Positions 1-54,459 of a stretch of 54,459 nt of DNA are shown here, piece after piece. Each line of letters starts with the position of its first letter. Position 1 is the stretch's first letter. The notes below the pieces were generated by a model, which saw only the letters and a program-made list of their open reading frames with translations, had not been told where the DNA came from and did no database searches. A program made the translations under genes and the position numbers. The stretch is taken from positions 1 through 54,459 of IMG/VR virus record IMGVR_UViG_3300047673_000357, one strand, 5' to 3'. The DNA comes from a virus.

Positions 1-143
1 CCCGCGGGGGACGGCTTCATCCCACGGAGACCTCAGCTCATGAACACTCGCCACGCCCTCGCCGCCATATGCGCCGCCGCCGTACTCGCCCTCACCGCCT
101 GCACGTCGGCCGGGAGCAGCGACCCCACCCCGACCCCCAAGCC
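1..143. repeat. Terminal duplication, left copy
   Basis: Bases 1-143 recur at 54317-54459 (offset 54316). The match is exact through base 126; the right copy then turns into a run of C with mismatches at 127, 132, 133, 139 and 141. This is what an overlap between the two ends of a circular or circularly permuted assembly looks like, with a poor-quality last 20 bases. A genuine short direct terminal repeat is the alternative. The unit length would be about 54,316 bp. Confidence 0.85.
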
Positions 144-387
144 CGCAGCCATCGACACCACACCCGCCCCCGACCCGGCCCCCGACTCCGAGGACATGAC
201 GCAAACCATCGTCGACCTCAGCTGGGACCAGCAGACCGAAGCCGACAAAGACGCCATGTGCACGGGCATCGCCGCCTTCGGCAACGACTGGGCTGCCGAG
301 CAGATGCAGATCGGCGCCGGCGACAACACCGGAATCGACTGGGACAAGGCCGCGCAGCTCGTCGAAGCGAAGTGCGCACAGCGCTGA
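40..387 (+). CDS. Small secreted lipoprotein
   Basis: The 115-residue product has an n-region (Met-Asn-Thr-Arg-His), a hydrophobic stretch and the lipobox Leu-Thr-Ala-Cys with Cys21, so it should be lipid-anchored outside the membrane. A Pro/Thr-rich linker (residues about 28-48) precedes a small acidic domain. In temperate phages such lipoproteins can act in superinfection exclusion, but nothing here proves that role. A hairpin terminator lies directly upstream across the contig join, so the gene probably has its own promoter or is read through. Its 5' part is duplicated at 54356-54459. Confidence 0.8.
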   Translation: MNTRHALAAICAAAVLALTACTSAGSSDPTPTPKPAAIDTTPAPDPAPDSEDMTQTIVDLSWDQQTEADKDAMCTGIAAFGNDWAAEQMQIGAGDNTGIDWDKAAQLVEAKCAQR

Positions 388-422
388 CCCCGCCACCCCC
401 CGTACGCCACCCGGGAGCCACC

Positions 423-1259
423 GTGAAGACCCGCACCATCCAGCGGACCCGCCTCGTCCCCCACACCGTCAACGGCAAGACCGAGATGGTCCTCGACCGC
501 TACACCGTCGACATCCCCGTCCCGCCCCGCGACTGGGACCGCACCGTCCTCACCGCGGTCACCGCCGCCGCCGGGCTGCTCGTCTCCGTCACCGTCGTCT
601 GGTCCACCGCCTCGATCGGCGACCTCCTCGCCCGCGTCACCATCGCCCCCGCCGCCTACGCCGCGGCGGTCGCCTTCGACCTCGCATGGATCCTGTGCAT
701 GGCCGTCGAGTGGCTGTCCCGCTACGACCCCGCCCGCGCGAGCCTGCCCCGCCGGATGGGGCACGGCGCGCTCGCCATCGCGATGGTCGCCGTTGGCGCG
801 CACGGCTGGCTTGCCGGGCAGGTCGCCATCGGCGCGATCGGCGCCGTCGTCTCCGGGATCGTCAAGACCCTGTGGACCGTCGTCCTCCGCCACCACGCGA
901 AGCCCCTCGACGACAAGACGCAGCAGTGGGTCGACAAGCAGCGCGCCGAGGCCGGCGGGGAGCTCGCCATGGTCGCGATCAACCGCGAACTGACCCGCGC
1001 GCGAAGCCTGGTGGCAGCCGAGGAGCAGGCGCTCCGGACCGGTCCGGACGCCGATCCGGACGAGTCCGGACAGTCCGCGGACGATCCGGATCCGAATCCG
1101 CAGCCCGAGCTCACCGGGCCTATGACCGTGAAGGACGCGGTCCAGACCGCCAAGGATTCCGGAATCCGCGAGCCGGACGCGGTCCTTCGCTACGTCCACC
1201 AGGTTGCCGACGCCAACGCCAAGGCGGAGACCGTGGCGCGCTACCTCCGGGGGGCGTGA
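423..1259 (+). CDS. Membrane protein resembling Streptomyces spread/transfer-associated proteins
   Basis: GTG start at 423, 278 residues. There are about four hydrophobic segments between residues 45 and 160, then a charged C-terminal half with an acidic Asp/Pro/Ser linker (about 205-228) and a short helical end (MTVKDAVQTA...). The topology, and the run of ATGA-coupled genes that follows, recall the Spd-like membrane proteins next to transfer genes on Streptomyces integrative elements. That resemblance is from memory and was not searched. It is the first gene of a 423-2830 unit. Function unknown. Confidence 0.65.
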   Translation: MKTRTIQRTRLVPHTVNGKTEMVLDRYTVDIPVPPRDWDRTVLTAVTAAAGLLVSVTVVWSTASIGDLLARVTIAPAAYAAAVAFDLAWILCMAVEWLSRYDPARASLPRRMGHGALAIAMVAVGAHGWLAGQVAIGAIGAVVSGIVKTLWTVVLRHHAKPLDDKTQQWVDKQRAEAGGELAMVAINRELTRARSLVAAEEQALRTGPDADPDESGQSADDPDPNPQPELTGPMTVKDAVQTAKDSGIREPDAVLRYVHQVADANAKAETVARYLRGA

Positions 1260-1426
1260 TGGCCACCTGGTTGATCGTCTGGGCCCTCAGCGCATTCCTC
1301 GCAGCCGCCGGGCTGCACGCCATCGCACCCCGCACCTACCGCGCCGAGCACCTCAGCTCCGCCGCCCGCACCGTCGCCGTCATCGCCATTGCCGTGGCCT
1401 ACGTCGCGGCCGTCTGGAGCCACTGA
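1259..1426 (+). CDS. Small two-segment membrane protein
   Basis: ATG at 1259 overlaps the stop of the gene before it (ATGA). The 55-residue product has two hydrophobic segments (about residues 3-18 and 33-52) joined by a basic loop. Small size, coupled translation and position inside the spread-like cluster suggest a partner of the flanking membrane proteins. No family is recognised. Confidence 0.7.
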   Translation: MATWLIVWALSAFLAAAGLHAIAPRTYRAEHLSSAARTVAVIAIAVAYVAAVWSH

Positions 1427-1427
1427 A

Positions 1428-1934
1428 ATGCCGTACACGATGATCAGCCTGGGTGGTGTCGCCGTCGGCGTCGGCATCGTCCTCATGTACCTCATCCGCT
1501 GGTGGTTCAAGGAAAAGCGCCAGTGGACTGCGCTGGTGCCGTTTGTCCTGGCCCACGTCTACGGCCTGCTCGCTGCGCTTGCCACGTTCGGTGCAGCGTC
1601 CCTGCTCGGCATCGTGACGTGGGCCGTGATCTGGGCCGCCAACGGCGCGGGCTACCTCGGCCTCGTGTGGGGCGTCGGCGGCAACGACCGGGACGTGACG
1701 CGCGGAACCCCCGTAGCACTCACCGACGGCGGGTTCGTGGTCGTGTTCCTGTTCACGCTGGTGTTCATCGCCCTGATCAAGTGGGCGCCGCGCGTGCCGA
1801 ACGGGAAGTTGGTGGCGGGTGCCTTTTCCGGGATTTGCTTGGCCCTGTCTGGGGGCGTAGCGGGGGTGGCCGCGGTGCCGCTCGGCAGCGCCGTGAACAT
1901 GCTGGGATCCGGGTTCACGGGCGCGTTCGGATGA
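1428..1934 (+). CDS. Polytopic membrane protein
   Basis: ATG at 1428, one base after the stop of the upstream gene; 168 residues with about five hydrophobic segments (near 7-24, 36-58, 60-75, 100-118, 130-155). There is a basic cytoplasmic loop (RWWFKEKRQW, about 24-33). An upstream in-frame ATG at 1389 would overlap the previous gene by 38 bases and is less likely. It belongs to the spread-like cluster; a pore or membrane-assembly role is inference only. Confidence 0.7.
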   Translation: MPYTMISLGGVAVGVGIVLMYLIRWWFKEKRQWTALVPFVLAHVYGLLAALATFGAASLLGIVTWAVIWAANGAGYLGLVWGVGGNDRDVTRGTPVALTDGGFVVVFLFTLVFIALIKWAPRVPNGKLVAGAFSGICLALSGGVAGVAAVPLGSAVNMLGSGFTGAFG

Positions 1935-2830
1935 GCGACGCAGAGGAGCCGGAGGTGGAGGTCGACGCCGCCGAAGAGCCGGGGGAGTCGGCTGGAATGA
2001 GCGAGCGCACGGCGAAAATCGTGCTCCTCACCGTCGGCCTCCTGGCGATGTGGGGGATCGTCGCCGTGCTCCCGGAGACCGCGTATTTCGTGGCCGGGAT
2101 CATGGCCTGCCGAGGCTGGCAGAAGGCCCGAGGATGGATCGGCCGGCGCGGCGAGGACGAGGCCAGTGATCCTGAGCTGGAGGCCGACGAGACGGTGGCT
2201 CGTGCCGCCGAGACGTGGCGCGTGCCGACGTTCCACGAGCTGTGCGAGTCCCTCGCCCGCGTGGGTACGCCGCACGCGCACATCGCTGTCCTCGCCCACG
2301 ATTTGGGCACGACGCCCGAGCGGGTGCGTGAGGCGCTCGACGCGTGCGGCGTCCAGGTGGAAGCCGTACGTATGCAGGGCAGGGGCTCATCCACGGGCGT
2401 GAAGGGCGATGCTCTCCCCACTCCCCGATCATCCCTGGGGGGTGTTGTTGGTGCAGGTCAGCCCGGCAACAACGACAACAACAACAGCTCAGCGACAGCC
2501 CCGGAGAAGGGGTTGCGTGTAGAGCCCATCGGCCAGGCCGGTTCCCTCATCCGAAACCCCGCCGATGCCGTGCGCCACCACCAGATCAGGAAGCAAGGGG
2601 GCGCGATGAGACAGCAGACCACCGAAGCGACCTTGGTCATCGGCGACTCCAACTCCTACTGCGCGCGCTGCAAGGTGCCAGCGTTCTGGGAGGACACCCA
2701 CCACAGTCGTGCGGCCGGAGGAAGTCAGAGCCAGCCCTGTGGCGCCCGCTTCACCGCGATGCGCCACGCCGACGGCCGCGGCAAGGAGCACATCCTCCGC
2801 ACAATGCGCCCGGACCTGCCCATCGCCTGA
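1931..2830 (+). CDS. Membrane-anchored protein with helix-turn-helix-like middle and Cys motif
   Basis: ATGA overlap with the previous gene fixes the start at 1931; 299 residues. An acidic N terminus (1-22) is followed by two hydrophobic stretches (about 27-57), a linker, then a winged-helix-like stretch around FHELCESLARVGTPHA...TTPERVREAL (about 100-137). A low-complexity Asn/Gly segment (GAGQPGNNDNNNSS) comes next, and a C-terminal CARC...C motif that could bind metal. I recall similar proteins beside transfer genes on Streptomyces integrative elements. It ends the unit; a strong terminator follows 14 bases later. Confidence 0.65.
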   Translation: MSDAEEPEVEVDAAEEPGESAGMSERTAKIVLLTVGLLAMWGIVAVLPETAYFVAGIMACRGWQKARGWIGRRGEDEASDPELEADETVARAAETWRVPTFHELCESLARVGTPHAHIAVLAHDLGTTPERVREALDACGVQVEAVRMQGRGSSTGVKGDALPTPRSSLGGVVGAGQPGNNDNNNSSATAPEKGLRVEPIGQAGSLIRNPADAVRHHQIRKQGGAMRQQTTEATLVIGDSNSYCARCKVPAFWEDTHHSRAAGGSQSQPCGARFTAMRHADGRGKEHILRTMRPDLPIA

Positions 2831-2843
2831 CCCTCAAGCCCCC

Positions 2844-2875
2844 GGCCCCGCCGTGAACCCTCCCGCGGCGGGGCC
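2844..2875 (+). terminator. Hairpin terminator after the spread-like cluster
   Basis: A perfect 10-bp stem (GGCCCCGCCG at 2844-2853, CGGCGGGGCC at 2866-2875) with a 12-nt loop sits 14 bases after the stop of the 1931-2830 gene. There is no long U tract, as is usual in GC-rich actinomycetes. Confidence 0.75.
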
Positions 2876-2896
2876 TTCGTGCGTCATCCTGAGCCC

Positions 2897-3076
2897 ATGC
2901 CCGCTGCCCTCCGCTTCACCGGCGAAGACAAAGACCTGACCCTCGACGAGCTCGCCAAGTTCGTGGACGCAGCCCGGAAGGCCGGCGTCCCCGGGGACAA
3001 CGTGATCCGTGCGGAGCTGTCGACGAGCGGCAAGATCAAGGAAGTTGAGATTGCGTTTGCTGAGGACGAGGACTGA
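2897..3076 (+). CDS. Small acidic hypothetical protein
   Basis: 59 residues from ATG 2897; an alternative GTG at 2879 lies only 3 bases after the terminator arm and is disfavoured. The product reads as an alpha/beta mini-domain (LTLDELAKFVDAARKAGVPG, then a beta-like KIKEVEIAF) with an acidic tail. It is bracketed by two near-identical GGCCCCGCCG hairpins, so it is probably a single-gene transcript. No Shine-Dalgarno is evident. Function unknown. Confidence 0.65.
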   Translation: MPAALRFTGEDKDLTLDELAKFVDAARKAGVPGDNVIRAELSTSGKIKEVEIAFAEDED

Positions 3077-3101
3077 CCGCGCCCTGCCTCCCCGGCAGCC
3101 A

Positions 3102-3131
3102 GGCCCCGCCGCACCCCCCCGCGGCGGGGCC
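3102..3131. terminator. Bidirectional hairpin terminator
   Basis: A perfect 11-bp stem (GGCCCCGCCGC at 3102-3112, GCGGCGGGGCC at 3121-3131) with an 8-nt loop lies between converging genes (2897-3076 plus, 3141-3374 minus), so it can stop transcription from both sides. Its stem matches that of the hairpin at 2844-2875. Confidence 0.75.
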
Positions 3132-3140
3132 TTCGCGTGA

Positions 3141-3374
3141 TCATCTGTAGTACTGGTCCGTGTACTCCGGGCCGCCCGGCTCGTCCTCGCACCCCTGGTC
3201 GTGATCCGGTGTGCCGCCGTGGCTGATGACGAACGAATACCCCTGGGGCAGGGTGCAGCCCTTGTCTGCCCACGAATTGGCCATCATCGTCCAGACGATG
3301 AGGAGGACGACGGCGGCGATGGTTTTCTGCATGCGGGTGGGGCGCCAGCTGCGGGCGGCTGTGGTGTCTGACAT
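3141..3374 (-). CDS. Small single-pass membrane protein
   Basis: 77 residues: a basic N terminus (SWRPTRMQK), one hydrophobic helix (about 17-33), then an exported-looking Cys-containing tail rich in Gly, Asp and Tyr. Two Cys residues (near 40 and 62) could form a disulphide outside the cell. It is the last minus-strand gene before the bidirectional terminator and is separated from the upstream minus pair by its own hairpin. Function unknown. Confidence 0.6.
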   Translation of the reverse strand: MSDTTAARSWRPTRMQKTIAAVVLLIVWTMMANSWADKGCTLPQGYSFVISHGGTPDHDQGCEDEPGGPEYTDQYYR

Positions 3375-3437
3375 GCGCGTGATTGTGGCGTGGCGTGTGC
3401 GGGGCGTGAAGGCGTGTGACGGAGTCGTGACGTGATG

Positions 3438-3470
3438 AGGCCCCGCTCCGGGAGTGTCCGGGCGGGGCCT
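3438..3470 (-). terminator. Hairpin terminator below the endonuclease VII-like gene
   Basis: A 9-bp perfect stem (AGGCCCCGC at 3438-3446, GCGGGGCCT at 3462-3470) lies 16 bases past the end of the minus-strand gene ending at 3486. Confidence 0.65.
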
Positions 3471-3485
3471 CCGTCATGCGGTGGG

Positions 3486-3842
3486 TCAGCGGGCTGAGTG
3501 CCAGGGGTCCGCGAGATAGCGCGTCTTGGCCTCCGCGTGAGCGCCGTTCGCCGGGTAGGCGATCCGGGTATTGCACGGCGAGCACAGTAGCCCGCGCACG
3601 CCACCGGAGTTGGGGGCGAAGCCGTACTCGTAGTCGTGGTCGATGACCAGGTAGCCGTGGCTGGTCTCGGCACCGGGGACGCGACAGATCTCGCAGCATC
3701 CGTCAGACCGCAGCAACAGGGCGGCGTACTCGGTGCAGCTCATGCCGTACTTCCGGTGGCGGTGGGGACAGACGCGGTGTGCGTCGTCACCCACGCACAG
3801 GACTTCTGGTCTGGTGTTCCGGGCCCACGCCCGGGTGGTCAT
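3486..3842 (-). CDS. Endonuclease VII-like HNH nuclease
   Basis: 118 residues from ATG at 3842, which overlaps the stop of the minus gene upstream (ATGA). It shows the recombination endonuclease VII pattern: CCEIC, then a VIDHDYEYG-like core and RGLLCSPCNT, giving two CxxC pairs for zinc around a His/Asp active-site strand. Phage T4 endonuclease VII resolves branched DNA before packaging. This copy sits just before the terminase genes but on the opposite strand, so a packaging-linked role is plausible and unproven. A longer in-frame start exists at 3986 but would overlap the neighbour by 150 bases. Confidence 0.8.
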   Translation of the reverse strand: MTTRAWARNTRPEVLCVGDDAHRVCPHRHRKYGMSCTEYAALLLRSDGCCEICRVPGAETSHGYLVIDHDYEYGFAPNSGGVRGLLCSPCNTRIAYPANGAHAEAKTRYLADPWHSAR

Positions 3843-4063
3843 GAGGGCTTGACCTTCCCGTCGCGGATGCGGGCGACGTACTCGCGGGTGAGGCCAGTGG
3901 CTTTGACGACGGCGGTCAGACGGCCCCGAACTTGCTGTCCGCCGTGCTTCTCGGGGAAGACCTCGGGGATCGCCTCGAAGATCCATGCCTTGTCGTCGGC
4001 CATGCGCTGGGTGCGCTTGGCCATCTCGGCGATCTTCTCTTCGTCGGTCATGGGTGTGTCCAT
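3839..4063 (-). CDS. Small helix-turn-helix-like protein coupled to the nuclease gene
   Basis: 74 residues. The C-terminal half (RGRLTAVVKATGLTREYVAR) reads as a helix-turn-helix; the N-terminal half is charged and helical. It starts beside the divergent control region 4064-4170 and overlaps the nuclease start by 4 bases, so the two are cotranscribed and probably translationally coupled. It may bind DNA and regulate the pair, or serve as a DNA-targeting partner of the nuclease. Confidence 0.6.
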   Translation of the reverse strand: MDTPMTDEEKIAEMAKRTQRMADDKAWIFEAIPEVFPEKHGGQQVRGRLTAVVKATGLTREYVARIRDGKVKPS

Positions 4064-4170
4064 GCCCTCAGTATGCCATCCCTGTAGGCGAACTCAATGT
4101 GCCAACTGACTTGACATGAGAACTGAGTAGGCATACCTTGTAGTCATCACCACGAACGAGGGGGCCACCG
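4064..4170. promoter_or_regulatory. Divergent promoter region with inverted GTATGCC repeats
   Basis: On the plus strand TTGACA (4111-4116), a 17-nt spacer and TACCTT (4134-4139) make a good sigma-70-like promoter for the WYL-like gene. On the minus strand TTGAGT, about 18 nt and TACTGA face the nuclease pair. The motif TATGCC near 4075 and its complement GGCATA (4131-4136) form a widely spaced inverted repeat overlapping both -10 regions, and ACTGA occurs twice between them. This looks like a shared operator. Confidence 0.6.
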
Positions 4171-4590
4171 ATGAGGCACACCAAGAACGAGACCAGCACC
4201 ACCACCCTCACCCGCCTCATCAAAGCCCTCGACAAGCAGCACCCCGTCACCATCACGTACCTGAAGGAAGAGAAGGACGACGCCGGCAAGAAGACCGGCC
4301 GCCTCGTCGAGACCGTCCGCACCGTCGAGATCTACGACTTCTACGTCAGCGCCGCCGGCGACATCCTCGCCAAGGCCATGGACCGCGAGACCGGCGAGCA
4401 CCGCGACTTCCGCATCGACCGCCTCATCTCCTACACCATCCACCGCACCGCCTACCTCGTGGCCCGCCCGGCCCCCGCCGAGACGAAGAGCCGCCCCGCC
4501 CACGGCCTCGCCACCGTGACCGTGCTCTACCCGGTCGACGTCCCGATCGCCCGCCGCGTCCAGCTCCTCGCCGACGCACTCGCCGCCTGA
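4171..4590 (+). CDS. WYL-domain-like protein
   Basis: 139 residues. The region VTITYLKEEKD ... VEIYDFYVSAAGDILAK ... HRDFRIDRLISYTI has the beta-strand pattern and the closing RxDRI-type strand of WYL domains, which sense nucleic acids or nucleotides in bacterial regulators and in some CRISPR and phage-defence proteins. There is no DNA-binding domain here, so it is WYL-only. A GAGGGGG Shine-Dalgarno lies upstream. It may sense ligand and act through a partner such as the helix-turn-helix protein transcribed divergently. Confidence 0.55.
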   Translation: MRHTKNETSTTTLTRLIKALDKQHPVTITYLKEEKDDAGKKTGRLVETVRTVEIYDFYVSAAGDILAKAMDRETGEHRDFRIDRLISYTIHRTAYLVARPAPAETKSRPAHGLATVTVLYPVDVPIARRVQLLADALAA

Positions 4591-4606
4591 ACCGAAGGAG
4601 CCCACC

Positions 4607-4825
4607 ATGCGCGACCTCAACCTCAACGAAACCAAGCAGTACGACACCGACCTCTCCACCGACGGCGGACTCACCTGGGTAGCAGGCCCCTCTGGCAACT
4701 GCTCTGGCGCCGTCGAGGCGAGGGTTGCCTCCGCCGACCGGGATGGGCGCTTCGTGAGCGTCGACGGCGAGGTCGTCATCACCAGCGACGGATACTCCCT
4801 GCTGCGCTGGACCCCGCGCTCGTAA
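4607..4825 (+). CDS. Hypothetical 72-residue protein
   Basis: The start is set by GAAGGAG 8 bases before ATG 4607. The product is polar and rich in Asp, Ser and Gly with beta-strand-like stretches (GLTWVAG, VVITSDGYSLLRW). It follows the WYL-like gene by 16 bases and precedes a very strong terminator, so the two form one short transcript. No family recognised. Confidence 0.65.
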   Translation: MRDLNLNETKQYDTDLSTDGGLTWVAGPSGNCSGAVEARVASADRDGRFVSVDGEVVITSDGYSLLRWTPRS

Positions 4826-4860
4826 CCTGCCCGCCCACCCGCCAGACCCCGCCGCACAGC

Positions 4861-4909
4861 AGAGGGCCCGATCCCCGGTCTCGCCACCGCCCCGGGAATC
4901 GGGCCCTCT
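4861..4909. terminator. Strong terminator separating early-left genes from packaging genes
   Basis: A 12-bp perfect stem (AGAGGGCCCGAT at 4861-4872, ATCGGGCCCTCT at 4898-4909) encloses an inner CCGG/CCGG pairing. The right arm is followed by CTCGCG, not a U tract. Position and strength suggest insulation of the late operon. Confidence 0.8.
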
Positions 4910-4940
4910 CGCGTGCACCACCGTCCACCAGTTGCACACC

Positions 4941-4975
4941 CTCGTTACCATCAGACCATGGATACCGGTAACGAG
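4941..4975. promoter_or_regulatory. Dyad centred on the small-terminase start codon
   Basis: CTCGTTACC (4941-4949) and GGTAACGAG (4967-4975) are a perfect 9-bp inverted repeat with a 17-nt spacer whose centre is base 4958, the A of the terS ATG. TACCAT (4946-4951) within it could be a -10 box giving a leaderless start at 4958. No Shine-Dalgarno is present. It could be an operator, an RNA hairpin that hides the start, or a terminase recognition site. Confidence 0.55.
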
Positions 4976-5536
4976 CCACCCGTACCGGCCGAGCCCGAGC
5001 CCCAGCAGCCCGCCGGCCACACCACCGGCAACGGTCAAGCCAGGGCCCGCGACGGGATGAACCGCTTCACCCGCACCGCCGAGAACGCGAAACGCGACGC
5101 CCAAGCCGCCCAACTCCGCGCCGAGGGCTGGACCCTTACCGCGATCGCCGAGGAGCTCGGGTACTACGACAAGAGCACCGCGCGCAAGGCCATCCGCGGA
5201 GTCCTCCGCGAGATCGTCCGCGAGCCAGCCGAAAAGCTGATCGCCCACGAAGCTGAACGCCTCGACACCCTGTACGAGGAAGCCCTCGAAGTCCTCCTCC
5301 GCGACCACCTCACCGTCTCCCACGGCAAGGTCATCAAGGACGACGACGGGAACCCCCTCCTCGACGACGGAGTGAAACTCGCCGCGATCGACCGCCTCGT
5401 CAAGGTCCGCGAGTCGTACCGCAAACTCCTCGGCCTCGACGCGCCCTCCCGCGTAAGCGTCGACGCGCAGCAGCTCGGCGACGAGATCAGCGCCCTCCTC
5501 GACCGCGGCACCGCCAGTGACGACGCCAGCAGCTGA
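4958..5536 (+). CDS. terS: Terminase small subunit
   Basis: 192 residues. A disordered Pro/Gly N terminus (1-35) leads into a helix-turn-helix (LRAEGWTLTAIAEELGYYD, about 52-70), a helical oligomerisation region (about 80-125) and a C-terminal tail. This is the plan of small terminases that recognise the packaging site and load the large subunit. It overlaps the large-subunit gene by 20 bases. The start is chosen by position beside a possible -10 box, since no Shine-Dalgarno precedes it. Assignment rests on the helix-turn-helix and on adjacency to terL. Confidence 0.8.
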   Translation: MDTGNEPPVPAEPEPQQPAGHTTGNGQARARDGMNRFTRTAENAKRDAQAAQLRAEGWTLTAIAEELGYYDKSTARKAIRGVLREIVREPAEKLIAHEAERLDTLYEEALEVLLRDHLTVSHGKVIKDDDGNPLLDDGVKLAAIDRLVKVRESYRKLLGLDAPSRVSVDAQQLGDEISALLDRGTASDDASS

Positions 5537-7022
5537 CATCGAGCGGATCCGCTCCCAAGTCGGCCAGCTCGTGCGCGCAGGCGACACCCGCCAGTTGAAG
5601 ATGCTCCGCGACCAGCTGCAGACCCTCGTCGACCGCAACGCCCTCGCCGGCCGGACCGCGAAGTACGGGGCGCACCCGGTCCGCTGGGTGGAGGAACGCC
5701 TTAATCAGACGGTGTGGTCGAAACAGCGGGAGATCCTCAACGCGGTCCGCGACCACCGTCGTGTCGCCGTCCGCTCCGGTCACGGTGTGGGGAAGTCGTG
5801 GACGGCCGCACTTATCGCGTGCTGGTGGCTCGACACGCATCCGCCCGGTGAGGCCTTCGTGGTGTCCACCGCGCCGACGTTCTCGCAGGTGCGGGCGATC
5901 CTGTGGCGGTACATCCGCAAGCACCACCGCGCCGGACAGCTCGCGGGCCGGGTCAACCAGACCGAGTGGCTCATCGACGACGAACTCGTCGGCTACGGCC
6001 GGAAACCGGCAGACACCGACACGGACGGCTTCCAGGGCATCCACGCCCGCTATGTCTTGGTCGTGTTGGACGAGGCGTGCGGCATCCCGGAGCAGCTGTG
6101 GACCGCGGCCGACGCGCTCGCGACCGGCCCGGACTGTCGGATCGTCGCGATCGGCAACCCGGACAACCCCGCCTCCCACTTCAGGCGGGTGTGCACGCCC
6201 GGGTCGGGCTGGCATCAGATGGCGATCAGCGCCTTCGACTCCCCGAACCTGACCGGCGAGGACGTGCCGCACGAGATGTCCGCGGCGCTGGTGGGCCGGG
6301 AGTGGGTGGAAGAGAAGGCGAGGGAGTGGGGCGAGGAGAACCCCGTCTACCGCTCCAAAGTCTTGGGCGAGTTCTCCGAGGACGGCCCCAACCAGGTCGT
6401 CCGCGGCTCCGACATCGCCCGCTGCCGCCTCCCGTGGGACACCCGCCCGCCCGCCGACAAGTTCCTGCCCGTCGAACTCGGCGTCGACGTCGGCGGCGGC
6501 GGAGACGAGACAGTCATCCGGGAGCGCCGCGGGTTCCAGGCCGGCAGAGAGTGGCGCGCACACACGGACCGGCCCGAGCAGATCGCCCCGCTCGTGTTGC
6601 AGGCGATCCGCGAGTCCGAGGCGACCGCGGTGAAGGTCGACAGCATCGGCATCGGGTTCGGTGTGATCGGCGAGCTGCGGAACGCGGCGAACCGGGGCGA
6701 GCACAATGCGCGGGTCGTCGGCGTGAACGTGGCCGAGTCCGCGTCACAGAAGGACAAGTTCATCAACCTTCGAGCCGAACTCTGGTGGGAGCTCGGCCGG
6801 GGCCTGTCAGAGTCGGGCGGCTGGCATCTGGCCGCGATGGACAACGCGGATACGACAGTGGCGCAGTTGCTGGAGCCGCGGTGGGACGTGGATCCGAAGG
6901 GGCGGATCCGGGTGGAGCCGAAGGACGAGATCAGGAAGCGGCTCGGCCGGTCGCCGGATAACGCGGATGCGTTGCTCCTGGCGTTCTATGCCGCGGGCCG
7001 AACACGAGTGAGGTGGCTGTGA
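5517..7022 (+). CDS. terL: Terminase large subunit (packaging ATPase-nuclease)
   Basis: 501 residues from GTG 5517. Walker A RSGHGVGKS (86-94) and Walker B VLVVLDE (180-186) define the ATPase that drives DNA into the prohead. The C-terminal half has the RNase H-fold nuclease signature with GVDVGGGGDET, VDSIGIGFGVIGEL and a late DNADALLLAFY carrying acidic metal ligands. The length fits the family. It is the best anchor for phage classification in this window. Confidence 0.93.
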   Translation: MTTPAADIERIRSQVGQLVRAGDTRQLKMLRDQLQTLVDRNALAGRTAKYGAHPVRWVEERLNQTVWSKQREILNAVRDHRRVAVRSGHGVGKSWTAALIACWWLDTHPPGEAFVVSTAPTFSQVRAILWRYIRKHHRAGQLAGRVNQTEWLIDDELVGYGRKPADTDTDGFQGIHARYVLVVLDEACGIPEQLWTAADALATGPDCRIVAIGNPDNPASHFRRVCTPGSGWHQMAISAFDSPNLTGEDVPHEMSAALVGREWVEEKAREWGEENPVYRSKVLGEFSEDGPNQVVRGSDIARCRLPWDTRPPADKFLPVELGVDVGGGGDETVIRERRGFQAGREWRAHTDRPEQIAPLVLQAIRESEATAVKVDSIGIGFGVIGELRNAANRGEHNARVVGVNVAESASQKDKFINLRAELWWELGRGLSESGGWHLAAMDNADTTVAQLLEPRWDVDPKGRIRVEPKDEIRKRLGRSPDNADALLLAFYAAGRTRVRWL

Positions 7023-7225
7023 TGTGCAGCAATGTGCCGATGGTGCGCGCGGGTGACGTGCTGCTCGTCTGCTTCGAGGAGCAGGCGAGCGATGCGGACG
7101 CGCAGCGTTTCACGGAGCAGGTGCAGGAGGCGTTGCCTGGGGTGAAGGTCGCGCTCATGGAGGGCGTGACGGGGCTGGCTGTGTTCCGGCCTGAGACCTC
7201 CGACGATCAGCCCGTAGAGAACTGA
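7022..7225 (+). CDS. Small hypothetical protein between terminase and portal
   Basis: 67 residues from ATG 7022, which overlaps the terL stop by one base (TGATG); GAGG lies 8-10 bases upstream. Earlier GTG codons at 7013 and 7019 are possible. The pattern GDVLLVCFEEQASDADAQRF followed by VKVALMEGVTGLAVF resembles a small alpha/beta domain. Function unknown. Confidence 0.7.
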   Translation: MCSNVPMVRAGDVLLVCFEEQASDADAQRFTEQVQEALPGVKVALMEGVTGLAVFRPETSDDQPVEN

Positions 7226-7235
7226 GGTGGCCGCA

Positions 7236-7412
7236 ATGAGGAAGCTCCGCGTGAACCCCAAGAAGCTGAAAGATTTGCGGCCAGCGTCCATGTTGACAGG
7301 AGGATTTACACTCATCACAGCAGGATGCTGGAATATCTTCGGTACCGGGGTTGGTCTCATCTCCGGAGGAGTCCTCACCTGCGTCCTGCAATGGGTGCTC
7401 GACAGCGACTGA
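7236..7412 (+). CDS. Small basic membrane protein
   Basis: 58 residues from ATG 7236, with GAGG 9 bases upstream; an in-frame GTG at 7227 is the alternative. The N terminus is strongly basic (KLRVNPKKLKDLRP) and is followed by one or two hydrophobic stretches with many Gly residues (about 22-54). Local GC is lower than in the neighbours (7255-7350), a hint of separate ancestry. Function unknown. Confidence 0.65.
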   Translation: MRKLRVNPKKLKDLRPASMLTGGFTLITAGCWNIFGTGVGLISGGVLTCVLQWVLDSD

Positions 7413-7429
7413 CGTGAGGGAGGTGCCGA

Positions 7430-9526
7430 GTGGGAAGAACCCTCTTCGGCTCCCTCGCCAACGCTTTGCGTGCCCGCCCCACCAGCACCCCCGTCCCCTT
7501 CGCTTCCCGCCACGCCTCCTACGGACACGGCCTCTTCGGCTCCAACCGCGGAACCACCGCCGAGCTCAACAGCATGGGCTCCGTCTCCACCCTCTTCGCC
7601 ATCGTCAACCGCACCGCCAAAGCCGAAGCCGGCGTCGAGTGGAAGCTGTACCGCAAGGCCAAGTCGGGGAAGAAGGAAGACCGCGTCCAGGTCACCTCGC
7701 ACGCCGCGCTCGACCTGTGGGACAAGCCGAACGACCACTACACCCAGAGCGTGTTCGTGGAAGCCGTGGCGCAGCACAAGCAGCTCACGGGCGAGCAGTG
7801 GTGGGTCATCGCCCGCAACGAGCGCTCCACGATTCCTCTGGAGCTGTGGCCGGTACGCCCGGACCGGATGACACCAGTCCCGGACCCGGAGACGTTCCTG
7901 TCCGGGTACATGTACACGGGCCCCGACGGGCAGCAGGTCGCGTTGCGGAAAGAGGACGTCGTCTTCATCCGCACCCCGCACCCGGAGGACCCGTACCGCG
8001 GCATCGGCCCCGTGCAGGCCCTGCTCACCGACCTCGACGCGATGCGCTACAGCGCGGAGTGGAACCGGAACTTCTTCCTCAACAGCGCTGAGCCGGGCGG
8101 GATCATCGAGGTCCCAAACGGGCTGTCCGACGGCGAGTTCAACGAGCTCCGCGACCGGTGGAACGAGCAGCACAAAGGCGTCGCCAACGCCCACCGCGTC
8201 GCGATCCTCGAACACGGGCAGTGGAAAGACCGCAAGTTCAGCCAGCGGGACATGCAGTTCGTGGAACTCCGCGACGTCGGCCGCGAGGTGATCCGGGAGG
8301 CGTTCGGGTTCCCGAAGCCGATGCTCGGCAGCACCGACGACGTCAACCGGGCCAACGGCGAGTCCGGGGAGCGCATGTTCGCCCGCTGGCTCATCGTCCC
8401 GGACCTCGAAGCGATGAAAGACGCGCTGAACAACCAGCTGCTGCCGCTGTACGGGCCGACCGCAGAGGGCCTGGAGTTCGACTACGTCAACCCGGTCCCC
8501 GAGGACGTCGACAAGGACGCGATCCAACTGACGGCGCGCTCGAACGCTGCCGCGGCGCTGGTGCAGGCCGGGTTCGACCCTGCGGGCACCCTGTCTGCGG
8601 TTGGCCTCCCCGACATCGCGTTCGCACCGCCTGCTGCTGCGCCGGTCCCGGCCGGCCCCGCCCCGGCGGCGCTGCTCCACCGTCCGCTGGCGGCGCTCCC
8701 CGCGGCCCGGACCGAGTGGGACATCGCGGTGGCGCAACTCCTCAACACCCAAGACACGAGCGCCCTCGACCAGGTCCGCGCCGACCACGACGACGCCCTC
8801 TCACAGCTCCTCGACCGGTGGATCCCCATCGAAGACAGGTGGATCAACGCCCTCGGCGACCAGATCCGTACCGCCGTCGACGATGACGACACCGCAGCCC
8901 TTGCCTCCCTCACCGTCGACAGCGGCCACGCGGCCGATGTCCTGCGGGAGGCACTCGGCGGGATGGCGAACCGCGCGGCCGGCCGGATGGTTGATGAGGC
9001 GGCGGCGCAGGGCGTCACCGTGGTCGCGCCGGAGTTGGACGAGGCAGTGACGAACCGGATGGATGTCGGGTCGCTGCGGGCTGTGTTCGGGTCTGAGCTG
9101 GTGGGGATCGCTGCGGCGACGGCTGGGCTCCTCGGGTCCGGGCTGGCGTCGACTGCGGGACGTGAGGCGCTGCGGCTGCTCACTCCTGGCGCGGACGGCG
9201 CGGGCGTGGCACGCCAGGTGAAGACTTTCCTGCGGGGCCTGTCGAACCGTTTGAAGCTCGATCAGCTGGGTGGGGCGCTGCACCGGGCCACGAATGCGGG
9301 CCGGGTGGCGACGCTGGAGGCCGCTCCGGTTGCCACGTACACGGCCAGCGAGGTCAACGACGCGAACCGGTGCGCGCCCTGTACGGAGATCGACGGTACT
9401 CAGTTCGCCGACTTGGACGCGGTGCGTGCCGCGTACGGCGCCGGTCCGTATCGGCTGTGCCTGGGCGGGATTCGCTGCCGCGGGACTGTCGTGGCGACGT
9501 GGGACACGACGGGAGATAACGAATGA
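7430..9526 (+). CDS. Portal protein fused to a MuF-like head morphogenesis domain
   Basis: 698 residues from GTG 7430 with GAGGGAGG upstream. Residues 1 to about 390 are an HK97-family portal (for example RGIGPVQALLTDL and SQRDMQFVELRDVGREVIRE), the dodecameric ring through which DNA enters. A Pro/Ala linker (about 395-425) joins a helical region and a C-terminal MuF-type domain ending CAPCTEIDGTQF ... GGIRCRGTVVATW. Portal and MuF are usually separate genes, so this is a fusion. It overlaps the protease gene by 4 bases. Confidence 0.88.
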   Translation: MGRTLFGSLANALRARPTSTPVPFASRHASYGHGLFGSNRGTTAELNSMGSVSTLFAIVNRTAKAEAGVEWKLYRKAKSGKKEDRVQVTSHAALDLWDKPNDHYTQSVFVEAVAQHKQLTGEQWWVIARNERSTIPLELWPVRPDRMTPVPDPETFLSGYMYTGPDGQQVALRKEDVVFIRTPHPEDPYRGIGPVQALLTDLDAMRYSAEWNRNFFLNSAEPGGIIEVPNGLSDGEFNELRDRWNEQHKGVANAHRVAILEHGQWKDRKFSQRDMQFVELRDVGREVIREAFGFPKPMLGSTDDVNRANGESGERMFARWLIVPDLEAMKDALNNQLLPLYGPTAEGLEFDYVNPVPEDVDKDAIQLTARSNAAAALVQAGFDPAGTLSAVGLPDIAFAPPAAAPVPAGPAPAALLHRPLAALPAARTEWDIAVAQLLNTQDTSALDQVRADHDDALSQLLDRWIPIEDRWINALGDQIRTAVDDDDTAALASLTVDSGHAADVLREALGGMANRAAGRMVDEAAAQGVTVVAPELDEAVTNRMDVGSLRAVFGSELVGIAAATAGLLGSGLASTAGREALRLLTPGADGAGVARQVKTFLRGLSNRLKLDQLGGALHRATNAGRVATLEAAPVATYTASEVNDANRCAPCTEIDGTQFADLDAVRAAYGAGPYRLCLGGIRCRGTVVATWDTTGDNE

Positions 9527-10638
9527 GCCGGATGCCGGGCCTCGTGCTGCCCGCGAACCTCACCAGCTTCGTGGCTAAGCAGCGTGAGCAGGCCGACAAG
9601 CTCCGCAAGGAGCACGGTATCGAGGCGCAGTCCTGGTACCGCATCACGAACGCCACGTCTGCGGACGAGGCCGAGATCCTGCTGTACGACGAGATCGGCG
9701 GCTGGTACGGCGCGACTGCCGATGAGTTCATTGAGGACCTGCGCGCGGTCACCTCCCCGAACCTCCGCGTCCGCGTCAACAGCCCTGGCGGGTCGGTGTT
9801 CGAGGGCATCGCCATCGCCAACGCCCTACGAAGCCACCCTGCGATCGTGACGATCCAGATCGACGGGATCGCCGCGTCGATCGCCTCGGTCATCGCCATG
9901 GCTGGGGACCGCGTCGAGATGGCCCCGAACACCATGCTCATGATCCACGAGGCGAGTGGCCTGTGCATGGGCGACGCCGCCGAGATGGAGGAGATGGCGG
10001 TGCTCCTCGGCCTCATCTCCGACAACATCGCCGACGCCTACGCGGCGAAGGCGGGCGGCACCCGGGAGCAGTGGCGTGAGGCCATGCGCGCCGAGACCTG
10101 GTACCTCCCGAACGACGCGGTCACGGCCGGCCTCGCGGACGAGGCGATCCAGATGCCGAAGCGCGGTGAGCCGGTGCCCGAGCCTGAGCCGGGTGAGGAC
10201 GAGCCGATGCCGGTGATGCACCGGGAGTTCGACCTCACCGCGTACGGCTACAACGGCCCCAAGCAGGCTGAGACCACAGAGCCCGCAGCCGTCGAGCCGG
10301 ATCCGCTACCGACACTGATCATCAACGTCGAGAATGCGCTCGGCGACGAGGAGATCGTCAAGAGGCTCCGCGAGATGGCAGCCGGATACACCTCGGAGCA
10401 GACGTCGGAGACGCCGCCCGAGATCCCGGAGCAGGCCCGTCTTGACGACGCGAAGAGCGCCGACAACGAGGCCGAGACGGAGTCGGCCGCAATCGTCGAA
10501 CCCGAACCCGAGCCCGTGGACGAGTGGGCGGCCGCGGTCGCCCACCTCGTCCAGCCCAAGCCCGACCCGTGGGCCACACTCGTGGCCCGCTTCACCCACA
10601 GCACGTCGGCGGCCAGCTCGGCGACGCACGCAGCCTGA
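9523..10638 (+). CDS. ClpP-like head maturation protease
   Basis: 371 residues. The ClpP/S49-like fold is seen in VRVNSPGGSVFEGIAIANAL, then GIAASIAS with probable nucleophile Ser119, and MLMIHEASG with His142. It would process capsid and scaffold during prohead maturation. The long acidic C-terminal tail (about 220-371, Glu/Pro rich with a helical stretch) could serve as scaffold, as the capsid gene follows 10 bases later and no separate scaffold gene is seen. ATGA coupling to the portal gene. Confidence 0.88.
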   Translation: MSRMPGLVLPANLTSFVAKQREQADKLRKEHGIEAQSWYRITNATSADEAEILLYDEIGGWYGATADEFIEDLRAVTSPNLRVRVNSPGGSVFEGIAIANALRSHPAIVTIQIDGIAASIASVIAMAGDRVEMAPNTMLMIHEASGLCMGDAAEMEEMAVLLGLISDNIADAYAAKAGGTREQWREAMRAETWYLPNDAVTAGLADEAIQMPKRGEPVPEPEPGEDEPMPVMHREFDLTAYGYNGPKQAETTEPAAVEPDPLPTLIINVENALGDEEIVKRLREMAAGYTSEQTSETPPEIPEQARLDDAKSADNEAETESAAIVEPEPEPVDEWAAAVAHLVQPKPDPWATLVARFTHSTSAASSATHAA

Positions 10639-10648
10639 AGGAGGCAGC

Positions 10649-12013
10649 ATGGCAACCCCTACGATTCCGAGCAACGCCGCCGAGCTGGCGGAAATGCTCG
10701 CCGACCCGGCCAAGGCGGGGTCCGTCGTTGAGTCCCCTGAGACTCTGACGAACTTCATCACCGAGTACGCCAACCGGCAGCAGGGTGAGGGCACGGACCT
10801 CAACCGGCAGATCGCCGAGGAGACGCAGCGGCAGTTCGCTGCGATGCTCCGCGACCACGGGGCTGACGCGTCCACCACGGACGCCGCGAACGCGATCAAG
10901 CGCCTCGACCTCGACCCGCAGGCCAAGCGCGGCGGGATGCTCACGTCGCACCGGCAGGGCACTGCGCACAACGCGGCGGCCCCGGGCGCGGCGGTGGACA
11001 AGCACTTCGCGAACGCCATCGAGTACGTGCAGAACATCTGGCACAAGAACCCGCGGGCGGACGCCGAGAAGCTCGGTGCGCTCCGCAACGCCGCGTCCTC
11101 GGTGTCGCCGGCGGACGGCGGGTTCCTCGTCCCTGAGACGCTCCGCTCTCAGCTGCTTCAGCTCGCGCTGGAGAAGGCCGCGGTCCGCCCGCTCGCCACG
11201 GTGGTTCCGATGGAGTCGGCTCGGGTTCCGTTCCCGATGATCGACACCACCACGAACGCGGGCAGCGTGTTCGGCGGGATGGTCGCCTACTGGGGCGAGG
11301 AAGGCGCAGCGCTCCAGGACTCGAACCCCAAGTTCGGCCGCGTCGAGCTCGACGCGAAGAAGCTCACCGGCCTCAGCGCCGTCCCGAACGAGCTGCTCCA
11401 GGACTCCATCGTCAGCTTCTCCGCGCTGATCGAGACGCTGTGGCCGACCGCGCTCGCGTTCGAGGAGGACAACAAGTTCCAGACGGGGTCGGGTACGGGC
11501 GAGCCCCTCGGGTTCCGCGGCGCCGGCAACCCGGCCGCGGTCGCCGTGGCCCGCACCACCACCAACCTGATCAAGTACCCGGACGTCGTCGCCATGTACG
11601 CCCGCATGCTGCCCTCGTCGCTCGGCAACGCGGTGTGGATGTGCTCCCCGGACGCGCTGCCGCAGCTGCTTCAGCTGTCCCTCAGCGTCGGCACCGGCGG
11701 CAACAGCGTGTTCGTCGTCAACGCGGCCGCCGGGATGCCGATGTCCATCTTCGGCCGCCCGCTGATCATCACCGAGAAGGGTGGCGTCCTCGGCTCCCGC
11801 GGTGACCTGGCATTCGTCGACCTCTCGTACTACCTGGTGGGCGACCGCCAGGTCATGACCGCCGACTCCAGCACGGACTACCAGTTCGGCAACGACAAGA
11901 CGACGTTCCGCATCATCCAGCGCGTCGACGGCCGCCCGTGGATCCAGTCCGCGATCACCCCCGCCAACGGCAGCACGGCCACGCTGTCGCCCTTCGTCGA
12001 ACTGGCCGCATAA
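10649..12013 (+). CDS. Major capsid protein, HK97 fold
   Basis: 454 residues from ATG 10649 with GAAGGAGG upstream. The N-terminal 140 residues are helical and resemble an HK97 delta domain. The mature part begins near SSVSPADGGFLVPETLRSQL and continues with ELDAKKLTGLSAVPNELLQD (E-loop/P-domain) and FEEDNKFQTGSGTGEPLGF, all typical of HK97-type capsids. It forms the icosahedral shell after cleavage by the upstream protease. A strong hairpin lies immediately after it. Confidence 0.93.
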   Translation: MATPTIPSNAAELAEMLADPAKAGSVVESPETLTNFITEYANRQQGEGTDLNRQIAEETQRQFAAMLRDHGADASTTDAANAIKRLDLDPQAKRGGMLTSHRQGTAHNAAAPGAAVDKHFANAIEYVQNIWHKNPRADAEKLGALRNAASSVSPADGGFLVPETLRSQLLQLALEKAAVRPLATVVPMESARVPFPMIDTTTNAGSVFGGMVAYWGEEGAALQDSNPKFGRVELDAKKLTGLSAVPNELLQDSIVSFSALIETLWPTALAFEEDNKFQTGSGTGEPLGFRGAGNPAAVAVARTTTNLIKYPDVVAMYARMLPSSLGNAVWMCSPDALPQLLQLSLSVGTGGNSVFVVNAAAGMPMSIFGRPLIITEKGGVLGSRGDLAFVDLSYYLVGDRQVMTADSSTDYQFGNDKTTFRIIQRVDGRPWIQSAITPANGSTATLSPFVELAA

Positions 12014-12019
12014 CCCCAC

Positions 12020-12053
12020 GGCTGGCCGCGGCATTCACACCCCGCGGCCAGCC
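12020..12053 (+). terminator. Hairpin after the capsid gene (attenuator)
   Basis: A 12-bp perfect stem (GGCTGGCCGCGG at 12020-12031, CCGCGGCCAGCC at 12042-12053) with a 10-nt loop begins 7 bases after the capsid stop. Within a long late operon it would partly terminate, lowering expression of downstream genes relative to capsid, or stabilise the 3' end of capsid mRNA. Confidence 0.7.
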
Positions 12054-12109
12054 TCCACCCGACCCGGCAGTGTCGCCCCGGCGCGGCCCCCAGACGGAAG
12101 GAACACCCG

Positions 12110-12550
12110 ATGTCACAGAAGGCACTCGGCAGGCTCATCAACACCACCCCCGCCGCAGACGGCGTGTGGATCGCCCTCAAGGGGGCCGCGGCAGGCGTCA
12201 CTTTCAGCTGCTACCTCGCGGGCGCGGTCGGCGACGTCTACACGCTCCAGGAAGCCAAGGACAGCGCGGGCACCGGCGCGCAGAACCTCGCCATCATCAC
12301 CGAGTACCACACCTGCACCGGCAACGGGTCGGACGCGTGGACCCGGCGGACGCAGGCGGCCGGCGCGACGGTGACCACGGCGGCCGCGGCCACGCAGAAC
12401 GCGGCCGTGATCGAGGTCGAGGGCACGTCGCTGTCCGACACCTACAAGTACGTGAAGCTCACCAGCACGGGCGCGGGCACCGTGAACGCGCTGACCCGCG
12501 ACCTGCTCGCGCAGCGTGCCCCGGCGAACCTGCCCGCCACGGGGGCCTGA
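12110..12550 (+). CDS. Probable capsid decoration protein
   Basis: 146 residues, rich in Ala, Thr and Gly with alternating beta-like segments (GVTFSCYLAGAVGDVYTLQEA, AVIEVEGTSLSDTYKYVKL). It follows the capsid gene, the usual place for a decoration or cement protein, and has a GGAAGG-type Shine-Dalgarno. No specific family motif is recognised, so the role is inferred from position and composition. Confidence 0.6.
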   Translation: MSQKALGRLINTTPAADGVWIALKGAAAGVTFSCYLAGAVGDVYTLQEAKDSAGTGAQNLAIITEYHTCTGNGSDAWTRRTQAAGATVTTAAAATQNAAVIEVEGTSLSDTYKYVKLTSTGAGTVNALTRDLLAQRAPANLPATGA

Positions 12551-12551
12551 C

Positions 12552-12935
12552 ATGGCCCTGTGGGAGTGCGCGGAATGCACCACCGCGTACTCGGTGGGCG
12601 CGCCGAGATGCCCGCAGTGCGGGTCGACCGTTCGCGTCAACGAAGCGACTCAACCCCCCGAGGAGGACGACGACATGGCGAAGATCACCGTTCACGGCGG
12701 GCCGTCCAACGCGGCCGCCGACGAGACCGAGGGTGGTGAGGACGTATCAGCTGGTACCAGCTCCTCGACATCCTCCGAGAAGGAGCAGAGCTCGCCCGAG
12801 CCGAACGAGCAGCCCCGCCCATCGCGTGCCCACGGGACGGCGAACCGCTCGAAGCAGGCCCGGAAGGCAGCGGGATCCTCCACTGCCGAAGCGACGGATA
12901 CCAGTGGCCCCGAGACGGCCGCTGACAAGTCCTGA
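12552..12935 (+). CDS. Zinc-ribbon protein with disordered tail
   Basis: 127 residues from ATG 12552, one base after the previous stop. The N terminus carries WECAECTTAY...PRCPQCGST, two CxxC pairs 12 residues apart, a zinc ribbon. Residues about 35-127 are low-complexity Ser/Glu/Pro/Ala. An internal ATG at 12675 with GAGGAGGACGAC upstream could give a shorter product starting MAKITVHGG. Head-associated by position; function unknown. Confidence 0.7.
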   Translation: MALWECAECTTAYSVGAPRCPQCGSTVRVNEATQPPEEDDDMAKITVHGGPSNAAADETEGGEDVSAGTSSSTSSEKEQSSPEPNEQPRPSRAHGTANRSKQARKAAGSSTAEATDTSGPETAADKS

Positions 12936-12975
12936 CCCGGTCCCGACTACGCACATCGAGAGGAGGTGACGAGAG

Positions 12976-14034
12976 ATGACGGCACCCTGGTACGCGACCC
13001 GCGAGGAGATCAAAGCCGAGCTGGACGTGAAGGAAACCGCACGCTCCAACGCGCGGATTGACCGCGCGCTGGCCGATGCGACCGAGGCTGTTGAGGGCCT
13101 GACGCACCGCGTGTTCTACCCGGTGCAGGACACCCGCAAGTTCGACTGGCCGCCCCGCACCGGGGCCACCCCGTGGATCCTGCGCCTCGACGCAAACGAG
13201 TTGATCTCCGTCACCTCCCTCACCTCCGGAGGCGTCTCGATCGCCCCCGGGGACTTTCTCCTGCGGCGCGCCGACGACAAGTCCGAGCCCCCGTACACGC
13301 GCATCGAAGTCAACCTCGGCTCCAACGCGTCGTTCAGCGGGGGACGCACCTACCAGCAGGACATCACCGTCACCGGGCTGTTCGGCTACCGCAACGACGA
13401 GACAGCGGCCGGCACGTTGGCTGCGCAGGTCGCGTCCGCGGGCGCGACGACCATCACGGTTGACGGGCCCGCGTCTGCGGCGCTCGGTATCGGCTCGCTG
13501 CTGCGGATCGACAACGAGCGGATGATCGTCACCGGCCGCGCGCAGCTGGACACCGGGCAGGGCTTCGGCGACTCGATGACCGCGACCAGCAATGACGTAT
13601 CCATCGGCGCAGCGAACGGCGCCGCTTACGCGGTCGGCGAGACCATCCTCCGCGACTCCGAGCGGATGCTCATCGTCGACATCGCGGGCAACCTCCTCAC
13701 GGTGACCCGCGCCTGGGACGGCACTGTCCTCGCCGCGCACACCGACTCGGCGATCTACGCGCCCCGGATCCTCACCGTGGTCCGCGGTGCGCTCGGTACG
13801 ACGGCCGCCGTTCACAGCAACGGGGCGAGCGTCGCCCGCTGCGACCCGCCCGGCAGCGTCCGACAGCTGTGCATCGCAGAGGCCCTCACCGATCTGTTGC
13901 AGGGCCGCTCCGGGTACGCCCGGACCGCCGGGTCTGGGGACAACGAGCGCGAGACCAGCGGCAAGGGCCTCGCGGATCTGCGGGCCCGCGTCAAAACCAG
14001 CCATGGCCGCAAGGCCCGAGTTCGGAGCGTGTGA
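12976..14034 (+). CDS. Head-tail connector protein
   Basis: 352 residues, with GAGAGGAGGTGA upstream of ATG 12976. The N-terminal part (ATREEIKAELDVKETARSN...ATEAVEGLTHRVFYP) is the helical pattern of gp6/Ad1-type adaptors that bind beneath the portal. It is much longer than the usual 100-150 residues because of an inserted beta-rich region (about 140-290) carrying two similar segments (TITVDGPASAALGIGSLLRI and VGETILRDSERMLIVDIAGN). The C terminus returns to helix. Confidence 0.72.
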   Translation: MTAPWYATREEIKAELDVKETARSNARIDRALADATEAVEGLTHRVFYPVQDTRKFDWPPRTGATPWILRLDANELISVTSLTSGGVSIAPGDFLLRRADDKSEPPYTRIEVNLGSNASFSGGRTYQQDITVTGLFGYRNDETAAGTLAAQVASAGATTITVDGPASAALGIGSLLRIDNERMIVTGRAQLDTGQGFGDSMTATSNDVSIGAANGAAYAVGETILRDSERMLIVDIAGNLLTVTRAWDGTVLAAHTDSAIYAPRILTVVRGALGTTAAVHSNGASVARCDPPGSVRQLCIAEALTDLLQGRSGYARTAGSGDNERETSGKGLADLRARVKTSHGRKARVRSV

Positions 14035-14036
14035 CC

Positions 14037-14411
14037 ATGCTCCTCGACGTCTCCAGCAGCAGCCGCGGCCCCCTCTTCGACGGACGGGCCCGCGCCGCCG
14101 CGAACGCCTACGTCAACAGGCTGGAACGCGACCTCGCCGAAGAGGGCCTCAACATCCTCCGCGGCGAAATGCACCGCGTGTTCCGCAACCCGACCGGCTA
14201 CTACGAGTCCCGCTGCCAGGTCATCGAAGGCCACAAGATCTCCGACTCCCGTGTGGTGTACGGGCCGTGGCTCGCCGGCATTGGCTCCCGGAACTACCCG
14301 GTGACCAAGTTCAAGGGCTACGACCACTGGCTTGTCACCCGGGACAAGCTCAACGCGCGCAAGGTCGGTATCGGTGAGCGGCTCCTGCGCCGGTACACGG
14401 GCAGGATGTGA
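14037..14411 (+). CDS. Neck/head-tail joining protein
   Basis: 124 residues from ATG 14037, two bases after the connector stop. Residues 15-50 are helical; the rest is beta-like (GYYESRCQVIEGHKISDSRV VYGPWL style), a pattern seen in minor tail or head-closure proteins of siphoviruses at this position. It overlaps the next gene by 4 bases. Assigned mainly from gene order. Confidence 0.6.
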   Translation: MLLDVSSSSRGPLFDGRARAAANAYVNRLERDLAEEGLNILRGEMHRVFRNPTGYYESRCQVIEGHKISDSRVVYGPWLAGIGSRNYPVTKFKGYDHWLVTRDKLNARKVGIGERLLRRYTGRM

Positions 14412-14875
14412 TCGCCGTGGCCCTCGATCTCCTCGCCTACCGCAACGCGGCCATGTCCCACGCTCAGACCCTCGGCCTGTTCACGCAGGTCCTCGGCCAC
14501 GAGCCGGTGTCCGCGCCCGGGTCCGGGCTGATCTACGCGCTGTGGGTCACGGACGTCGCACCGATCCCGGACCGCTCCGGCTTGAACAGCGTCTCGGTGC
14601 GGCTGGAACTGACCGGCCGGGTGTTCATGCCCGCGGACAGCGATCCCCAGGACGACGTCGACATCGCGGTCACGGGCGCGGTCGACGGGCTGATGGGCGC
14701 CTACTCCGGGGACTTCGAGCTCGGCGGCACGGTCGCGAACGTCGACCTGCTCGGCATGCACGGCGCCGGGCTGCGGGCGCGGTTCGGGTTCACCCGCTTC
14801 GACAGCACGACTTACCGGGTGGCCACGCTCACCGTGCCCCTGATCATCAACGACGTCTGGAATGAGGTGGCATAG
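14408..14875 (+). CDS. Tail terminator/completion protein
   Basis: 155 residues from GTG 14408 (GTGA overlap); an internal ATG at 14453 is possible. It has an N-terminal helix (LLAYRNAAMSHAQTL) followed by a beta-rich domain (LNSVSVRLELTGRVF, TYRVATLTVPLIINDVW), the pattern of small tail terminator proteins. It sits immediately before the first tail-tube-like gene, the canonical place. Confidence 0.65.
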   Translation: MIAVALDLLAYRNAAMSHAQTLGLFTQVLGHEPVSAPGSGLIYALWVTDVAPIPDRSGLNSVSVRLELTGRVFMPADSDPQDDVDIAVTGAVDGLMGAYSGDFELGGTVANVDLLGMHGAGLRARFGFTRFDSTTYRVATLTVPLIINDVWNEVA

Positions 14876-15637
14876 GTGGCGAAAACCTCGGGGCTCGGGG
14901 ATGCGCTCTACATCGGGGGCAACGACCTCAGCGGCGACTTCACCGCGATCGGCAACGTCGGCGGCGGCCCATCACCGCTCACGACCACGGGCATCGACAA
15001 GGGCGCGATGGAGCGGATCGGCGGCGTGCGTGACGGCCGGCTGGAGGCGACCGCGTGGTTCAACCCGACGCTGTCCCACCCCGTGCTGTCGGCGCTCCCG
15101 ACGGCGGACGTGACCGCGATGTACTGCCGCGGTACGACGCTCGGCAGTCCGGCCGCGAACATCGTCGGCAAGCAGGTCAACTACGACGGGCAGCGCGGCC
15201 AGGACGGTAGCTTCCCGTTCGCGGTGTCCATGCAGGCCAACGGCTTCGGCGTGGAGTGGGGCTATCTCCTCACCGCGGGCAAGCGGGTTGACGTCGCCGC
15301 GACGAACGGGACGGGCGTGGACTTCGGTCTCGGTAGCCCGCCGCTGTTCAACGGGCAGGGCCTGTTCGGGGCGCAGGCCTACTTGCAGGTGTTCGCGTTC
15401 ACCGGCACCGACGTCACGGTGAAGGTGCAGGACTCGGCGGACAACGTCAGCTTTGCGGACGTCACGGGGATGACGTTCACCGCGGTCACTGCCGCGCCCG
15501 GAGTGCAGCGGATCGCGACCGCCTCCAACCAGACGGTGCGCCGCTACCTCCGCGCCGTCACAACGACCACTGGCGGGTTCACCTCGGCGACGTTCGCGGT
15601 GGCCGTGGCCCGCAACGACGTCTCGACGGTCTTCTAG
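14876..15637 (+). CDS. Tail tube-like protein A, with extra C-terminal domain
   Basis: 253 residues from GTG 14876, abutting the previous stop. It begins MAKTSGLGDALYIGG, shares GIDKxAxER and a following beta pattern with the gene at 16082, and is therefore a paralogue. Residues 1-145 would be the tube fold; residues about 155-253 add a beta-sandwich-like domain (VFAFTGTDVTVKVQDSADN ... RRYLRAVTT), as seen on tail-tube or tail-decorating proteins. It is a candidate major tail protein or a specialised tube protein. Confidence 0.7.
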   Translation: MAKTSGLGDALYIGGNDLSGDFTAIGNVGGGPSPLTTTGIDKGAMERIGGVRDGRLEATAWFNPTLSHPVLSALPTADVTAMYCRGTTLGSPAANIVGKQVNYDGQRGQDGSFPFAVSMQANGFGVEWGYLLTAGKRVDVAATNGTGVDFGLGSPPLFNGQGLFGAQAYLQVFAFTGTDVTVKVQDSADNVSFADVTGMTFTAVTAAPGVQRIATASNQTVRRYLRAVTTTTGGFTSATFAVAVARNDVSTVF

Positions 15638-15652
15638 GGAGGTGAGTTTCTG

Positions 15653-16075
15653 ATGCGTATCGAACCGAACATGCCAGCCCACCTCTACCAGACGTACTCC
15701 ATCACCGCGCCGATGGATACCACGGTCGTCGCCGCATGCGAGCAGGTCGCCTGTCCAGCGTGGACGCGCGGCTGGGACTCCGTCATCGACGAGCGGACCG
15801 AGCTCGGCAAGCAGCAGGCCCACTACATCCGCACTCAGTCCGGGCGCACGTTCCGGGAGATGAAGACGGACGCCGGGCTGACCGTGTTCCGCTTCGAGGC
15901 GCACCAGCGGTGTTTCGAGGAGCACCGCACTCGCCCGGAGATCTACCTCGTCCGCGATGGCGACCACCGGGGTAACCCGACCGGTCGGCGGCGGCAGCAC
16001 ACGCGCCCAGCGGACTGGGTGGAGGACATGGCCGAGAACCAGGGCCACCTCATCGACCTGAAGCAGAAGGGATAA
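15653..16075 (+). CDS. Conserved-looking protein between the tail tube genes
   Basis: 140 residues, with GGGAGGTGAG upstream of ATG 15653. It is basic and His/Arg rich in the C-terminal half (RRRQHTRPADWVEDMAENQG) and has Cys residues at CEQVACPAW and HQRCFEEH, which with nearby His could bind zinc. I do not recognise a family. Position between two tail-tube paralogues suggests a tail assembly role. Confidence 0.65.
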   Translation: MRIEPNMPAHLYQTYSITAPMDTTVVAACEQVACPAWTRGWDSVIDERTELGKQQAHYIRTQSGRTFREMKTDAGLTVFRFEAHQRCFEEHRTRPEIYLVRDGDHRGNPTGRRRQHTRPADWVEDMAENQGHLIDLKQKG

Positions 16076-16081
16076 CCCACC

Positions 16082-16489
16082 ATGGCGAAGACGAGTGGCC
16101 TCGGCTGGAGCGTGTGCTCCGTGGACGATGCAGCGGGCGTCGTCCGCACGATCATCAACGACGTCACGAACTTGCAGTTCGCGACGCCTCGCGCCGTGCA
16201 GGACATCACGGGCATCGACAAGTCCGCGATCGAGCGGCTCCTGCTCCTCGCGGATTTCAGCATCACGCTCAACGTGGTGGCGAACTTCGCGGCGAACCAG
16301 GCCCACGACGTGTTCAAGACCGTCCCCAGCACCTCCGTCGCCCGGACCACGACGCTCACCGTCGCCGGCAAGACCCTCGCGAACGAGGTCCTGTACACGG
16401 ACTACCCGTTGCAGAGGTCCGCGTCCGGAGAGCTCACCGCGTCGGTGCCTGGAGTCCTCGCGGACGGCACCGTACCAACCTGGGCATAG
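16082..16489 (+). CDS. Tail tube-like protein B
   Basis: 135 residues. It begins MAKTSGLGWSVCSVDD, contains ITGIDKSAIERLLLLADFSI and ends in beta strands (TTTLTVAGKTLANEVLYTDY), the size and pattern of a minimal siphovirus tail tube. It shares its start and the GIDKxAxER motif with the gene at 14876. Directly upstream of the frameshifted chaperone pair, where the major tail protein normally lies. Confidence 0.7.
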   Translation: MAKTSGLGWSVCSVDDAAGVVRTIINDVTNLQFATPRAVQDITGIDKSAIERLLLLADFSITLNVVANFAANQAHDVFKTVPSTSVARTTTLTVAGKTLANEVLYTDYPLQRSASGELTASVPGVLADGTVPTWA

Positions 16490-16526
16490 CGGTCAACTCG
16501 GACACACTTTGAAAGGCGGTGCGGCC

Positions 16527-16934
16527 GTGGGCTACAAGACCAAGGTCAAGACCTACACGATCAACTTCGCCCCGGGCCACGAGCACCACGGGGCCGAAGC
16601 CAAGGTCCGCGGCATGTCTCTCGGCGAGTACATGGAAGCGACCGGACTCGACGGAGGCGACGGCGACGGCAACGCCGGAAGCCTGAAGAACTTCATCAGC
16701 CACCTCGTCAGCTGGAACCTCGAAGACGAGGACACCGGGCAGCCGCTCCCGCCCACCGAGAAGGGCGTGCTGTCCGTGGACCACGACCTGATCGTGGCCA
16801 TGAACAACGCGTGGATCCAGACCCTCACGGGGGTCCACAACGCCGACCCTTTGCCCGAGAGCTCGACCTCTGGCGAACCGTCCCTGGCGCCGTCGATTCC
16901 GATGGAACCCCTGTCCGAGAGCCTCGCGAGCTGA
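16527..16934 (+). CDS. Tail assembly chaperone, short form (gpG-like)
   Basis: 135 residues from GTG 16527, with AAAGGCGG upstream. It has a beta-rich N terminus (YKTKVKTYTINFAPGHEHHG), then helices with an acidic Gly/Asp loop (residues 50-57). Like lambda gpG it precedes a second frame that is reached by -1 slippage and lies before the tape measure gene. The chaperones coat the tape measure during tail assembly. Confidence 0.75.
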   Translation: MGYKTKVKTYTINFAPGHEHHGAEAKVRGMSLGEYMEATGLDGGDGDGNAGSLKNFISHLVSWNLEDEDTGQPLPPTEKGVLSVDHDLIVAMNNAWIQTLTGVHNADPLPESSTSGEPSLAPSIPMEPLSESLAS

Positions 16935-17086
16935 AACGGGCGCGGTGGGTGCTCGGACTGTGCGACCGGTTCAAGTGCCTGCCCAGCCAGCTGTACGAGG
17001 AGGACACGGATCTACTGCGCCTGATCGCGATCGAGCGGCTCGGCACGGCACCTGAGGAGCCAGGAGGGGAGGTGGGCAATGTCTGA
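16527..17086 (+). CDS. Tail assembly chaperone, -1 frameshift product (gpG-T-like)
   Basis: The heptamer CCCTTTG at 16847-16853 lies exactly in the zero frame as C CCT TTG, so both tRNAs can re-pair one base back (CCC TTT). Reading then continues from GCC 16853 into the second frame to 17086, giving about 186 residues in place of 135. The T part has RARWVLGLCDRFKCLPSQLY and DLLRLIAIERLG, typical of the C-terminal domain of such chaperones. Its stop overlaps the tape measure start. The second frame has no good start of its own. Confidence 0.75.
16847..16853 (+). promoter_or_regulatory. Programmed -1 frameshift site CCCTTTG
   Basis: This X XXY YYZ heptamer is in register with the upstream gene and lies inside the overlap of the two frames (open in both from 16811 to 16934). 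GC-rich sequence follows that can form structure. Confidence 0.7.
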
Positions 17087-20000
17087 TGACGTGACGATCA
17101 CAGTGCGGGTCGACGACCGCACAGCGGCCGGGTTCCGTGACGTCGACGGGCGACTCCGCGACATGCGCGGCAGGTACGCGACGGCGGCCGGGGACGTGCA
17201 GCGGTCGTCGTCGAAGGCCGATAAGGCCATGGTCGACATGCGGGCGACGATGTTGTCCCTCGCCCCGGCCGTGGTCCCGGTCGCTGCCTCCCTCGCCCCG
17301 GTCGCCTTGCATGCGGGCGCGGCGGGGCTGGCGGTCGCTGCGTTCGGTGCTGCGGTGATTCCGCAGATCGGGAATCTGAAGGACGCGGCGGGCGCGCAGG
17401 ACAAGTACACGGCTGCGGTCACGAAGTACGGGGCGCAGTCGAAGCAGGCCATGGCGGCGCAGCGGTTCGTTGCGGACTCGTTGTCGTCGATGCCTGCGGC
17501 GACGCAGCGGGCGTCTGCCGCGTACTCGAATCTGCGGGACACGTTCCACGCGTTTTCCGACAGCAACGCGAAGTTCACGATGGCTCCGGTCGAGAAGTCG
17601 TTCGCGGTGTTGGGGCAGATCATTCCGAAGCTCACCCCGATGGCTCGTGGTGCGTCGACGCAGTTGGGCCGGCTGGTGACGGTCGCGGGCGGCGCGGTCA
17701 ACACGTCCGGGTTCAACGCGCTGTCGTCGAAGGTGTCGGACTTCGCGAACAAGAGCCTGAAGAACGCCACCGATGGCGCGATTCACTTCATGCGGGTCAT
17801 GTCGGAGGGGAAATCCTCCGGCCCGATCGCTAGCTTCTTCGCCTACGCCAAAGCGCAGGGCCCGGCGGTCAAGGAACTGCTGACGAACGTCGCCAAGGCC
17901 GTCTCCAACCTGCTTCAGGGCGCGTCGCAGGCTGGCCCGGGGATGCTGTCCTTGGTCAACGCGTTCGCGAAACTGGTCGCTGCGGTGCCTCCGTCGCTGA
18001 TCGCCAACTTGATGCAGGTGTACGCGGCGTTCAAGTTGATCAAGTTGGCGGGTGCGGGGATCGGCGTGGCAGCGGAGGGCATCGCCTCCCTCCGGACGGC
18101 TATCACGGGGCTGACTGCGGCGTCGGCTGCGGCGGGCGGCGGGATGGCGGGCCTGCGGGCCGCGTTCATGTCGCTGGGCACCGCAGCGAAGGCGGGCGTG
18201 ATCGTCGCGGGGATCGCCGCGGTCGCGGTGGTGTTCTCGAAGCTGTCGGACATGGGGAAGAAAGCTCCGCCGGACGTCGACAAGATGACTACGGCGCTCG
18301 GCAATCTTGCCCGTACAGGCAAGGTGTCCGGGGAGGCCGCACGTTCGTATGGCAAGGATCTGAGCGGTCTCGGCGACTCGCTGCGCACGCTGGCGCGCCC
18401 GTCGAACTTGGACAAGACGCAGCAGTTCCTCACCTCGCTGGTCGGTATGGACTCGACCCCGGTGAAGAAGGCGAAGGAAGATTTCGACGGCATCGACAAG
18501 GCTCTGGCCAACATGGTCAAGGGCGGCAAGGCCGATATGGCCAAGCAGGCTCTTGAGGACACGATCAAGAGCCTGAAGAAGCAGGGGTTCACCTCGAAGG
18601 AGGTGACGTCTCAGCTCGACGACTACAAGAGCGCGCTGGCGGATCAGGCGCTGGAGCAGAAGCTGGCCGCCGAGTCGCAGGGCCTGTTCGGGCAGGCGGC
18701 TCAGGACACGGCCGCGAAGCTCGACTCGCAGAAAGCATCGGCCGACGGGCTGCGCGGCGCGATCCAGGCCCTCAACGATGTCCAGCGCCAGGGCCTCGGC
18801 GGGATGATCGGTTTCGAGTCGGCGATCGACGCGGCATCGAAGGCCGCGAAGGACAACGCGGGCGCCCTCACGATGAATCACGGGGTCCTCGACCTCAACA
18901 GCGAGAAGGCCAGGAACGCGGCCAGCGCTTTGCAGGACCTCGCGGACAAGACCGACGGCGCGGCCACGTCCGCGCGGGAGTCTGGCTCGTCGTGGGAGAC
19001 CGTCAACGGGATCTATTCCCGGGGCCGGTCCGAGCTGGTCAAGTCGGCGCGGGCCATGGGCTTGACCAAGGCGGAGGCTGGCCAACTCGCCGACAAGATC
19101 CTGAGCATCCCGGACAAGAAGTCCACCAAGCTGGAGATGCGGACCGAGGATGCCGTGAGCGGCCTCGACTCGGTGCTGTCCGCGTTGAAGAAGACTCCGA
19201 ACGCGAAGAGCGTCAAGGTCAGCGCGCTCACGGACGATGCCGTGTCGATGCTGCGCAGCTTGGGGCTGAAGGTCACCCGTCTGAAGGACGGCCGTTTCTC
19301 GGTCACGGCGAACGGGAAGCCCGCGAAGTCCGCGATCGACGCGGTGCAGCGGGCCCGTGACGGCCTGAAGGACAAGACGATCACCCTGTCGGCGCGGGAC
19401 CGGGCCAGCGCCGCGGCACACGCGATCCAGGCGGCAATCAACGCGCTGCGGTCGAAGACAGTCACGATCACGACGGTGCGGGAGCAGATCTCCAAGTACT
19501 CCACCATCGGCCGGCCCGCGCAGGGCCAGGGCGGGGTGTCGAAGTTCGCGACCGGCGGCCACATCACGGGCGGCTCCGGTGTCGAGGACGATGTGCCGCT
19601 GCTGGCGATGGGCGGGGAGTTCATCGTCAACAAGCAGCAGACGGCCAAGTACCGCTCGATGCTGGAGGCGATCAACGAAGACAGGGTGCCGCACTTCGCG
19701 AAGGGCGGCGTCACCGCGGCGGAGAAGAGCGCCCGCGCCGGGCTGTCCGGGCAGTTCGGCATCAGCCACTTCGGCCGGATGGCCGGCTACCACACGACTC
19801 CGTTCGAGCGGTCCCTCGGTAGCCCTGCTGATCTGGGCAGTCTGACGCAGGCGTTGAACGAGGCAGCGAGCCAGATCAGGAGCGCGTTCCATGGCCGTAC
19901 CGAGGCACGCTTGGAGAAGGAACTCGACTCGGTCGGCAAGTCTTTGATCCGGTACGACAAGAGCCTGTACAGCGTCACCCGCAGCCTCGACGGCGCGAAG

Positions 20001-20795
20001 ACGAAACTCGACGGGCTGAAGAACAGTGCGTCGCAGTTGTCCGACAGCGTGAAGTCGGGTGTTCTGTCGTCGTCGAGCATCACCCAGGGCGTCTCTTCCG
20101 GGAGCACCGTCACCGTCGCTTCCCTCATGGGCGGCCTCACCCAATCCCGGGACAAGGACAGCGCGTTCGCGGACGCGCTGAAGGGCCTGAAGGGCAAAGG
20201 CCTGTCGAAGGACCTGATCCAGCAGATCGCCGAGGCTGGCGTCAACGGCGGCGGCCTGGAGACCGCGGGCGCCCTGCTGGGGGCTTCGGGGTCGGAGATC
20301 TCGTCGATCAACAGCCTTCAGGGGCAGATCGCGAAGGCCGCGGGGTCTGCGGGGAAGACGACCGCGGACGCGGTGTACGGGGCTGCGATCAAGGCGCAGC
20401 AGAAGCTCGTCAACTCGCTGACCAAGCAGCAGGACAAGTTGGAAAAAGCCATGAGCAATCTCGCGAAGGTCATGGAACGGGCCCTCGCGAAGGCAGCCAA
20501 GGGCAAAGCTGCGGGCGGCATCGTCGGCGCCGCTGCGTCGGGTGGCCTGCGCGGCGGGTTGACGTGGGTGGGCGAGCACGAACCCGAGCTCCTCGATCTC
20601 CCGGTCGGCTCGCGGGTGTGGTCCGGTCCGGACTCGCGACGCATGGCCGGCGGAGGTGGCGGAGTGGTGCGGGTGGAGTTGGAGATCCGCTCCAGCGGCT
20701 CGTCCCGCTACGACGAGTTCTTGGCCCGGGAGTTGCGCCAGTTCGTCCGCGTCCGCGGCGGCAACGTACAAGTCGCCCTCATGGGTCGTCCGTAA
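17079..20795 (+). CDS. Tape measure protein
   Basis: 1238 residues, the longest gene. The N terminus (VTITVRVDDRTAAGFRDVDG) is followed by long helical stretches, hydrophobic segments (about 60-95 and 355-395) and a C terminus (GGLTWVGEHEPELLDLPVGS) characteristic of tape measure proteins. It sets tail length and may help DNA cross the cell wall and membrane. By the usual 0.15 nm per residue rule the tail would be about 185 nm (inference). RBS GAGGGGAGG precedes ATG 17079. Confidence 0.92.
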   Translation: MSDDVTITVRVDDRTAAGFRDVDGRLRDMRGRYATAAGDVQRSSSKADKAMVDMRATMLSLAPAVVPVAASLAPVALHAGAAGLAVAAFGAAVIPQIGNLKDAAGAQDKYTAAVTKYGAQSKQAMAAQRFVADSLSSMPAATQRASAAYSNLRDTFHAFSDSNAKFTMAPVEKSFAVLGQIIPKLTPMARGASTQLGRLVTVAGGAVNTSGFNALSSKVSDFANKSLKNATDGAIHFMRVMSEGKSSGPIASFFAYAKAQGPAVKELLTNVAKAVSNLLQGASQAGPGMLSLVNAFAKLVAAVPPSLIANLMQVYAAFKLIKLAGAGIGVAAEGIASLRTAITGLTAASAAAGGGMAGLRAAFMSLGTAAKAGVIVAGIAAVAVVFSKLSDMGKKAPPDVDKMTTALGNLARTGKVSGEAARSYGKDLSGLGDSLRTLARPSNLDKTQQFLTSLVGMDSTPVKKAKEDFDGIDKALANMVKGGKADMAKQALEDTIKSLKKQGFTSKEVTSQLDDYKSALADQALEQKLAAESQGLFGQAAQDTAAKLDSQKASADGLRGAIQALNDVQRQGLGGMIGFESAIDAASKAAKDNAGALTMNHGVLDLNSEKARNAASALQDLADKTDGAATSARESGSSWETVNGIYSRGRSELVKSARAMGLTKAEAGQLADKILSIPDKKSTKLEMRTEDAVSGLDSVLSALKKTPNAKSVKVSALTDDAVSMLRSLGLKVTRLKDGRFSVTANGKPAKSAIDAVQRARDGLKDKTITLSARDRASAAAHAIQAAINALRSKTVTITTVREQISKYSTIGRPAQGQGGVSKFATGGHITGGSGVEDDVPLLAMGGEFIVNKQQTAKYRSMLEAINEDRVPHFAKGGVTAAEKSARAGLSGQFGISHFGRMAGYHTTPFERSLGSPADLGSLTQALNEAASQIRSAFHGRTEARLEKELDSVGKSLIRYDKSLYSVTRSLDGAKTKLDGLKNSASQLSDSVKSGVLSSSSITQGVSSGSTVTVASLMGGLTQSRDKDSAFADALKGLKGKGLSKDLIQQIAEAGVNGGGLETAGALLGASGSEISSINSLQGQIAKAAGSAGKTTADAVYGAAIKAQQKLVNSLTKQQDKLEKAMSNLAKVMERALAKAAKGKAAGGIVGAAASGGLRGGLTWVGEHEPELLDLPVGSRVWSGPDSRRMAGGGGGVVRVELEIRSSGSSRYDEFLARELRQFVRVRGGNVQVALMGRP

Positions 20796-20805
20796 GAGGA
20801 GAGAG

Positions 20806-21309
20806 ATGCATCGCTACAAGTGCTTCAACGGCCCTATGCCGACTACCGCCGCACAGCAGAAGGTGACGACGGGCACGGCGATCAAGACCATGCTTCAGAT
20901 CGCCACCCCGAGCAACAGGCAGATTCAGCTGATCTCGTGGGGGTTCACCCTCGACGGGGTGCCCGGGTCGGCCGGGCAGGTCGAACTGATTCAGACCGAT
21001 GTTGCCGCGACCGTCACGGCTCACGTCGCGTCCGGTGTGCAGCCCCTCGACCCGAACGCTCCCGCGTCGCTGATGACGCTATCCACCACGGGCACGGGCT
21101 ACACGGCGAGCGCCGAGGGCAGCACCCTCGCGACCCGCACGTTCGACGTCAACCTCGTCCCGCCGACCGCTGGCGCGACGGACATCAACTACTTCTACCA
21201 GTGGATGCCCGACGAAAGGCCGATCATCGCCGTCAGCCGGTTCCTCCGCGTGCGGGCCACGTTCGGCGCCGCGGTGAACGCAACCTGCTTTGTAGTTTGG
21301 GATGAGTGA
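20806..21309 (+). CDS. Minor tail protein (probable)
   Basis: 167 residues, with AGAGGAGAG upstream of ATG 20806. The sequence is beta-rich with few charged residues (IQLISWGFTLDGVPG, ATRTFDVNLVPPTAG, FLRVRATFGAAVNATCFVVW), like a jelly-roll domain. It lies between the tape measure and the large tail protein, where distal tail proteins are found. Family not recognised. Confidence 0.6.
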   Translation: MHRYKCFNGPMPTTAAQQKVTTGTAIKTMLQIATPSNRQIQLISWGFTLDGVPGSAGQVELIQTDVAATVTAHVASGVQPLDPNAPASLMTLSTTGTGYTASAEGSTLATRTFDVNLVPPTAGATDINYFYQWMPDERPIIAVSRFLRVRATFGAAVNATCFVVWDE

Positions 21310-21319
21310 GGGGTAGCGG

Positions 21320-24300
21320 ATGCCGGGAGGTGTTGCAGCGCACGTGATGGGCTGGCAGCGTCGCATGGGCGGCGCTGCGGGTCCCCTTGGCGCGTCCGGG
21401 GAGGCTTCGACTGGGGCCCCGGTGACGGTGGAGCTCTTCGTCAACGGCACCTGGGTCGACATCACCGCCTACGTGATGGTTCGCGACGACCAGGGCCGGA
21501 TTACCCTCACCCGGGGCATCCGCGACGAGGGCAACCAGACCGAGCAGGCCACCGGCACGCTGCCGCTGAAAAACCAGGACGGAAGGTTCACCCCCCGCAA
21601 CGCCATGGGCATCTGGTACGGGCTGATCGGGCGTAACCAGCCGATCCGGGTGAGCGTCCCGGACGGGATGGGCGGCAAGAGCTACCGGCTGTGGGGTGAA
21701 ATCCCGAAGTGGCCCGCGTCATGGGATCCCACAGGCAACGACGTATGGGTCGACGTGATCGCGAACGGAATCTTGCAGCGCCTCTCGCAGGGCCCGGCAC
21801 CGGAACACAGCGTGATCTACAACGCCGTCGCGAACCCGCTCCCGTCGTCGGTGGTCGCGTACTGGCCGTGCGAGGACCCCTCAGATGCGACGACGATCGC
21901 GTCCGCCCTCGTCAGTGGCTCCCGGATGACGATCTCCGGAACCCCGACCCTGGCGAGCTACTCCGGGTTCGGCGCGTCGGATCCGCTGCCCGACCTCACC
22001 GCAAGCTATCTGTCCGGTGGGGTGGTGGCCTACGACGAACCCACCGCCACCCAGGTCAGGTTCCTCTGTTTCATACCGGCGATCGGACTGTCGGACGGCA
22101 AGGTAATCTGTGCGATCGACCAGGTCGACTACAGTCCGGGCTCGGCGCAGTTCTGGGAGCTGTACTACTCCGCGACGTCCACGAGCCTCACCCTCCGCAT
22201 GAACGCGGCCGACGGCAGCTTTCTGGGGATCGAGCTGCCGCACACTCTCGATGTCCGCGGCCGGCAGATGTACGTGTCGGTCGAGATGCAGGAGTCGGGG
22301 ACGGCGATCACCCGCGCGGTACGGATCACGGACATCAACACCGGGCTCACCTACGCCGTCAACGACACCGCGAACGTGACCCAGCTGTCGCGGGTGACGA
22401 AGGTGCAGTTCGGGCCGGCCAGCCGGTCCGCGGTCGGCCCGAACGGCACCCAGTACCTGCCCGGAGTGGCCATCGGGCACGTCACCGTGGAGAACGCGAT
22501 CAGCGCGGTGGGCGCGCTCGGGGTACGCCTCAACCCGATCGGCGAGCCTGCGGGGCGCCGCATCCAACGCCTGTGCGGCGAAAGCGGCATCGCCGTCGAC
22601 TGGATTGGCGACCTCGATGACACCGTCGACATGGGCGCGCAGGGCAAGACGAACCCGCTGTCGCTGATGCAGGAAGCGGTCCTCGCCGACGGCGGCCTGC
22701 TGTACGAAAACCTTGCGGTCCTCGGCCTCGGCTACCGCACGAGGACGTCGCTGTACAACCAGGATCCGGCGCTCGTCCTGGACTACACCGCGTTCAACTT
22801 GTCGCAGGTCCCCACCCCGGTCGAGGACGACCGCTACCTTGCCAACCGCGTCACCGTCTCCGTGAACGGGGTCACCGCGACCTACGAGGCGACGTCCGGG
22901 GCGCTGTCGACGGCGCCTCCGCCGACCGGTGTCGGTGTCTACGGGCCGAACGCGTCCTCCCCGCTGGCCTTGAATCTCGCCTCGTCGGACACGCCGACGC
23001 TGCTGGACCAGGCGGCGTGGCGGGTGCAGTTGGGCACGGTGGATGAGGCCAGGTATCCGCAGATCAGCGTGAACCTGGCGCACCAGTCGTTCACGTCGAA
23101 CCCGGCGCTGAAGCGGGCCGTCCTCGCCCTCCGCATGGGCGACCGCATGCAGGTCCTCAACCCGCCTGCGTGGCTCGGTACCAACACGATCGACCAACTC
23201 ATCCTCGGCGTCGAAGAGCAGCTCAGCCACTTTGAGCATCGCCTGACGTTCACGTGCTCACCGGCCAGCCCCTACCTGGTCGGATACCTCGACACCACGA
23301 CAGCCCGGATCGACACAGACGGCAGCGTCCTCGCCGCGGACCTCACCTCGACCACGACCAGCGTCACCGTGGCCACCACCTCGGGCCCGGGCTGGGTCCA
23401 GTCCGGGCAGCTCAACACCAACCGCAGTTTCGAGACCGACCTCGCCAACTGGTCCGCGTCCGGTGCCACGCTCGCCCGCGTGGCCACGCCTGGACTGCCG
23501 CCGTTCGCCGGCCAGTGGTCGATGCAGATCGTCCCGGATGGTGTCGCGCAGTTCCCGAACGCGGGCTCAGAGCAGATCGCGGTGACTGTGGGCCAGCAGT
23601 ACGTGCTGTCCGGGTGGCTGCTGTGCGCGGTGTCCCGCAATGTCGATTTGAACGTGAACTGGTTCGACGGGACTCACGCGTACCTGTCGACCACGGCCAA
23701 CGACCAGCAGGTCACCGCGGGCGTGTGGACGTTCTTCCAGCAGACGGTCACGCCTCCCGGGGGCGCCGTATACGCGAACCTGTCGCCGACCGTACCGAGC
23801 TTCCCGCCGTCCTCGAACATTCTCTACGCCGACGAGATCGTCTTCCGTCTCGCCACCGACACCACCAACGACGACTTCCCCGTCGACATCCGCGTGGGCG
23901 GCGAGGTGATGCGCACGGGCGCCATCACGCCCGCAGTCCAGGACACGTTCACCCGCACCGTCGCGAACGGCTGGGGAACCTCCGACACCGGGCATGCGTG
24001 GACATCGGTGGGCACGGCCGCCGAGTTCTCCGTCTCCGGCACCCAGGGCGCGCACTCGGTCGCCTCGGTGAACGTGTCCCGCTACAGCGTGCTGACACCG
24101 CCGGCGACAGCCGACGTCGATCTGCGGGTGGATGTCGCCACCAGTGCTCTTGCCGTGGGCGGCCAGCAGTACGCGCACCTCGTCGCCCGTTATACGGATG
24201 TCAACAACTTGTATGCGGCCCGGGTGTCGTTCAACACGAACCAGACGTTGCAACTGACGCTGCAAAAACGGGTCGGTGGAGCCCAATTCGATCTGGTCAC

Positions 24301-24643
24301 GGTGTCGGTACCGGGAACGCATGCGGCGAACACATTGTTCACGCTGCGGTTCCAGGTGCAGGGGTCGGTCCTGCGGGCGAAGGTGTGGCCGGTCGGGAGT
24401 GTCGAGCTGGATTGGCAGGCGACCGTCACGGATTCGGCTATCACGGCTGCCGGGCAGGTGGGTGTGCGGTCGACGCTGGACGGCACGAACACGAACACGC
24501 TGCCCGTCACATACTCCTACGACAATTTCCAGGTTTTGAACCCGCAGAATTTTACGGTGATCCGCTCCGTGAACGGCGTCGTAAAAGCCCATTCTGCTGG
24601 CGAGGACGTCCGTCTCGCCTATCCGACGATTCTCGCCCTGTAA
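21320..24643 (+). CDS. Large minor tail protein with carbohydrate-binding-like domains
   Basis: 1107 residues. The N-terminal part (VELFVNGTWVDITAYVMVRDDQGRI ... style) resembles actinophage distal/baseplate tail proteins. Next comes a LamG/concanavalin-like region (about 180-370: VVAYWPCEDPSDA), a middle tail-associated region, a CBM-like segment beginning NRSFETDLANWSAS (about 700-830) and a second beta-sandwich starting DTFTRTVANGWGTSD (about 875-1060). It probably forms the tail tip and binds cell-wall glycans, which would help determine host range. Confidence 0.75.
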   Translation: MPGGVAAHVMGWQRRMGGAAGPLGASGEASTGAPVTVELFVNGTWVDITAYVMVRDDQGRITLTRGIRDEGNQTEQATGTLPLKNQDGRFTPRNAMGIWYGLIGRNQPIRVSVPDGMGGKSYRLWGEIPKWPASWDPTGNDVWVDVIANGILQRLSQGPAPEHSVIYNAVANPLPSSVVAYWPCEDPSDATTIASALVSGSRMTISGTPTLASYSGFGASDPLPDLTASYLSGGVVAYDEPTATQVRFLCFIPAIGLSDGKVICAIDQVDYSPGSAQFWELYYSATSTSLTLRMNAADGSFLGIELPHTLDVRGRQMYVSVEMQESGTAITRAVRITDINTGLTYAVNDTANVTQLSRVTKVQFGPASRSAVGPNGTQYLPGVAIGHVTVENAISAVGALGVRLNPIGEPAGRRIQRLCGESGIAVDWIGDLDDTVDMGAQGKTNPLSLMQEAVLADGGLLYENLAVLGLGYRTRTSLYNQDPALVLDYTAFNLSQVPTPVEDDRYLANRVTVSVNGVTATYEATSGALSTAPPPTGVGVYGPNASSPLALNLASSDTPTLLDQAAWRVQLGTVDEARYPQISVNLAHQSFTSNPALKRAVLALRMGDRMQVLNPPAWLGTNTIDQLILGVEEQLSHFEHRLTFTCSPASPYLVGYLDTTTARIDTDGSVLAADLTSTTTSVTVATTSGPGWVQSGQLNTNRSFETDLANWSASGATLARVATPGLPPFAGQWSMQIVPDGVAQFPNAGSEQIAVTVGQQYVLSGWLLCAVSRNVDLNVNWFDGTHAYLSTTANDQQVTAGVWTFFQQTVTPPGGAVYANLSPTVPSFPPSSNILYADEIVFRLATDTTNDDFPVDIRVGGEVMRTGAITPAVQDTFTRTVANGWGTSDTGHAWTSVGTAAEFSVSGTQGAHSVASVNVSRYSVLTPPATADVDLRVDVATSALAVGGQQYAHLVARYTDVNNLYAARVSFNTNQTLQLTLQKRVGGAQFDLVTVSVPGTHAANTLFTLRFQVQGSVLRAKVWPVGSVELDWQATVTDSAITAAGQVGVRSTLDGTNTNTLPVTYSYDNFQVLNPQNFTVIRSVNGVVKAHSAGEDVRLAYPTILAL

Positions 24644-24655
24644 GGAGACTGGCGC

Positions 24656-25210
24656 ATGCCCGAGGCCTATCCCACGCCCCTTGCCGGGCAGCGGCTCACT
24701 GCATCCCTGTTGCGGTCTATGCAACCTCAGGTGGCCCGCAAGACCGCGGACACTGCACGTGTCGCGACGACGGCGTTGACACTGGACCCGCACATCCAAT
24801 TCACTGCGGTCGCGGGCGCGGTGTACGCGTGGAGCGGGTGGATCAAATTTGATGCCGATCTGAACGCGGACATCATCCTCGGGTTTTCCGTGCCGTCCGG
24901 GTCTCTCGGTGCGTGGGTCGGATCGGGTGCCGGTACCACGGTCATCTCCGGTACGGGTGCTGGCGGAACCCAGCAGAACGCGGGCTCGACTTGGGGTTAC
25001 ACGGTCCGTACTGAGTGGACCGATATAGCAAACAGTCGCACGTACGGCGCTCTCGGCGCGGGCAATGCTCTCACGGTGATACTCAATGGGACTTTGCGTG
25101 TCGGGGCGACGGGTGGCACGTGGGGGATGACGTGGGCTCAGAGCGTGTCGAGTGCGACCGCGACCACTGTTTTTACGGATAGCTGGATTTCGTCTCAGCG
25201 CATCGCCTGA
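24656..25210 (+). CDS. Tail tip/receptor-binding minor protein
   Basis: 184 residues, with AAGGAGA upstream of ATG 24656. A short helical N terminus (AGQRLTASLLRSMQPQVARK) could attach it to the tail; the rest is a beta-sandwich rich in Gly and Thr (VAGAVYAWSGWIKFDAD, GTLRVGATGGTWGMTWAQ). Such N-terminal hook plus beta domain designs occur in small fibre or receptor-binding proteins. Specific receptor unknown. Confidence 0.6.
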   Translation: MPEAYPTPLAGQRLTASLLRSMQPQVARKTADTARVATTALTLDPHIQFTAVAGAVYAWSGWIKFDADLNADIILGFSVPSGSLGAWVGSGAGTTVISGTGAGGTQQNAGSTWGYTVRTEWTDIANSRTYGALGAGNALTVILNGTLRVGATGGTWGMTWAQSVSSATATTVFTDSWISSQRIA

Positions 25211-25223
25211 AGGAGTTTTCGCT

Positions 25224-25421
25224 TTGGCCACTTATGTGATTACTGGACGCAACAAGAGCGGTGAGCCTGTGCTCGCGGCGTCCATCGACTCGATTACCCA
25301 GGAGCCGCCGGTCGTTGACGAGGTGGCCGTGGTGGATGCGCTCCGCGCGTTCATTGCTGGGACGGCTGGTGTGGTTTCGGTGGTGGCGCAGAAGTTTGAG
25401 CAGGTCGTCACCACCGTCTGA
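25224..25421 (+). CDS. Small tail-region protein with TTG start
   Basis: 65 residues; the start is TTG 25224, set by AAGGAG at 25210-25215. Product begins (L/M)[18 protein letters not shown] and continues with an acidic helix ([17 protein letters not shown]). No in-frame ATG gives a longer sensible product without running into the previous gene. Function unknown; it ends the tail block. Confidence 0.65.
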
Positions 25422-25516
25422 TCCTCCCTGCGTCGATTCACAGGGGGATACGACAGCCTGTTAGGCGAGACGAACCGTATCGTCTCCAGTGTCAGCTGAG
25501 CACGACGAGGAGCCCC
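25422..25516 (+). promoter_or_regulatory. Gap before the lysis genes with a small hairpin
   Basis: 95 bases without a gene. GAGACGA (25467-25473) and TCGTCTC (25480-25486) make a perfect 7-bp stem with a 6-nt loop. It may be a weak terminator for tail genes or part of a lysis-cassette promoter; no clear -35/-10 pair is visible. Confidence 0.35.
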
Positions 25517-26350
25517 ATGACCATCCACCACATCACCGAGCAGCGCGGCCCGTTCCGTCTCGGCAGGCACGTCGAGCACGATCCACGGTCCCTCTACTTT
25601 GCGCACGGCGTGCTGCCCAACTCGGCGATCAAGACGGTCGAATGGGCGAGGCGGACGCCAGTCCTCGACCAGGGCCAGTTGGGCAGCTGCACGGGCAACG
25701 CGGGCACGGGCCTGCTCGGCACGGACTCCGCAGGCCGGACCGGCTGGACGTCGGTCACCATCACTCCGGCCGCGGCTGCGGCGTCGCACGGTGCGTTCAC
25801 CGCGGGGGTTCACCCGTTGGACGAGGCGTTCGCGATCTCGCTGTACGCGCTGGCCACCGTCCTCGACGGGGTGTCTGGCGCGTATCCGCCGGACGACACG
25901 GGTTCCTCGGGGATCGGTGTGGCGAAGGCCCTGAAGGCGCTCGGGCTCGCAGCCAGCTACACGCACGCGTTCTCGGTGGCCGCGCTGAACTCGGCGTTGC
26001 AGTCCGGGCCGGTGGTGATCGGGATCGAGTGGCTGAACTCGATGTTCGACACGGCCACCGACGGCCGGATCCTCGTCGACCGGTCGTCGGGTGTCGCGGG
26101 CGGCCACGAGATCGAACTCAACCGGTTCGACGCGGCGGCGGGCGAGTACTGGATTACGAACTCGTGGGGTGCTGGCTGGGGCGCGAAGGGTTGCGGCTAC
26201 TTCGCCACGGCGGATCTGGCGTGGCTGCTCTCGCAGCAGGGCGACGTCACCGTCCCCGCGTGGACGGCCGCTCCCACCCCGGCGCCCGTGGTCACGGTTG
26301 CCCAACTCGGCGCCGATATCCGCGCCCTGCTCGCCAAGAACGGAGTCTGA
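25517..26350 (+). CDS. Papain-like (C1) cysteine peptidase
   Basis: 277 residues. The papain signature is intact: Gln52 and Cys58 in QGQLGSC with the papain spacing, His197 in GGHEIEL, and Asn215 in [12 protein letters not shown]-terminal linker (about 245-262) and helix follow. It stands directly before the amidase gene, 2 bases apart, so it may cleave wall cross-bridges as a second lysin, act as a virion-associated peptidase, or cleave a host protein. No signal peptide is visible. Catalytic residues are complete, so activity is expected. Confidence 0.85.
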
Positions 26351-26352
26351 CC

Positions 26353-27213
26353 ATGCCAGACCTTTGGATGCCCGGGGCGATACGGGCCGATGTCGGGGAT
26401 CACGCCCCGTGCGACACGCAGTACCCCGCGAAGGCGATCGCGCACATCACGTGGGACCGGAACGCGACCGCCGCGAAGCCGCAGGACCAAGTCCCCTTCG
26501 CCAACCTGAAGTCCTACTTCACCGGTGGCGGCATCGGCATGGCCCCGCACATCCTGTGGGACCCCTTCACCGGCGCGTTCGCGCAGTTCTACCCGGCCGA
26601 CTCCCGCTCCAAGAGTGTCGTCGACCTCGCGGGCGGGACGAGGACGAACCGCGCGGGGAAGGTGGTCATTCAGATCGAGGCCGTCTTCTTCCCGTACTGC
26701 CGGGTCGGCGGCAAGGTCTACGCCGAGTTGGACCAGACCCCGTGCAAGGGCTGGCAGCAGCTACAGGACTGGGTGACGTCGTGGGGCGTCCCGCAGGCGT
26801 GGCCTATGGGCCGTCCCACCGACTTCACCCCGCACCGCAACGAGCACGTGTGGGAGACCGAAGGCGGCTGGTACGGGCACGGCGAGACCCCGGAGAACAC
26901 ACACGTCGACCCGGGCTCGTGGCCGCTGTTCATCGCCCCATCGAAGCCGCCACAGAAGCCGACCGACGAGCCGTTCCCGGGGACGTCGTTCTTCAGGGCC
27001 GGCCACCGGTCCCCGATCATCGCGGCGATGCACCGGAGGCTCGTCGCGGTCGGCTGCAACCACTACGCCAGCTCGGCCAACGCCGATACCTGGGGCCCTG
27101 GCGACGAGCGGAGCTACGCGGCCTGGCAGCGGAAGCTCAACTACACCGGGCCCGCTGCGGACGGCATCCCCGGCCCGTCGAGCTGGTCCAAGCTGCACGT
27201 CCCGAACGTCTGA
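26353..27213 (+). CDS. Endolysin: amidase with peptidoglycan-binding domain
   Basis: 286 residues. The amidase_2-like catalytic part (about 20-195) has AIAHITWDRN near the N terminus and GHGETPENTHVDPG with the second His and Asp-Pro-Gly ending typical of zinc amidases. The C-terminal domain (about 215-284: AMHRRLVAVGC ... SYAAWQRKLNY ... GIPGPSSW) matches the PG-binding_1 repeat. It would cut the bond between N-acetylmuramic acid and L-alanine. A holin gene follows 27 bases later. Confidence 0.88.
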   Translation: MPDLWMPGAIRADVGDHAPCDTQYPAKAIAHITWDRNATAAKPQDQVPFANLKSYFTGGGIGMAPHILWDPFTGAFAQFYPADSRSKSVVDLAGGTRTNRAGKVVIQIEAVFFPYCRVGGKVYAELDQTPCKGWQQLQDWVTSWGVPQAWPMGRPTDFTPHRNEHVWETEGGWYGHGETPENTHVDPGSWPLFIAPSKPPQKPTDEPFPGTSFFRAGHRSPIIAAMHRRLVAVGCNHYASSANADTWGPGDERSYAAWQRKLNYTGPAADGIPGPSSWSKLHVPNV

Positions 27214-27240
27214 TCCTCTTCACCGAACTGGAGTCTCATC

Positions 27241-27549
27241 ATGAACGTCCATCTCGACGCCGCGTACTGGCTCGGCCTGCTCGTCTCCGTCGTCCTCCCG
27301 GTCCTCGTCGGCCTGGTCACGACGAGAGTCACCAACGCGGGCATAAAGGCCGTGCTGCTCCTCGCGCTCAGCACGGCGACCGGGTTCGTCACGGAGTACG
27401 CGGGCCCGCACGACGCCGGGTACAGCGTGGGCACGGCGGCCGTCCTCGCTCTCGTGTCGTTCGCCACCGGGGTGCTCAGCCACTTCGGGTTCTGGAAGCC
27501 CGTCGGCGTCTCCGGCCGGGCGCAGGACTCGTTCGTCAAGGCGGCCTGA
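27241..27549 (+). CDS. Holin
   Basis: 102 residues. Three hydrophobic segments (about 9-26, 33-51 and 60-80) and a basic C terminus fit small phage holins that permeabilise the membrane and release the endolysin. RBS is ACTGGAG. Position right after the endolysin supports the call; the exact holin family is not assigned. Confidence 0.78.
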   Translation: MNVHLDAAYWLGLLVSVVLPVLVGLVTTRVTNAGIKAVLLLALSTATGFVTEYAGPHDAGYSVGTAAVLALVSFATGVLSHFGFWKPVGVSGRAQDSFVKAA

Positions 27550-27572
27550 CCGCGTCCATATAGGAGGCCCTG

Positions 27573-27833
27573 TTGGACGCCACCACCCTCGGCGCGGTCC
27601 TCGCCTGCGTGGGCGTGCTGTCCGGCTCGGTGGTGGCGTACATCGGGAAGCGGGGAGAGACCCGCAACTCGCTCACGGACCAGCTCCAAGAGGAACTGAC
27701 CGCCAAGCGCACTGAGCTGGCCACGGCGCAAGTCGAGGTCACGGCGTTGCAGCAGCAGCGTCGTGACTACCTCGTGAGGATCACTCAGCTTGAGATAGAG
27801 ATCATTCGACTCGGAGGAAACCCCATCCCATGA
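27573..27833 (+). CDS. Membrane/coiled-coil protein of the lysis cassette
   Basis: 86 residues with TTG start at 27573, AGGAGG 7-12 bases upstream. One N-terminal membrane helix (about 5-25) is followed by a coiled coil (SLTDQLQEELTAKRTELATA ... QQQRRDYLVRITQLEIE). The design resembles antiholins or second holins; it is translationally coupled (ATGA) to the collagen-like gene. Confidence 0.65.
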   Translation: MDATTLGAVLACVGVLSGSVVAYIGKRGETRNSLTDQLQEELTAKRTELATAQVEVTALQQQRRDYLVRITQLEIEIIRLGGNPIP

Positions 27834-28498
27834 CCCGGACCGAGCGCACGATCGTGCACCACTGGCGCGGCATCGCGGTCCTGTGCGCGATCGTCGCTCT
27901 GTTCGGCATCGCGTGGGCGACGTGGCATCGCGTGGATGAGTCGGACCGCAACTATGCGGCGGCCGCTGCCGAGGCGAATAAGCGGGGCGATGCGGTGTCG
28001 ACGCTGGCGGGGGATGTGCGGGCGCTGCGGGCGCAGGTGAAGGCGAGGGGTGGGACTCCGGTGGCTCCGGACCCATCGAAGGCCGTCCCCAGTCTGTCGG
28101 CGCGGGCGGAGGTCCCGGTGCCGATCCCCGGACCGCAGGGTCCCGCCGGAAGCCCGGGACCGTCGGGCTCCCCGGGGTCGTCTGGCGCGGCGGGAGCAGC
28201 TGGTTCCGCAGGCAGTCCCGGAGCGGTCGGTCCGACCGGCCCGGCCGGTCCTGTGGGCCCCACGGGTCCTCAGGGCGCGCAGGGCCCGGCTGGGCCTGCG
28301 GGGCAGAACGGGGCGGACGGAACGAACGGCCGCGATGGGCAGGATGGGCAGACCTGCCCGGACGGGTATTCGTTGCAGGCGCCGTCGTATGACCCGAATG
28401 CGCTGGTGTGCCGGAAGGACGGGGCACCGGATCCGAGCGGTTCTCCGTCTCCGACCCCGCTGGCTGCGGGCCTTGATCCGCGCCGCAAGTACGTATGA
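27830..28498 (+). CDS. Membrane-anchored collagen-like protein
   Basis: 222 residues. A membrane segment (about 13-31) and a short coiled coil (about 40-72) lead to 25 uninterrupted Gly-X-Y triplets (residues 101-175, for example GPTGPAGPVGPTGPQ), then a small Cys-bearing end (TCPDGY ... LVCRK) and a Pro/Ser tail. Collagen triplets would trimerise. Phage collagen-like proteins are usually tail fibres; one tethered to the membrane beside a holin is unusual. It may be a lysis, exclusion or cell-surface protein. Confidence 0.75.
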   Translation: MTRTERTIVHHWRGIAVLCAIVALFGIAWATWHRVDESDRNYAAAAAEANKRGDAVSTLAGDVRALRAQVKARGGTPVAPDPSKAVPSLSARAEVPVPIPGPQGPAGSPGPSGSPGSSGAAGAAGSAGSPGAVGPTGPAGPVGPTGPQGAQGPAGPAGQNGADGTNGRDGQDGQTCPDGYSLQAPSYDPNALVCRKDGAPDPSGSPSPTPLAAGLDPRRKYV

Positions 28499-28507
28499 GC
28501 ACGCTAG

Positions 28508-28687
28508 CTACGCGGCCTCGACGACCTCGGCTCGGACCGCGGCCGCCCACTCCACCAACAGGCGCTCGTACGCCTCGCGTTCCTCCGCGGTGAGCTGCGC
28601 CCCTGCACGCGACCACAGGGCGCGGATGTCCTCGTTCACGGCCGCAGCAGGCCGCACTGAGCCGCTAGGCAGAGGGGTGGGGGACAT
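28508..28687 (-). CDS. 59-residue minus-strand protein
   Basis: Read from ATG at 28687 to TAG at 28508, product begins MSPTPLPSGSVRPAAAVNED and has a helical body (IRALWSRAGAQLTAEEREAY, then ERLLVEWAAAV). It fills an otherwise empty gap, has helical periodicity and clear third-position GC bias, and is too well formed to be chance. It converges with the collagen-like gene and diverges from the HAD gene, marking the left edge of the cargo island. Function unknown. Confidence 0.65.
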   Translation of the reverse strand: MSPTPLPSGSVRPAAAVNEDIRALWSRAGAQLTAEEREAYERLLVEWAAAVRAEVVEAA

Positions 28688-28742
28688 GAGACAAGCCTAC
28701 GGGCCCACACCGACCCCGGGCCATGGCACAGTCAGGCCCTCA

Positions 28743-28754
28743 TATGATCGCCGC
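28743..28754 (+). promoter_or_regulatory. Possible leaderless promoter of the HAD gene
   Basis: TATGAT at 28743-28748 matches a -10 box and ends 6 bases before ATG 28755, so transcription would start at or next to the ATG. No Shine-Dalgarno precedes the ATG, as in leaderless actinobacterial mRNAs. A convincing -35 is not visible. Confidence 0.45.
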
Positions 28755-29417
28755 ATGATTCGCGCAGTGACCTTCGACGTCGGTGAATGCCTCGTAGACG
28801 AGACCCGGGAATACGGCACCTGGGCCGACTGGCTCCACGTACCCCGCCACACCTTCCACGCCATGTTCGGCGCCGTCATCGCCCAAGGCCGCGACTACCG
28901 CGAGACGTTCCAAGAGTTCCGGCCCGGCTTCGATCTGTACGAGGAGCGTGAGGCCCGGGCCGCGGCGGGGCAGCCGGAGACGTTCGGCGAGGACGATCTG
29001 TATGCCGACGTCCGGCCGGCGCTGACTCAGCTTCGCGCTGCTGGGCTGTGGCTGGGCATCGCCGGGAACCAGACTGTCCGCGCCGGCGGCATCTTGCGCG
29101 AGTTGTTCACCGACGATGTCGACCTGATCGGCACCTCGGACGACTGGGGCGCCTCAAAGCCCGACCTCGAGTTCTTCGACCGGGTGGCCGAGGCCGCCCC
29201 CTTCACCGCCGAGGAGATCCTCTACGTCGGCGACCGCGTCGACAACGACCTCCGCCCGGCCGTCGCCGCGGGCATGCCGACCGCGCTCGTGCGCCGCGGC
29301 CCGTGGGCCACGATCCAGTGGAACACCCAGGACGCGAAGGAGCTCCCCACCTTCCGGGTGGAGAGCCTCCTCGAACTGTCTGGTCTGATCCGGGACTTCA
29401 ACGCGCCAGGGCACTGA
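28755..29417 (+). CDS. HAD-superfamily hydrolase-like protein
   Basis: 220 residues. HAD motifs are recognisable: motif I FDVGECLVD with nucleophile Asp8, motif II IAGNQ, motif III GASKPD with Lys, motif IV YVGDRVDND. The second Asp of motif I, the acid/base of HAD phosphatases, is Gly10, as in dehalogenase or phosphonatase branches, so phosphatase activity is doubtful. It converges with the XRE-TPR gene with a 20-base tail overlap. It looks like bacterial cargo and could be expressed in lysogens. Confidence 0.78.
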   Translation: MIRAVTFDVGECLVDETREYGTWADWLHVPRHTFHAMFGAVIAQGRDYRETFQEFRPGFDLYEEREARAAAGQPETFGEDDLYADVRPALTQLRAAGLWLGIAGNQTVRAGGILRELFTDDVDLIGTSDDWGASKPDLEFFDRVAEAAPFTAEEILYVGDRVDNDLRPAVAAGMPTALVRRGPWATIQWNTQDAKELPTFRVESLLELSGLIRDFNAPGH

Positions 29418-30615
29418 CGGTCGTCGACCAGCCGTACAGGCGGTCGTCGAGGTCGCGGACGCACTTCTCGTGCTGGTGCGGCGCCAGCGCGCGCCGCACC
29501 TCCCGCACCCGGTCCATGCCCATCGCGTACCAGGTCCGCTCGAGCTGCTCGAGCGCGCGGACCGCGTACCCGCACGCGGCGTCCGGCTGCCCGGCCGCGG
29601 CCTCGACGGCGGCAAGGTCACCGAGGACGACCGTCGTCTGCTTCTCCTCGGTCGGGTCCAGCATCTCGAGAACCTCGAGGAGCGTGGTGCGGGCCTGCGG
29701 CAGGTGCCCGGCCTTCAGCTGCGTGTTCCCCTTGAACGCGGCGAGGCGAACCGGGGAGAACCAGTCGAGCCACTCCGGGCTCGCGTGCCTGCTGCCTGCC
29801 TCGAGCAGGGTCTCGGCGTGGCCGATCAGGTGCAGCGCCGTCCGCGTGTTGCCGCAGCGCGTCTCGCATTCGGCCTCGACCGCGTCCAGCCACGCTAGGA
29901 GTTCCACGGACGCGGGCCCGCGGCGGGCGTAGGTGCGGGCGGCCACCATGCGTTCCACCGCAGCCTCCCGCTCGCCCGCCCACCCCGGGATGAACGCGGT
30001 GTGGGCGAGGACCGCGGCGCCGAGCAGCGGGTCATCGGCCTCGCCCGCGGCCTGGAGCGCACGGAGCAACGTCTGCTGCGCGCGGTCGGCCTCGCGGAGG
30101 TCGAAGAACTCGATGCGTCCGGCCAGCAGGTAGGTCTCGGCGAGCGCGGCCGCGACCGACGCTCGAGTCTGCCCTGCGGTCTCCGGGAGCAGGGCGCAGC
30201 CGAGGGTGGCGTGCGCGATCGCTGACGGGTGCAGCATCGCAGGGGCGACGGACCAGTACAGGCGCCGGTGCGAGCGGGTCACGGCCTGGAAGTCCTGCGC
30301 GACGGACGCGGGTTGTATCGCGGCGACAGCCTGCGTCGGTACGACCGACAGGCCGACGGCGGCCGCGCTGGCGGCAAGCATCGTGCGGCGGCCTCGGTCG
30401 GGGACGATGCCGTCCGGTGGGGTGAATCCGAGCTGTTCCAGCTCCTGGCCGAGGGTGCGTGTGAGAGCGTGCGCCATGTCGCCCTGCGGCCAAGGGGGGC
30501 TGCTGGATTCCCAGCGGCGGACTTGGCGGACGCCGACGCCGAGTGCTTCGGCGAGGTCCTGCTGGGACCGGTAGCCGGCGGCGATGCGGGCGGACTTGAG
30601 GCGGGTGTTACCCAC
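29398..30615 (-). CDS. XRE helix-turn-helix regulator with TPR-like repeats
   Basis: 405 residues from GTG at 30615, with GGAAGG upstream. Residues about 5-50 are an XRE helix-turn-helix (GYRSQQDLAEALGVGVRQVR); a hydrophobic segment follows (about 78-100); the rest is Ala-rich TPR-like helical pairs (for example ALAETYLLAGRIEFFDLREA). Streptomyces encode many such XRE-TPR regulators linked to development and signalling. Here it is divergent from a three-gene operon (30803-31475), its probable target, and convergent with the HAD gene. Confidence 0.75.
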   Translation of the reverse strand: MGNTRLKSARIAAGYRSQQDLAEALGVGVRQVRRWESSSPPWPQGDMAHALTRTLGQELEQLGFTPPDGIVPDRGRRTMLAASAAAVGLSVVPTQAVAAIQPASVAQDFQAVTRSHRRLYWSVAPAMLHPSAIAHATLGCALLPETAGQTRASVAAALAETYLLAGRIEFFDLREADRAQQTLLRALQAAGEADDPLLGAAVLAHTAFIPGWAGEREAAVERMVAARTYARRGPASVELLAWLDAVEAECETRCGNTRTALHLIGHAETLLEAGSRHASPEWLDWFSPVRLAAFKGNTQLKAGHLPQARTTLLEVLEMLDPTEEKQTTVVLGDLAAVEAAAGQPDAACGYAVRALEQLERTWYAMGMDRVREVRRALAPHQHEKCVRDLDDRLYGWSTTVSALAR

Positions 30616-30691
30616 GGCGCACCTTCCTGGTTGGGCGTGCTCTCAGTGTCGCGCCAGGCCCTCATGATGGCCAGTGGTCACCCGTACAGAC

Positions 30692-30712
30692 CACCAAAAG
30701 TCCTCTTTGGTG
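30692..30712. promoter_or_regulatory. Operator-like dyad between XRE-TPR gene and the microprotein operon
   Basis: CACCAAA (30692-30698), 7 nt, TTTGGTG (30706-30712) is a perfect inverted repeat in the 187-base divergent gap. AAGTCCTC occurs within it and again 30-40 bases downstream. It is a likely binding site for the XRE-TPR protein. Confidence 0.5.
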
Positions 30713-30802
30713 CGGGATAAAGGCCTCTGGAAGTCCTCGAACCCTGCAATTGCACGGGCCACTCTTGTACGCACCAGCCCACCGGTGCCGCAGGGAGTCA
30801 CG

Positions 30803-31192
30803 ATGTCGACGACGAACTTACGAACGTCCGCAGGATGCACGCTGAGCGAGGCGGGCGCCGAGTGGGACGCGATCCGCGTGACCCGCAGCACCGGCCTGAC
30901 CGTTATGGAGATCCTCGGCACCCGCTGCGGCGCTGTCGTCGACGACCCGATGACGACCTCCCTGTACTTCTTCGTTCGACCGGGCACGGCCGCGGTGTGG
31001 GACGTCGACACGACGAGGCCGCTCGGCACGGGGAGCACGCTGACGATCCCGCCGGACCGCCGGACGCAGGGGCCGGGACCGCATTGGCGGATGTGTCCGG
31101 GTGAGGAGACGTGGCTCACGGATGCTGACGCGCTGAAGGCTGCGCTCGAGGACAGTCTCGGCCCGCGCCTTGGAGCGGAGCACTTCGGATGA
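30803..31192 (+). CDS. Cargo operon gene 1, 129-residue protein
   Basis: ATG 30803 is preferred because CAGGGAG stands 7-9 bases upstream; an in-frame start at 30674 would put 43 poor residues into the promoter region. The product has a beta-rich middle (DAIRVTRSTGLTVMEILGTR, TTSLYFFVRPGTAAVWDVDT) and a helical end. It resembles a small sensor or binding domain but matches no family I know. It is coupled by ATGA to the next gene. Confidence 0.65.
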   Translation: MSTTNLRTSAGCTLSEAGAEWDAIRVTRSTGLTVMEILGTRCGAVVDDPMTTSLYFFVRPGTAAVWDVDTTRPLGTGSTLTIPPDRRTQGPGPHWRMCPGEETWLTDADALKAALEDSLGPRLGAEHFG

Positions 31193-31335
31193 GCAGGGCG
31201 GCCGTTGTCGAGCGGGTCACTGAGGCCTATCGCGGCTGGATAGAGCATCTGCACGCGTGCGGGCAGTGCAGGGCGGGCGGTCTGTGTCGGATCGGCAAGC
31301 CGTTGAAAACGGCGTGGAAGCAGGCCAAGCGATGA
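31189..31335 (+). CDS. Cys/His microprotein, cargo operon gene 2
   Basis: 48 residues, overlapping its neighbours by 4 bases on each side. It has HLHACGQCRAGGLC, a compact His/Cys cluster able to bind zinc or another metal, within a basic helical peptide (ending KPLKTAWKQAKR). Too short for ordinary gene callers but fixed by its overlaps. Reminiscent of the small partner proteins that accompany XRE-type regulators in Streptomyces. Confidence 0.65.
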   Translation: MSRAAVVERVTEAYRGWIEHLHACGQCRAGGLCRIGKPLKTAWKQAKR

Positions 31336-31475
31336 GCAAGTCCACCCTGCCCCGCCTGTCCGGCCGGATCTCCAACTACTGCTGGGCCGAGCACACGGGC
31401 ACGCACGTCCACTGCACCGAGCCCGCTGGTCACAGCGGCCGGCACTGGCACCCGTACAGCAAGACCAGCTGGTAG
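31332..31475 (+). CDS. His-rich microprotein, cargo operon gene 3
   Basis: 47 residues from ATG 31332 (ATGA overlap). The core NYCWAEHTGTHVHC, followed by HSGRHWH, has two Cys and six His, a likely metal-binding knuckle. It ends the operon; a terminator follows 3 bases later. An upstream in-frame start at 31257 would overlap gene 2 more deeply and is rejected. Confidence 0.65.
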   Translation: MSKSTLPRLSGRISNYCWAEHTGTHVHCTEPAGHSGRHWHPYSKTSW

Positions 31476-31478
31476 ACC

Positions 31479-31514
31479 CCCCGTGCTGGTGACGGCCAAA
31501 GGGCCAGCACGGGG
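31479..31514 (+). terminator. Terminator of the cargo operon
   Basis: An 11-bp perfect stem (CCCCGTGCTGG at 31479-31489, CCAGCACGGGG at 31504-31514) with a 14-nt loop lies 3 bases after the last stop. Confidence 0.75.
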
Positions 31515-31549
31515 TACCGATGGCCGCCTATCCGAAGGGCGGCCGTCCT

Positions 31550-31587
31550 GACCCGCCGCAGTGCTCCCCCTGGGCCTGCGGCGGGTC
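31550..31587. terminator. Second hairpin in the cargo/lysogeny boundary
   Basis: GACCCGCCGCAG (31550-31561) and CTGCGGCGGGTC (31576-31587) form a 12-bp perfect stem with a 14-nt loop. It lies downstream of both the plus-strand operon and the minus-strand XRE gene, so it can serve either. A smaller GGCCGCC/GGCGGCC hairpin sits between the two. Confidence 0.6.
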
Positions 31588-31673
31588 ACCTCACGCCGAA
31601 AAAGTCCGTTCCCGCTGCGACGGACGCCCCGCCCTCCGGCGTAGGGCAGGTAGCGGGGTCGAGAAGCGGCCCG

Positions 31674-31907
31674 TTACCTGACGAGGTCGGTGAGCGGAGT
31701 GTCGAGGGCGTCGGCGATGAGGATCAGGTGGTCGATGAGCGTCGCGTGGGCGCCCTGTTCGATCCGGTTGACCGTCTTCCGGTCCAGGCCTGTCAGCTCG
31801 CCGAGCGTCTCTTGTGTGAGTTTCCGCTCGGTGCGGGCGGCGCGGATGTGGTCTCCGATGGCCTGTCGGCGGGCGAGTACCCGGGTGGGCAGGGGATCAG
31901 TGGGCAC
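31674..31907 (-). CDS. Small XRE-family regulator
   Basis: 77 residues from GTG at 31907. An XRE helix-turn-helix fills the protein: IRAARTERKLTQETLGELTG, then LDRKTVNRIEQGAHATLIDH. It faces away from the integrase gene across a 234-base region with three palindromes, so it is a probable autoregulator controlling integration or the 32142 gene. Confidence 0.8.
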   Translation of the reverse strand: MPTDPLPTRVLARRQAIGDHIRAARTERKLTQETLGELTGLDRKTVNRIEQGAHATLIDHLILIADALDTPLTDLVR

Positions 31908-32141
31908 GCATACACGCTGGTGGCGGGCGTGATCATTGTCTGTACCATCGCTGGTACATCTGCGAGATCATGTTCCGGCCAGAACACAACCATCATTCGA
32001 ATAAAACACTCGTTCGAGTGATGTGACCTTTGCTTCGTTGCGCATATGCAAAACTTGAACACACAATTACTTCACTGCACACACATCGGCCGCCCATCTC
32101 GGCGTGCCCCCTCCCGCGCCCAGCACAGGTGAATCCCCCGC
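31908..32141. promoter_or_regulatory. Control region with three distinct palindromes
   Basis: This AT-rich gap holds TGTACCA-N4-TGGTACA (31941-31958, perfect), TGTTCCGGCCAGAACA (31971-31986, one mismatch) and CACTCG-TT-CGAGTG (32007-32020, perfect), plus ATTCGAAT (31995-32002) and GCATATGC near 32041. Several binding sites for the XRE protein and others are likely. Its base composition differs clearly from the coding parts. Confidence 0.6.
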
Positions 32142-32375
32142 ATGCACAAAGACCCCCCGCCTCCCGCCGCGCGCCTGACCGACCTCCAAACGGCTCGGAT
32201 CGACTACGCCCGCCGCGAACTGGAGACACTCAGGGCCGAAGACCTCGCGCAACTGGAACCGGCATCCCTGGTCCTGATCGTCGAACGGCTACGCATCCGG
32301 CTCTACGAAACGCTGGAAGTCGTCGACGAAGTCTGCGATACCGGCCCACCCGACCAGACGAATAGCCACCCCTAA
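32142..32375 (+). CDS. Small helical protein before the integrase
   Basis: 77 residues, mostly helix (LTDLQTARIDYARRELETLR, then ASLVLIVERLRIRLYETLEV). No clear Shine-Dalgarno except a weak AGGTGAA further upstream. It may be a recombination directionality factor or an integrase partner by position, but it lacks a recognised motif. It ends 59 bases before the integrase start. Confidence 0.55.
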   Translation: MHKDPPPPAARLTDLQTARIDYARRELETLRAEDLAQLEPASLVLIVERLRIRLYETLEVVDEVCDTGPPDQTNSHP

Positions 32376-32434
32376 ATCACTTTGTGGACCCACAAGTCTG
32401 TTTAGGGATGGCAGTAGTTCGCTAGCATCGGGCC
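32376..32434. promoter_or_regulatory. Candidate attP next to the integrase
   Basis: TTGTGG-AC-CCACAA (32382-32395) is a perfect dyad immediately upstream of the serine integrase gene, where actinophage attP sites usually lie. Large serine integrases use short sites with imperfect dyads and a 2-bp crossover; the central AC could be that dinucleotide. This is inference from position and symmetry. Confidence 0.45.
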
Positions 32435-34081
32435 ATGCCCTACGCCCCCGAATACCTGCACCTGGTCATCCCAGGCGTCACCTTCGAAGCCATGCTCTAC
32501 GGCCGCAACTCCGACGACGCCATCGGCGAGGGCAGCTCCGTCATCGACCAACTCGCAACCGGCCGCAGGCTGTGCGACAGCCACAAATGGCACGTGACAC
32601 GCGAGTTCAGCGACACCGACATCTCCGCGAGCAGACACGGACGCAAGCCCCGCGACGACTTCGAAGCGCTGATCGACACTATCGCCACGGAACCCGTGCC
32701 GTCGGGCACCCGCAGGATCGTCGTCGCCTTCCAGGCCAGCCGCTACTACCGCGACCTCGAAGCGTACGTCCGTCTCCGCAAGGTCCTCCGCGACACGAAC
32801 ACCCTGCTCTGCTACAACGGCCAGGTCTACGACCTCTCCCGCCGCGACGACCTCAAGGCCACGGCCATGCACGCCGTCGACGCCGAGGACGAAGCCGAAG
32901 GCATCCGCGACGGCAACCTCCGCGCGGCCAGCTCGCAGGCGCAGGCCGGGCTCCCGCACGGGAAACTGCTGTACGGGTACGTACGCACGTATCAGACCGT
33001 CTCCGGGCGCCGACGCTGCACCGGACAGAACGAGGACCCCGTCCGCGGGCCGTTCGTGTTCCAGGCGTTGCAGCGCATCGACACGGGACACTCCCTGAGG
33101 GCGCTCACGCGCTGGCTCAACTCCGAGCCGGACGCGGCACGGCCAGACGGCAAGCCATGGACGGACGCCTTCGCCCGGTCGATGCTCCTCAACCGGGCCT
33201 ACCTCGGGGAGCGGATCCACAAGGGCGCCTACATCAAGGCCGTGTGGGCTCCGATCAAAGGGCTGGAGACCCCTGAGGGCCGGGCCATGTTCAACCGTGT
33301 GACCGCCCTGCTCACCAGCCCGTCGCGGTTGATGCAGCGGGGGTCGGAGGTCGCGCATCTCCTGTCGTACCTGGCGCTGTGCGGGGAGTGCGGCGACCAC
33401 GCGGTACTCCGCTACCTCGCCCCGAACGCGAAGCGGAAGCCCGCGCTGTGCTGCGACGAGAAGAACGACACCTCCATCGTGGAGGCCCGCCTGGACGCCT
33501 ACGTCGAGGAGGCGATCATCGACTGGTTCAGCGACAAGGCCAAGGCCCGGTCCGCGCTGATTCCGGCGGACGACAAGGTGAAGGAGATGGCCGCCTCGGC
33601 ACAGAAGCTGATCAACGCGTACGAGGAACAGCTCTCCGAAGCACGTCGCATGTCGCGGGAGTTCGACGCGGAGGCGGGGCGCTTCAAGCTGTCTGCCGTC
33701 TCGCTCGCGTCGATGGAGTCGGAGCTGGAGCCGAAGCTGGAGGCCGCGCGGGCGAAACTGCGGAGCTTCACCGGGGTCTCGCCGCTGGTGCTCCAACTGT
33801 TGGAGGCCGACGACCCTGACGTGGTGTGGAACGGGCGGCCTGAGGCTGAGGGGCAGCCGGCGGTGCGGGCGCTCACGCTGGACCAGAAGCGCGAGGTCAT
33901 CAAGAAGATCGTGACGGTGCGGTTGTACAAGGCTCAGGCTTCCGGCCGGCGCGCGTTGGACGATGGCCGTATCCGGCTGGCGTTCTTCGGGGAGCCAGGG
34001 TTCAGGGCCGGACGACTCCGTGCTCCCGCGACCGCTCGCGCTGCGGCTGGTCTTGCGGCTGCTGGTGGGGGAACTGGATGA
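32435..34081 (+). CDS. int: Large serine integrase
   Basis: 548 residues. The catalytic domain starts with LYGRNSDD, giving Arg24 and nucleophile Ser26, and continues FSDTDISAS and FQASRYYRD with the conserved Arg cluster. A recombinase domain (about 185-300), a zinc-ribbon-like CGECGD ... LCCDE (about 310-345), and a coiled coil (about 385-455) follow, the standard layout. It cuts and rejoins attP and attB through a Ser-DNA link. The 3' 80 bases overlap an antisense gene. Confidence 0.93.
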   Translation: MPYAPEYLHLVIPGVTFEAMLYGRNSDDAIGEGSSVIDQLATGRRLCDSHKWHVTREFSDTDISASRHGRKPRDDFEALIDTIATEPVPSGTRRIVVAFQASRYYRDLEAYVRLRKVLRDTNTLLCYNGQVYDLSRRDDLKATAMHAVDAEDEAEGIRDGNLRAASSQAQAGLPHGKLLYGYVRTYQTVSGRRRCTGQNEDPVRGPFVFQALQRIDTGHSLRALTRWLNSEPDAARPDGKPWTDAFARSMLLNRAYLGERIHKGAYIKAVWAPIKGLETPEGRAMFNRVTALLTSPSRLMQRGSEVAHLLSYLALCGECGDHAVLRYLAPNAKRKPALCCDEKNDTSIVEARLDAYVEEAIIDWFSDKAKARSALIPADDKVKEMAASAQKLINAYEEQLSEARRMSREFDAEAGRFKLSAVSLASMESELEPKLEAARAKLRSFTGVSPLVLQLLEADDPDVVWNGRPEAEGQPAVRALTLDQKREVIKKIVTVRLYKAQASGRRALDDGRIRLAFFGEPGFRAGRLRAPATARAAAGLAAAGGGTG

Positions 34082-34550
34082 GGTTGCCGACCGTGATTTG
34101 TCCGGGGGCAAGCTTGCGGTTCCGGATCATGCGGACGGTTACCTCCATCGTTTCTGCGATGAGCTCGTTGCGTTGTTCTTCGAACTCGTCCTGCATGGCG
34201 TTGCGTTCGGCCTTGAGGCGGGCGGTGAGTCCGGCCCGCTCGGCTGCCATGTCTTTGCTCAGGCGGCCCTGTTCGTTGACGAGGGCCGCCCTCTCGGCGA
34301 AGTAGCGGGCCCGTTCTGCCTGGGCTTCGCGCTGGGCTGCGGCGAGGACGCGCCGCTCATCACTGGTGTCGGTGACCCATTTCCGGATCACCGTCAGGAT
34401 GATCGCGGTCAGCCCGACCATGGTGAGGGCGACCCCGCTGAGGGAGTGCGACATCTGGTCGCTGAGGAGCCCATGGATGGTGAGTGAGAGTCCCCCGAGC
34501 GCCGCAAGTGCCGCCGTTCCTGTGGCTCGTCTGTCACTCGTGAGATTCAT
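34002..34550 (-). CDS. Membrane protein with long coiled coil, antisense to the integrase end
   Basis: 182 residues from ATG 34550 (an in-frame GTG at 34556 is also possible); GAGGCGAGG upstream. Two hydrophobic segments (about 14-30 and 38-57) precede a strongly charged coiled coil (about 62-140: ERRVLAAAQREAQAERARYF) and a Gln/Pro tail. Its 3' end lies inside the integrase gene. It follows the repressor gene by 13 bases, so it would be expressed in the lysogen; a superinfection-exclusion role is possible. Confidence 0.65.
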   Translation of the reverse strand: MNLTSDRRATGTAALAALGGLSLTIHGLLSDQMSHSLSGVALTMVGLTAIILTVIRKWVTDTSDERRVLAAAQREAQAERARYFAERAALVNEQGRLSKDMAAERAGLTARLKAERNAMQDEFEEQRNELIAETMEVTVRMIRNRKLAPGQITVGNLIQFPHQQPQDQPQRERSREHGVVRP

Positions 34551-34563
34551 ACGCACCCTCGCC

Positions 34564-35013
34564 TCACATCTGTGCAGCTGTCCCTCCGGGCTCAGCGTGA
34601 TTGTCAGGGGCGTCGTCTTCCAGACGCTTGAGACGCTCGATGGTTGCGTAGAAAAGCTGGCGTCCCACTTCGTCTCTGATCCCTAGCTGATCGGCTGCTT
34701 CCTCCGGCGTGAGGCCAGAGCCTACCTGCGATCGATCCGTTTCGGACAGTGACTGAAGAGATTCAGGTGACAGGAGACCAGCCTCGACAAAGAGAACGCC
34801 TGGGTTGAGGCCGACTGCTTCGGCGAGGGGCTCGAAGAAACGGGGCTCGGGGATGGCTGATCCGTTCCACATGCGCCCAACGCTGCTCTCGGTCATGCCT
34901 GTGTCTCGCCCGAGTCGGGCTTTGGCTCCGTGGCCGGTGTAGCCGGCGCGTTGGGCGGCTGGCACGACGATGGCGGCGAAGCGCTGTGCGCGTGTGGGGG
35001 TCGCATCGGTCAT
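34564..35013 (-). CDS. Immunity repressor (probable)
   Basis: 149 residues from ATG at 35013; an upstream start at 35103 is less likely because it would carry the operator inside the gene. The helix-turn-helix covers AKARLGRDTGMTESSVGRMW, followed by helical segments and a C-terminal region without a protease motif. It is divergent from the Cro-like gene over a 258-base region with CTCCCT-N4-AGGGAG sites, one of which overlaps its own Shine-Dalgarno. This is the classical immunity arrangement. Confidence 0.75.
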   Translation of the reverse strand: MTDATPTRAQRFAAIVVPAAQRAGYTGHGAKARLGRDTGMTESSVGRMWNGSAIPEPRFFEPLAEAVGLNPGVLFVEAGLLSPESLQSLSETDRSQVGSGLTPEEAADQLGIRDEVGRQLFYATIERLKRLEDDAPDNHAEPGGTAAQM

Positions 35014-35028
35014 GTCTGGCGACTCTAC

Positions 35029-35044
35029 CTCCCTAGTTAGGGAG
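35029..35044. promoter_or_regulatory. Operator 1, CTCCCT-N4-AGGGAG
   Basis: CTCCCT (35029-35034), AGTT, AGGGAG (35039-35044), extended to 7-bp arms CTCCCTA/TAGGGAG. It lies 16 bases upstream of the repressor start and covers its Shine-Dalgarno, so binding would repress the repressor gene. Confidence 0.65.
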
Positions 35045-35162
35045 TAGCTAGAAAATCCCTCCCGCGCAAGAGTCGCGATCAAGTCACTGACCTGCATTAA
35101 CACAGCTCACACCAGTATTCGAATGCGCGTTCTAGCAAAAATTCATACCTTGCAGACAGACT

Positions 35163-35180
35163 CCTCCCTTGCGAGGGAGG
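35163..35180. promoter_or_regulatory. Operator 2, CTCCCT-N4-AGGGAG
   Basis: CCTCCCT-TGCG-AGGGAGG, with the same 6-bp arms and 4-nt spacing as operator 1. A third, degenerate copy (CTCCCT at 35199-35204 followed by CGTGAG) lies just downstream. These sit in the leader of the Cro-like gene, so bound repressor would block early transcription. Confidence 0.65.
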
Positions 35181-35271
35181 GTGTTTTCATGACAGAGTCT
35201 CCCTCGTGAGCAAGGAATCGGCTTCCACCAGCGACGACCCCTGCCAACCACTCCACGAAGGAGGTGACTAC

Positions 35272-35496
35272 GTGTACCGCTTGGACATCCCCAAGCTCGT
35301 CGAGGCCGCCAAAGCCCACGGAGACGACACCGGCGCCAAGATCTACCGGCGCACCGGAATCGCCGAATCGTCCGTGTACCGGATCCTCAACGGCGAGACG
35401 CAGCCTGACTTGAACTCGGCCATGCGCCTCGCCGAGGCATATGACGTTGACCTGCGCACGGTCATCAAGCGGGTCGCCATCGAGGTCGCCGCGTGA
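35272..35496 (+). CDS. Cro-like XRE regulator
   Basis: 74 residues from GTG 35272, chosen because AAGGAGGTGA stands 7 bases upstream; the longer GTG at 35206 overlaps the degenerate third operator. The helix-turn-helix is AKIYRRTGIAESSVYRILNG, and the rest is the XRE helical bundle. It is the first rightward early gene and faces the repressor. Confidence 0.75.
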   Translation: MYRLDIPKLVEAAKAHGDDTGAKIYRRTGIAESSVYRILNGETQPDLNSAMRLAEAYDVDLRTVIKRVAIEVAA

Positions 35497-35684
35497 CCCG
35501 CGAGGAGCGCCTCGCGATCCTCGGCCCCGCGACCGTCGCGGCGATCCGTGCCCGCGTGGCACTCGCCCCGGAGCCGACTGACGAACTCGTCGAGGAACTC
35601 CGCCGGATCATGACGCACCCCGCAGGCGAGATCCCGGAGTCCCGGCCGGCGCACGACGTCCGGCCTGCGGCCAACGCTGCCTGA
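35493..35684 (+). CDS. Small early protein coupled to the Cro-like gene
   Basis: 63 residues from GTG 35493 (GTGA overlap). Two helices (REERLAILGPATVAAIRARV and TDELVEELRRIM) and a disordered end. No family recognised; probably a regulator or inhibitor expressed at the start of lytic growth. Confidence 0.65.
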   Translation: MTREERLAILGPATVAAIRARVALAPEPTDELVEELRRIMTHPAGEIPESRPAHDVRPAANAA

Positions 35685-35777
35685 TCTACCCCATCACGCG
35701 CCGAAGGGCCGTCCCGACTTCCCGGCCCGGACGACCCCTCACAAGCGCACCCCACCAACTCAGAAAGTGAGGCGGCC

Positions 35778-36146
35778 ATGACCGCTCAGATTACAGAACC
35801 CACCACCTTCCGTGAGGCGCAGGACTTGCGCGAGCGGAACGACTTCTCGTACCGCTTCACCGTCGACCACCAGGAGCTCCCGCAGTCGGGGCACGTCGCT
35901 CATGAAGCGCTGCCGGACCGGGTGCTGGTGACGGCGACGGACATGGACGTGATCGGCGAGTGGCTGTACGTGATGAAGGGGTCGGTCACGAAGGTCGATC
36001 TCCCGTCGGGCCAGACCGTGTGGACGCTGCGCACGACGACGTGGACGGACTCGGAGAAGTTCCCGGTCGTGCCGGTGTTCGTGACGGTCGTCCAGTCGTC
36101 GGACGCGTCGGTCATGCACGAGATCGCCGCGGCGGTGACCCGTTGA
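35778..36146 (+). CDS. Hypothetical early protein, 122 residues
   Basis: ATG 35778 with GAAAGTGAGG upstream. The product is alpha/beta (RVLVTATDMDVIGEWLYVMK, then beta strands to VPVFVTVV). First gene of the long overlapping early chain; the 93-base gap before it is GC-rich without a clear promoter. Function unknown. Confidence 0.65.
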   Translation: MTAQITEPTTFREAQDLRERNDFSYRFTVDHQELPQSGHVAHEALPDRVLVTATDMDVIGEWLYVMKGSVTKVDLPSGQTVWTLRTTTWTDSEKFPVVPVFVTVVQSSDASVMHEIAAAVTR

Positions 36147-36622
36147 ACGCGCGGTCGGTGAACTCGGCGGCCGGTGTGGTGCAGGCCGCGATGGAGCAGG
36201 GCCGTCGGACGGCGACGGGTATCGCGCTGGCGTTGGAGTCGGCTCAGTTGCTGGTGTCGCCGGAGATGGCGGCCGAGCTGGAGCAGGGCCGCTTGCGTGT
36301 GGATGAGGTTGAGCGGAAGTACATCTTCGACACGGCCGAGTTGAAGCGCCGCATCGCCGAGTTGGAGGCGGAGCGGCACACCACGAACGAGGCGCTCGCG
36401 GACATCACCCTGGCGGAGAGGTCGGCGGACCGGCTGACTGCGCTGTTCGCGCCGACGCAGGTCCTCCGTGAGGAGCTCGTCGCCGAGGCCGTGACGCCTC
36501 GGGTGCAGGCGATGCGGGCGCTGCTGGACGGCCAGCGTGCGGCTGTTGAGGACCCGCACGACGGGCCGCTGCACCACTCGTACCGCGTCGGCCGGGACCT
36601 GCCCGAGACGGGCGGTGCCTGA
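36143..36622 (+). CDS. Coiled-coil early protein with TTG start
   Basis: 159 residues from TTG 36143, which overlaps the previous stop (TTGA). No in-frame ATG lies near; later GTG codons would remove the first 6-13 residues. Central coiled coil (EMAAELEQGRLRVDEVERKY, ELKRRIAELEAERHTTNEAL) and further helices. Function unknown. Confidence 0.6.
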   Translation: MNARSVNSAAGVVQAAMEQGRRTATGIALALESAQLLVSPEMAAELEQGRLRVDEVERKYIFDTAELKRRIAELEAERHTTNEALADITLAERSADRLTALFAPTQVLREELVAEAVTPRVQAMRALLDGQRAAVEDPHDGPLHHSYRVGRDLPETGGA

Positions 36623-36888
36623 TGTACGACACCCACACCCCGGCCGAGTGGCTCGCGTTCCTCTCCCTCGGCCTCTCCCTCACCTCGGCCACCGCGAGCC
36701 CGTTCCTGCTCCTCGTCGACGCGGACCACTTCGCGTGGCCGGACCTGCGGCCGCTGCTGGAGTCCCGCACGGCGGACCGGCTGCTCGTCGAGGTGGTCAC
36801 CGCGAAGGCCGTACTGCGGGATGCCGCGCTGTCGGCGGCCGCGCTCCTCATGCTCCTCACCGCTCCGACGAAGGGCGCACTCCGATGA
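36622..36888 (+). CDS. Small membrane protein
   Basis: 88 residues from ATG 36622 (TGATG overlap). Two hydrophobic segments (about 9-32 and 64-82) flank an acidic/aromatic loop (DADHFAWPDL). Unrecognised; in the early operon. Confidence 0.65.
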   Translation: MYDTHTPAEWLAFLSLGLSLTSATASPFLLLVDADHFAWPDLRPLLESRTADRLLVEVVTAKAVLRDAALSAAALLMLLTAPTKGALR

Positions 36889-37319
36889 ACCACTCCTCGA
36901 AGCCCGGCATGTCGTTCAGCCTCGGCGCCACCCACCTCCACGGGGTCCTCCGCGTCGACCAGATCCGCACCGACGACCTCGTGCAGCTCGTCGCCGGATG
37001 GGGCGACGAAGACACCCGAGACGACGTGATCGCCGCCCTCGACGAACTCGCCGCAGTCGTCACCGGGGTGGCCCGCGAAGGCGAGTTGGACGCGGCGATC
37101 GAGCAAGTTGAGGACGTCGCGTCGATGGACACCGCGCAGGTCGAGGTGCGGATGTCGGATGTACGCCGGCTGCTGGCCGAGCTGTCCGAGGCGGCCCGGG
37201 TGTTGTTCCGGTTCGGGTCGAAGGGCGCGTCGGAGATCCGGCACCCGGCGATGCGGGCGACGCGTGTGCACCTCGCGAAGAGCCCGCTTCCGGAGCAGTC
37301 GGATCGGCGGTCGGCATGA
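36885..37319 (+). CDS. Helical early protein, 144 residues
   Basis: ATG 36885 with ATGA overlap. An N-terminal beta segment with His (LGATHLHGVLRVDQI) precedes acidic helices (DVIAALDELAAVVTGVAREG, MSDVRRLLAELSEAARVLFR). Function unknown. Confidence 0.65.
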   Translation: MNHSSKPGMSFSLGATHLHGVLRVDQIRTDDLVQLVAGWGDEDTRDDVIAALDELAAVVTGVAREGELDAAIEQVEDVASMDTAQVEVRMSDVRRLLAELSEAARVLFRFGSKGASEIRHPAMRATRVHLAKSPLPEQSDRRSA

Positions 37320-37990
37320 GTGCCCGCCGTCAGATCATCGCCGCACTGTCCGAGGACAGCATGGGCGGAATCGCCACCCTGCACGACGTCGCCCACGCGG
37401 AGCAGCTGGTCGACGCCTACCGCACCGAGGTACTCGCGGAGGCCAAGACCGAAGTCGTCGCCTGGCTTGTGAAGAAGGCGAGCGAGGGATGCAACACCGG
37501 GGCCCTCGCCTCCAAGGTCGACCGCGGCGCCGTCCGGATCTTCCTGGGCACCGGCCACTACCGGGACGCCATGGACGCGCACCGCGTCGAGGTCCTCGCC
37601 GAGGCCGCGGACTACGTCGACAACGACGACGAATGCGACTGCGGGGGCTGTGACACCTGCATCCCGCGGAAGTTGGCCGAGGGCCTACGGGCGCTCGCCG
37701 GGGAGAAGGCCACCGACGCGCAGTCGGCGACGGCCACTCCCGGGCCCACCGGACGCCTCGCCCAACTCCTCGACGCCATCCGCACCCACCGCGGCGAATG
37801 GACCACCAAACGCGTCCAAGACCTCTACCACCTCTCACCACTCTCCCCGCCGAACGCACCCGAAGGACGACTCCGCCACGTCGCCCGCGGCGACCTCCGG
37901 GACCTCCACGCATGGGGCCACCTCGTCCTCCACGAGGACACCGGGCGCCGCTTCTACACCCTCGCCACCCGGAAGGACAGCCACTCGTGA
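37316..37990 (+). CDS. Protein with Cys cluster and winged-helix-like C terminus
   Basis: 224 residues, ATGA overlap. The N-terminal half is helical (AEQLVDAYRTEVLAEAKTEV), a DECDCGGCDTC cluster near residue 107 may bind metal, and the C-terminal region (LLDAIRTHRGEWTTKRVQDL ... GDLRDLHAWGHLVLHEDTGR) reads as a winged helix. Such a C terminus suggests DNA binding. Unnamed family. Confidence 0.65.
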   Translation: MSARRQIIAALSEDSMGGIATLHDVAHAEQLVDAYRTEVLAEAKTEVVAWLVKKASEGCNTGALASKVDRGAVRIFLGTGHYRDAMDAHRVEVLAEAADYVDNDDECDCGGCDTCIPRKLAEGLRALAGEKATDAQSATATPGPTGRLAQLLDAIRTHRGEWTTKRVQDLYHLSPLSPPNAPEGRLRHVARGDLRDLHAWGHLVLHEDTGRRFYTLATRKDSHS

Positions 37991-38193
37991 CCCCGCGCCA
38001 GGTCCTCACCGCGACCGCCTGCTACACGATCGCCGCCGCCATCACCTGCGTCACCGCGGCCGCCGCGAGCCTCCCGTTCCACGGGCCGGCCGTGACCGCC
38101 GTGTGGATCGCCGTGGCCGCTGTCGTCGCTCTCGCCGCCGTCGTGGTGGCCGATCCGCTCATCTTCCCGACCAGCAAGGACGGCGCCGCGTGA
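37987..38193 (+). CDS. Small two-helix membrane protein
   Basis: 68 residues from GTG 37987 (GTGA overlap). Two hydrophobic helices (about 6-28 and 34-58) with a short loop. Unknown; coupled to the exonuclease gene. Confidence 0.6.
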   Translation: MTPRQVLTATACYTIAAAITCVTAAAASLPFHGPAVTAVWIAVAAVVALAAVVVADPLIFPTSKDGAA

Positions 38194-39239
38194 CGAACAC
38201 GACCGTGGCCGGGGCCACCACCGCCCCGGCCGCCAGCCGCCGGGTAACACCGACCGGCCGACTCATCCTCCCCGCCGACGCCGACCGCGCCGACTGGCTC
38301 ACCGCCCGCCGCTCCGGACTCGGCTCCAGCGACATCGCCGCCGTCCTCGGCATCAGCCGCTACGGCAACGCCCTCTCCGTCTACCACGACAAGACCGGCG
38401 GCCTCCCCCTCGAAAGCGACGACAGCGAACCCGCCCTGTGGGGGCGGCTCAACGAAGAGACCGTCGCCCGCGAATGGGCCCGCCGCAACCGCTCCGTCGT
38501 ATGGCGGGTCGGCCTCGTCCAGAACGTCGACCGGCCCTGGCAGATGTGCACCCTGGACCGCCGCGTCCTGGAATGCCCGCTCGCCGACGGCCGCGAGAAG
38601 TGCGCCGTAGAGATCAAGTGCCGCGACAAGATGAAGGCCGGACAGTTCCGCTGCGGCGTCGCCGACGACGTCCTTGTCCAGACGCTGTGGCAGGCCGACG
38701 TGTGCGGCTACGACCACATCCACGCCGCAGTCCTGATCGGCGGCAACGACTACCGCCAGTACGTGATCCGCGTCGCCGACCACCAGCAGCTCATCGACGA
38801 CCTGCGCACGGCCGGGGCGAACGCCTGGCAGCAGATCGAGGCCCGACGCCCTCCGGTGCTCACCGCGGACGCCGACCCGGACGTCCTGCTCGACCTGTAC
38901 GAGCAGCTCTACCCCAACCGCGCGGGCGCCGTCGACATCACCCGGGACATCGACACACAGGACGCGGTCGCCGACTACCTCGACGCCCACAACGACCTGA
39001 CCGCCGCCGAGCGCAGGAAGAAAGCAGCGAAGGCCCGCATTCTCTCCGGCCTCGCAGGCGCGGAGTCCGCGACCGTCCTGGACCGCACCTACGTGGCGCT
39101 CGATGAGCAGTCCCGCGAGTGGACCGACACCAAGCGCCTCGCCGAGCGCTGGCCCGACGCCTACGCGGACTGCGTCGAGGACCGCGTCTCCCGCCGCCTG
39201 AACATTCCCCGCACTGTCCGTGAGGAGCACAACGCATGA
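38190..39239 (+). CDS. YqaJ-type viral exonuclease
   Basis: 349 residues from GTG 38190. The lambda-exonuclease-like fold shows WLTARRSGLGSSDIAAVLGI near the N terminus, SEPALWGRLNEETVAREWA, then the catalytic CAVEIKCRDK and the helix DVLVQTLWQADVCGYDHIHA. It would degrade the 5' strand of linear duplex DNA and hand the single strand to the adjacent ERF protein. ATGA coupling to that gene supports a working pair. Confidence 0.88.
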   Translation: MTNTTVAGATTAPAASRRVTPTGRLILPADADRADWLTARRSGLGSSDIAAVLGISRYGNALSVYHDKTGGLPLESDDSEPALWGRLNEETVAREWARRNRSVVWRVGLVQNVDRPWQMCTLDRRVLECPLADGREKCAVEIKCRDKMKAGQFRCGVADDVLVQTLWQADVCGYDHIHAAVLIGGNDYRQYVIRVADHQQLIDDLRTAGANAWQQIEARRPPVLTADADPDVLLDLYEQLYPNRAGAVDITRDIDTQDAVADYLDAHNDLTAAERRKKAAKARILSGLAGAESATVLDRTYVALDEQSREWTDTKRLAERWPDAYADCVEDRVSRRLNIPRTVREEHNA

Positions 39240-40024
39240 GCACGATCGCTGAGCGGGCAGCCGCAGCAGCCGGCCGCCTCGACGACGGCGCGGCCCCGGC
39301 CGCCGACCAGGCCCCGGCACCGACGTACACCCCGGCCCCCCTCCAGGACCCCGGCATCGCCGAGCCGGGCCCCGACGGACCGGAGCAGGTACCCGTGTGG
39401 GTCGCCTGGTCCCGCGTCATGGGCGAAGTCCGGGGCGTCAACAAGGGCGACTGGTACGGCAAGCCCAACACCAACGGCAGCTACCAGTTCCGCGGCGTCG
39501 ACTCCGCGCTCAACGCCTTCGGCCCCGCCTGCCGCCTCCACGGCGTCCTCGTCCTCCCGGTGCACGTCGAGACCGCCTACCGGGACGTGAAGACGTCCGG
39601 CGGGAAGCCGTCCCGCGAGTGCACCGCCACCGTCACCTACCGGATCATCGGCCCGACCGGCGACAGCATCGAGGTGCAGTCCGCGGGCGAGTCAATGGAC
39701 TCCGCGGACAAGGGCACCGCGAAGGCGCTGTCCACGGCGCTCCGTTCGCTGCTCTTCCTCGGCGGCCTCGTCCCGACGAACGACGCCGATCCGGACGCGA
39801 CGAACGTGGAGCGCGGTGAGGCGCCTGTGCGGTCCGCCGTCCAGTACCTCGACGAGATCACCCACCCGCAGACCAGCGCCGGACGCCTGCGGCAGATCCA
39901 CTACGAGCTCAAGCAGTCTGGCCAGCTCGGCGCACTGCTGACGAACGAGGTCGGTGACGAAGAGCGGGTCGGCGCCATGGTCGTCCGCATCGGCAAGGAG
40001 CGCGCCGCAGGAGGTGCCGAGTGA
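39236..40024 (+). CDS. erf: ERF-family single-strand annealing protein
   Basis: 262 residues. After a disordered Ala/Pro N terminus (1-50), the ERF core has YQFRGVDSALNAFGPACRLH and GESMDSADKGTAKALSTALR with LLFLGG, highly characteristic of the family. It anneals complementary single strands during phage recombination and circularisation. Partner of the YqaJ exonuclease upstream. Confidence 0.9.
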   Translation: MSTIAERAAAAAGRLDDGAAPAADQAPAPTYTPAPLQDPGIAEPGPDGPEQVPVWVAWSRVMGEVRGVNKGDWYGKPNTNGSYQFRGVDSALNAFGPACRLHGVLVLPVHVETAYRDVKTSGGKPSRECTATVTYRIIGPTGDSIEVQSAGESMDSADKGTAKALSTALRSLLFLGGLVPTNDADPDATNVERGEAPVRSAVQYLDEITHPQTSAGRLRQIHYELKQSGQLGALLTNEVGDEERVGAMVVRIGKERAAGGAE

Positions 40025-40842
40025 CCTGGCACCAGGAGCACATGGCCGCCCTCGACTTCGAGGCGAGCGACAAGGACTCCGACACCGCCCGCATCGTCAC
40101 CTGCGCCCTGATCCTCGGCGGCGTCGGCCGCACCCCCGACGTCCGCACCTGGCTGATCAACCCCGGAATCCCGATGGAGCCCGGCGCCATTGCGGTGCAC
40201 AAGATCACTGACGAGTACGCCGCCAAGCACGGCATGCCCGCAGAACAGGGCGTCGGCGAGATCGCGAAGGCCATTGCCGAAGTCGTGGCCAGCGGAGTCC
40301 CGCTGGTCGGGCACAACATCGGCGGCTACGACCTCAACCTCCTCGACCGCGAGTGCCGCCGCCACCTCGGCGACAGCCTCGAAGGCGTCTGCCGCCAACC
40401 TCTCACCCGGGTCATCGACACGATGGTCCTCGACCGGCAATGCGCACCGTTCCGTAGGCGGATCTCCGAAGACCAGGGCCCGTACCAGATGCGAACCACG
40501 GCCGAGACGTACGGCCTGGAGTGGGACGAGGAGCAGGCGCACGGCGCGGAGTACGACGCGTGGATGTCCGCGCGGGCCGCGTACCGGATCGGCGTCATCG
40601 CGCACACCCCGTACCGCGACCGGCCCGACTGGGTGCAGGCGTTGCGGCCGAACCGCTTCAACTCAGTACGGGACCTGACCGTCGAGGAGCTGCACGCGCG
40701 GCAGGTCGACTGGTACCGGGAGGACGCCGTCCGCTACCAGGCGTGGCTCCGTAACAAGGAGAAGGCGAAGGACAAGTACGACGCGACGGCCGTGATCGAC
40801 GGTCGCTGGCCGCTGCGCCCGGTCGGCGGTGATCCGTCGTGA
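40021..40842 (+). CDS. DnaQ-like 3'-5' exonuclease
   Basis: 273 residues from GTG 40021 (GTGA overlap). DEDDh motifs: AALDFEAS (Asp/Glu), VGHNIGGYDLNLL with the second Asp, and HGAEYDAWMSA with His and last Asp. The C-terminal 70 residues are helical and basic. Likely proofreading or end-trimming in replication and recombination. Confidence 0.85.
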   Translation: MTWHQEHMAALDFEASDKDSDTARIVTCALILGGVGRTPDVRTWLINPGIPMEPGAIAVHKITDEYAAKHGMPAEQGVGEIAKAIAEVVASGVPLVGHNIGGYDLNLLDRECRRHLGDSLEGVCRQPLTRVIDTMVLDRQCAPFRRRISEDQGPYQMRTTAETYGLEWDEEQAHGAEYDAWMSARAAYRIGVIAHTPYRDRPDWVQALRPNRFNSVRDLTVEELHARQVDWYREDAVRYQAWLRNKEKAKDKYDATAVIDGRWPLRPVGGDPS

Positions 40843-41093
40843 ACGAGCAGATCACCATCGGAGCGAGCGCGCTCATGGTCAGCCTCGCCGGACTCACCGC
40901 CGTGGCCCGCGTGTGGCCCGCCACCGTCCGCGGCCGGCACCGCGCCCCGCTGCTCCGGCCGGTCGAAGCCCTGGTGCAGGTGACGACGCGCTGCCGAGCC
41001 GAGGGCCGCGACACGGTCCACGCCCGGACGCGCGTCACGGGCGAGCTCATCTGCCGCAGTTGCGGCCACTTCTCTACGGAGGGACCCAAGTGA
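40839..41093 (+). CDS. Small membrane protein with CxxC
   Basis: 84 residues, GTGA overlap (GTG 40839). One N-terminal hydrophobic helix (about 6-23), a basic middle and a C-terminal ICRSCGHF pair that could bind zinc with an upstream Cys and His. Unknown function. Confidence 0.6.
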   Translation: MNEQITIGASALMVSLAGLTAVARVWPATVRGRHRAPLLRPVEALVQVTTRCRAEGRDTVHARTRVTGELICRSCGHFSTEGPK

Positions 41094-41719
41094 CTACCGC
41101 GCCCACCCTCTTCGACACCACCACCCCGGCCGCACCCGCGGCGGCCGGACTCCAGATCCCCAAAGTCATCGGCCTCGACGTCGCCATGGGCATCTCCGGC
41201 ATCGCCGGCGAAGGCTGGACCGACTACGTCAAAGCCAAAGGCTCAAGCCAGCACTCCCGCTTCGAGCAGCAACTCGCAGGCATCGCCGACCACACCCGCC
41301 ACGCAGACTTCGCCGTCATCGAGGGCGCCGCCTACGGGCACAACAACCAGGGCGCCGACGCACTCGCCGCGATGCGGTGGATGGTCCGCCACGACCTGTG
41401 GAAGCGGCGTATCCCCTACGCCGTGGTCACCCCCGGACAGCGAATGATCTACGCGGTTGGTACTGCCGCACCCGTCGACCCGGACACCGGCCAGCGCCTC
41501 AAGGGCACCGGGCTCAAGGGCATCCTGCGGCAGGCCGTCGCCGACACCTACGGCATCACGACCGAGGGCGACGCGAAGTACGACCAGGCGGACGCCTACA
41601 TCCTGATGGCGATGGGCCTGCACTGGCTGGGCCACCCGCTGGCTGTGGTGCCGGACACCCACCGGCGGGCGCTGAAGTCGGTGCGGTGGCCGGAGCGCGA
41701 GGCGGTGACCGCGCGATGA
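41090..41719 (+). CDS. RuvC-like Holliday junction resolvase
   Basis: 209 residues from GTG 41090. RNase H-fold motifs: VIGLDVAMGISGIA (first Asp), FAVIEGAAYG (Glu), and YDQADAYILMAMGL (late Asp pair), with the LKGILRQAVADTYGI helix between. It would resolve branched recombination intermediates. Gene order after the exonuclease and annealing protein fits a recombination module. Confidence 0.82.
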   Translation: MTTAPTLFDTTTPAAPAAAGLQIPKVIGLDVAMGISGIAGEGWTDYVKAKGSSQHSRFEQQLAGIADHTRHADFAVIEGAAYGHNNQGADALAAMRWMVRHDLWKRRIPYAVVTPGQRMIYAVGTAAPVDPDTGQRLKGTGLKGILRQAVADTYGITTEGDAKYDQADAYILMAMGLHWLGHPLAVVPDTHRRALKSVRWPEREAVTAR

Positions 41720-42636
41720 CCCCTCGCATCGGTTCCTTCTGCTCCGGCTACCGCGGCCTCGACATGGCCGTCGAGCAGGTCTTCGGCGGCACCACCGCGT
41801 GGGTGTCCGACGTCGACCCCGGCGCGAACAAGATTCTCGCCCACCGCTGGCCGGCCACACCGAACATCGGTGACCTCACCGCCGCCCGGTGGGAGGACGT
41901 CGAGCCCGTCGACATCGTGTGCGGCGGCTACCCCTGCCAGCCGTTCTCCACCGCCGGCAAGAGGAAAGGAACGGCTGATGTCCGGCACCTCTGGCCCTTC
42001 ATTGCCGGTGCCCTTGGGGTACTTCGACCCCGAGTCGCGATCTTTGAAAACGTCGCGAACCACCTTCGGCTCGGCTTCGACACTGTCCTCCGCGACCTTG
42101 CCGACCTCGGGTTCGATGTCGAGTGGTGTGTTGTACAAGCGGACGAGGTCGGCGCTCCCCACCAGCGGCGCCGCCTCATCTTCGTCGCCACTGCTGCCGA
42201 CGCCGCGGACCTCGGACACCAATGGGCCCGGAGCACACGGGAGCGGAGGACTGGACCTGCGGACGGCCGTCTCGCTGCTGCCGACGCCCCGGGCCTCGGA
42301 CGGGGAGAAGGGCGGCCCGAACCAGCGAGGCTCGAAAGGGGACCTGGCGCTGCCAGCCGTGGCCTACAGGATTGGGGCCGGTTCGCCCCTGCCATCGCGC
42401 GGTGGGAAGAAGCGACGGGCCGTCCCGCTCCCTGGGCAACTGACGATCGAAGCAGGCTGAGCCCCGCGTTCGTCGAATGGATGATGGGCCTCCCCGCCGG
42501 CCACGTCACCCAGGTGCCCGAACTCACCCGCACCCAGCAGTTGAAGGCCCTCGGCAACGGCGTCGTCCCGCAGCAGGCGGCCGCCGCGATCCGGCTGTTG
42601 GCCGCGCGCGCCTTCGATGGGGCGGTGGCGGCATGA
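41716..42636 (+). CDS. C5-cytosine DNA methyltransferase with overprinted target-recognition region
   Basis: 306 residues. Motif I GSFCSGYRGLD, motif IV GGYPCQPFS with catalytic Cys74, motif VI FENV (110-113), motif VIII QRRRLIF (150-156), and C-terminal motif IX/X QLKALGNGVVPQQAAAA. The stretch about 160-230, where the target-recognition domain lies, is Arg/Gly/Ala rich because another gene occupies frame +1 here (41978-42460). It would methylate phage DNA against restriction. ATGA coupled to both neighbours. Confidence 0.88.
   Translation: MTPRIGSFCSGYRGLDMAVEQVFGGTTAWVSDVDPGANKILAHRWPATPNIGDLTAARWEDVEPVDIVCGGYPCQPFSTAGKRKGTADVRHLWPFIAGALGVLRPRVAIFENVANHLRLGFDTVLRDLADLGFDVEWCVVQADEVGAPHQRRRLIFVATAADAADLGHQWARSTRERRTGPADGRLAAADAPGLGRGEGRPEPARLERGPGAASRGLQDWGRFAPAIARWEEATGRPAPWATDDRSRLSPAFVEWMMGLPAGHVTQVPELTRTQQLKALGNGVVPQQAAAAIRLLAARAFDGAVAA
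41978..42460 (+). CDS. Gene nested inside the C5 methyltransferase gene
   Basis: 160 residues in the +1 frame relative to the methyltransferase. ATG 41978 has its own strong site GAGGAAAGGA (41961-41970) 7 bases upstream. The product carries PLGYFDPESRSLKTSRTTFG, a Ser/Thr-rich middle and two internal repeats starting LLPTPRTSD and LLPTPRASD. I recognise this DPxSxSxKTS ... LPTPxASD style from phage proteins annotated near cytosine methylases. Both frames look constrained, so this is true overlapping coding. Function unknown, perhaps a methylase partner. Confidence 0.6.
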   Translation: MSGTSGPSLPVPLGYFDPESRSLKTSRTTFGSASTLSSATLPTSGSMSSGVLYKRTRSALPTSGAASSSSPLLPTPRTSDTNGPGAHGSGGLDLRTAVSLLPTPRASDGEKGGPNQRGSKGDLALPAVAYRIGAGSPLPSRGGKKRRAVPLPGQLTIEAG

Positions 42637-42962
42637 GCCAGTACACCGGAGCCGTCCCCAACACCAAGCGCCGCGACCCCGTATGGCAAGACGACGCGGT
42701 CTGCCGCAAAGACGACGTCGACAAGGAACTGTTCTTCCCCGACCGCTCCGACAAAAAGGCCATCGCCGAAGCCCGGAAGGTCTGCTGGACCTGCCCCGTC
42801 ATCCAACGCTGCCTGGAGTACGCGTTCCGCGAGAAGGAAGACCGCGGTACGTGGGGCGGTCTCACCGAGTGGGAACGGCGCGCCAAGCACGGCCGCAGCC
42901 GCAAGGACACCGGACGCGGTGCGGGCATTCAGGCACCGGGCCGCCGCAGGGCCGCCGTATGA
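42633..42962 (+). CDS. whiB-like: WhiB-family iron-sulphur regulator
   Basis: 109 residues. Four Cys (24, 51, 54, 60) in the WhiB C-xn-C-x2-C-x5-C pattern ligate a [4Fe-4S] cluster, followed by GTWGGLTEWERR, the WhiB turn that contacts sigma factor region 4. The basic C terminus (KHGRSRKDTGR) would bind DNA. Actinophage WhiB proteins can alter host gene expression, as TM4 WhiB does in mycobacteria. Confidence 0.9.
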   Translation: MSQYTGAVPNTKRRDPVWQDDAVCRKDDVDKELFFPDRSDKKAIAEARKVCWTCPVIQRCLEYAFREKEDRGTWGGLTEWERRAKHGRSRKDTGRGAGIQAPGRRRAAV

Positions 42963-43228
42963 CGGGCCGCATGGAAGTCCGCGACGCGCTGTTCGTCGAC
43001 CTCGGCGAAGGCCGCGAGATCAAGCACGGCGACCGCCGCGGCCAGATCACGTACACCCGCCAGCCCCGCGCCCGCTTCGAATGCGTGCGCTGCGGCTACG
43101 CCTCCCCGACCGTCACCGGCGCCCCGCAAGTCCGCGACTTCGTGGCCAACGAACCCCGAGACCACCGGGCCGTCTGCCCGGCCACCACCCACAGCACCAC
43201 CAACCGGCAAGGAGCCATCGCCGCATGA
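42959..43228 (+). CDS. Small protein with Cys/His zinc-finger-like motif
   Basis: 89 residues, ATGA overlap. FECVRCGYASP and a later HRAVCPATTH give a CxxC ... HxxxC set likely to bind zinc. Short beta strands precede it. Function unknown; early operon. Confidence 0.65.
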   Translation: MTGRMEVRDALFVDLGEGREIKHGDRRGQITYTRQPRARFECVRCGYASPTVTGAPQVRDFVANEPRDHRAVCPATTHSTTNRQGAIAA

Positions 43229-43590
43229 CCATTCAGCCCGACACCCAGCACGACGACGAGTTCGCCTTCTTCCTCACCCAGCACAGCCGCGGCGAGGCCC
43301 ACGCACAGATCAGCGGCGAACTCCGCGAACTCCTCACCGCCGTCCAAGAGCACGGCCGCAAGGGCTCCCTCGTCATCAAGGTCAACGTCGAGCCGCCCAA
43401 GGGCCACGTCGACGGCCAACCCCTCCTCGTCTCCGTCGAGTCCGAGCTGAAGGCGCCCCGCCCGATCGCCCCGCCGTCCATGTACTTCGTCGACGACGAC
43501 GGCCGGCCCACCCGCAACGACCCCCGCCAGATCGCCGCGTTCGACGTGCGCGACATCAACACCGCCACCGGCGAGATCAAGGAAATCTGA
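43225..43590 (+). CDS. Hypothetical protein upstream of the DUF2303-like gene
   Basis: 121 residues, ATGA overlap. It has an N-terminal helix (AQISGELRELLTAVQEHGRK) followed by beta strands (GSLVIKVNVEPPKGH, LLVSVESELKA). In several phages a small protein of this type precedes the DUF2303 gene. Function unknown. Confidence 0.65.
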   Translation: MTIQPDTQHDDEFAFFLTQHSRGEAHAQISGELRELLTAVQEHGRKGSLVIKVNVEPPKGHVDGQPLLVSVESELKAPRPIAPPSMYFVDDDGRPTRNDPRQIAAFDVRDINTATGEIKEI

Positions 43591-43592
43591 CC

Positions 43593-44405
43593 ATGACCAA
43601 CACCGACAACGTCCCCGCAATCACCGCGCTCGCGCAGCAGGCCCTCGCCCCCAAGCAGGTTGAGCCCGGCGGGATCTACCTCGTCGCCACCGCCACCGGC
43701 CACGTCGAGCGTGTCGACCTCACCGGACCCGAGCACACCGGCACCATCGCCCGGAAGACGGGCAGCACCATCGTCCGTGACGCCGCCTCCTTCCTCACCT
43801 ACTACGGCAAGCACAAGGACGACGCGAGCGAGGTCTACTCCGACGTCGAGAAGCTGTCCGTCACCGCGGTCCTCGACGCGCACGCCGCGGACGAGCCCGG
43901 CTTCGGCGAGCACCGCCTCCAGCTCGCGCTGCGCCGCACCAAGGCCTGGCAGGAGTGGCTCAGCCTCGACGGCCGCCTCGTCGGCCAGGACGAGTTCGCG
44001 AACTTCCTGGAGGACCACGTCCCCAACCTCGTCGACCCGGACGCGGCGACGATGCTGGAGATCGCGCAGTCCATCAAGGCCACCACCAAGGCCGAGTTCC
44101 AGTCCTCCACCCGGCTCCAGTCCGGCGAGCGGAAGTTCTCGTTCGTCGAGGACACGAAGGCCAGCGCGGGCGCCAAGGGTGACCTCGCAATCCCGGAGAC
44201 CTTCAAGATCGCCGTGCCGCCGTTCGAGGGCGCCGACGCGTACTCGATGACCGCCCGGTTCAAGTACCGGCTCGGCGGCGGGCAGCTCGCCCTCGGCTTC
44301 AAGCTGGAGCAGCCCGAGGAGCGTGCGAAGGCCGCGTTCGCGGACGTCCTCACCGCGATCAGCGAGGGCGTGGACACGCCGATCCTGAACGGGACGCCCG
44401 CCTGA
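43593..44405 (+). CDS. DUF2303-like (YfdQ-like) protein
   Basis: 270 residues. It shows features I associate with DUF2303: STIVRDAASFLTYYGKHK, HRLQLALRRTKAWQEWLSLD, and QDEFANFLEDHVPNLVDPDA followed by a beta-rich C terminus. The family is common in phage early regions near recombination genes and lacks a firm biochemical role. Confidence 0.75.
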   Translation: MTNTDNVPAITALAQQALAPKQVEPGGIYLVATATGHVERVDLTGPEHTGTIARKTGSTIVRDAASFLTYYGKHKDDASEVYSDVEKLSVTAVLDAHAADEPGFGEHRLQLALRRTKAWQEWLSLDGRLVGQDEFANFLEDHVPNLVDPDAATMLEIAQSIKATTKAEFQSSTRLQSGERKFSFVEDTKASAGAKGDLAIPETFKIAVPPFEGADAYSMTARFKYRLGGGQLALGFKLEQPEERAKAAFADVLTAISEGVDTPILNGTPA

Positions 44406-44704
44406 TGGCCGCCCGGCCGCGGGGCAGCACCCCCCAGCGCTGCCCCGCGTGCCGGGCCCCCGTCATCAAGCAGCTCGTCGGCGAGCGGGCCGCACTCAAC
44501 GTCACCGCCGACCTCACCCCGCTCACCCCGCAACAGCAGGCCCAACTCGCCGAACCCAACCGGCTCATCTGGTGCCTGCGCACCAACCGGTTCGGCACCC
44601 GGCGGCTCCTGTGGCTCGACCCCTGGCACCCGCCCGACTGCCCCCGAGGCGACCACGTCGCAGACCACAGATGCCCGCCCGCCGAACCCACCACCTTGTT
44701 CTAA
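44405..44704 (+). CDS. Zinc-binding-like small protein
   Basis: 99 residues from ATG 44405 (TGATG overlap). QRCPACRAP near the N terminus and WHPPDCPRGDH ... HRCPP near the C terminus give a split Cys/His set. The basic/Pro-rich nature suggests nucleic acid or protein binding. Precedes the helicase gene by 13 bases. Confidence 0.6.
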   Translation: MAARPRGSTPQRCPACRAPVIKQLVGERAALNVTADLTPLTPQQQAQLAEPNRLIWCLRTNRFGTRRLLWLDPWHPPDCPRGDHVADHRCPPAEPTTLF

Positions 44705-44717
44705 GAGGAGACCGCCT

Positions 44718-46490
44718 GTGAGCAACGTCCGCCACCTCACGCCAGACCAGGCGGACCAGGACGGCCTCAACCGCACCAGCCCCCACGACGCCGAGGCCGA
44801 AAACTGGATGGCCGGCGTCATCATGCACAGCCGCACCGCCTTCCTCGAATGCGCCGAGGTCCTCGACCGGGACGACATCTACCAGCCCGCGGTCCGCCTC
44901 ATCTGGGACGTCGTCGGCGGCATGGTCGCCGAGCAGAAGCAGCTCCACCCCATCACCGTCCGCGCCGAGATCGAGAAGCACAAGCAGCTCCGCCTCGTCG
45001 ACGACGGCCGCCTCCTCGACCGCCTCGGCGCCGAGACCATCAGCCCGACGATGGCGCAGGCCTTCGCCGAACGCATCGCCGACGTCGCGAAAATCCGCCG
45101 CCACGACGAACACGCCAACCGCGTCAAAGCACAGATCCAGCTCGGCGCCACCGCCGAAGAACTCGACAAGCTCGACACCGACCACCGCCAGTACGAAGAG
45201 CGCCGCGCCACCACCGGCCACGGCCCCTCCCACCTCACCGCCGCATTCCTCGACTGGAACCCGTTCTTCGCCACCGACTTCGGCCGCGTCGAGCTCCTGC
45301 CCGGCCGCCTCCTCGGCCCGGGCCAGCAGATCACCATCGTCGGCGAGGGCAAGGCCGGCAAGTCGCTGGTCGTCCAGGAGTGGTTGTGGCGCATGGCCAC
45401 CGGCCAGTCGTTCCTCGGCGACCGCCCGCAGGCCCCCATCCCCCTCCTGTACGTCGACGCGGAGAACGGCCACCAGGACATTCAGGAGCGCTTCCTGTCC
45501 TACGGCGGCGGCCCCGGACGCATGGGCCTGATGACCTACGCGAGCTTCCCGCCGATCCGGCCCCTCGACACCGCGGGCGGCGGCGCGGACCTGATGGCCA
45601 TGGTCAAGGAAGCCGAAGCCCAAGTCGTCTGCCTCGACACCGTCTCCAGATTCATCTCCGGCCCCGAGAACGACGCCGACACCTGGCTGTCCCTCTACCG
45701 TCACACCCTGCTCCCCCTGAAGCGCGCCGGCATCGCGTCCGTCCGCCTCGACCACATGGGCAAGGACGGCGAGCGTGGCGCCCGCGGCTCGTCCGCGAAG
45801 ACGCAGGACGTCGACCACGTGTGGGAGCTCCGCGCGCAGGGCGGCGGCACCCTCGTCCTCAAGCGGACCCACACGCGTACCGGGATCGGCCCGGACGCCT
45901 TCGTCCTGGTGCGGCAGTCCCAGAAGGACGGCGACCGCTACCGGCCCGGCTGCACCCGCCACGTCCTCATGGAGTACGACCGCGCGGAGCCCGTCGCGGA
46001 GGGCTCGGTGGAGTGGCTCATGGCGCAGATCGACAGCCTTGGCCTGCCGAACGATGCGGGCAACCCGCGCACGATCAAGGCCCTCGCGGCGGCCGGTATC
46101 AGGGCCGGAAAAGACAAGATCGCCGACGCGGTCCGGATGCGGAAAAACCGGGACAACTCGGGTTCCCGGGAAGGGTTCCCGGAGACCTTCCCGGAAGACG
46201 TTCCCCGGGAACGTTCCCCGGGAACTTCAAAGGGATCGCAAAAACCCCAGGTCAACCATTCCCCGGAAACCCCGCGGGAACCTGCGGAAACCCCCCCTTC
46301 CCCCCCTTCCCCCCCTCTACGAGAGGGGAAGGGGGAGGGAAGCCCCGCCGCAGGTGTCACAGACACCCCCCTCTGCACCATCTGCGAGACCCCCATGACC
46401 ACCGACTGGGCCAACCGCGGATACGACACCCACATCGGCTGCGACCCCGCCACCGGCAGCCACCCCGACCAACCCCACGACGCCGCCTAG
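44718..46490 (+). CDS. Replicative helicase-like ATPase (DnaB N-domain, RecA-like core)
   Basis: 590 residues from GTG 44718 with AAGAGGAG upstream. Residues about 20-130 look like a DnaB N-terminal domain (PHDAEAENWMAGVIMHSR ... DIYQPAVRLIWDVV). The RecA-like core has Walker A GEGKAGKS and Walker B VVCLDTV, plus RLDHMGKDGERGARGSSAK, as in RepA/DnaB-type loaders and helicases. A winged helix may follow (about 430-475). Residues about 475-545 are Pro/Ser-rich and encoded by the 46163-46341 repeat region; the C terminus has CTICETP ... C. Confidence 0.8.
   Translation: MSNVRHLTPDQADQDGLNRTSPHDAEAENWMAGVIMHSRTAFLECAEVLDRDDIYQPAVRLIWDVVGGMVAEQKQLHPITVRAEIEKHKQLRLVDDGRLLDRLGAETISPTMAQAFAERIADVAKIRRHDEHANRVKAQIQLGATAEELDKLDTDHRQYEERRATTGHGPSHLTAAFLDWNPFFATDFGRVELLPGRLLGPGQQITIVGEGKAGKSLVVQEWLWRMATGQSFLGDRPQAPIPLLYVDAENGHQDIQERFLSYGGGPGRMGLMTYASFPPIRPLDTAGGGADLMAMVKEAEAQVVCLDTVSRFISGPENDADTWLSLYRHTLLPLKRAGIASVRLDHMGKDGERGARGSSAKTQDVDHVWELRAQGGGTLVLKRTHTRTGIGPDAFVLVRQSQKDGDRYRPGCTRHVLMEYDRAEPVAEGSVEWLMAQIDSLGLPNDAGNPRTIKALAAAGIRAGKDKIADAVRMRKNRDNSGSREGFPETFPEDVPRERSPGTSKGSQKPQVNHSPETPREPAETPPSPPSPPLREGKGEGSPAAGVTDTPLCTICETPMTTDWANRGYDTHIGCDPATGSHPDQPHDAA
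46163..46268. repeat. 13-bp-period palindrome array (candidate replication origin)
   Basis: TTCCC-GGAA units start at 46163, 46176, 46188, 46201 and 46214, spacing 13, 12, 13 and 13 bp; a sixth is at 46259. The two at 46200-46212 and 46213-46225 are identical back-to-back GTTCCCCGGGAAC palindromes. The period is not a multiple of three although the array lies in a coding region, so the DNA pattern itself is probably selected, as in iterons bound by a replication initiator. Confidence 0.6.
46288..46341. repeat. Polypyrimidine/polypurine switch beside the palindrome array
   Basis: The top strand runs C7-TT-C7-TT-C7 with few breaks (46291-46317), then switches to a purine run of G and A (46321-46341). 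Such tracts can form unusual DNA structure and may mark a melting or pausing element beside the array. Confidence 0.45.
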
Positions 46491-46498
46491 GAGACCTC

Positions 46499-46756
46499 GT
46501 GCCCACCCTCGAAGAAATCCGCCAAGCCCAGCGCAACGCCTCCGCACTCATGCTCGCCGCCCTCCGAGCGGACCAGCCCGACGACGACCGAGGAACCGAA
46601 CTCCTCTCACAGATCAACCACCTCGACCTCATCCCCGTCGTACTGGTCCTCGCCGAACTCGCAGCACGCTCAGCCGAACGCCAACACGGCAGCAGAGAAG
46701 CCGCCACGACCGCCCTGGAAGAGCAACTCCTCCACCTCGCCAGCCGCTCCTCCTGA
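46499..46756 (+). CDS. Small helical protein after the helicase
   Basis: 85 residues from GTG 46499; AGGAGA lies 5-10 bases upstream. Helical throughout (LEEIRQAQRNASALMLAALR, LDLIPVVLVLAELAARSAER). It may be a helicase partner by position. Function unknown. Confidence 0.6.
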   Translation: MPTLEEIRQAQRNASALMLAALRADQPDDDRGTELLSQINHLDLIPVVLVLAELAARSAERQHGSREAATTALEEQLLHLASRSS

Positions 46757-46769
46757 ACGGACCCCCGAT

Positions 46770-47690
46770 ATGACCATCAACATCCGCCCCCAAGACCTCC
46801 CCGAACTCCGAACCGAAGCGTTGCTCTGGCAGGCATCGCACGGCGACAGGCTGATCGTCGGCTGGGCAGACATGGCGGCGGACTACAACGGGGCCAACGT
46901 GCCGGAGTTCGCCCGCCAGATGTGGCGCTACGAGATCGAACGCCTCGGCTCCGCTGAGCTCTTCTACGTCACCCGTCCCATGGCGGAGCTGGCGCTTGCC
47001 GCGGCAGCGTCATTGCCCTCGTTCCGGATCTCCCCAGCCGACATGCCATCACGCACAGGGCTGGTGGTGTTCGAGGAGGCACTCCCCTTCGGGATCCACT
47101 GGGACGACGGCGACGTCAGCGCAACTCGGGCGATGGTCTGGGGAGAGTCCACCAAGATCGTCGCGTCCGGCGGTCTCCTGGTGACGACCTACCTCGACTC
47201 GCAGACATTCGCGGAGACCGTGTCCTCTCCCGAAGCAACTGGTTACGGAGGCCCAACCCTCGCCGTCATGCCGGGATCCACGTTCGGCTCTGGCTTCGGG
47301 GACGAGGGATGGGACGCCCAAGAGCTGATGGCCACCACTTCGGCGGGCGAACTGCTGCCCGTACTGCTTGCTGTCTGGCTGTTGATGCAGCAGCCCCTGG
47401 CCCGTACATCCGAGGTCGAAGTCGACCGCGCAGCCCGCAAGCGGCTTCGCCGGGCCGGCCAGGAACCAAAGCCGGTGCGCGTCATCGAACTCCGACGCCC
47501 AAAGTCCTCCGGCGAGCCTGGCGACGGCCAATCGAACTACCACCACCAGTGGATCGTGCGCGGCCACTGGCGTCAGCACTGGCATCCCAAACGCCAAGTC
47601 CACCGCCCCGTCTGGATCGCCCCCCACATCAAAGGCCCCGAAGGCGCACCCCTCATCGGCGGCGAAAAGGTCTACGCCCTCAAGCGGTGA
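46770..47690 (+). CDS. Unrecognised 306-residue protein with basic His-rich C terminus
   Basis: An N-terminal alpha/beta region, a hydrophobic helix near 200 (LLPVLLAVWLLMQQPLA) and a C terminus rich in His, Trp and Arg (YHHQWIVRGHWRQHWHPKRQ). I have a general recollection of similar C termini in actinobacterial hypothetical proteins but can give no function. Codon use is slightly less GC-biased than in the neighbours, consistent with separate acquisition. Confidence 0.65.
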   Translation: MTINIRPQDLPELRTEALLWQASHGDRLIVGWADMAADYNGANVPEFARQMWRYEIERLGSAELFYVTRPMAELALAAAASLPSFRISPADMPSRTGLVVFEEALPFGIHWDDGDVSATRAMVWGESTKIVASGGLLVTTYLDSQTFAETVSSPEATGYGGPTLAVMPGSTFGSGFGDEGWDAQELMATTSAGELLPVLLAVWLLMQQPLARTSEVEVDRAARKRLRRAGQEPKPVRVIELRRPKSSGEPGDGQSNYHHQWIVRGHWRQHWHPKRQVHRPVWIAPHIKGPEGAPLIGGEKVYALKR

Positions 47691-47834
47691 CCACAGCCAG
47701 TCGCCCACCGCCTGACCGCGCACACGCAACCCCCCACACACCGCCCACCAGCCCGCCACCAGCCCCGTCCACTACTGAATGACCGGTCAGTAACACCACC
47801 GCCCGTACTGAACAACGAGTCAGGAGCAGCACCC
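47691..47834. promoter_or_regulatory. Promoter/operator-like gap before the N4/N6 methyltransferase
   Basis: TACTGA (47773-47778), 8 nt, TCAGTA (47787-47792) is a perfect dyad; the overlapping GACCGGTC (47781-47788) is palindromic too. TACTGA recurs at 47806. It resembles a TetR-type operator. The left half of the gap is Cys-codon-poor, C-rich and featureless. Confidence 0.5.
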
Positions 47835-48719
47835 GTGACCAGCCCTCCCGCCTACTACCGAGACGAGCAGGTGACCTTGCTCCTCGGCGACGCCCTCGAC
47901 CAACTCCGTACCCTGCCGGACGGCTCGGTCGACTGCATCGTCACCAGCCCGCCCTACTACGGGCTCCGCGATTACGGCACGCCTGGCCAATACGGGCTGG
48001 AGGAAACGCCGGCGGAGTACGTTGCCACCCTCCGCTCCGTGTTCGCCGAAGCCCGCCGCGTCCTCGCCGACGACGGCACCCTGTGGCTCAACCTCGGCGA
48101 TTCGACCGTGGCGAAGAACTTGCTCGGCATCCCCTGGTGGACGGCCTTCTCGTTGCAGGACGTCGGCTGGCTGCTGCGTAACGAGATCATCTGGCACAAG
48201 AGCAACGGCATGCCCGAGTCTGTTCGTGACCGGCTGTCGTCCAGGCACGAGCAGCTGTTCCTGTTCACCAAGCAGGCCCGCTACGCGTTCGATCTCGACC
48301 CGATCCGCGAGCCTGTCAGCGAGGACACCAAGCGGCGCCCCGTCCTCGACTGGGAGACCCGGAAGAACCGCGGCGAGAGCATCCGGCAGGGAGCGGGCGG
48401 CGCGTCCGTAGCGGGCGTTCAGCGCGTCGCCGCAAATCCCCTCGGCCGGAACCCGGGCGACGTCTGGTCCATCCCGACGAGGCCCTACCCGGCGGCGCAC
48501 TTCGCGGTCTTCCCGATCGACCTGCCGATCCGCTGCATCAAGGCCGGCTGCCGACCTGGCGGAACCGTCCTCGACCCGTTCTCCGGGAGCGGCACCACCG
48601 GCGCAGCCGCGCGACAGCTCGGCCGGAAGTACGTCGGCATCGACCTGAACCCGGCCTATCACGATCTCGCGAAGGAGCGCTTCGCGCAGGGCGTGCTCGA
48701 TCTCGATCTGCCCGCATGA
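47835..48719 (+). CDS. N4/N6 DNA methyltransferase
   Basis: 294 residues from GTG 47835. It has IVTSPPYYGLRDYG near the N terminus (catalytic SPPY) and, near the C terminus, LDPFSGSGTTGAAARQLGRK with GIDLN (AdoMet binding), the beta-class order. The SPPY form is commonest in N4-cytosine enzymes, but N6-adenine is possible. No restriction enzyme gene is nearby, so it is a solitary methylase, probably anti-restriction. A strong terminator follows. Confidence 0.88.
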   Translation: MTSPPAYYRDEQVTLLLGDALDQLRTLPDGSVDCIVTSPPYYGLRDYGTPGQYGLEETPAEYVATLRSVFAEARRVLADDGTLWLNLGDSTVAKNLLGIPWWTAFSLQDVGWLLRNEIIWHKSNGMPESVRDRLSSRHEQLFLFTKQARYAFDLDPIREPVSEDTKRRPVLDWETRKNRGESIRQGAGGASVAGVQRVAANPLGRNPGDVWSIPTRPYPAAHFAVFPIDLPIRCIKAGCRPGGTVLDPFSGSGTTGAAARQLGRKYVGIDLNPAYHDLAKERFAQGVLDLDLPA

Positions 48720-48729
48720 CCACGAGCAC

Positions 48730-48756
48730 GGCCGCCCCGCGGGACTCGGGGCGGCC
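48730..48756 (+). terminator. Terminator after the methyltransferase
   Basis: 10-bp perfect stem (GGCCGCCCCG at 48730-48739, CGGGGCGGCC at 48747-48756) with a 7-nt loop, 11 bases after the stop. Confidence 0.75.
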
Positions 48757-48794
48757 GGCCCGGACATCCTCTCGCACGATCAAGGAGCCACACC

Positions 48795-49352
48795 ATGACC
48801 GCGTACCGCGCCGTCTTCACGGTGACCGTCGAGACCAAGCCTGACGGCGACTACTACTTCGACCACGCCGACTTCGTCCGCCACGTCGGCCCGTGGATCG
48901 AGGGCGGCCTCGACGACCGCGACGACATCCGCACGGTGACGATCACCGAGCAGCCCGCCGACCGGGCCGCCGTCCTGTCCGACACCGAGCGGCAGTTCCT
49001 CACCTTCGCCCTCGACCAGGCCGCCGAGGAGATGTCCCTCGGCGACGGGTTCACCGACGAGGACCGGGCCGCGCTGGAGAAGCTGCGCCGCATGGCCGGC
49101 GAGGCGCAGCAGCCCGAGACGCAGTCCGTCGACGACGTCTTCGAGCTGCCCGGCCCGGAGGTCGTCGCGTACCGGAACCCGGACCGGCCGTCGGTGCTGC
49201 TGTGCCGGGAGCACGGCGACGGCTGGTGGGGACTGACCCCGCTCACCTCCGACGACCTGCCCGACGGCGGGACTTGCACCTACGGAGACCCGGCCGATCC
49301 CGGCGACGTGTGCGGCAGGGACGTCCTGATCACCGAGGAGCGCACCTCGTGA
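48795..49352 (+). CDS. Hypothetical acidic early protein, 185 residues
   Basis: AAGGAGC lies upstream of ATG 48795. Beta strands at the N terminus (YRAVFTVTVETKPDGDYYFD) precede acidic helices and a C-terminal region with CREHGDGWWGLTP and CTYGDPADPGDVC, possibly a disulphide or metal pair. First gene of a second chain of overlapping small genes. Function unknown. Confidence 0.65.
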   Translation: MTAYRAVFTVTVETKPDGDYYFDHADFVRHVGPWIEGGLDDRDDIRTVTITEQPADRAAVLSDTERQFLTFALDQAAEEMSLGDGFTDEDRAALEKLRRMAGEAQQPETQSVDDVFELPGPEVVAYRNPDRPSVLLCREHGDGWWGLTPLTSDDLPDGGTCTYGDPADPGDVCGRDVLITEERTS

Positions 49353-49639
49353 TCGCTGAGGCCATCGACACCGCGTACACCATCGGCTGGGCCATCGTCG
49401 CCTGGACCATCCTCACCGCGGCCGCAGCAACGCTCGCCCTGTACACGCTCCTCGTGACCGCGTGGGCTGTGTGCCGCGCGATATGGCGGGTCGGCCGCGC
49501 AGCCTGGCAGGCCGTCACCCGGGGCGCCACGGGCCCGTCGTGGCGACGCGGACGGATACGCGCCCGAATCCACGCACACACCCGCGCCAGGCGCCACAGC
49601 GAGCCCACAGAGACCCACGGCTATCGGGAGGCAGCGTGA
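49349..49639 (+). CDS. Small membrane protein with very basic tail
   Basis: 96 residues from GTG 49349 (GTGA overlap). One long hydrophobic region (about 9-48, perhaps two helices) and an Arg/His-rich C terminus (RRGRIRARIHAHTRARRH). Coupled to the HNH gene. Confidence 0.6.
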   Translation: MIAEAIDTAYTIGWAIVAWTILTAAAATLALYTLLVTAWAVCRAIWRVGRAAWQAVTRGATGPSWRRGRIRARIHAHTRARRHSEPTETHGYREAA

Positions 49640-50001
49640 GCCCCATCCGGCCCGAGAACCGCGGGCGCTACCCCAAGGACTGGAAGGCGATCAGCCTCCG
49701 CATCCGAACCGTGCGCGCCGCCGGCCGCTGCGAATGCCTCGGCGAATGCGGTCGCGGCACCCACCCCGGGCGCTGCCCCAACACCAACGGCAGTCCCGCG
49801 TACGGCACCGGGTCGAAGGTCGTGCTCACCGTCGCCCACCTCGACCACACCCCCGAGAACGTGGCCGACAGCAACCTCCGCGCGATGTGTCAGGGCTGCC
49901 ACCTCCACTACGACCGCGACCACCACCGCGAGACCGCGGCCGCCACCCGCCGGGCCGCTGTCGAGGCGGCCGGACAGCTCACCCTCGGCGGTGGCTCGTG
50001 A
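49636..50001 (+). CDS. HNH-type endonuclease
   Basis: 121 residues from GTG 49636. The core is VAHLDHTPENVADSNLRAMC followed by QGCHLHYD, the His-Asp-His plus CxxC plan of HNH nucleases; further Cys (CECLGECGRG) in the N-terminal half may complete a zinc site. It could nick or cut DNA in recombination, defence evasion or homing. Confidence 0.8.
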   Translation: MSPIRPENRGRYPKDWKAISLRIRTVRAAGRCECLGECGRGTHPGRCPNTNGSPAYGTGSKVVLTVAHLDHTPENVADSNLRAMCQGCHLHYDRDHHRETAAATRRAAVEAAGQLTLGGGS

Positions 50002-50138
50002 GCCGCGTCGACTGGGGCTGGGTCCTCGGCGTCGCCATCATCTGCTGGCCCTTCGCGTTCTGCGCCCTCCTCGCCATCCGGCGGGGCGGGCGCGCCCTCA
50101 CCACCCGCATCCGCCGCGAACACCGGAGCAAGCCATGA
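49998..50138 (+). CDS. 46-residue single-pass membrane protein
   Basis: GTG 49998, GTGA overlap with the HNH gene. One hydrophobic helix (about 6-25) then a basic tail (RRGGRALTTRIRREHRSKP). Supported by the two 4-base overlaps. Confidence 0.6.
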   Translation: MSRVDWGWVLGVAIICWPFAFCALLAIRRGGRALTTRIRREHRSKP

Positions 50139-50551
50139 CTGACGCACCCCGCCACTTCCAACTCCACCGCGATCAAGACGTGAGCGGCGTCTCTGGCACT
50201 GGCCACGTCGCCGACGGCGTCATCTTCAGCGACGGCCACGCCGCCGTCCACTGGCTCGGCCGCTGGCCCACCACCACCCCCCACCCCGAGGGAATCGTCT
50301 CCGTCAAGGGCGTCCACGGGCACGGCGGCGCCACCCGCATCGTCCTCCTCGACAGCCCCGAAGCACGGCTCGGCCGCATCGCCGGTGCGCACGTCCCGGA
50401 GCAGTTCCCCGGCGGCCTGGTCAGCGGCCTCTGCGTCGAGTGCGAGCAGCGGTACCCCTGCCCGACCCGCGTGTGGGCCACCACCGACCGGGACCCGCTG
50501 GCGACTTGGGACCCGGCCGACGACGAGCCCGAGCCGGAGCAGCCATCGTGA
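50135..50551 (+). CDS. Hypothetical 138-residue protein with Cys motif
   Basis: ATG 50135, ATGA overlap. N-terminal half is beta-rich with repeated Gly/His (SGVSGTGHVADGVIFSDGHA, GVHGHGGATRIVLLD), C-terminal half has LCVECEQRYPC, a CxxC-x5-C group. Resembles small Streptomyces phage proteins of unknown role. Confidence 0.6.
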   Translation: MTDAPRHFQLHRDQDVSGVSGTGHVADGVIFSDGHAAVHWLGRWPTTTPHPEGIVSVKGVHGHGGATRIVLLDSPEARLGRIAGAHVPEQFPGGLVSGLCVECEQRYPCPTRVWATTDRDPLATWDPADDEPEPEQPS

Positions 50552-50718
50552 CGCAGCCTCCCCTCGACGGCATCGACTGGACCGACCTATGCGACCTCGG
50601 AGCCGAACTCATGGCAGCCGAACCCGACCCCAGAGACCGCGACCTCCACGGACAAGGCCTCACCGAGATCCAACTCCACACCATGACCGACGTCCCGATC
50701 ACCGGGAGCTACCTATGA
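50548..50718 (+). CDS. 56-residue acidic protein
   Basis: GTG 50548, overlap of 4 bases at both ends. Acidic helical peptide (LDGIDWTDLCDLGAELMAAE). Function unknown. Confidence 0.6.
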   Translation: MTQPPLDGIDWTDLCDLGAELMAAEPDPRDRDLHGQGLTEIQLHTMTDVPITGSYL

Positions 50719-51017
50719 CCAACCACGGCCGCTTCCTCTGCGCCATCTACGCCGCCGTCACCCTCTGGCTCGCCTTCTGCACCATCGCCACCTTCGGCCA
50801 CGTCCCCCTGTGGACCAGCATCGTCATGGCGGCCGCATCCATCGGCACCATCGTGGCCGGCCTCCGCGAATCCACCCACGCCGACGAACTCCGGTCGCTG
50901 CGCGTCGAGCTGGAGCGTGCGGCCCGGCCCGCGGTTGTCCGGCCCGTGATCAGCCAGGCCGAACGGGCGGCCTTCGACGAGCTGGTGGCTGGGCTCGGCA
51001 TGGACGACGCGACGTGA
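50715..51017 (+). CDS. Small membrane protein, 100 residues
   Basis: ATG 50715, ATGA overlap. Two hydrophobic helices (about 7-25 and 31-48), then a charged helix (ADELRSLRVELERAARPAVV). Function unknown. Confidence 0.65.
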   Translation: MTNHGRFLCAIYAAVTLWLAFCTIATFGHVPLWTSIVMAAASIGTIVAGLRESTHADELRSLRVELERAARPAVVRPVISQAERAAFDELVAGLGMDDAT

Positions 51018-51184
51018 CCGGGCCGAGCCGTACACCCCGGGGCGAGCACACGCCCGCCCCGGGCGCCACCTGGGAGCAGCGCCTCGTCCGCACCGAGCAC
51101 GTCATCGACGACGACCAACCCGACCCCGCACCGAACCGCGCCACCCGGCGCGCCATGCAGCGCGCAGCACGGAGGAACAAATGA
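51014..51184 (+). CDS. 56-residue basic protein
   Basis: GTG 51014, GTGA overlap. Disordered Pro/Gly-rich N terminus and a basic C terminus (NRATRRAMQRAARRNK) likely to bind nucleic acid. Function unknown. Confidence 0.6.
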   Translation: MTGPSRTPRGEHTPAPGATWEQRLVRTEHVIDDDQPDPAPNRATRRAMQRAARRNK

Positions 51185-51969
51185 CCGACCAGGCCGAGCC
51201 CGAAGACACCTGCCGCCCCGTCGAGATCGACGGCGAGACCATCCGCCTTCGGGGTTCCGGCGAGCTCACCGCCGAGGGGCGTGAGGCGCTTACCGTCCTC
51301 GTCCAGCTGGCCAAAGCGAAACTCGCCGCCGAACCTCCCCCGATCCGCCAGCAGTTGCGCGCCCACGCCTTCAACGCAGTCGCTCCAGCCCTGCAACGGC
51401 ATGAGGAATGGCTGCGCCTCACCGTCCGCCGCACCGTTGCTGACGCCGTGCTCGCCGCCATCGAGGAGTTCCTCAACATCGGTGAGGCAGAGGCCTGGTG
51501 CAAGACCTGCCGTCGCGTCTGGGACGGCAAGCAGCACCGCTGCGAAGGGAACGCGGAGATCCTCCTCGCCCGAGTGCGCGACGTCGCCAACACCTGGTTC
51601 CTCGAAGGCGAACCGGGTCCCACGCGCGCGGCAGGTAAGCACCTGCTGCGCGTCCTCGACGAGCCCACGCCCGGCCCGGCAGCGACCCAAGCGACCAGGC
51701 CCGGCCACGTCATCACCATCGAAGGCGACCCGGCCGCCGCGCACGAGGCGATCCGGCAGATGGACGCCGACACGACCAACACGCACACCGGCCTCGTCGT
51801 CCAGCCGTACCGCAACGACCGAGGCGAGAACGTCTGGGTGTTCCGCTGCTGGGGCACAGACGACGGCTGCGACGGCTGGCTATCCCTCGACCACTACAGC
51901 GAACAGTCCGCCGAGCGGGCCCGCGACCGGCACACCGCCGAGGAACACCCCAACGAGGAGCAGCACTGA
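51181..51969 (+). CDS. Hypothetical 262-residue protein with CxxC zinc-like motif
   Basis: ATG 51181, ATGA overlap. Helices to about 110, then AWCKTCRRVWDGKQHRC, a CxxC ... HxC set, followed by helices and a beta-rich C terminus with FRCWGTDDGCDGWLSLDHYS. Two-domain layout; no family recognised. Confidence 0.65.
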   Translation: MTDQAEPEDTCRPVEIDGETIRLRGSGELTAEGREALTVLVQLAKAKLAAEPPPIRQQLRAHAFNAVAPALQRHEEWLRLTVRRTVADAVLAAIEEFLNIGEAEAWCKTCRRVWDGKQHRCEGNAEILLARVRDVANTWFLEGEPGPTRAAGKHLLRVLDEPTPGPAATQATRPGHVITIEGDPAAAHEAIRQMDADTTNTHTGLVVQPYRNDRGENVWVFRCWGTDDGCDGWLSLDHYSEQSAERARDRHTAEEHPNEEQH

Positions 51970-52316
51970 TGGCCAACGCGCCCACCACCCTTCACCTGAA
52001 GGTCGACGTCGACAACACGCACGCCGCGGAACTCGCACCCCGGCTCAAGACCGCCATCCACGACGCCCTCACCGCCGCCGACCGCATGGGTGTAGATGAT
52101 GCGGCGGGCGCTGCGGCCTACGCAGTGGTGGTGGAGATCTTCCGTGTCCGGCAGGCGACCCCGGCTGAGGTGGCGATCGCCCGCGTCCGATCCCTGCACC
52201 ACGACTGGGAAGCCGACCCCGGCCACTGCGCCCACTGCACCGGGCCGGACGGCAACCTCGTGCCGTGGCCGTGTCCGACTATCCGCGCGCTCAACGGGCC
52301 GCCCGTGGCATCCTGA
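51969..52316 (+). CDS. Hypothetical 115-residue protein
   Basis: ATG 51969 (TGATG overlap). A beta strand plus helix opening (TLHLKVDVDNTHAAELAPRL) and a C-terminal HCAHCTGPDG ... PC group. It ends the second early chain; three strong hairpins follow. Confidence 0.65.
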   Translation: MANAPTTLHLKVDVDNTHAAELAPRLKTAIHDALTAADRMGVDDAAGAAAYAVVVEIFRVRQATPAEVAIARVRSLHHDWEADPGHCAHCTGPDGNLVPWPCPTIRALNGPPVAS

Positions 52317-52371
52317 CTGCGGCGGTACGCGCCGCCTGAGCCTCGCGGCCAAGGGTCACAGACTCCGCGTA

Positions 52372-52403
52372 GAACGCCCGCCCCCGCTCCGAGGCGGGCG
52401 TTC
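52372..52403 (+). terminator. Hairpin 1 of a three-hairpin array
   Basis: GAACGCCCGCC (52372-52382) and GGCGGGCGTTC (52393-52403), 11-bp perfect stem, 10-nt loop. Confidence 0.75.
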
Positions 52404-52420
52404 GCACGTTCCGGACAGCA

Positions 52421-52463
52421 CGAAGCCCGCCGTTCCCCATACCCCTGGGAACGGTGGGCTTCG
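52421..52463. terminator. Hairpin 2 of the array, 17-bp stem
   Basis: 52421-52437 pairs with 52447-52463 over 17 bp with one G-U pair; the loop is 9 nt. It is preceded by GGACAGCACGAAG (52413-52425), which recurs before hairpin 3. This is longer than a normal terminator. Confidence 0.65.
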
Positions 52464-52537
52464 GCAGAGTGGGCGCCCCCCCTCGTGCAGCGACCGTACG
52501 CCCGCCGGCCGGGTAGCGGAAGATGACGGACAGCACG

Positions 52538-52568
52538 AAGGCCCCGACCATATGCCGGTCGGGGCCTT
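52538..52568. terminator. Hairpin 3 of the array, bidirectional
   Basis: AAGGCCCCGACC (52538-52549) and GGTCGGGGCCTT (52557-52568), 12-bp perfect stem, 7-nt loop, AA/TT flanks make it a good terminator in both directions between convergent transcripts. The repeat GGACAGCACGAAG (52528-52540) overlaps its left arm. Confidence 0.8.
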
Positions 52569-52604
52569 CGTCGCGTGCGGGGTGTCAGCCCCAGGCGGTG
52601 TCGC

Positions 52605-53105
52605 TCACGGTGCGGACAGCCTCTCGCGCCGCCGCTTCACTGCTCCGGCGAACAAGCCCGTAGCCTCAAGGAACTCGATCTCGGCCAGCTTCCCAGCCCG
52701 CGCAGCGCTCTCCGGGAGTGCTCCCTCCGCGCTCGCTGCCCTCTCTGCGGCCCGAGCTACTCGCCATGACTCCTCCAGAAGTCGCTGGCGGAGCGGCCCC
52801 AGTTCCCTCCGCTGTCGAACGGCTTCGGTATCCGGAGTGCGATACGAGGGCGTGCCCATCTGGTTGTACTTGGACTTCTCGACGCCGATCGCCTTCAGTT
52901 CCTCGCGGTACGCCGTGCCTCGGTGGCCGAACCACTCCTCGGTACGCCGTGCGACCTCCGGCCACCACGACTTCTTCCGGTGCTCTTTGCACCGCTGCTC
53001 CGGGTCGTATGCCGACCCGATGTAGAGGAGATTGTCCTCCGCGTCCCACAGGCGGTACACGGCCGCCTGCCTCGTTGCGTTGCTGACGTCGTTCGGTACA
53101 GTCAC
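52605..53105 (-). CDS. GIY-YIG nuclease
   Basis: 166 residues from GTG 53105; an in-frame ATG at 53171 is rejected since it places a terminator hairpin (53134-53162) inside the gene. The motif is AVYRLW...NLLYIGSA followed by RCKEHRK and a downstream Glu (near FGHRGTAYREELKAIG), a compact GIY-YIG domain; residues about 95-166 are a helical extension. Probably a homing-type or repair nuclease at the island edge. Confidence 0.78.
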   Translation of the reverse strand: MTVPNDVSNATRQAAVYRLWDAEDNLLYIGSAYDPEQRCKEHRKKSWWPEVARRTEEWFGHRGTAYREELKAIGVEKSKYNQMGTPSYRTPDTEAVRQRRELGPLRQRLLEESWRVARAAERAASAEGALPESAARAGKLAEIEFLEATGLFAGAVKRRRERLSAP

Positions 53106-53133
53106 AGTGCACTGACTCCAATTGGTGCTCTCA

Positions 53134-53162
53134 GGCCGGGCGGTCTTCCACACCGCTCGGCC
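53134..53162 (-). terminator. Hairpin between the two minus-strand genes
   Basis: GGCCGGGCGGT (53134-53144) pairs with ACCGCTCGGCC (53152-53162) over 11 positions, 10 of them Watson-Crick and one G-T; it follows the stop of the 53168 gene. Confidence 0.6.
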
Positions 53163-53167
53163 TTCTC

Positions 53168-53437
53168 TCATTCCTCCGACGGCGGCGCGTCCGTCTCCTC
53201 CGCGAGGATCTGCCGAACACGGCCGAAGCTGATGTCCAGCTCGGCGGCGATCTGCCGGTAAGTCAAGCCGCCTTGGTGCATCTCGCGCACCGCCTGCTGC
53301 CGCTCCCGCCGCACCCGCACCTGCACTTCGCCTAGCAGCTCGGTCAGCTGCTTTGCGCGTGAGGCCGGGGGCTCGTCCGCCGCGAGGGCGTCGATGGCAT
53401 CGAGCACGCGCTGCACCTCCTCCGCCCGGTCGTCCAT
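53168..53437 (-). CDS. Helix-turn-helix regulator (sigma-region-4-like)
   Basis: 89 residues. N-terminal helices (QRVLDAIDALAADEPPASRA) lead to a helix-turn-helix (GLTYRQIAAELDISFGRVRQ) like the DNA-binding part of sigma factors. It starts beside the tandem GTGTAG-N5-CTACAC operators, so it is probably autoregulatory and controls the divergent 53633 operon. Confidence 0.72.
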   Translation of the reverse strand: MDDRAEEVQRVLDAIDALAADEPPASRAKQLTELLGEVQVRVRRERQQAVREMHQGGLTYRQIAAELDISFGRVRQILAEETDAPPSEE

Positions 53438-53474
53438 GTCCGTTCCTCTCCGGGGTTCGGGAGGCGGATCCTTA

Positions 53475-53530
53475 CGTGCCGTCTTGTGTAGGAAGCCTAC
53501 ACGCGTGTAGCGTGACTACACAACGGCACG
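53475..53530. promoter_or_regulatory. Tandem operators GTGTAG-N5-CTACAC within a larger dyad
   Basis: Two copies of GTGTAG-N5-CTACAC (53486-53502 and 53505-53521) begin 19 bp apart; their inner halves also make the perfect 14-bp palindrome CTACACGCGTGTAG. They are enclosed by CGTGCCGT (53475-53482) and ACGGCACG (53523-53530), a further inverted repeat. Local sequence is less GC-rich than the surroundings, as at promoters. The site lies between the minus-strand regulator and the plus-strand 53633 operon. Confidence 0.7.
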
Positions 53531-53632
53531 GGGGTCCCCCTCCACCGTGATCAACAACAAAGCCCCCGGCCCGGCGCTGCGAACGCCACATGGACCGGGG
53601 GCACCCACCTTCAACTCCACGAAGAGGCAGGC
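53531..53632 (+). promoter_or_regulatory. Leader of the 53633 operon
   Basis: About 100 bases without a gene. GCCCCCGG (53562-53569) and CCGGGGGC (53595-53602) pair around a large loop that has its own small GGCG/CGCC hairpin. It may be an attenuator in the 5' leader. A GAAGAGG site precedes ATG 53633. Confidence 0.4.
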
Positions 53633-53917
53633 ATGCCGAAGCCTAGCGACCAAGGCCCTGACCAGCCCAGCCCCACGAGCAACCAGCCCACCTACACCGT
53701 CCCCCGCGCGCACCTCATCACCATGGCGGACCGCCTCGACCACGACCCCGAGCAGCCGGCCGACGCCGAGTTCACCGCGGCCGACCGGCGCACCCTCGCC
53801 GACGACGTCACCAACGGATTTGCGGCGCTGCTCCTGGAGTTCATCCCCGAGGTCACCGCACCGATCACCCGCGGCGCCTACGCGGCCCGGCTGCGCGAGA
53901 TCGCGGGTGCCCGATGA
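53633..53917 (+). CDS. Hypothetical 94-residue acidic protein
   Basis: ATG 53633. Disordered N terminus, then helices (PRAHLITMADRLDHDPEQ, TLADDVTNGFAALLLEFI). First gene of a short operon under the tandem operators. Function unknown. Confidence 0.65.
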   Translation: MPKPSDQGPDQPSPTSNQPTYTVPRAHLITMADRLDHDPEQPADAEFTAADRRTLADDVTNGFAALLLEFIPEVTAPITRGAYAARLREIAGAR

Positions 53918-54084
53918 GTGAGCAGGACCGGACACCGCGCCCGAACCAGATCCTTGCGCAGCCCGCGACCGTGCAGGCCTGCGCCTCCGACCTCCGCACC
54001 CCCGGACAGCAGGCCGCAGCAGCTGGTGCCGCGCGCACCCAGCTCGCTGAGACCCGCATGAACGCGGCAGAAGGGCGCAACTGA
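53914..54084 (+). CDS. 56-residue protein (short, coupled)
   Basis: ATG 53914 overlaps the previous stop (ATGA); the product starts MSEQDRTPRPNQILAQPATV and runs to a stop at 54084. Ala/Gln-rich, helical. It is identified by the two end overlaps and by codon bias. Function unknown. Confidence 0.6.
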   Translation: MSEQDRTPRPNQILAQPATVQACASDLRTPGQQAAAAGAARTQLAETRMNAAEGRN

Positions 54085-54275
54085 TGCCGGACACCTTCGG
54101 CGGAGAGTGGACCCGCCCCCGCGACACCAAACGCCACAACCGCCAGACCGGCCACTCCCAACGCGAACTCCAAGACCGGGCCAGCTTCGACAACGAATCG
54201 TCGACCGGCTGCGGCGCAATGCTCCTGCTCTGCCTCCTCGTCGTCGCCACGGCCCTCGGACTGGTCCTGTCCTGA
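54084..54275 (+). CDS. 63-residue protein with C-terminal membrane anchor
   Basis: ATG 54084 (TGATG overlap). Polar N terminus rich in Arg, Asn and Gln (TKRHNRQTGHSQRELQDR), then one membrane helix at the end (AMLLLCLLVVATALGLVL). It faces the lipoprotein gene across the contig join and a hairpin. Function unknown. Confidence 0.65.
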   Translation: MPDTFGGEWTRPRDTKRHNRQTGHSQRELQDRASFDNESSTGCGAMLLLCLLVVATALGLVLS

Positions 54276-54295
54276 CGACACCGCCCCATCAGACC

Positions 54296-54331
54296 GCCGT
54301 CCCCCGCGACCATCCCCCCGCGGGGGACGGC
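54296..54331 (+). terminator. Hairpin at the contig join
   Basis: GCCGTCCCCCGC (54296-54307) and GCGGGGGACGGC (54320-54331) make a 12-bp perfect stem. Base 1 of the window falls inside its loop, so the right arm is duplicated at 4-15. It separates the 53633 operon from the lipoprotein gene. Confidence 0.7.
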
Positions 54332-54459
54332 TTCATCCCACGGAGACCTCAGCTCATGAACACTCGCCACGCCCTCGCCGCCATATGCGCCGCCGCCGTA
54401 CTCGCCCTCACCGCCTGCACGTCGGCCGGGAGCAGCGACCCCCCCCCCCCCCCCCACCC
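54317..54459. repeat. Terminal duplication, right copy
   Basis: Copy of bases 1-143, with the last ~17 bases replaced mostly by C. See the left copy. The partial lipoprotein reading frame at 54356-54459 is not an extra gene. Confidence 0.85.
54356..54459 (+). pseudogene. Truncated duplicate of the lipoprotein gene (assembly end)
   Basis: The frame corresponds to 40-143 and breaks off at the window end, with corrupted bases from 54443. It should be merged with the gene at 40-387, not annotated separately. Confidence 0.8.

Follow-up and report, generated by a model that had tools for sequence, protein, structure and literature searches.

A conserved gene in the +1 frame of a phage C5-cytosine methylase gene, proposed to encode the second half of the enzyme

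Long, deeply conserved gene overlaps on the same strand are rare. The C5 methylase M.EcoHK31I is encoded by a large gene that contains the small one in a different frame, and activity in vitro requires both. Multispecific phage C5 methylases carry exchangeable module arrays between motifs VIII and IX, in a single methylase frame. The two polypeptides of M.EcoHK31I divide the motifs, the larger one holding I-VIII and X and the smaller one IX, and the predicted target-recognition region has been placed in the large chain (PMC3404938). The split C5 methylase M.AquI has an alpha subunit with motifs I-VIII and a beta subunit with the distal variable region and motifs IX-X (PMC3404938). A hidden HNH endonuclease (ShiLan domain) is encoded in a second frame inside an actinophage methylase gene (PMC11855218). 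The latter is an inserted homing element in the third frame, whereas the gene described here is a conserved +1 gene lying over catalytic motifs.

The window is the whole stretch analysed, a viral contig of 54,459 bases. It encodes a phage capsid protein, a YqaJ-type recombinase and a WhiB-like protein, in keeping with an actinobacterial phage. In architecture, its methylase locus resembles M.EcoHK31I in that two polypeptides would form one C5 enzyme and a second coding frame is nested in the first, a plan that also fits the lower-GC and bacterial loci found. It differs in that the outer chain also has motif IX, while the inner chain carries repeat modules instead, and conservation points to the small chain as the recognition region here, rather than the large one. 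As in the multispecific phage enzymes, a module array lies between motifs VIII and IX, but in the inner frame. M.AquI is approached by other loci (L023, L031-L036, L122), although with overlapping frames; in the window, alpha carries the C-terminal motifs and one gene lies inside the other. Two-polypeptide C5 methylases are already known; a search of the open-access literature gave no report of a nested methylase gene as a widespread arrangement.

Layout of the two overlapping genes

The outer gene (41716-42636, plus strand, 70% GC) encodes a protein of 306 amino acids, the proposed alpha subunit. Profile matches to PF00145 (E 1e-30, residues 5-163) and phrog_363 (E 5.5e-67, residues 1-295), together with a match to M.HhaI (E 1e-11), indicate that it is a member of the C5-cytosine DNA methyltransferase family. 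The chain has motifs I-X, and the catalytic motifs I, IV (PCQ), VI (ENV), VIII, IX and X were recognized from the sequence in this order. Motif IV, GGYPCQPFS (41923-41949), lies shortly 5' of the inner start. Motifs VI (ENV, 42046-42054) and VIII (QRRRLIF, 42163-42183) are within the overlap, motif IX (RLSPAFVEWMMGLPAGHV, 42454-42507) begins at the inner stop, and motif X (QLKALGNGVVPQQA, 42538-42579) follows. The WhiB-like transcription factor gene (42633-42959; PF02467, E 2.7e-20) starts on the final bases of the methylase gene.

Counted from the outer ATG at 41716, the +1 frame has no stop between about 41720 and 42457, a stretch of 246 codons from stop to stop. Within it, the inner gene (41978-42460, plus strand), encoding the proposed beta subunit, has 160 codons from the ATG at 41978 to the TGA at 42458-42460. 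A Shine-Dalgarno-like sequence, GAGGAAAGGA (41961-41970, plus strand), precedes the ATG with a 7-base spacer. It falls within the outer residues KRKG, which are written here with the rare synonymous codons AAA and GGA. The predicted translation starts with MSGTSG, and the predicted peptides include TSDTNGPGAHGSGGLDLR. An N-terminal domain, for which a dedicated HMM was used (FDPESRSLKTS ... SGSMSSG, 41999-42208), lies over the outer motifs VI-VIII. Two repeat modules follow, LLPTPRTSDTNGPGAHGSGGLDLRTAVS (42191-42274, from a module family of n=16) and LLPTPRASDGEKGGPNQRGSKGDLALPAVA (42275-42364, n=39). The tail (42365-42457) ends in PGQLTIEAG, a C-terminal motif common to relatives, and similar PGQLTI-like ends were found in 25 of 174 distinct inner ORFs.

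The inner protein matches the family phrog_1008, annotated as "DNA methyltransferase", with an E-value of 9.3e-18 (residues 2-120 against positions 62-181 of 329). The outer C-terminus, with motifs IX-X, matches positions 223-321 of the same profile, so that in the window the C-terminal third of the family sits in the outer frame. Since one profile covers both the inner protein and the outer C-terminus, both pieces would be one polypeptide in other phages. Searches gave no match of the inner family to PDB sequences, no credible Pfam match and no PADLOC hit for the inner protein. Judged from the sequence, motif IX is absent from the window's inner chain and present in the outer one.

The first-pass annotation had placed a 160-codon gene with its own Shine-Dalgarno site at these coordinates, had pointed to DPESRSLKTS, LLPTPRTSD and LLPTPRASD in its translation, and had stated that the outer frame keeps motifs IV, VI, VIII and the C-terminal motifs. 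All of this was borne out, and the protein search that it proposed for the inner product led to phrog_1008. Its view that the methylase target-recognition region is overprinted by a second gene needs revision. The overlap is real and includes the VIII-IX region, but it also covers motifs VI-VIII, and the inner frame itself appears to be the recognition region.

Constraint on the inner frame

Openness of the frame in the window was dropped as coding evidence. When synonymous codons of the window gene were redrawn, at least 160 codons stayed open from the inner start with P 0.41, and when the outer codons were permuted, the longest +1 ORF had P 0.07, values of little weight in a GC-rich gene. 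The start site is more informative. At D88, the codon GAT, which makes the inner ATG, is used in 14 of 15 relatives compared with 55 of 353 occurrences elsewhere (p 3e-10). At K84, AAA is present in 13 of 15 relatives and in 4 of 36 elsewhere (p 4e-7), and at G85, GGA in 14 of 15 and in 134 of 604 elsewhere (p 1.5e-8). All three choices are silent for the outer protein. A single silent change, GAT to GAC at D88, would remove the inner start and leave the outer protein unaltered.

Stops in the +1 frame number 0 per 1723 codons in the overlap, compared with 40 per 1916 before and after it. The outer GC3 falls from about 0.93 to 0.72 and then to 0.60. Outer third codon positions are inner second positions, and they vary less in the overlap: in the synonymous-site test suggested by the first-pass annotation, four-fold-site diversity in the close clade is 0.256 in the overlap against 0.39 and 0.45 outside it (p 5.5e-5). 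Across all 62 divergent outer sequences no difference was detected (p 0.26), probably owing to saturation, and the test is therefore valid only in the close clade.

Amino-acid identity in the module 2 family (n=39) is 0.77 in the inner frame, compared with 0.40 in the methylase frame and 0.41 in the unused third frame; for the module 1 family (n=16), the values are 0.82, 0.47 and 0.48, respectively. Variability in the two widespread modules peaks at inner codon position 3 (0.52 and 0.46). In the repeat region, conservation of the methylase frame thus does not exceed that of the third, unused frame. Over the motif region the signal is moderate, with a pairwise inner identity of 0.656 observed against 0.560 in outer-only simulations and p<0.05 in 53% of the pairs. 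Because the relatives are related sequences rather than independent samples, the p-values are optimistic, though the signals agree. The inner frame is under coding constraint and has a conserved start site. The earlier claim of constraint in both frames stands over motifs IV-VIII and fails in the repeat region, where only the inner frame is conserved.

Distribution and movement between frames

The set of loci consisted of IMG/VR loci fetched by the inner or the outer protein and six named phage records. Wherever the inner N-terminal domain was detected, it lies in the +1 frame of motifs VI-VIII (109 of 109 loci). When genomes were scanned with an alignment of the outer protein, 80 loci were obtained; they come from many phyla, one archaeon included. 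A search for relatives without an open inner frame, the refuting outcome named by the first-pass annotation, instead found a +1 ORF of at least 216 nt within the gene in 80 of these 80 outer-fetched loci, and of at least 345 nt in 77. This count describes the class and not all C5 methylases, as the query alignment came from the same class. These loci often carry motif IX (LNPxWVEWLMGxPxGWT) in the inner frame, with none found in the outer frame. Fetched by phrog_1008 instead, 32 of 32 genome loci have the inner gene nested in the +1 frame of a methylase, and no free-standing inner gene is present among them. The profile matched 71 of the 72 inner translations scanned; in evenly drawn genomes, it was found in 14 of 299 Pseudomonadota and 7 of 296 Actinomycetota, and in 0 of 14 control genomes.

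Nested ORFs without their own annotation are present in Lacticaseibacillus phage R23.9 (203 codons), Acinetobacter phage ABMM1 (298 codons), a Bacteroides fragilis plasmid (177 codons) and plasmids of Salmonella, Paenibacillus and Megaera. None of the nested public records examined annotates the inner gene separately. For the named lower-GC records, the permutation P for the nested ORF ranges from 0.0002 to 0.014. Judged by these sequence comparisons, the same nested arrangement is conserved across phages and bacteria of many phyla.

The position of the modules and of motifs IX-X varies among the loci. In type A, represented by the window, alpha has motifs I-X and the inner chain the N-terminal domain and the modules. 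In type B (L023, L025, L031-L036, L054, L056-L057, L060-L061, L112, L122), alpha ends after motif VIII, and the inner frame carries motifs IX-X. Type C (L020, L022) has motifs I-IV fused to the inner frame, with motifs VI-X in a separate ORF. Type D has part or all of its module array in the methylase frame (L018, L038, L041, L046, L052, L106, L121, L123), or the whole enzyme as a single ORF with the modules between VIII and IX and no detectable +1 inner domain (L045, L104). The order in these single-frame enzymes is VIII, modules, IX-X. In contrast to the window, L129-L133, L140 and many genome loci have motif IX in the small frame and lack it in the large one.

On a tree of 100 methylases (FastTree, moderate support), 10 rows have modules in the methylase frame, which takes 5 state changes, and 16 rows have motifs IX-X in the inner frame, which takes 8. 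Well-supported branches force at least three frame changes for either label. The single-frame enzymes nest inside the nested state, which is commoner in the sampled set. The modular array between VIII and IX is itself variable, with 59 distinct arrays in 95 loci under coarse clustering. Array variation between close relatives would be compatible with a changeable target recognition.

Several loci show further peculiarities. In L017 (2215-3492), the inner ORF has a LAGLIDADG-like insertion, AWLAGLFEGEGYITLRL, between the N-terminal domain and the modules, and unexplained insertions occur among the modules of L008 and L110. The methylase ORF of L007 (2526-3827) stops at 3684-3686 and motifs IX-X resume directly after in the same frame, so this copy is possibly broken or read through. 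An in-frame version of the inner N-terminal domain in L104 and L045 (WPRAGFVSRSGVVWE) looked plausible by eye, but its HMM match was not significant and it was rejected. In L130 (981-985, ATGAATG) and L133 (1272-1276), the outer and inner start codons are 4 bases apart, and one ribosome-binding site could thus start both frames.

A proposed two-chain enzyme and its alternatives

We regard it as probable that the locus encodes one C5 methylase as two polypeptides from overlapping frames, with the nested beta completing the recognition side. The window is best read as encoding a C5 methylase made of two polypeptides, like M.EcoHK31I, in which beta would correspond to the region between motifs VIII and IX. 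The outer gene would make alpha, with catalytic motifs I-VIII and, in the window, also IX-X. The inner gene would be translated separately in the +1 frame, from its own Shine-Dalgarno site and ATG. Its product would consist of the N-terminal domain over motifs VI-VIII and an array of "LLPTPxxxD" modules, the latter being the variable region of the enzyme between VIII and IX. Beta would bind alpha and complete the DNA-recognition side, and the outer frame across the modules would be mainly an open linker reaching motifs IX-X. The main argument for a beta subunit, and for a probable yes to the first-pass annotation's question whether the inner protein partners the methylase, is that modules and motifs IX-X move between frames in different phages; the simplest account of such repeated movement of domains between overlapping chains would be that the two chains cooperate. 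Translation in the cell, an alpha-beta complex and a role of the modules in target recognition are inferred. Most likely, the hidden inner protein makes up the enzyme's second half.

An independent product, such as an anti-restriction or regulatory factor that merely shares the methylase DNA, appears unlikely to us. The window's outer chain, with motifs I-X, could be active alone, and the inner N-terminal ORF is kept in 8 of the 10 loci with later modules in the methylase frame, which would leave room for a separate function. However, the enzyme's motif IX is in the inner frame in many loci, motifs IX-X and the modules switch frames, the inner gene was never found without a methylase among the 32 genome loci, and a single family, phrog_1008, takes in both the inner sequence and the methylase C-terminus. 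A programmed frameshift that leads from the outer gene into the inner frame, which would give a fused methylase without separate initiation, is less probable still. The domain order of L104 and L045 is the one expected of a shift product, but within the window's clade synonymous sites preserve the inner ATG and its Shine-Dalgarno site. Moreover, the conserved inner domain starts upstream of motif VIII, and a frameshift there would lose motifs VI-VIII. Scarcely any weight is left for a chance open frame in GC-rich DNA, with the inner similarity a by-product of that of the outer protein. Taken by itself, the open frame of the window (P 0.07-0.41) would be compatible with it, yet it is already contradicted by the conserved start codons, the position-specific conservation in the modules, the lower-GC loci (P down to 0.0002) and the +1 ORF in all outer-selected loci.

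The origin of the frames would differ along the overlap. Motifs VI-VIII are universal in C5 methylases, which suggests that the outer frame is ancestral over them and therefore older. For the stretch that runs from the modules to motif IX, the inner frame probably came first and the outer frame is the newcomer, because the inner frame carries conserved sequence and, in many loci, motif IX. It is conceivable, with the balance somewhat against it, that these loci form a pan-bacterial C5 class encoded by mutual overprinting, the inner frame having been invented over VI-VIII and the outer frame being a passenger from the modules to IX, and that module shuffling in the hidden frame changes targets. 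If so, phages could alter the sites they methylate and keep the same catalytic chain. Should activity depend on beta, the cloning, modelling and specificity assignment of many phage and prophage methylases would have been done with only half of the enzyme.

Structure predictions were of low confidence. The AlphaFold model of a motif-IX-type inner protein has a mean pLDDT of 61, and the modules of the single-chain enzyme L104 are below 50, which leaves a target-recognition fold unsupported. Foldseek with the L104 model returned only known C5 methylases such as M.HhaI.

A motif resembling sliding-clamp-binding sequences, Q[LM]x[LM]F, is present in 19 of the 174 inner ORFs (shuffled mean 0.5, maximum 3). 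It lies near the N-terminus in L166 (inner residue 11), L172, L185, L186, L193, L199, L207, L208, L214 and L215, and at the C-terminus in L065, L075 and L078. In five of the 19 the sequence is QMDLF and falls within the N-terminal domain, so that these may be unrelated. A possible role of beta is to tether the enzyme to the replication clamp; in the window, the inner C-terminus (42431-42457, PGQLTIEAG) holds only PGQLTI, a weaker form of the motif.
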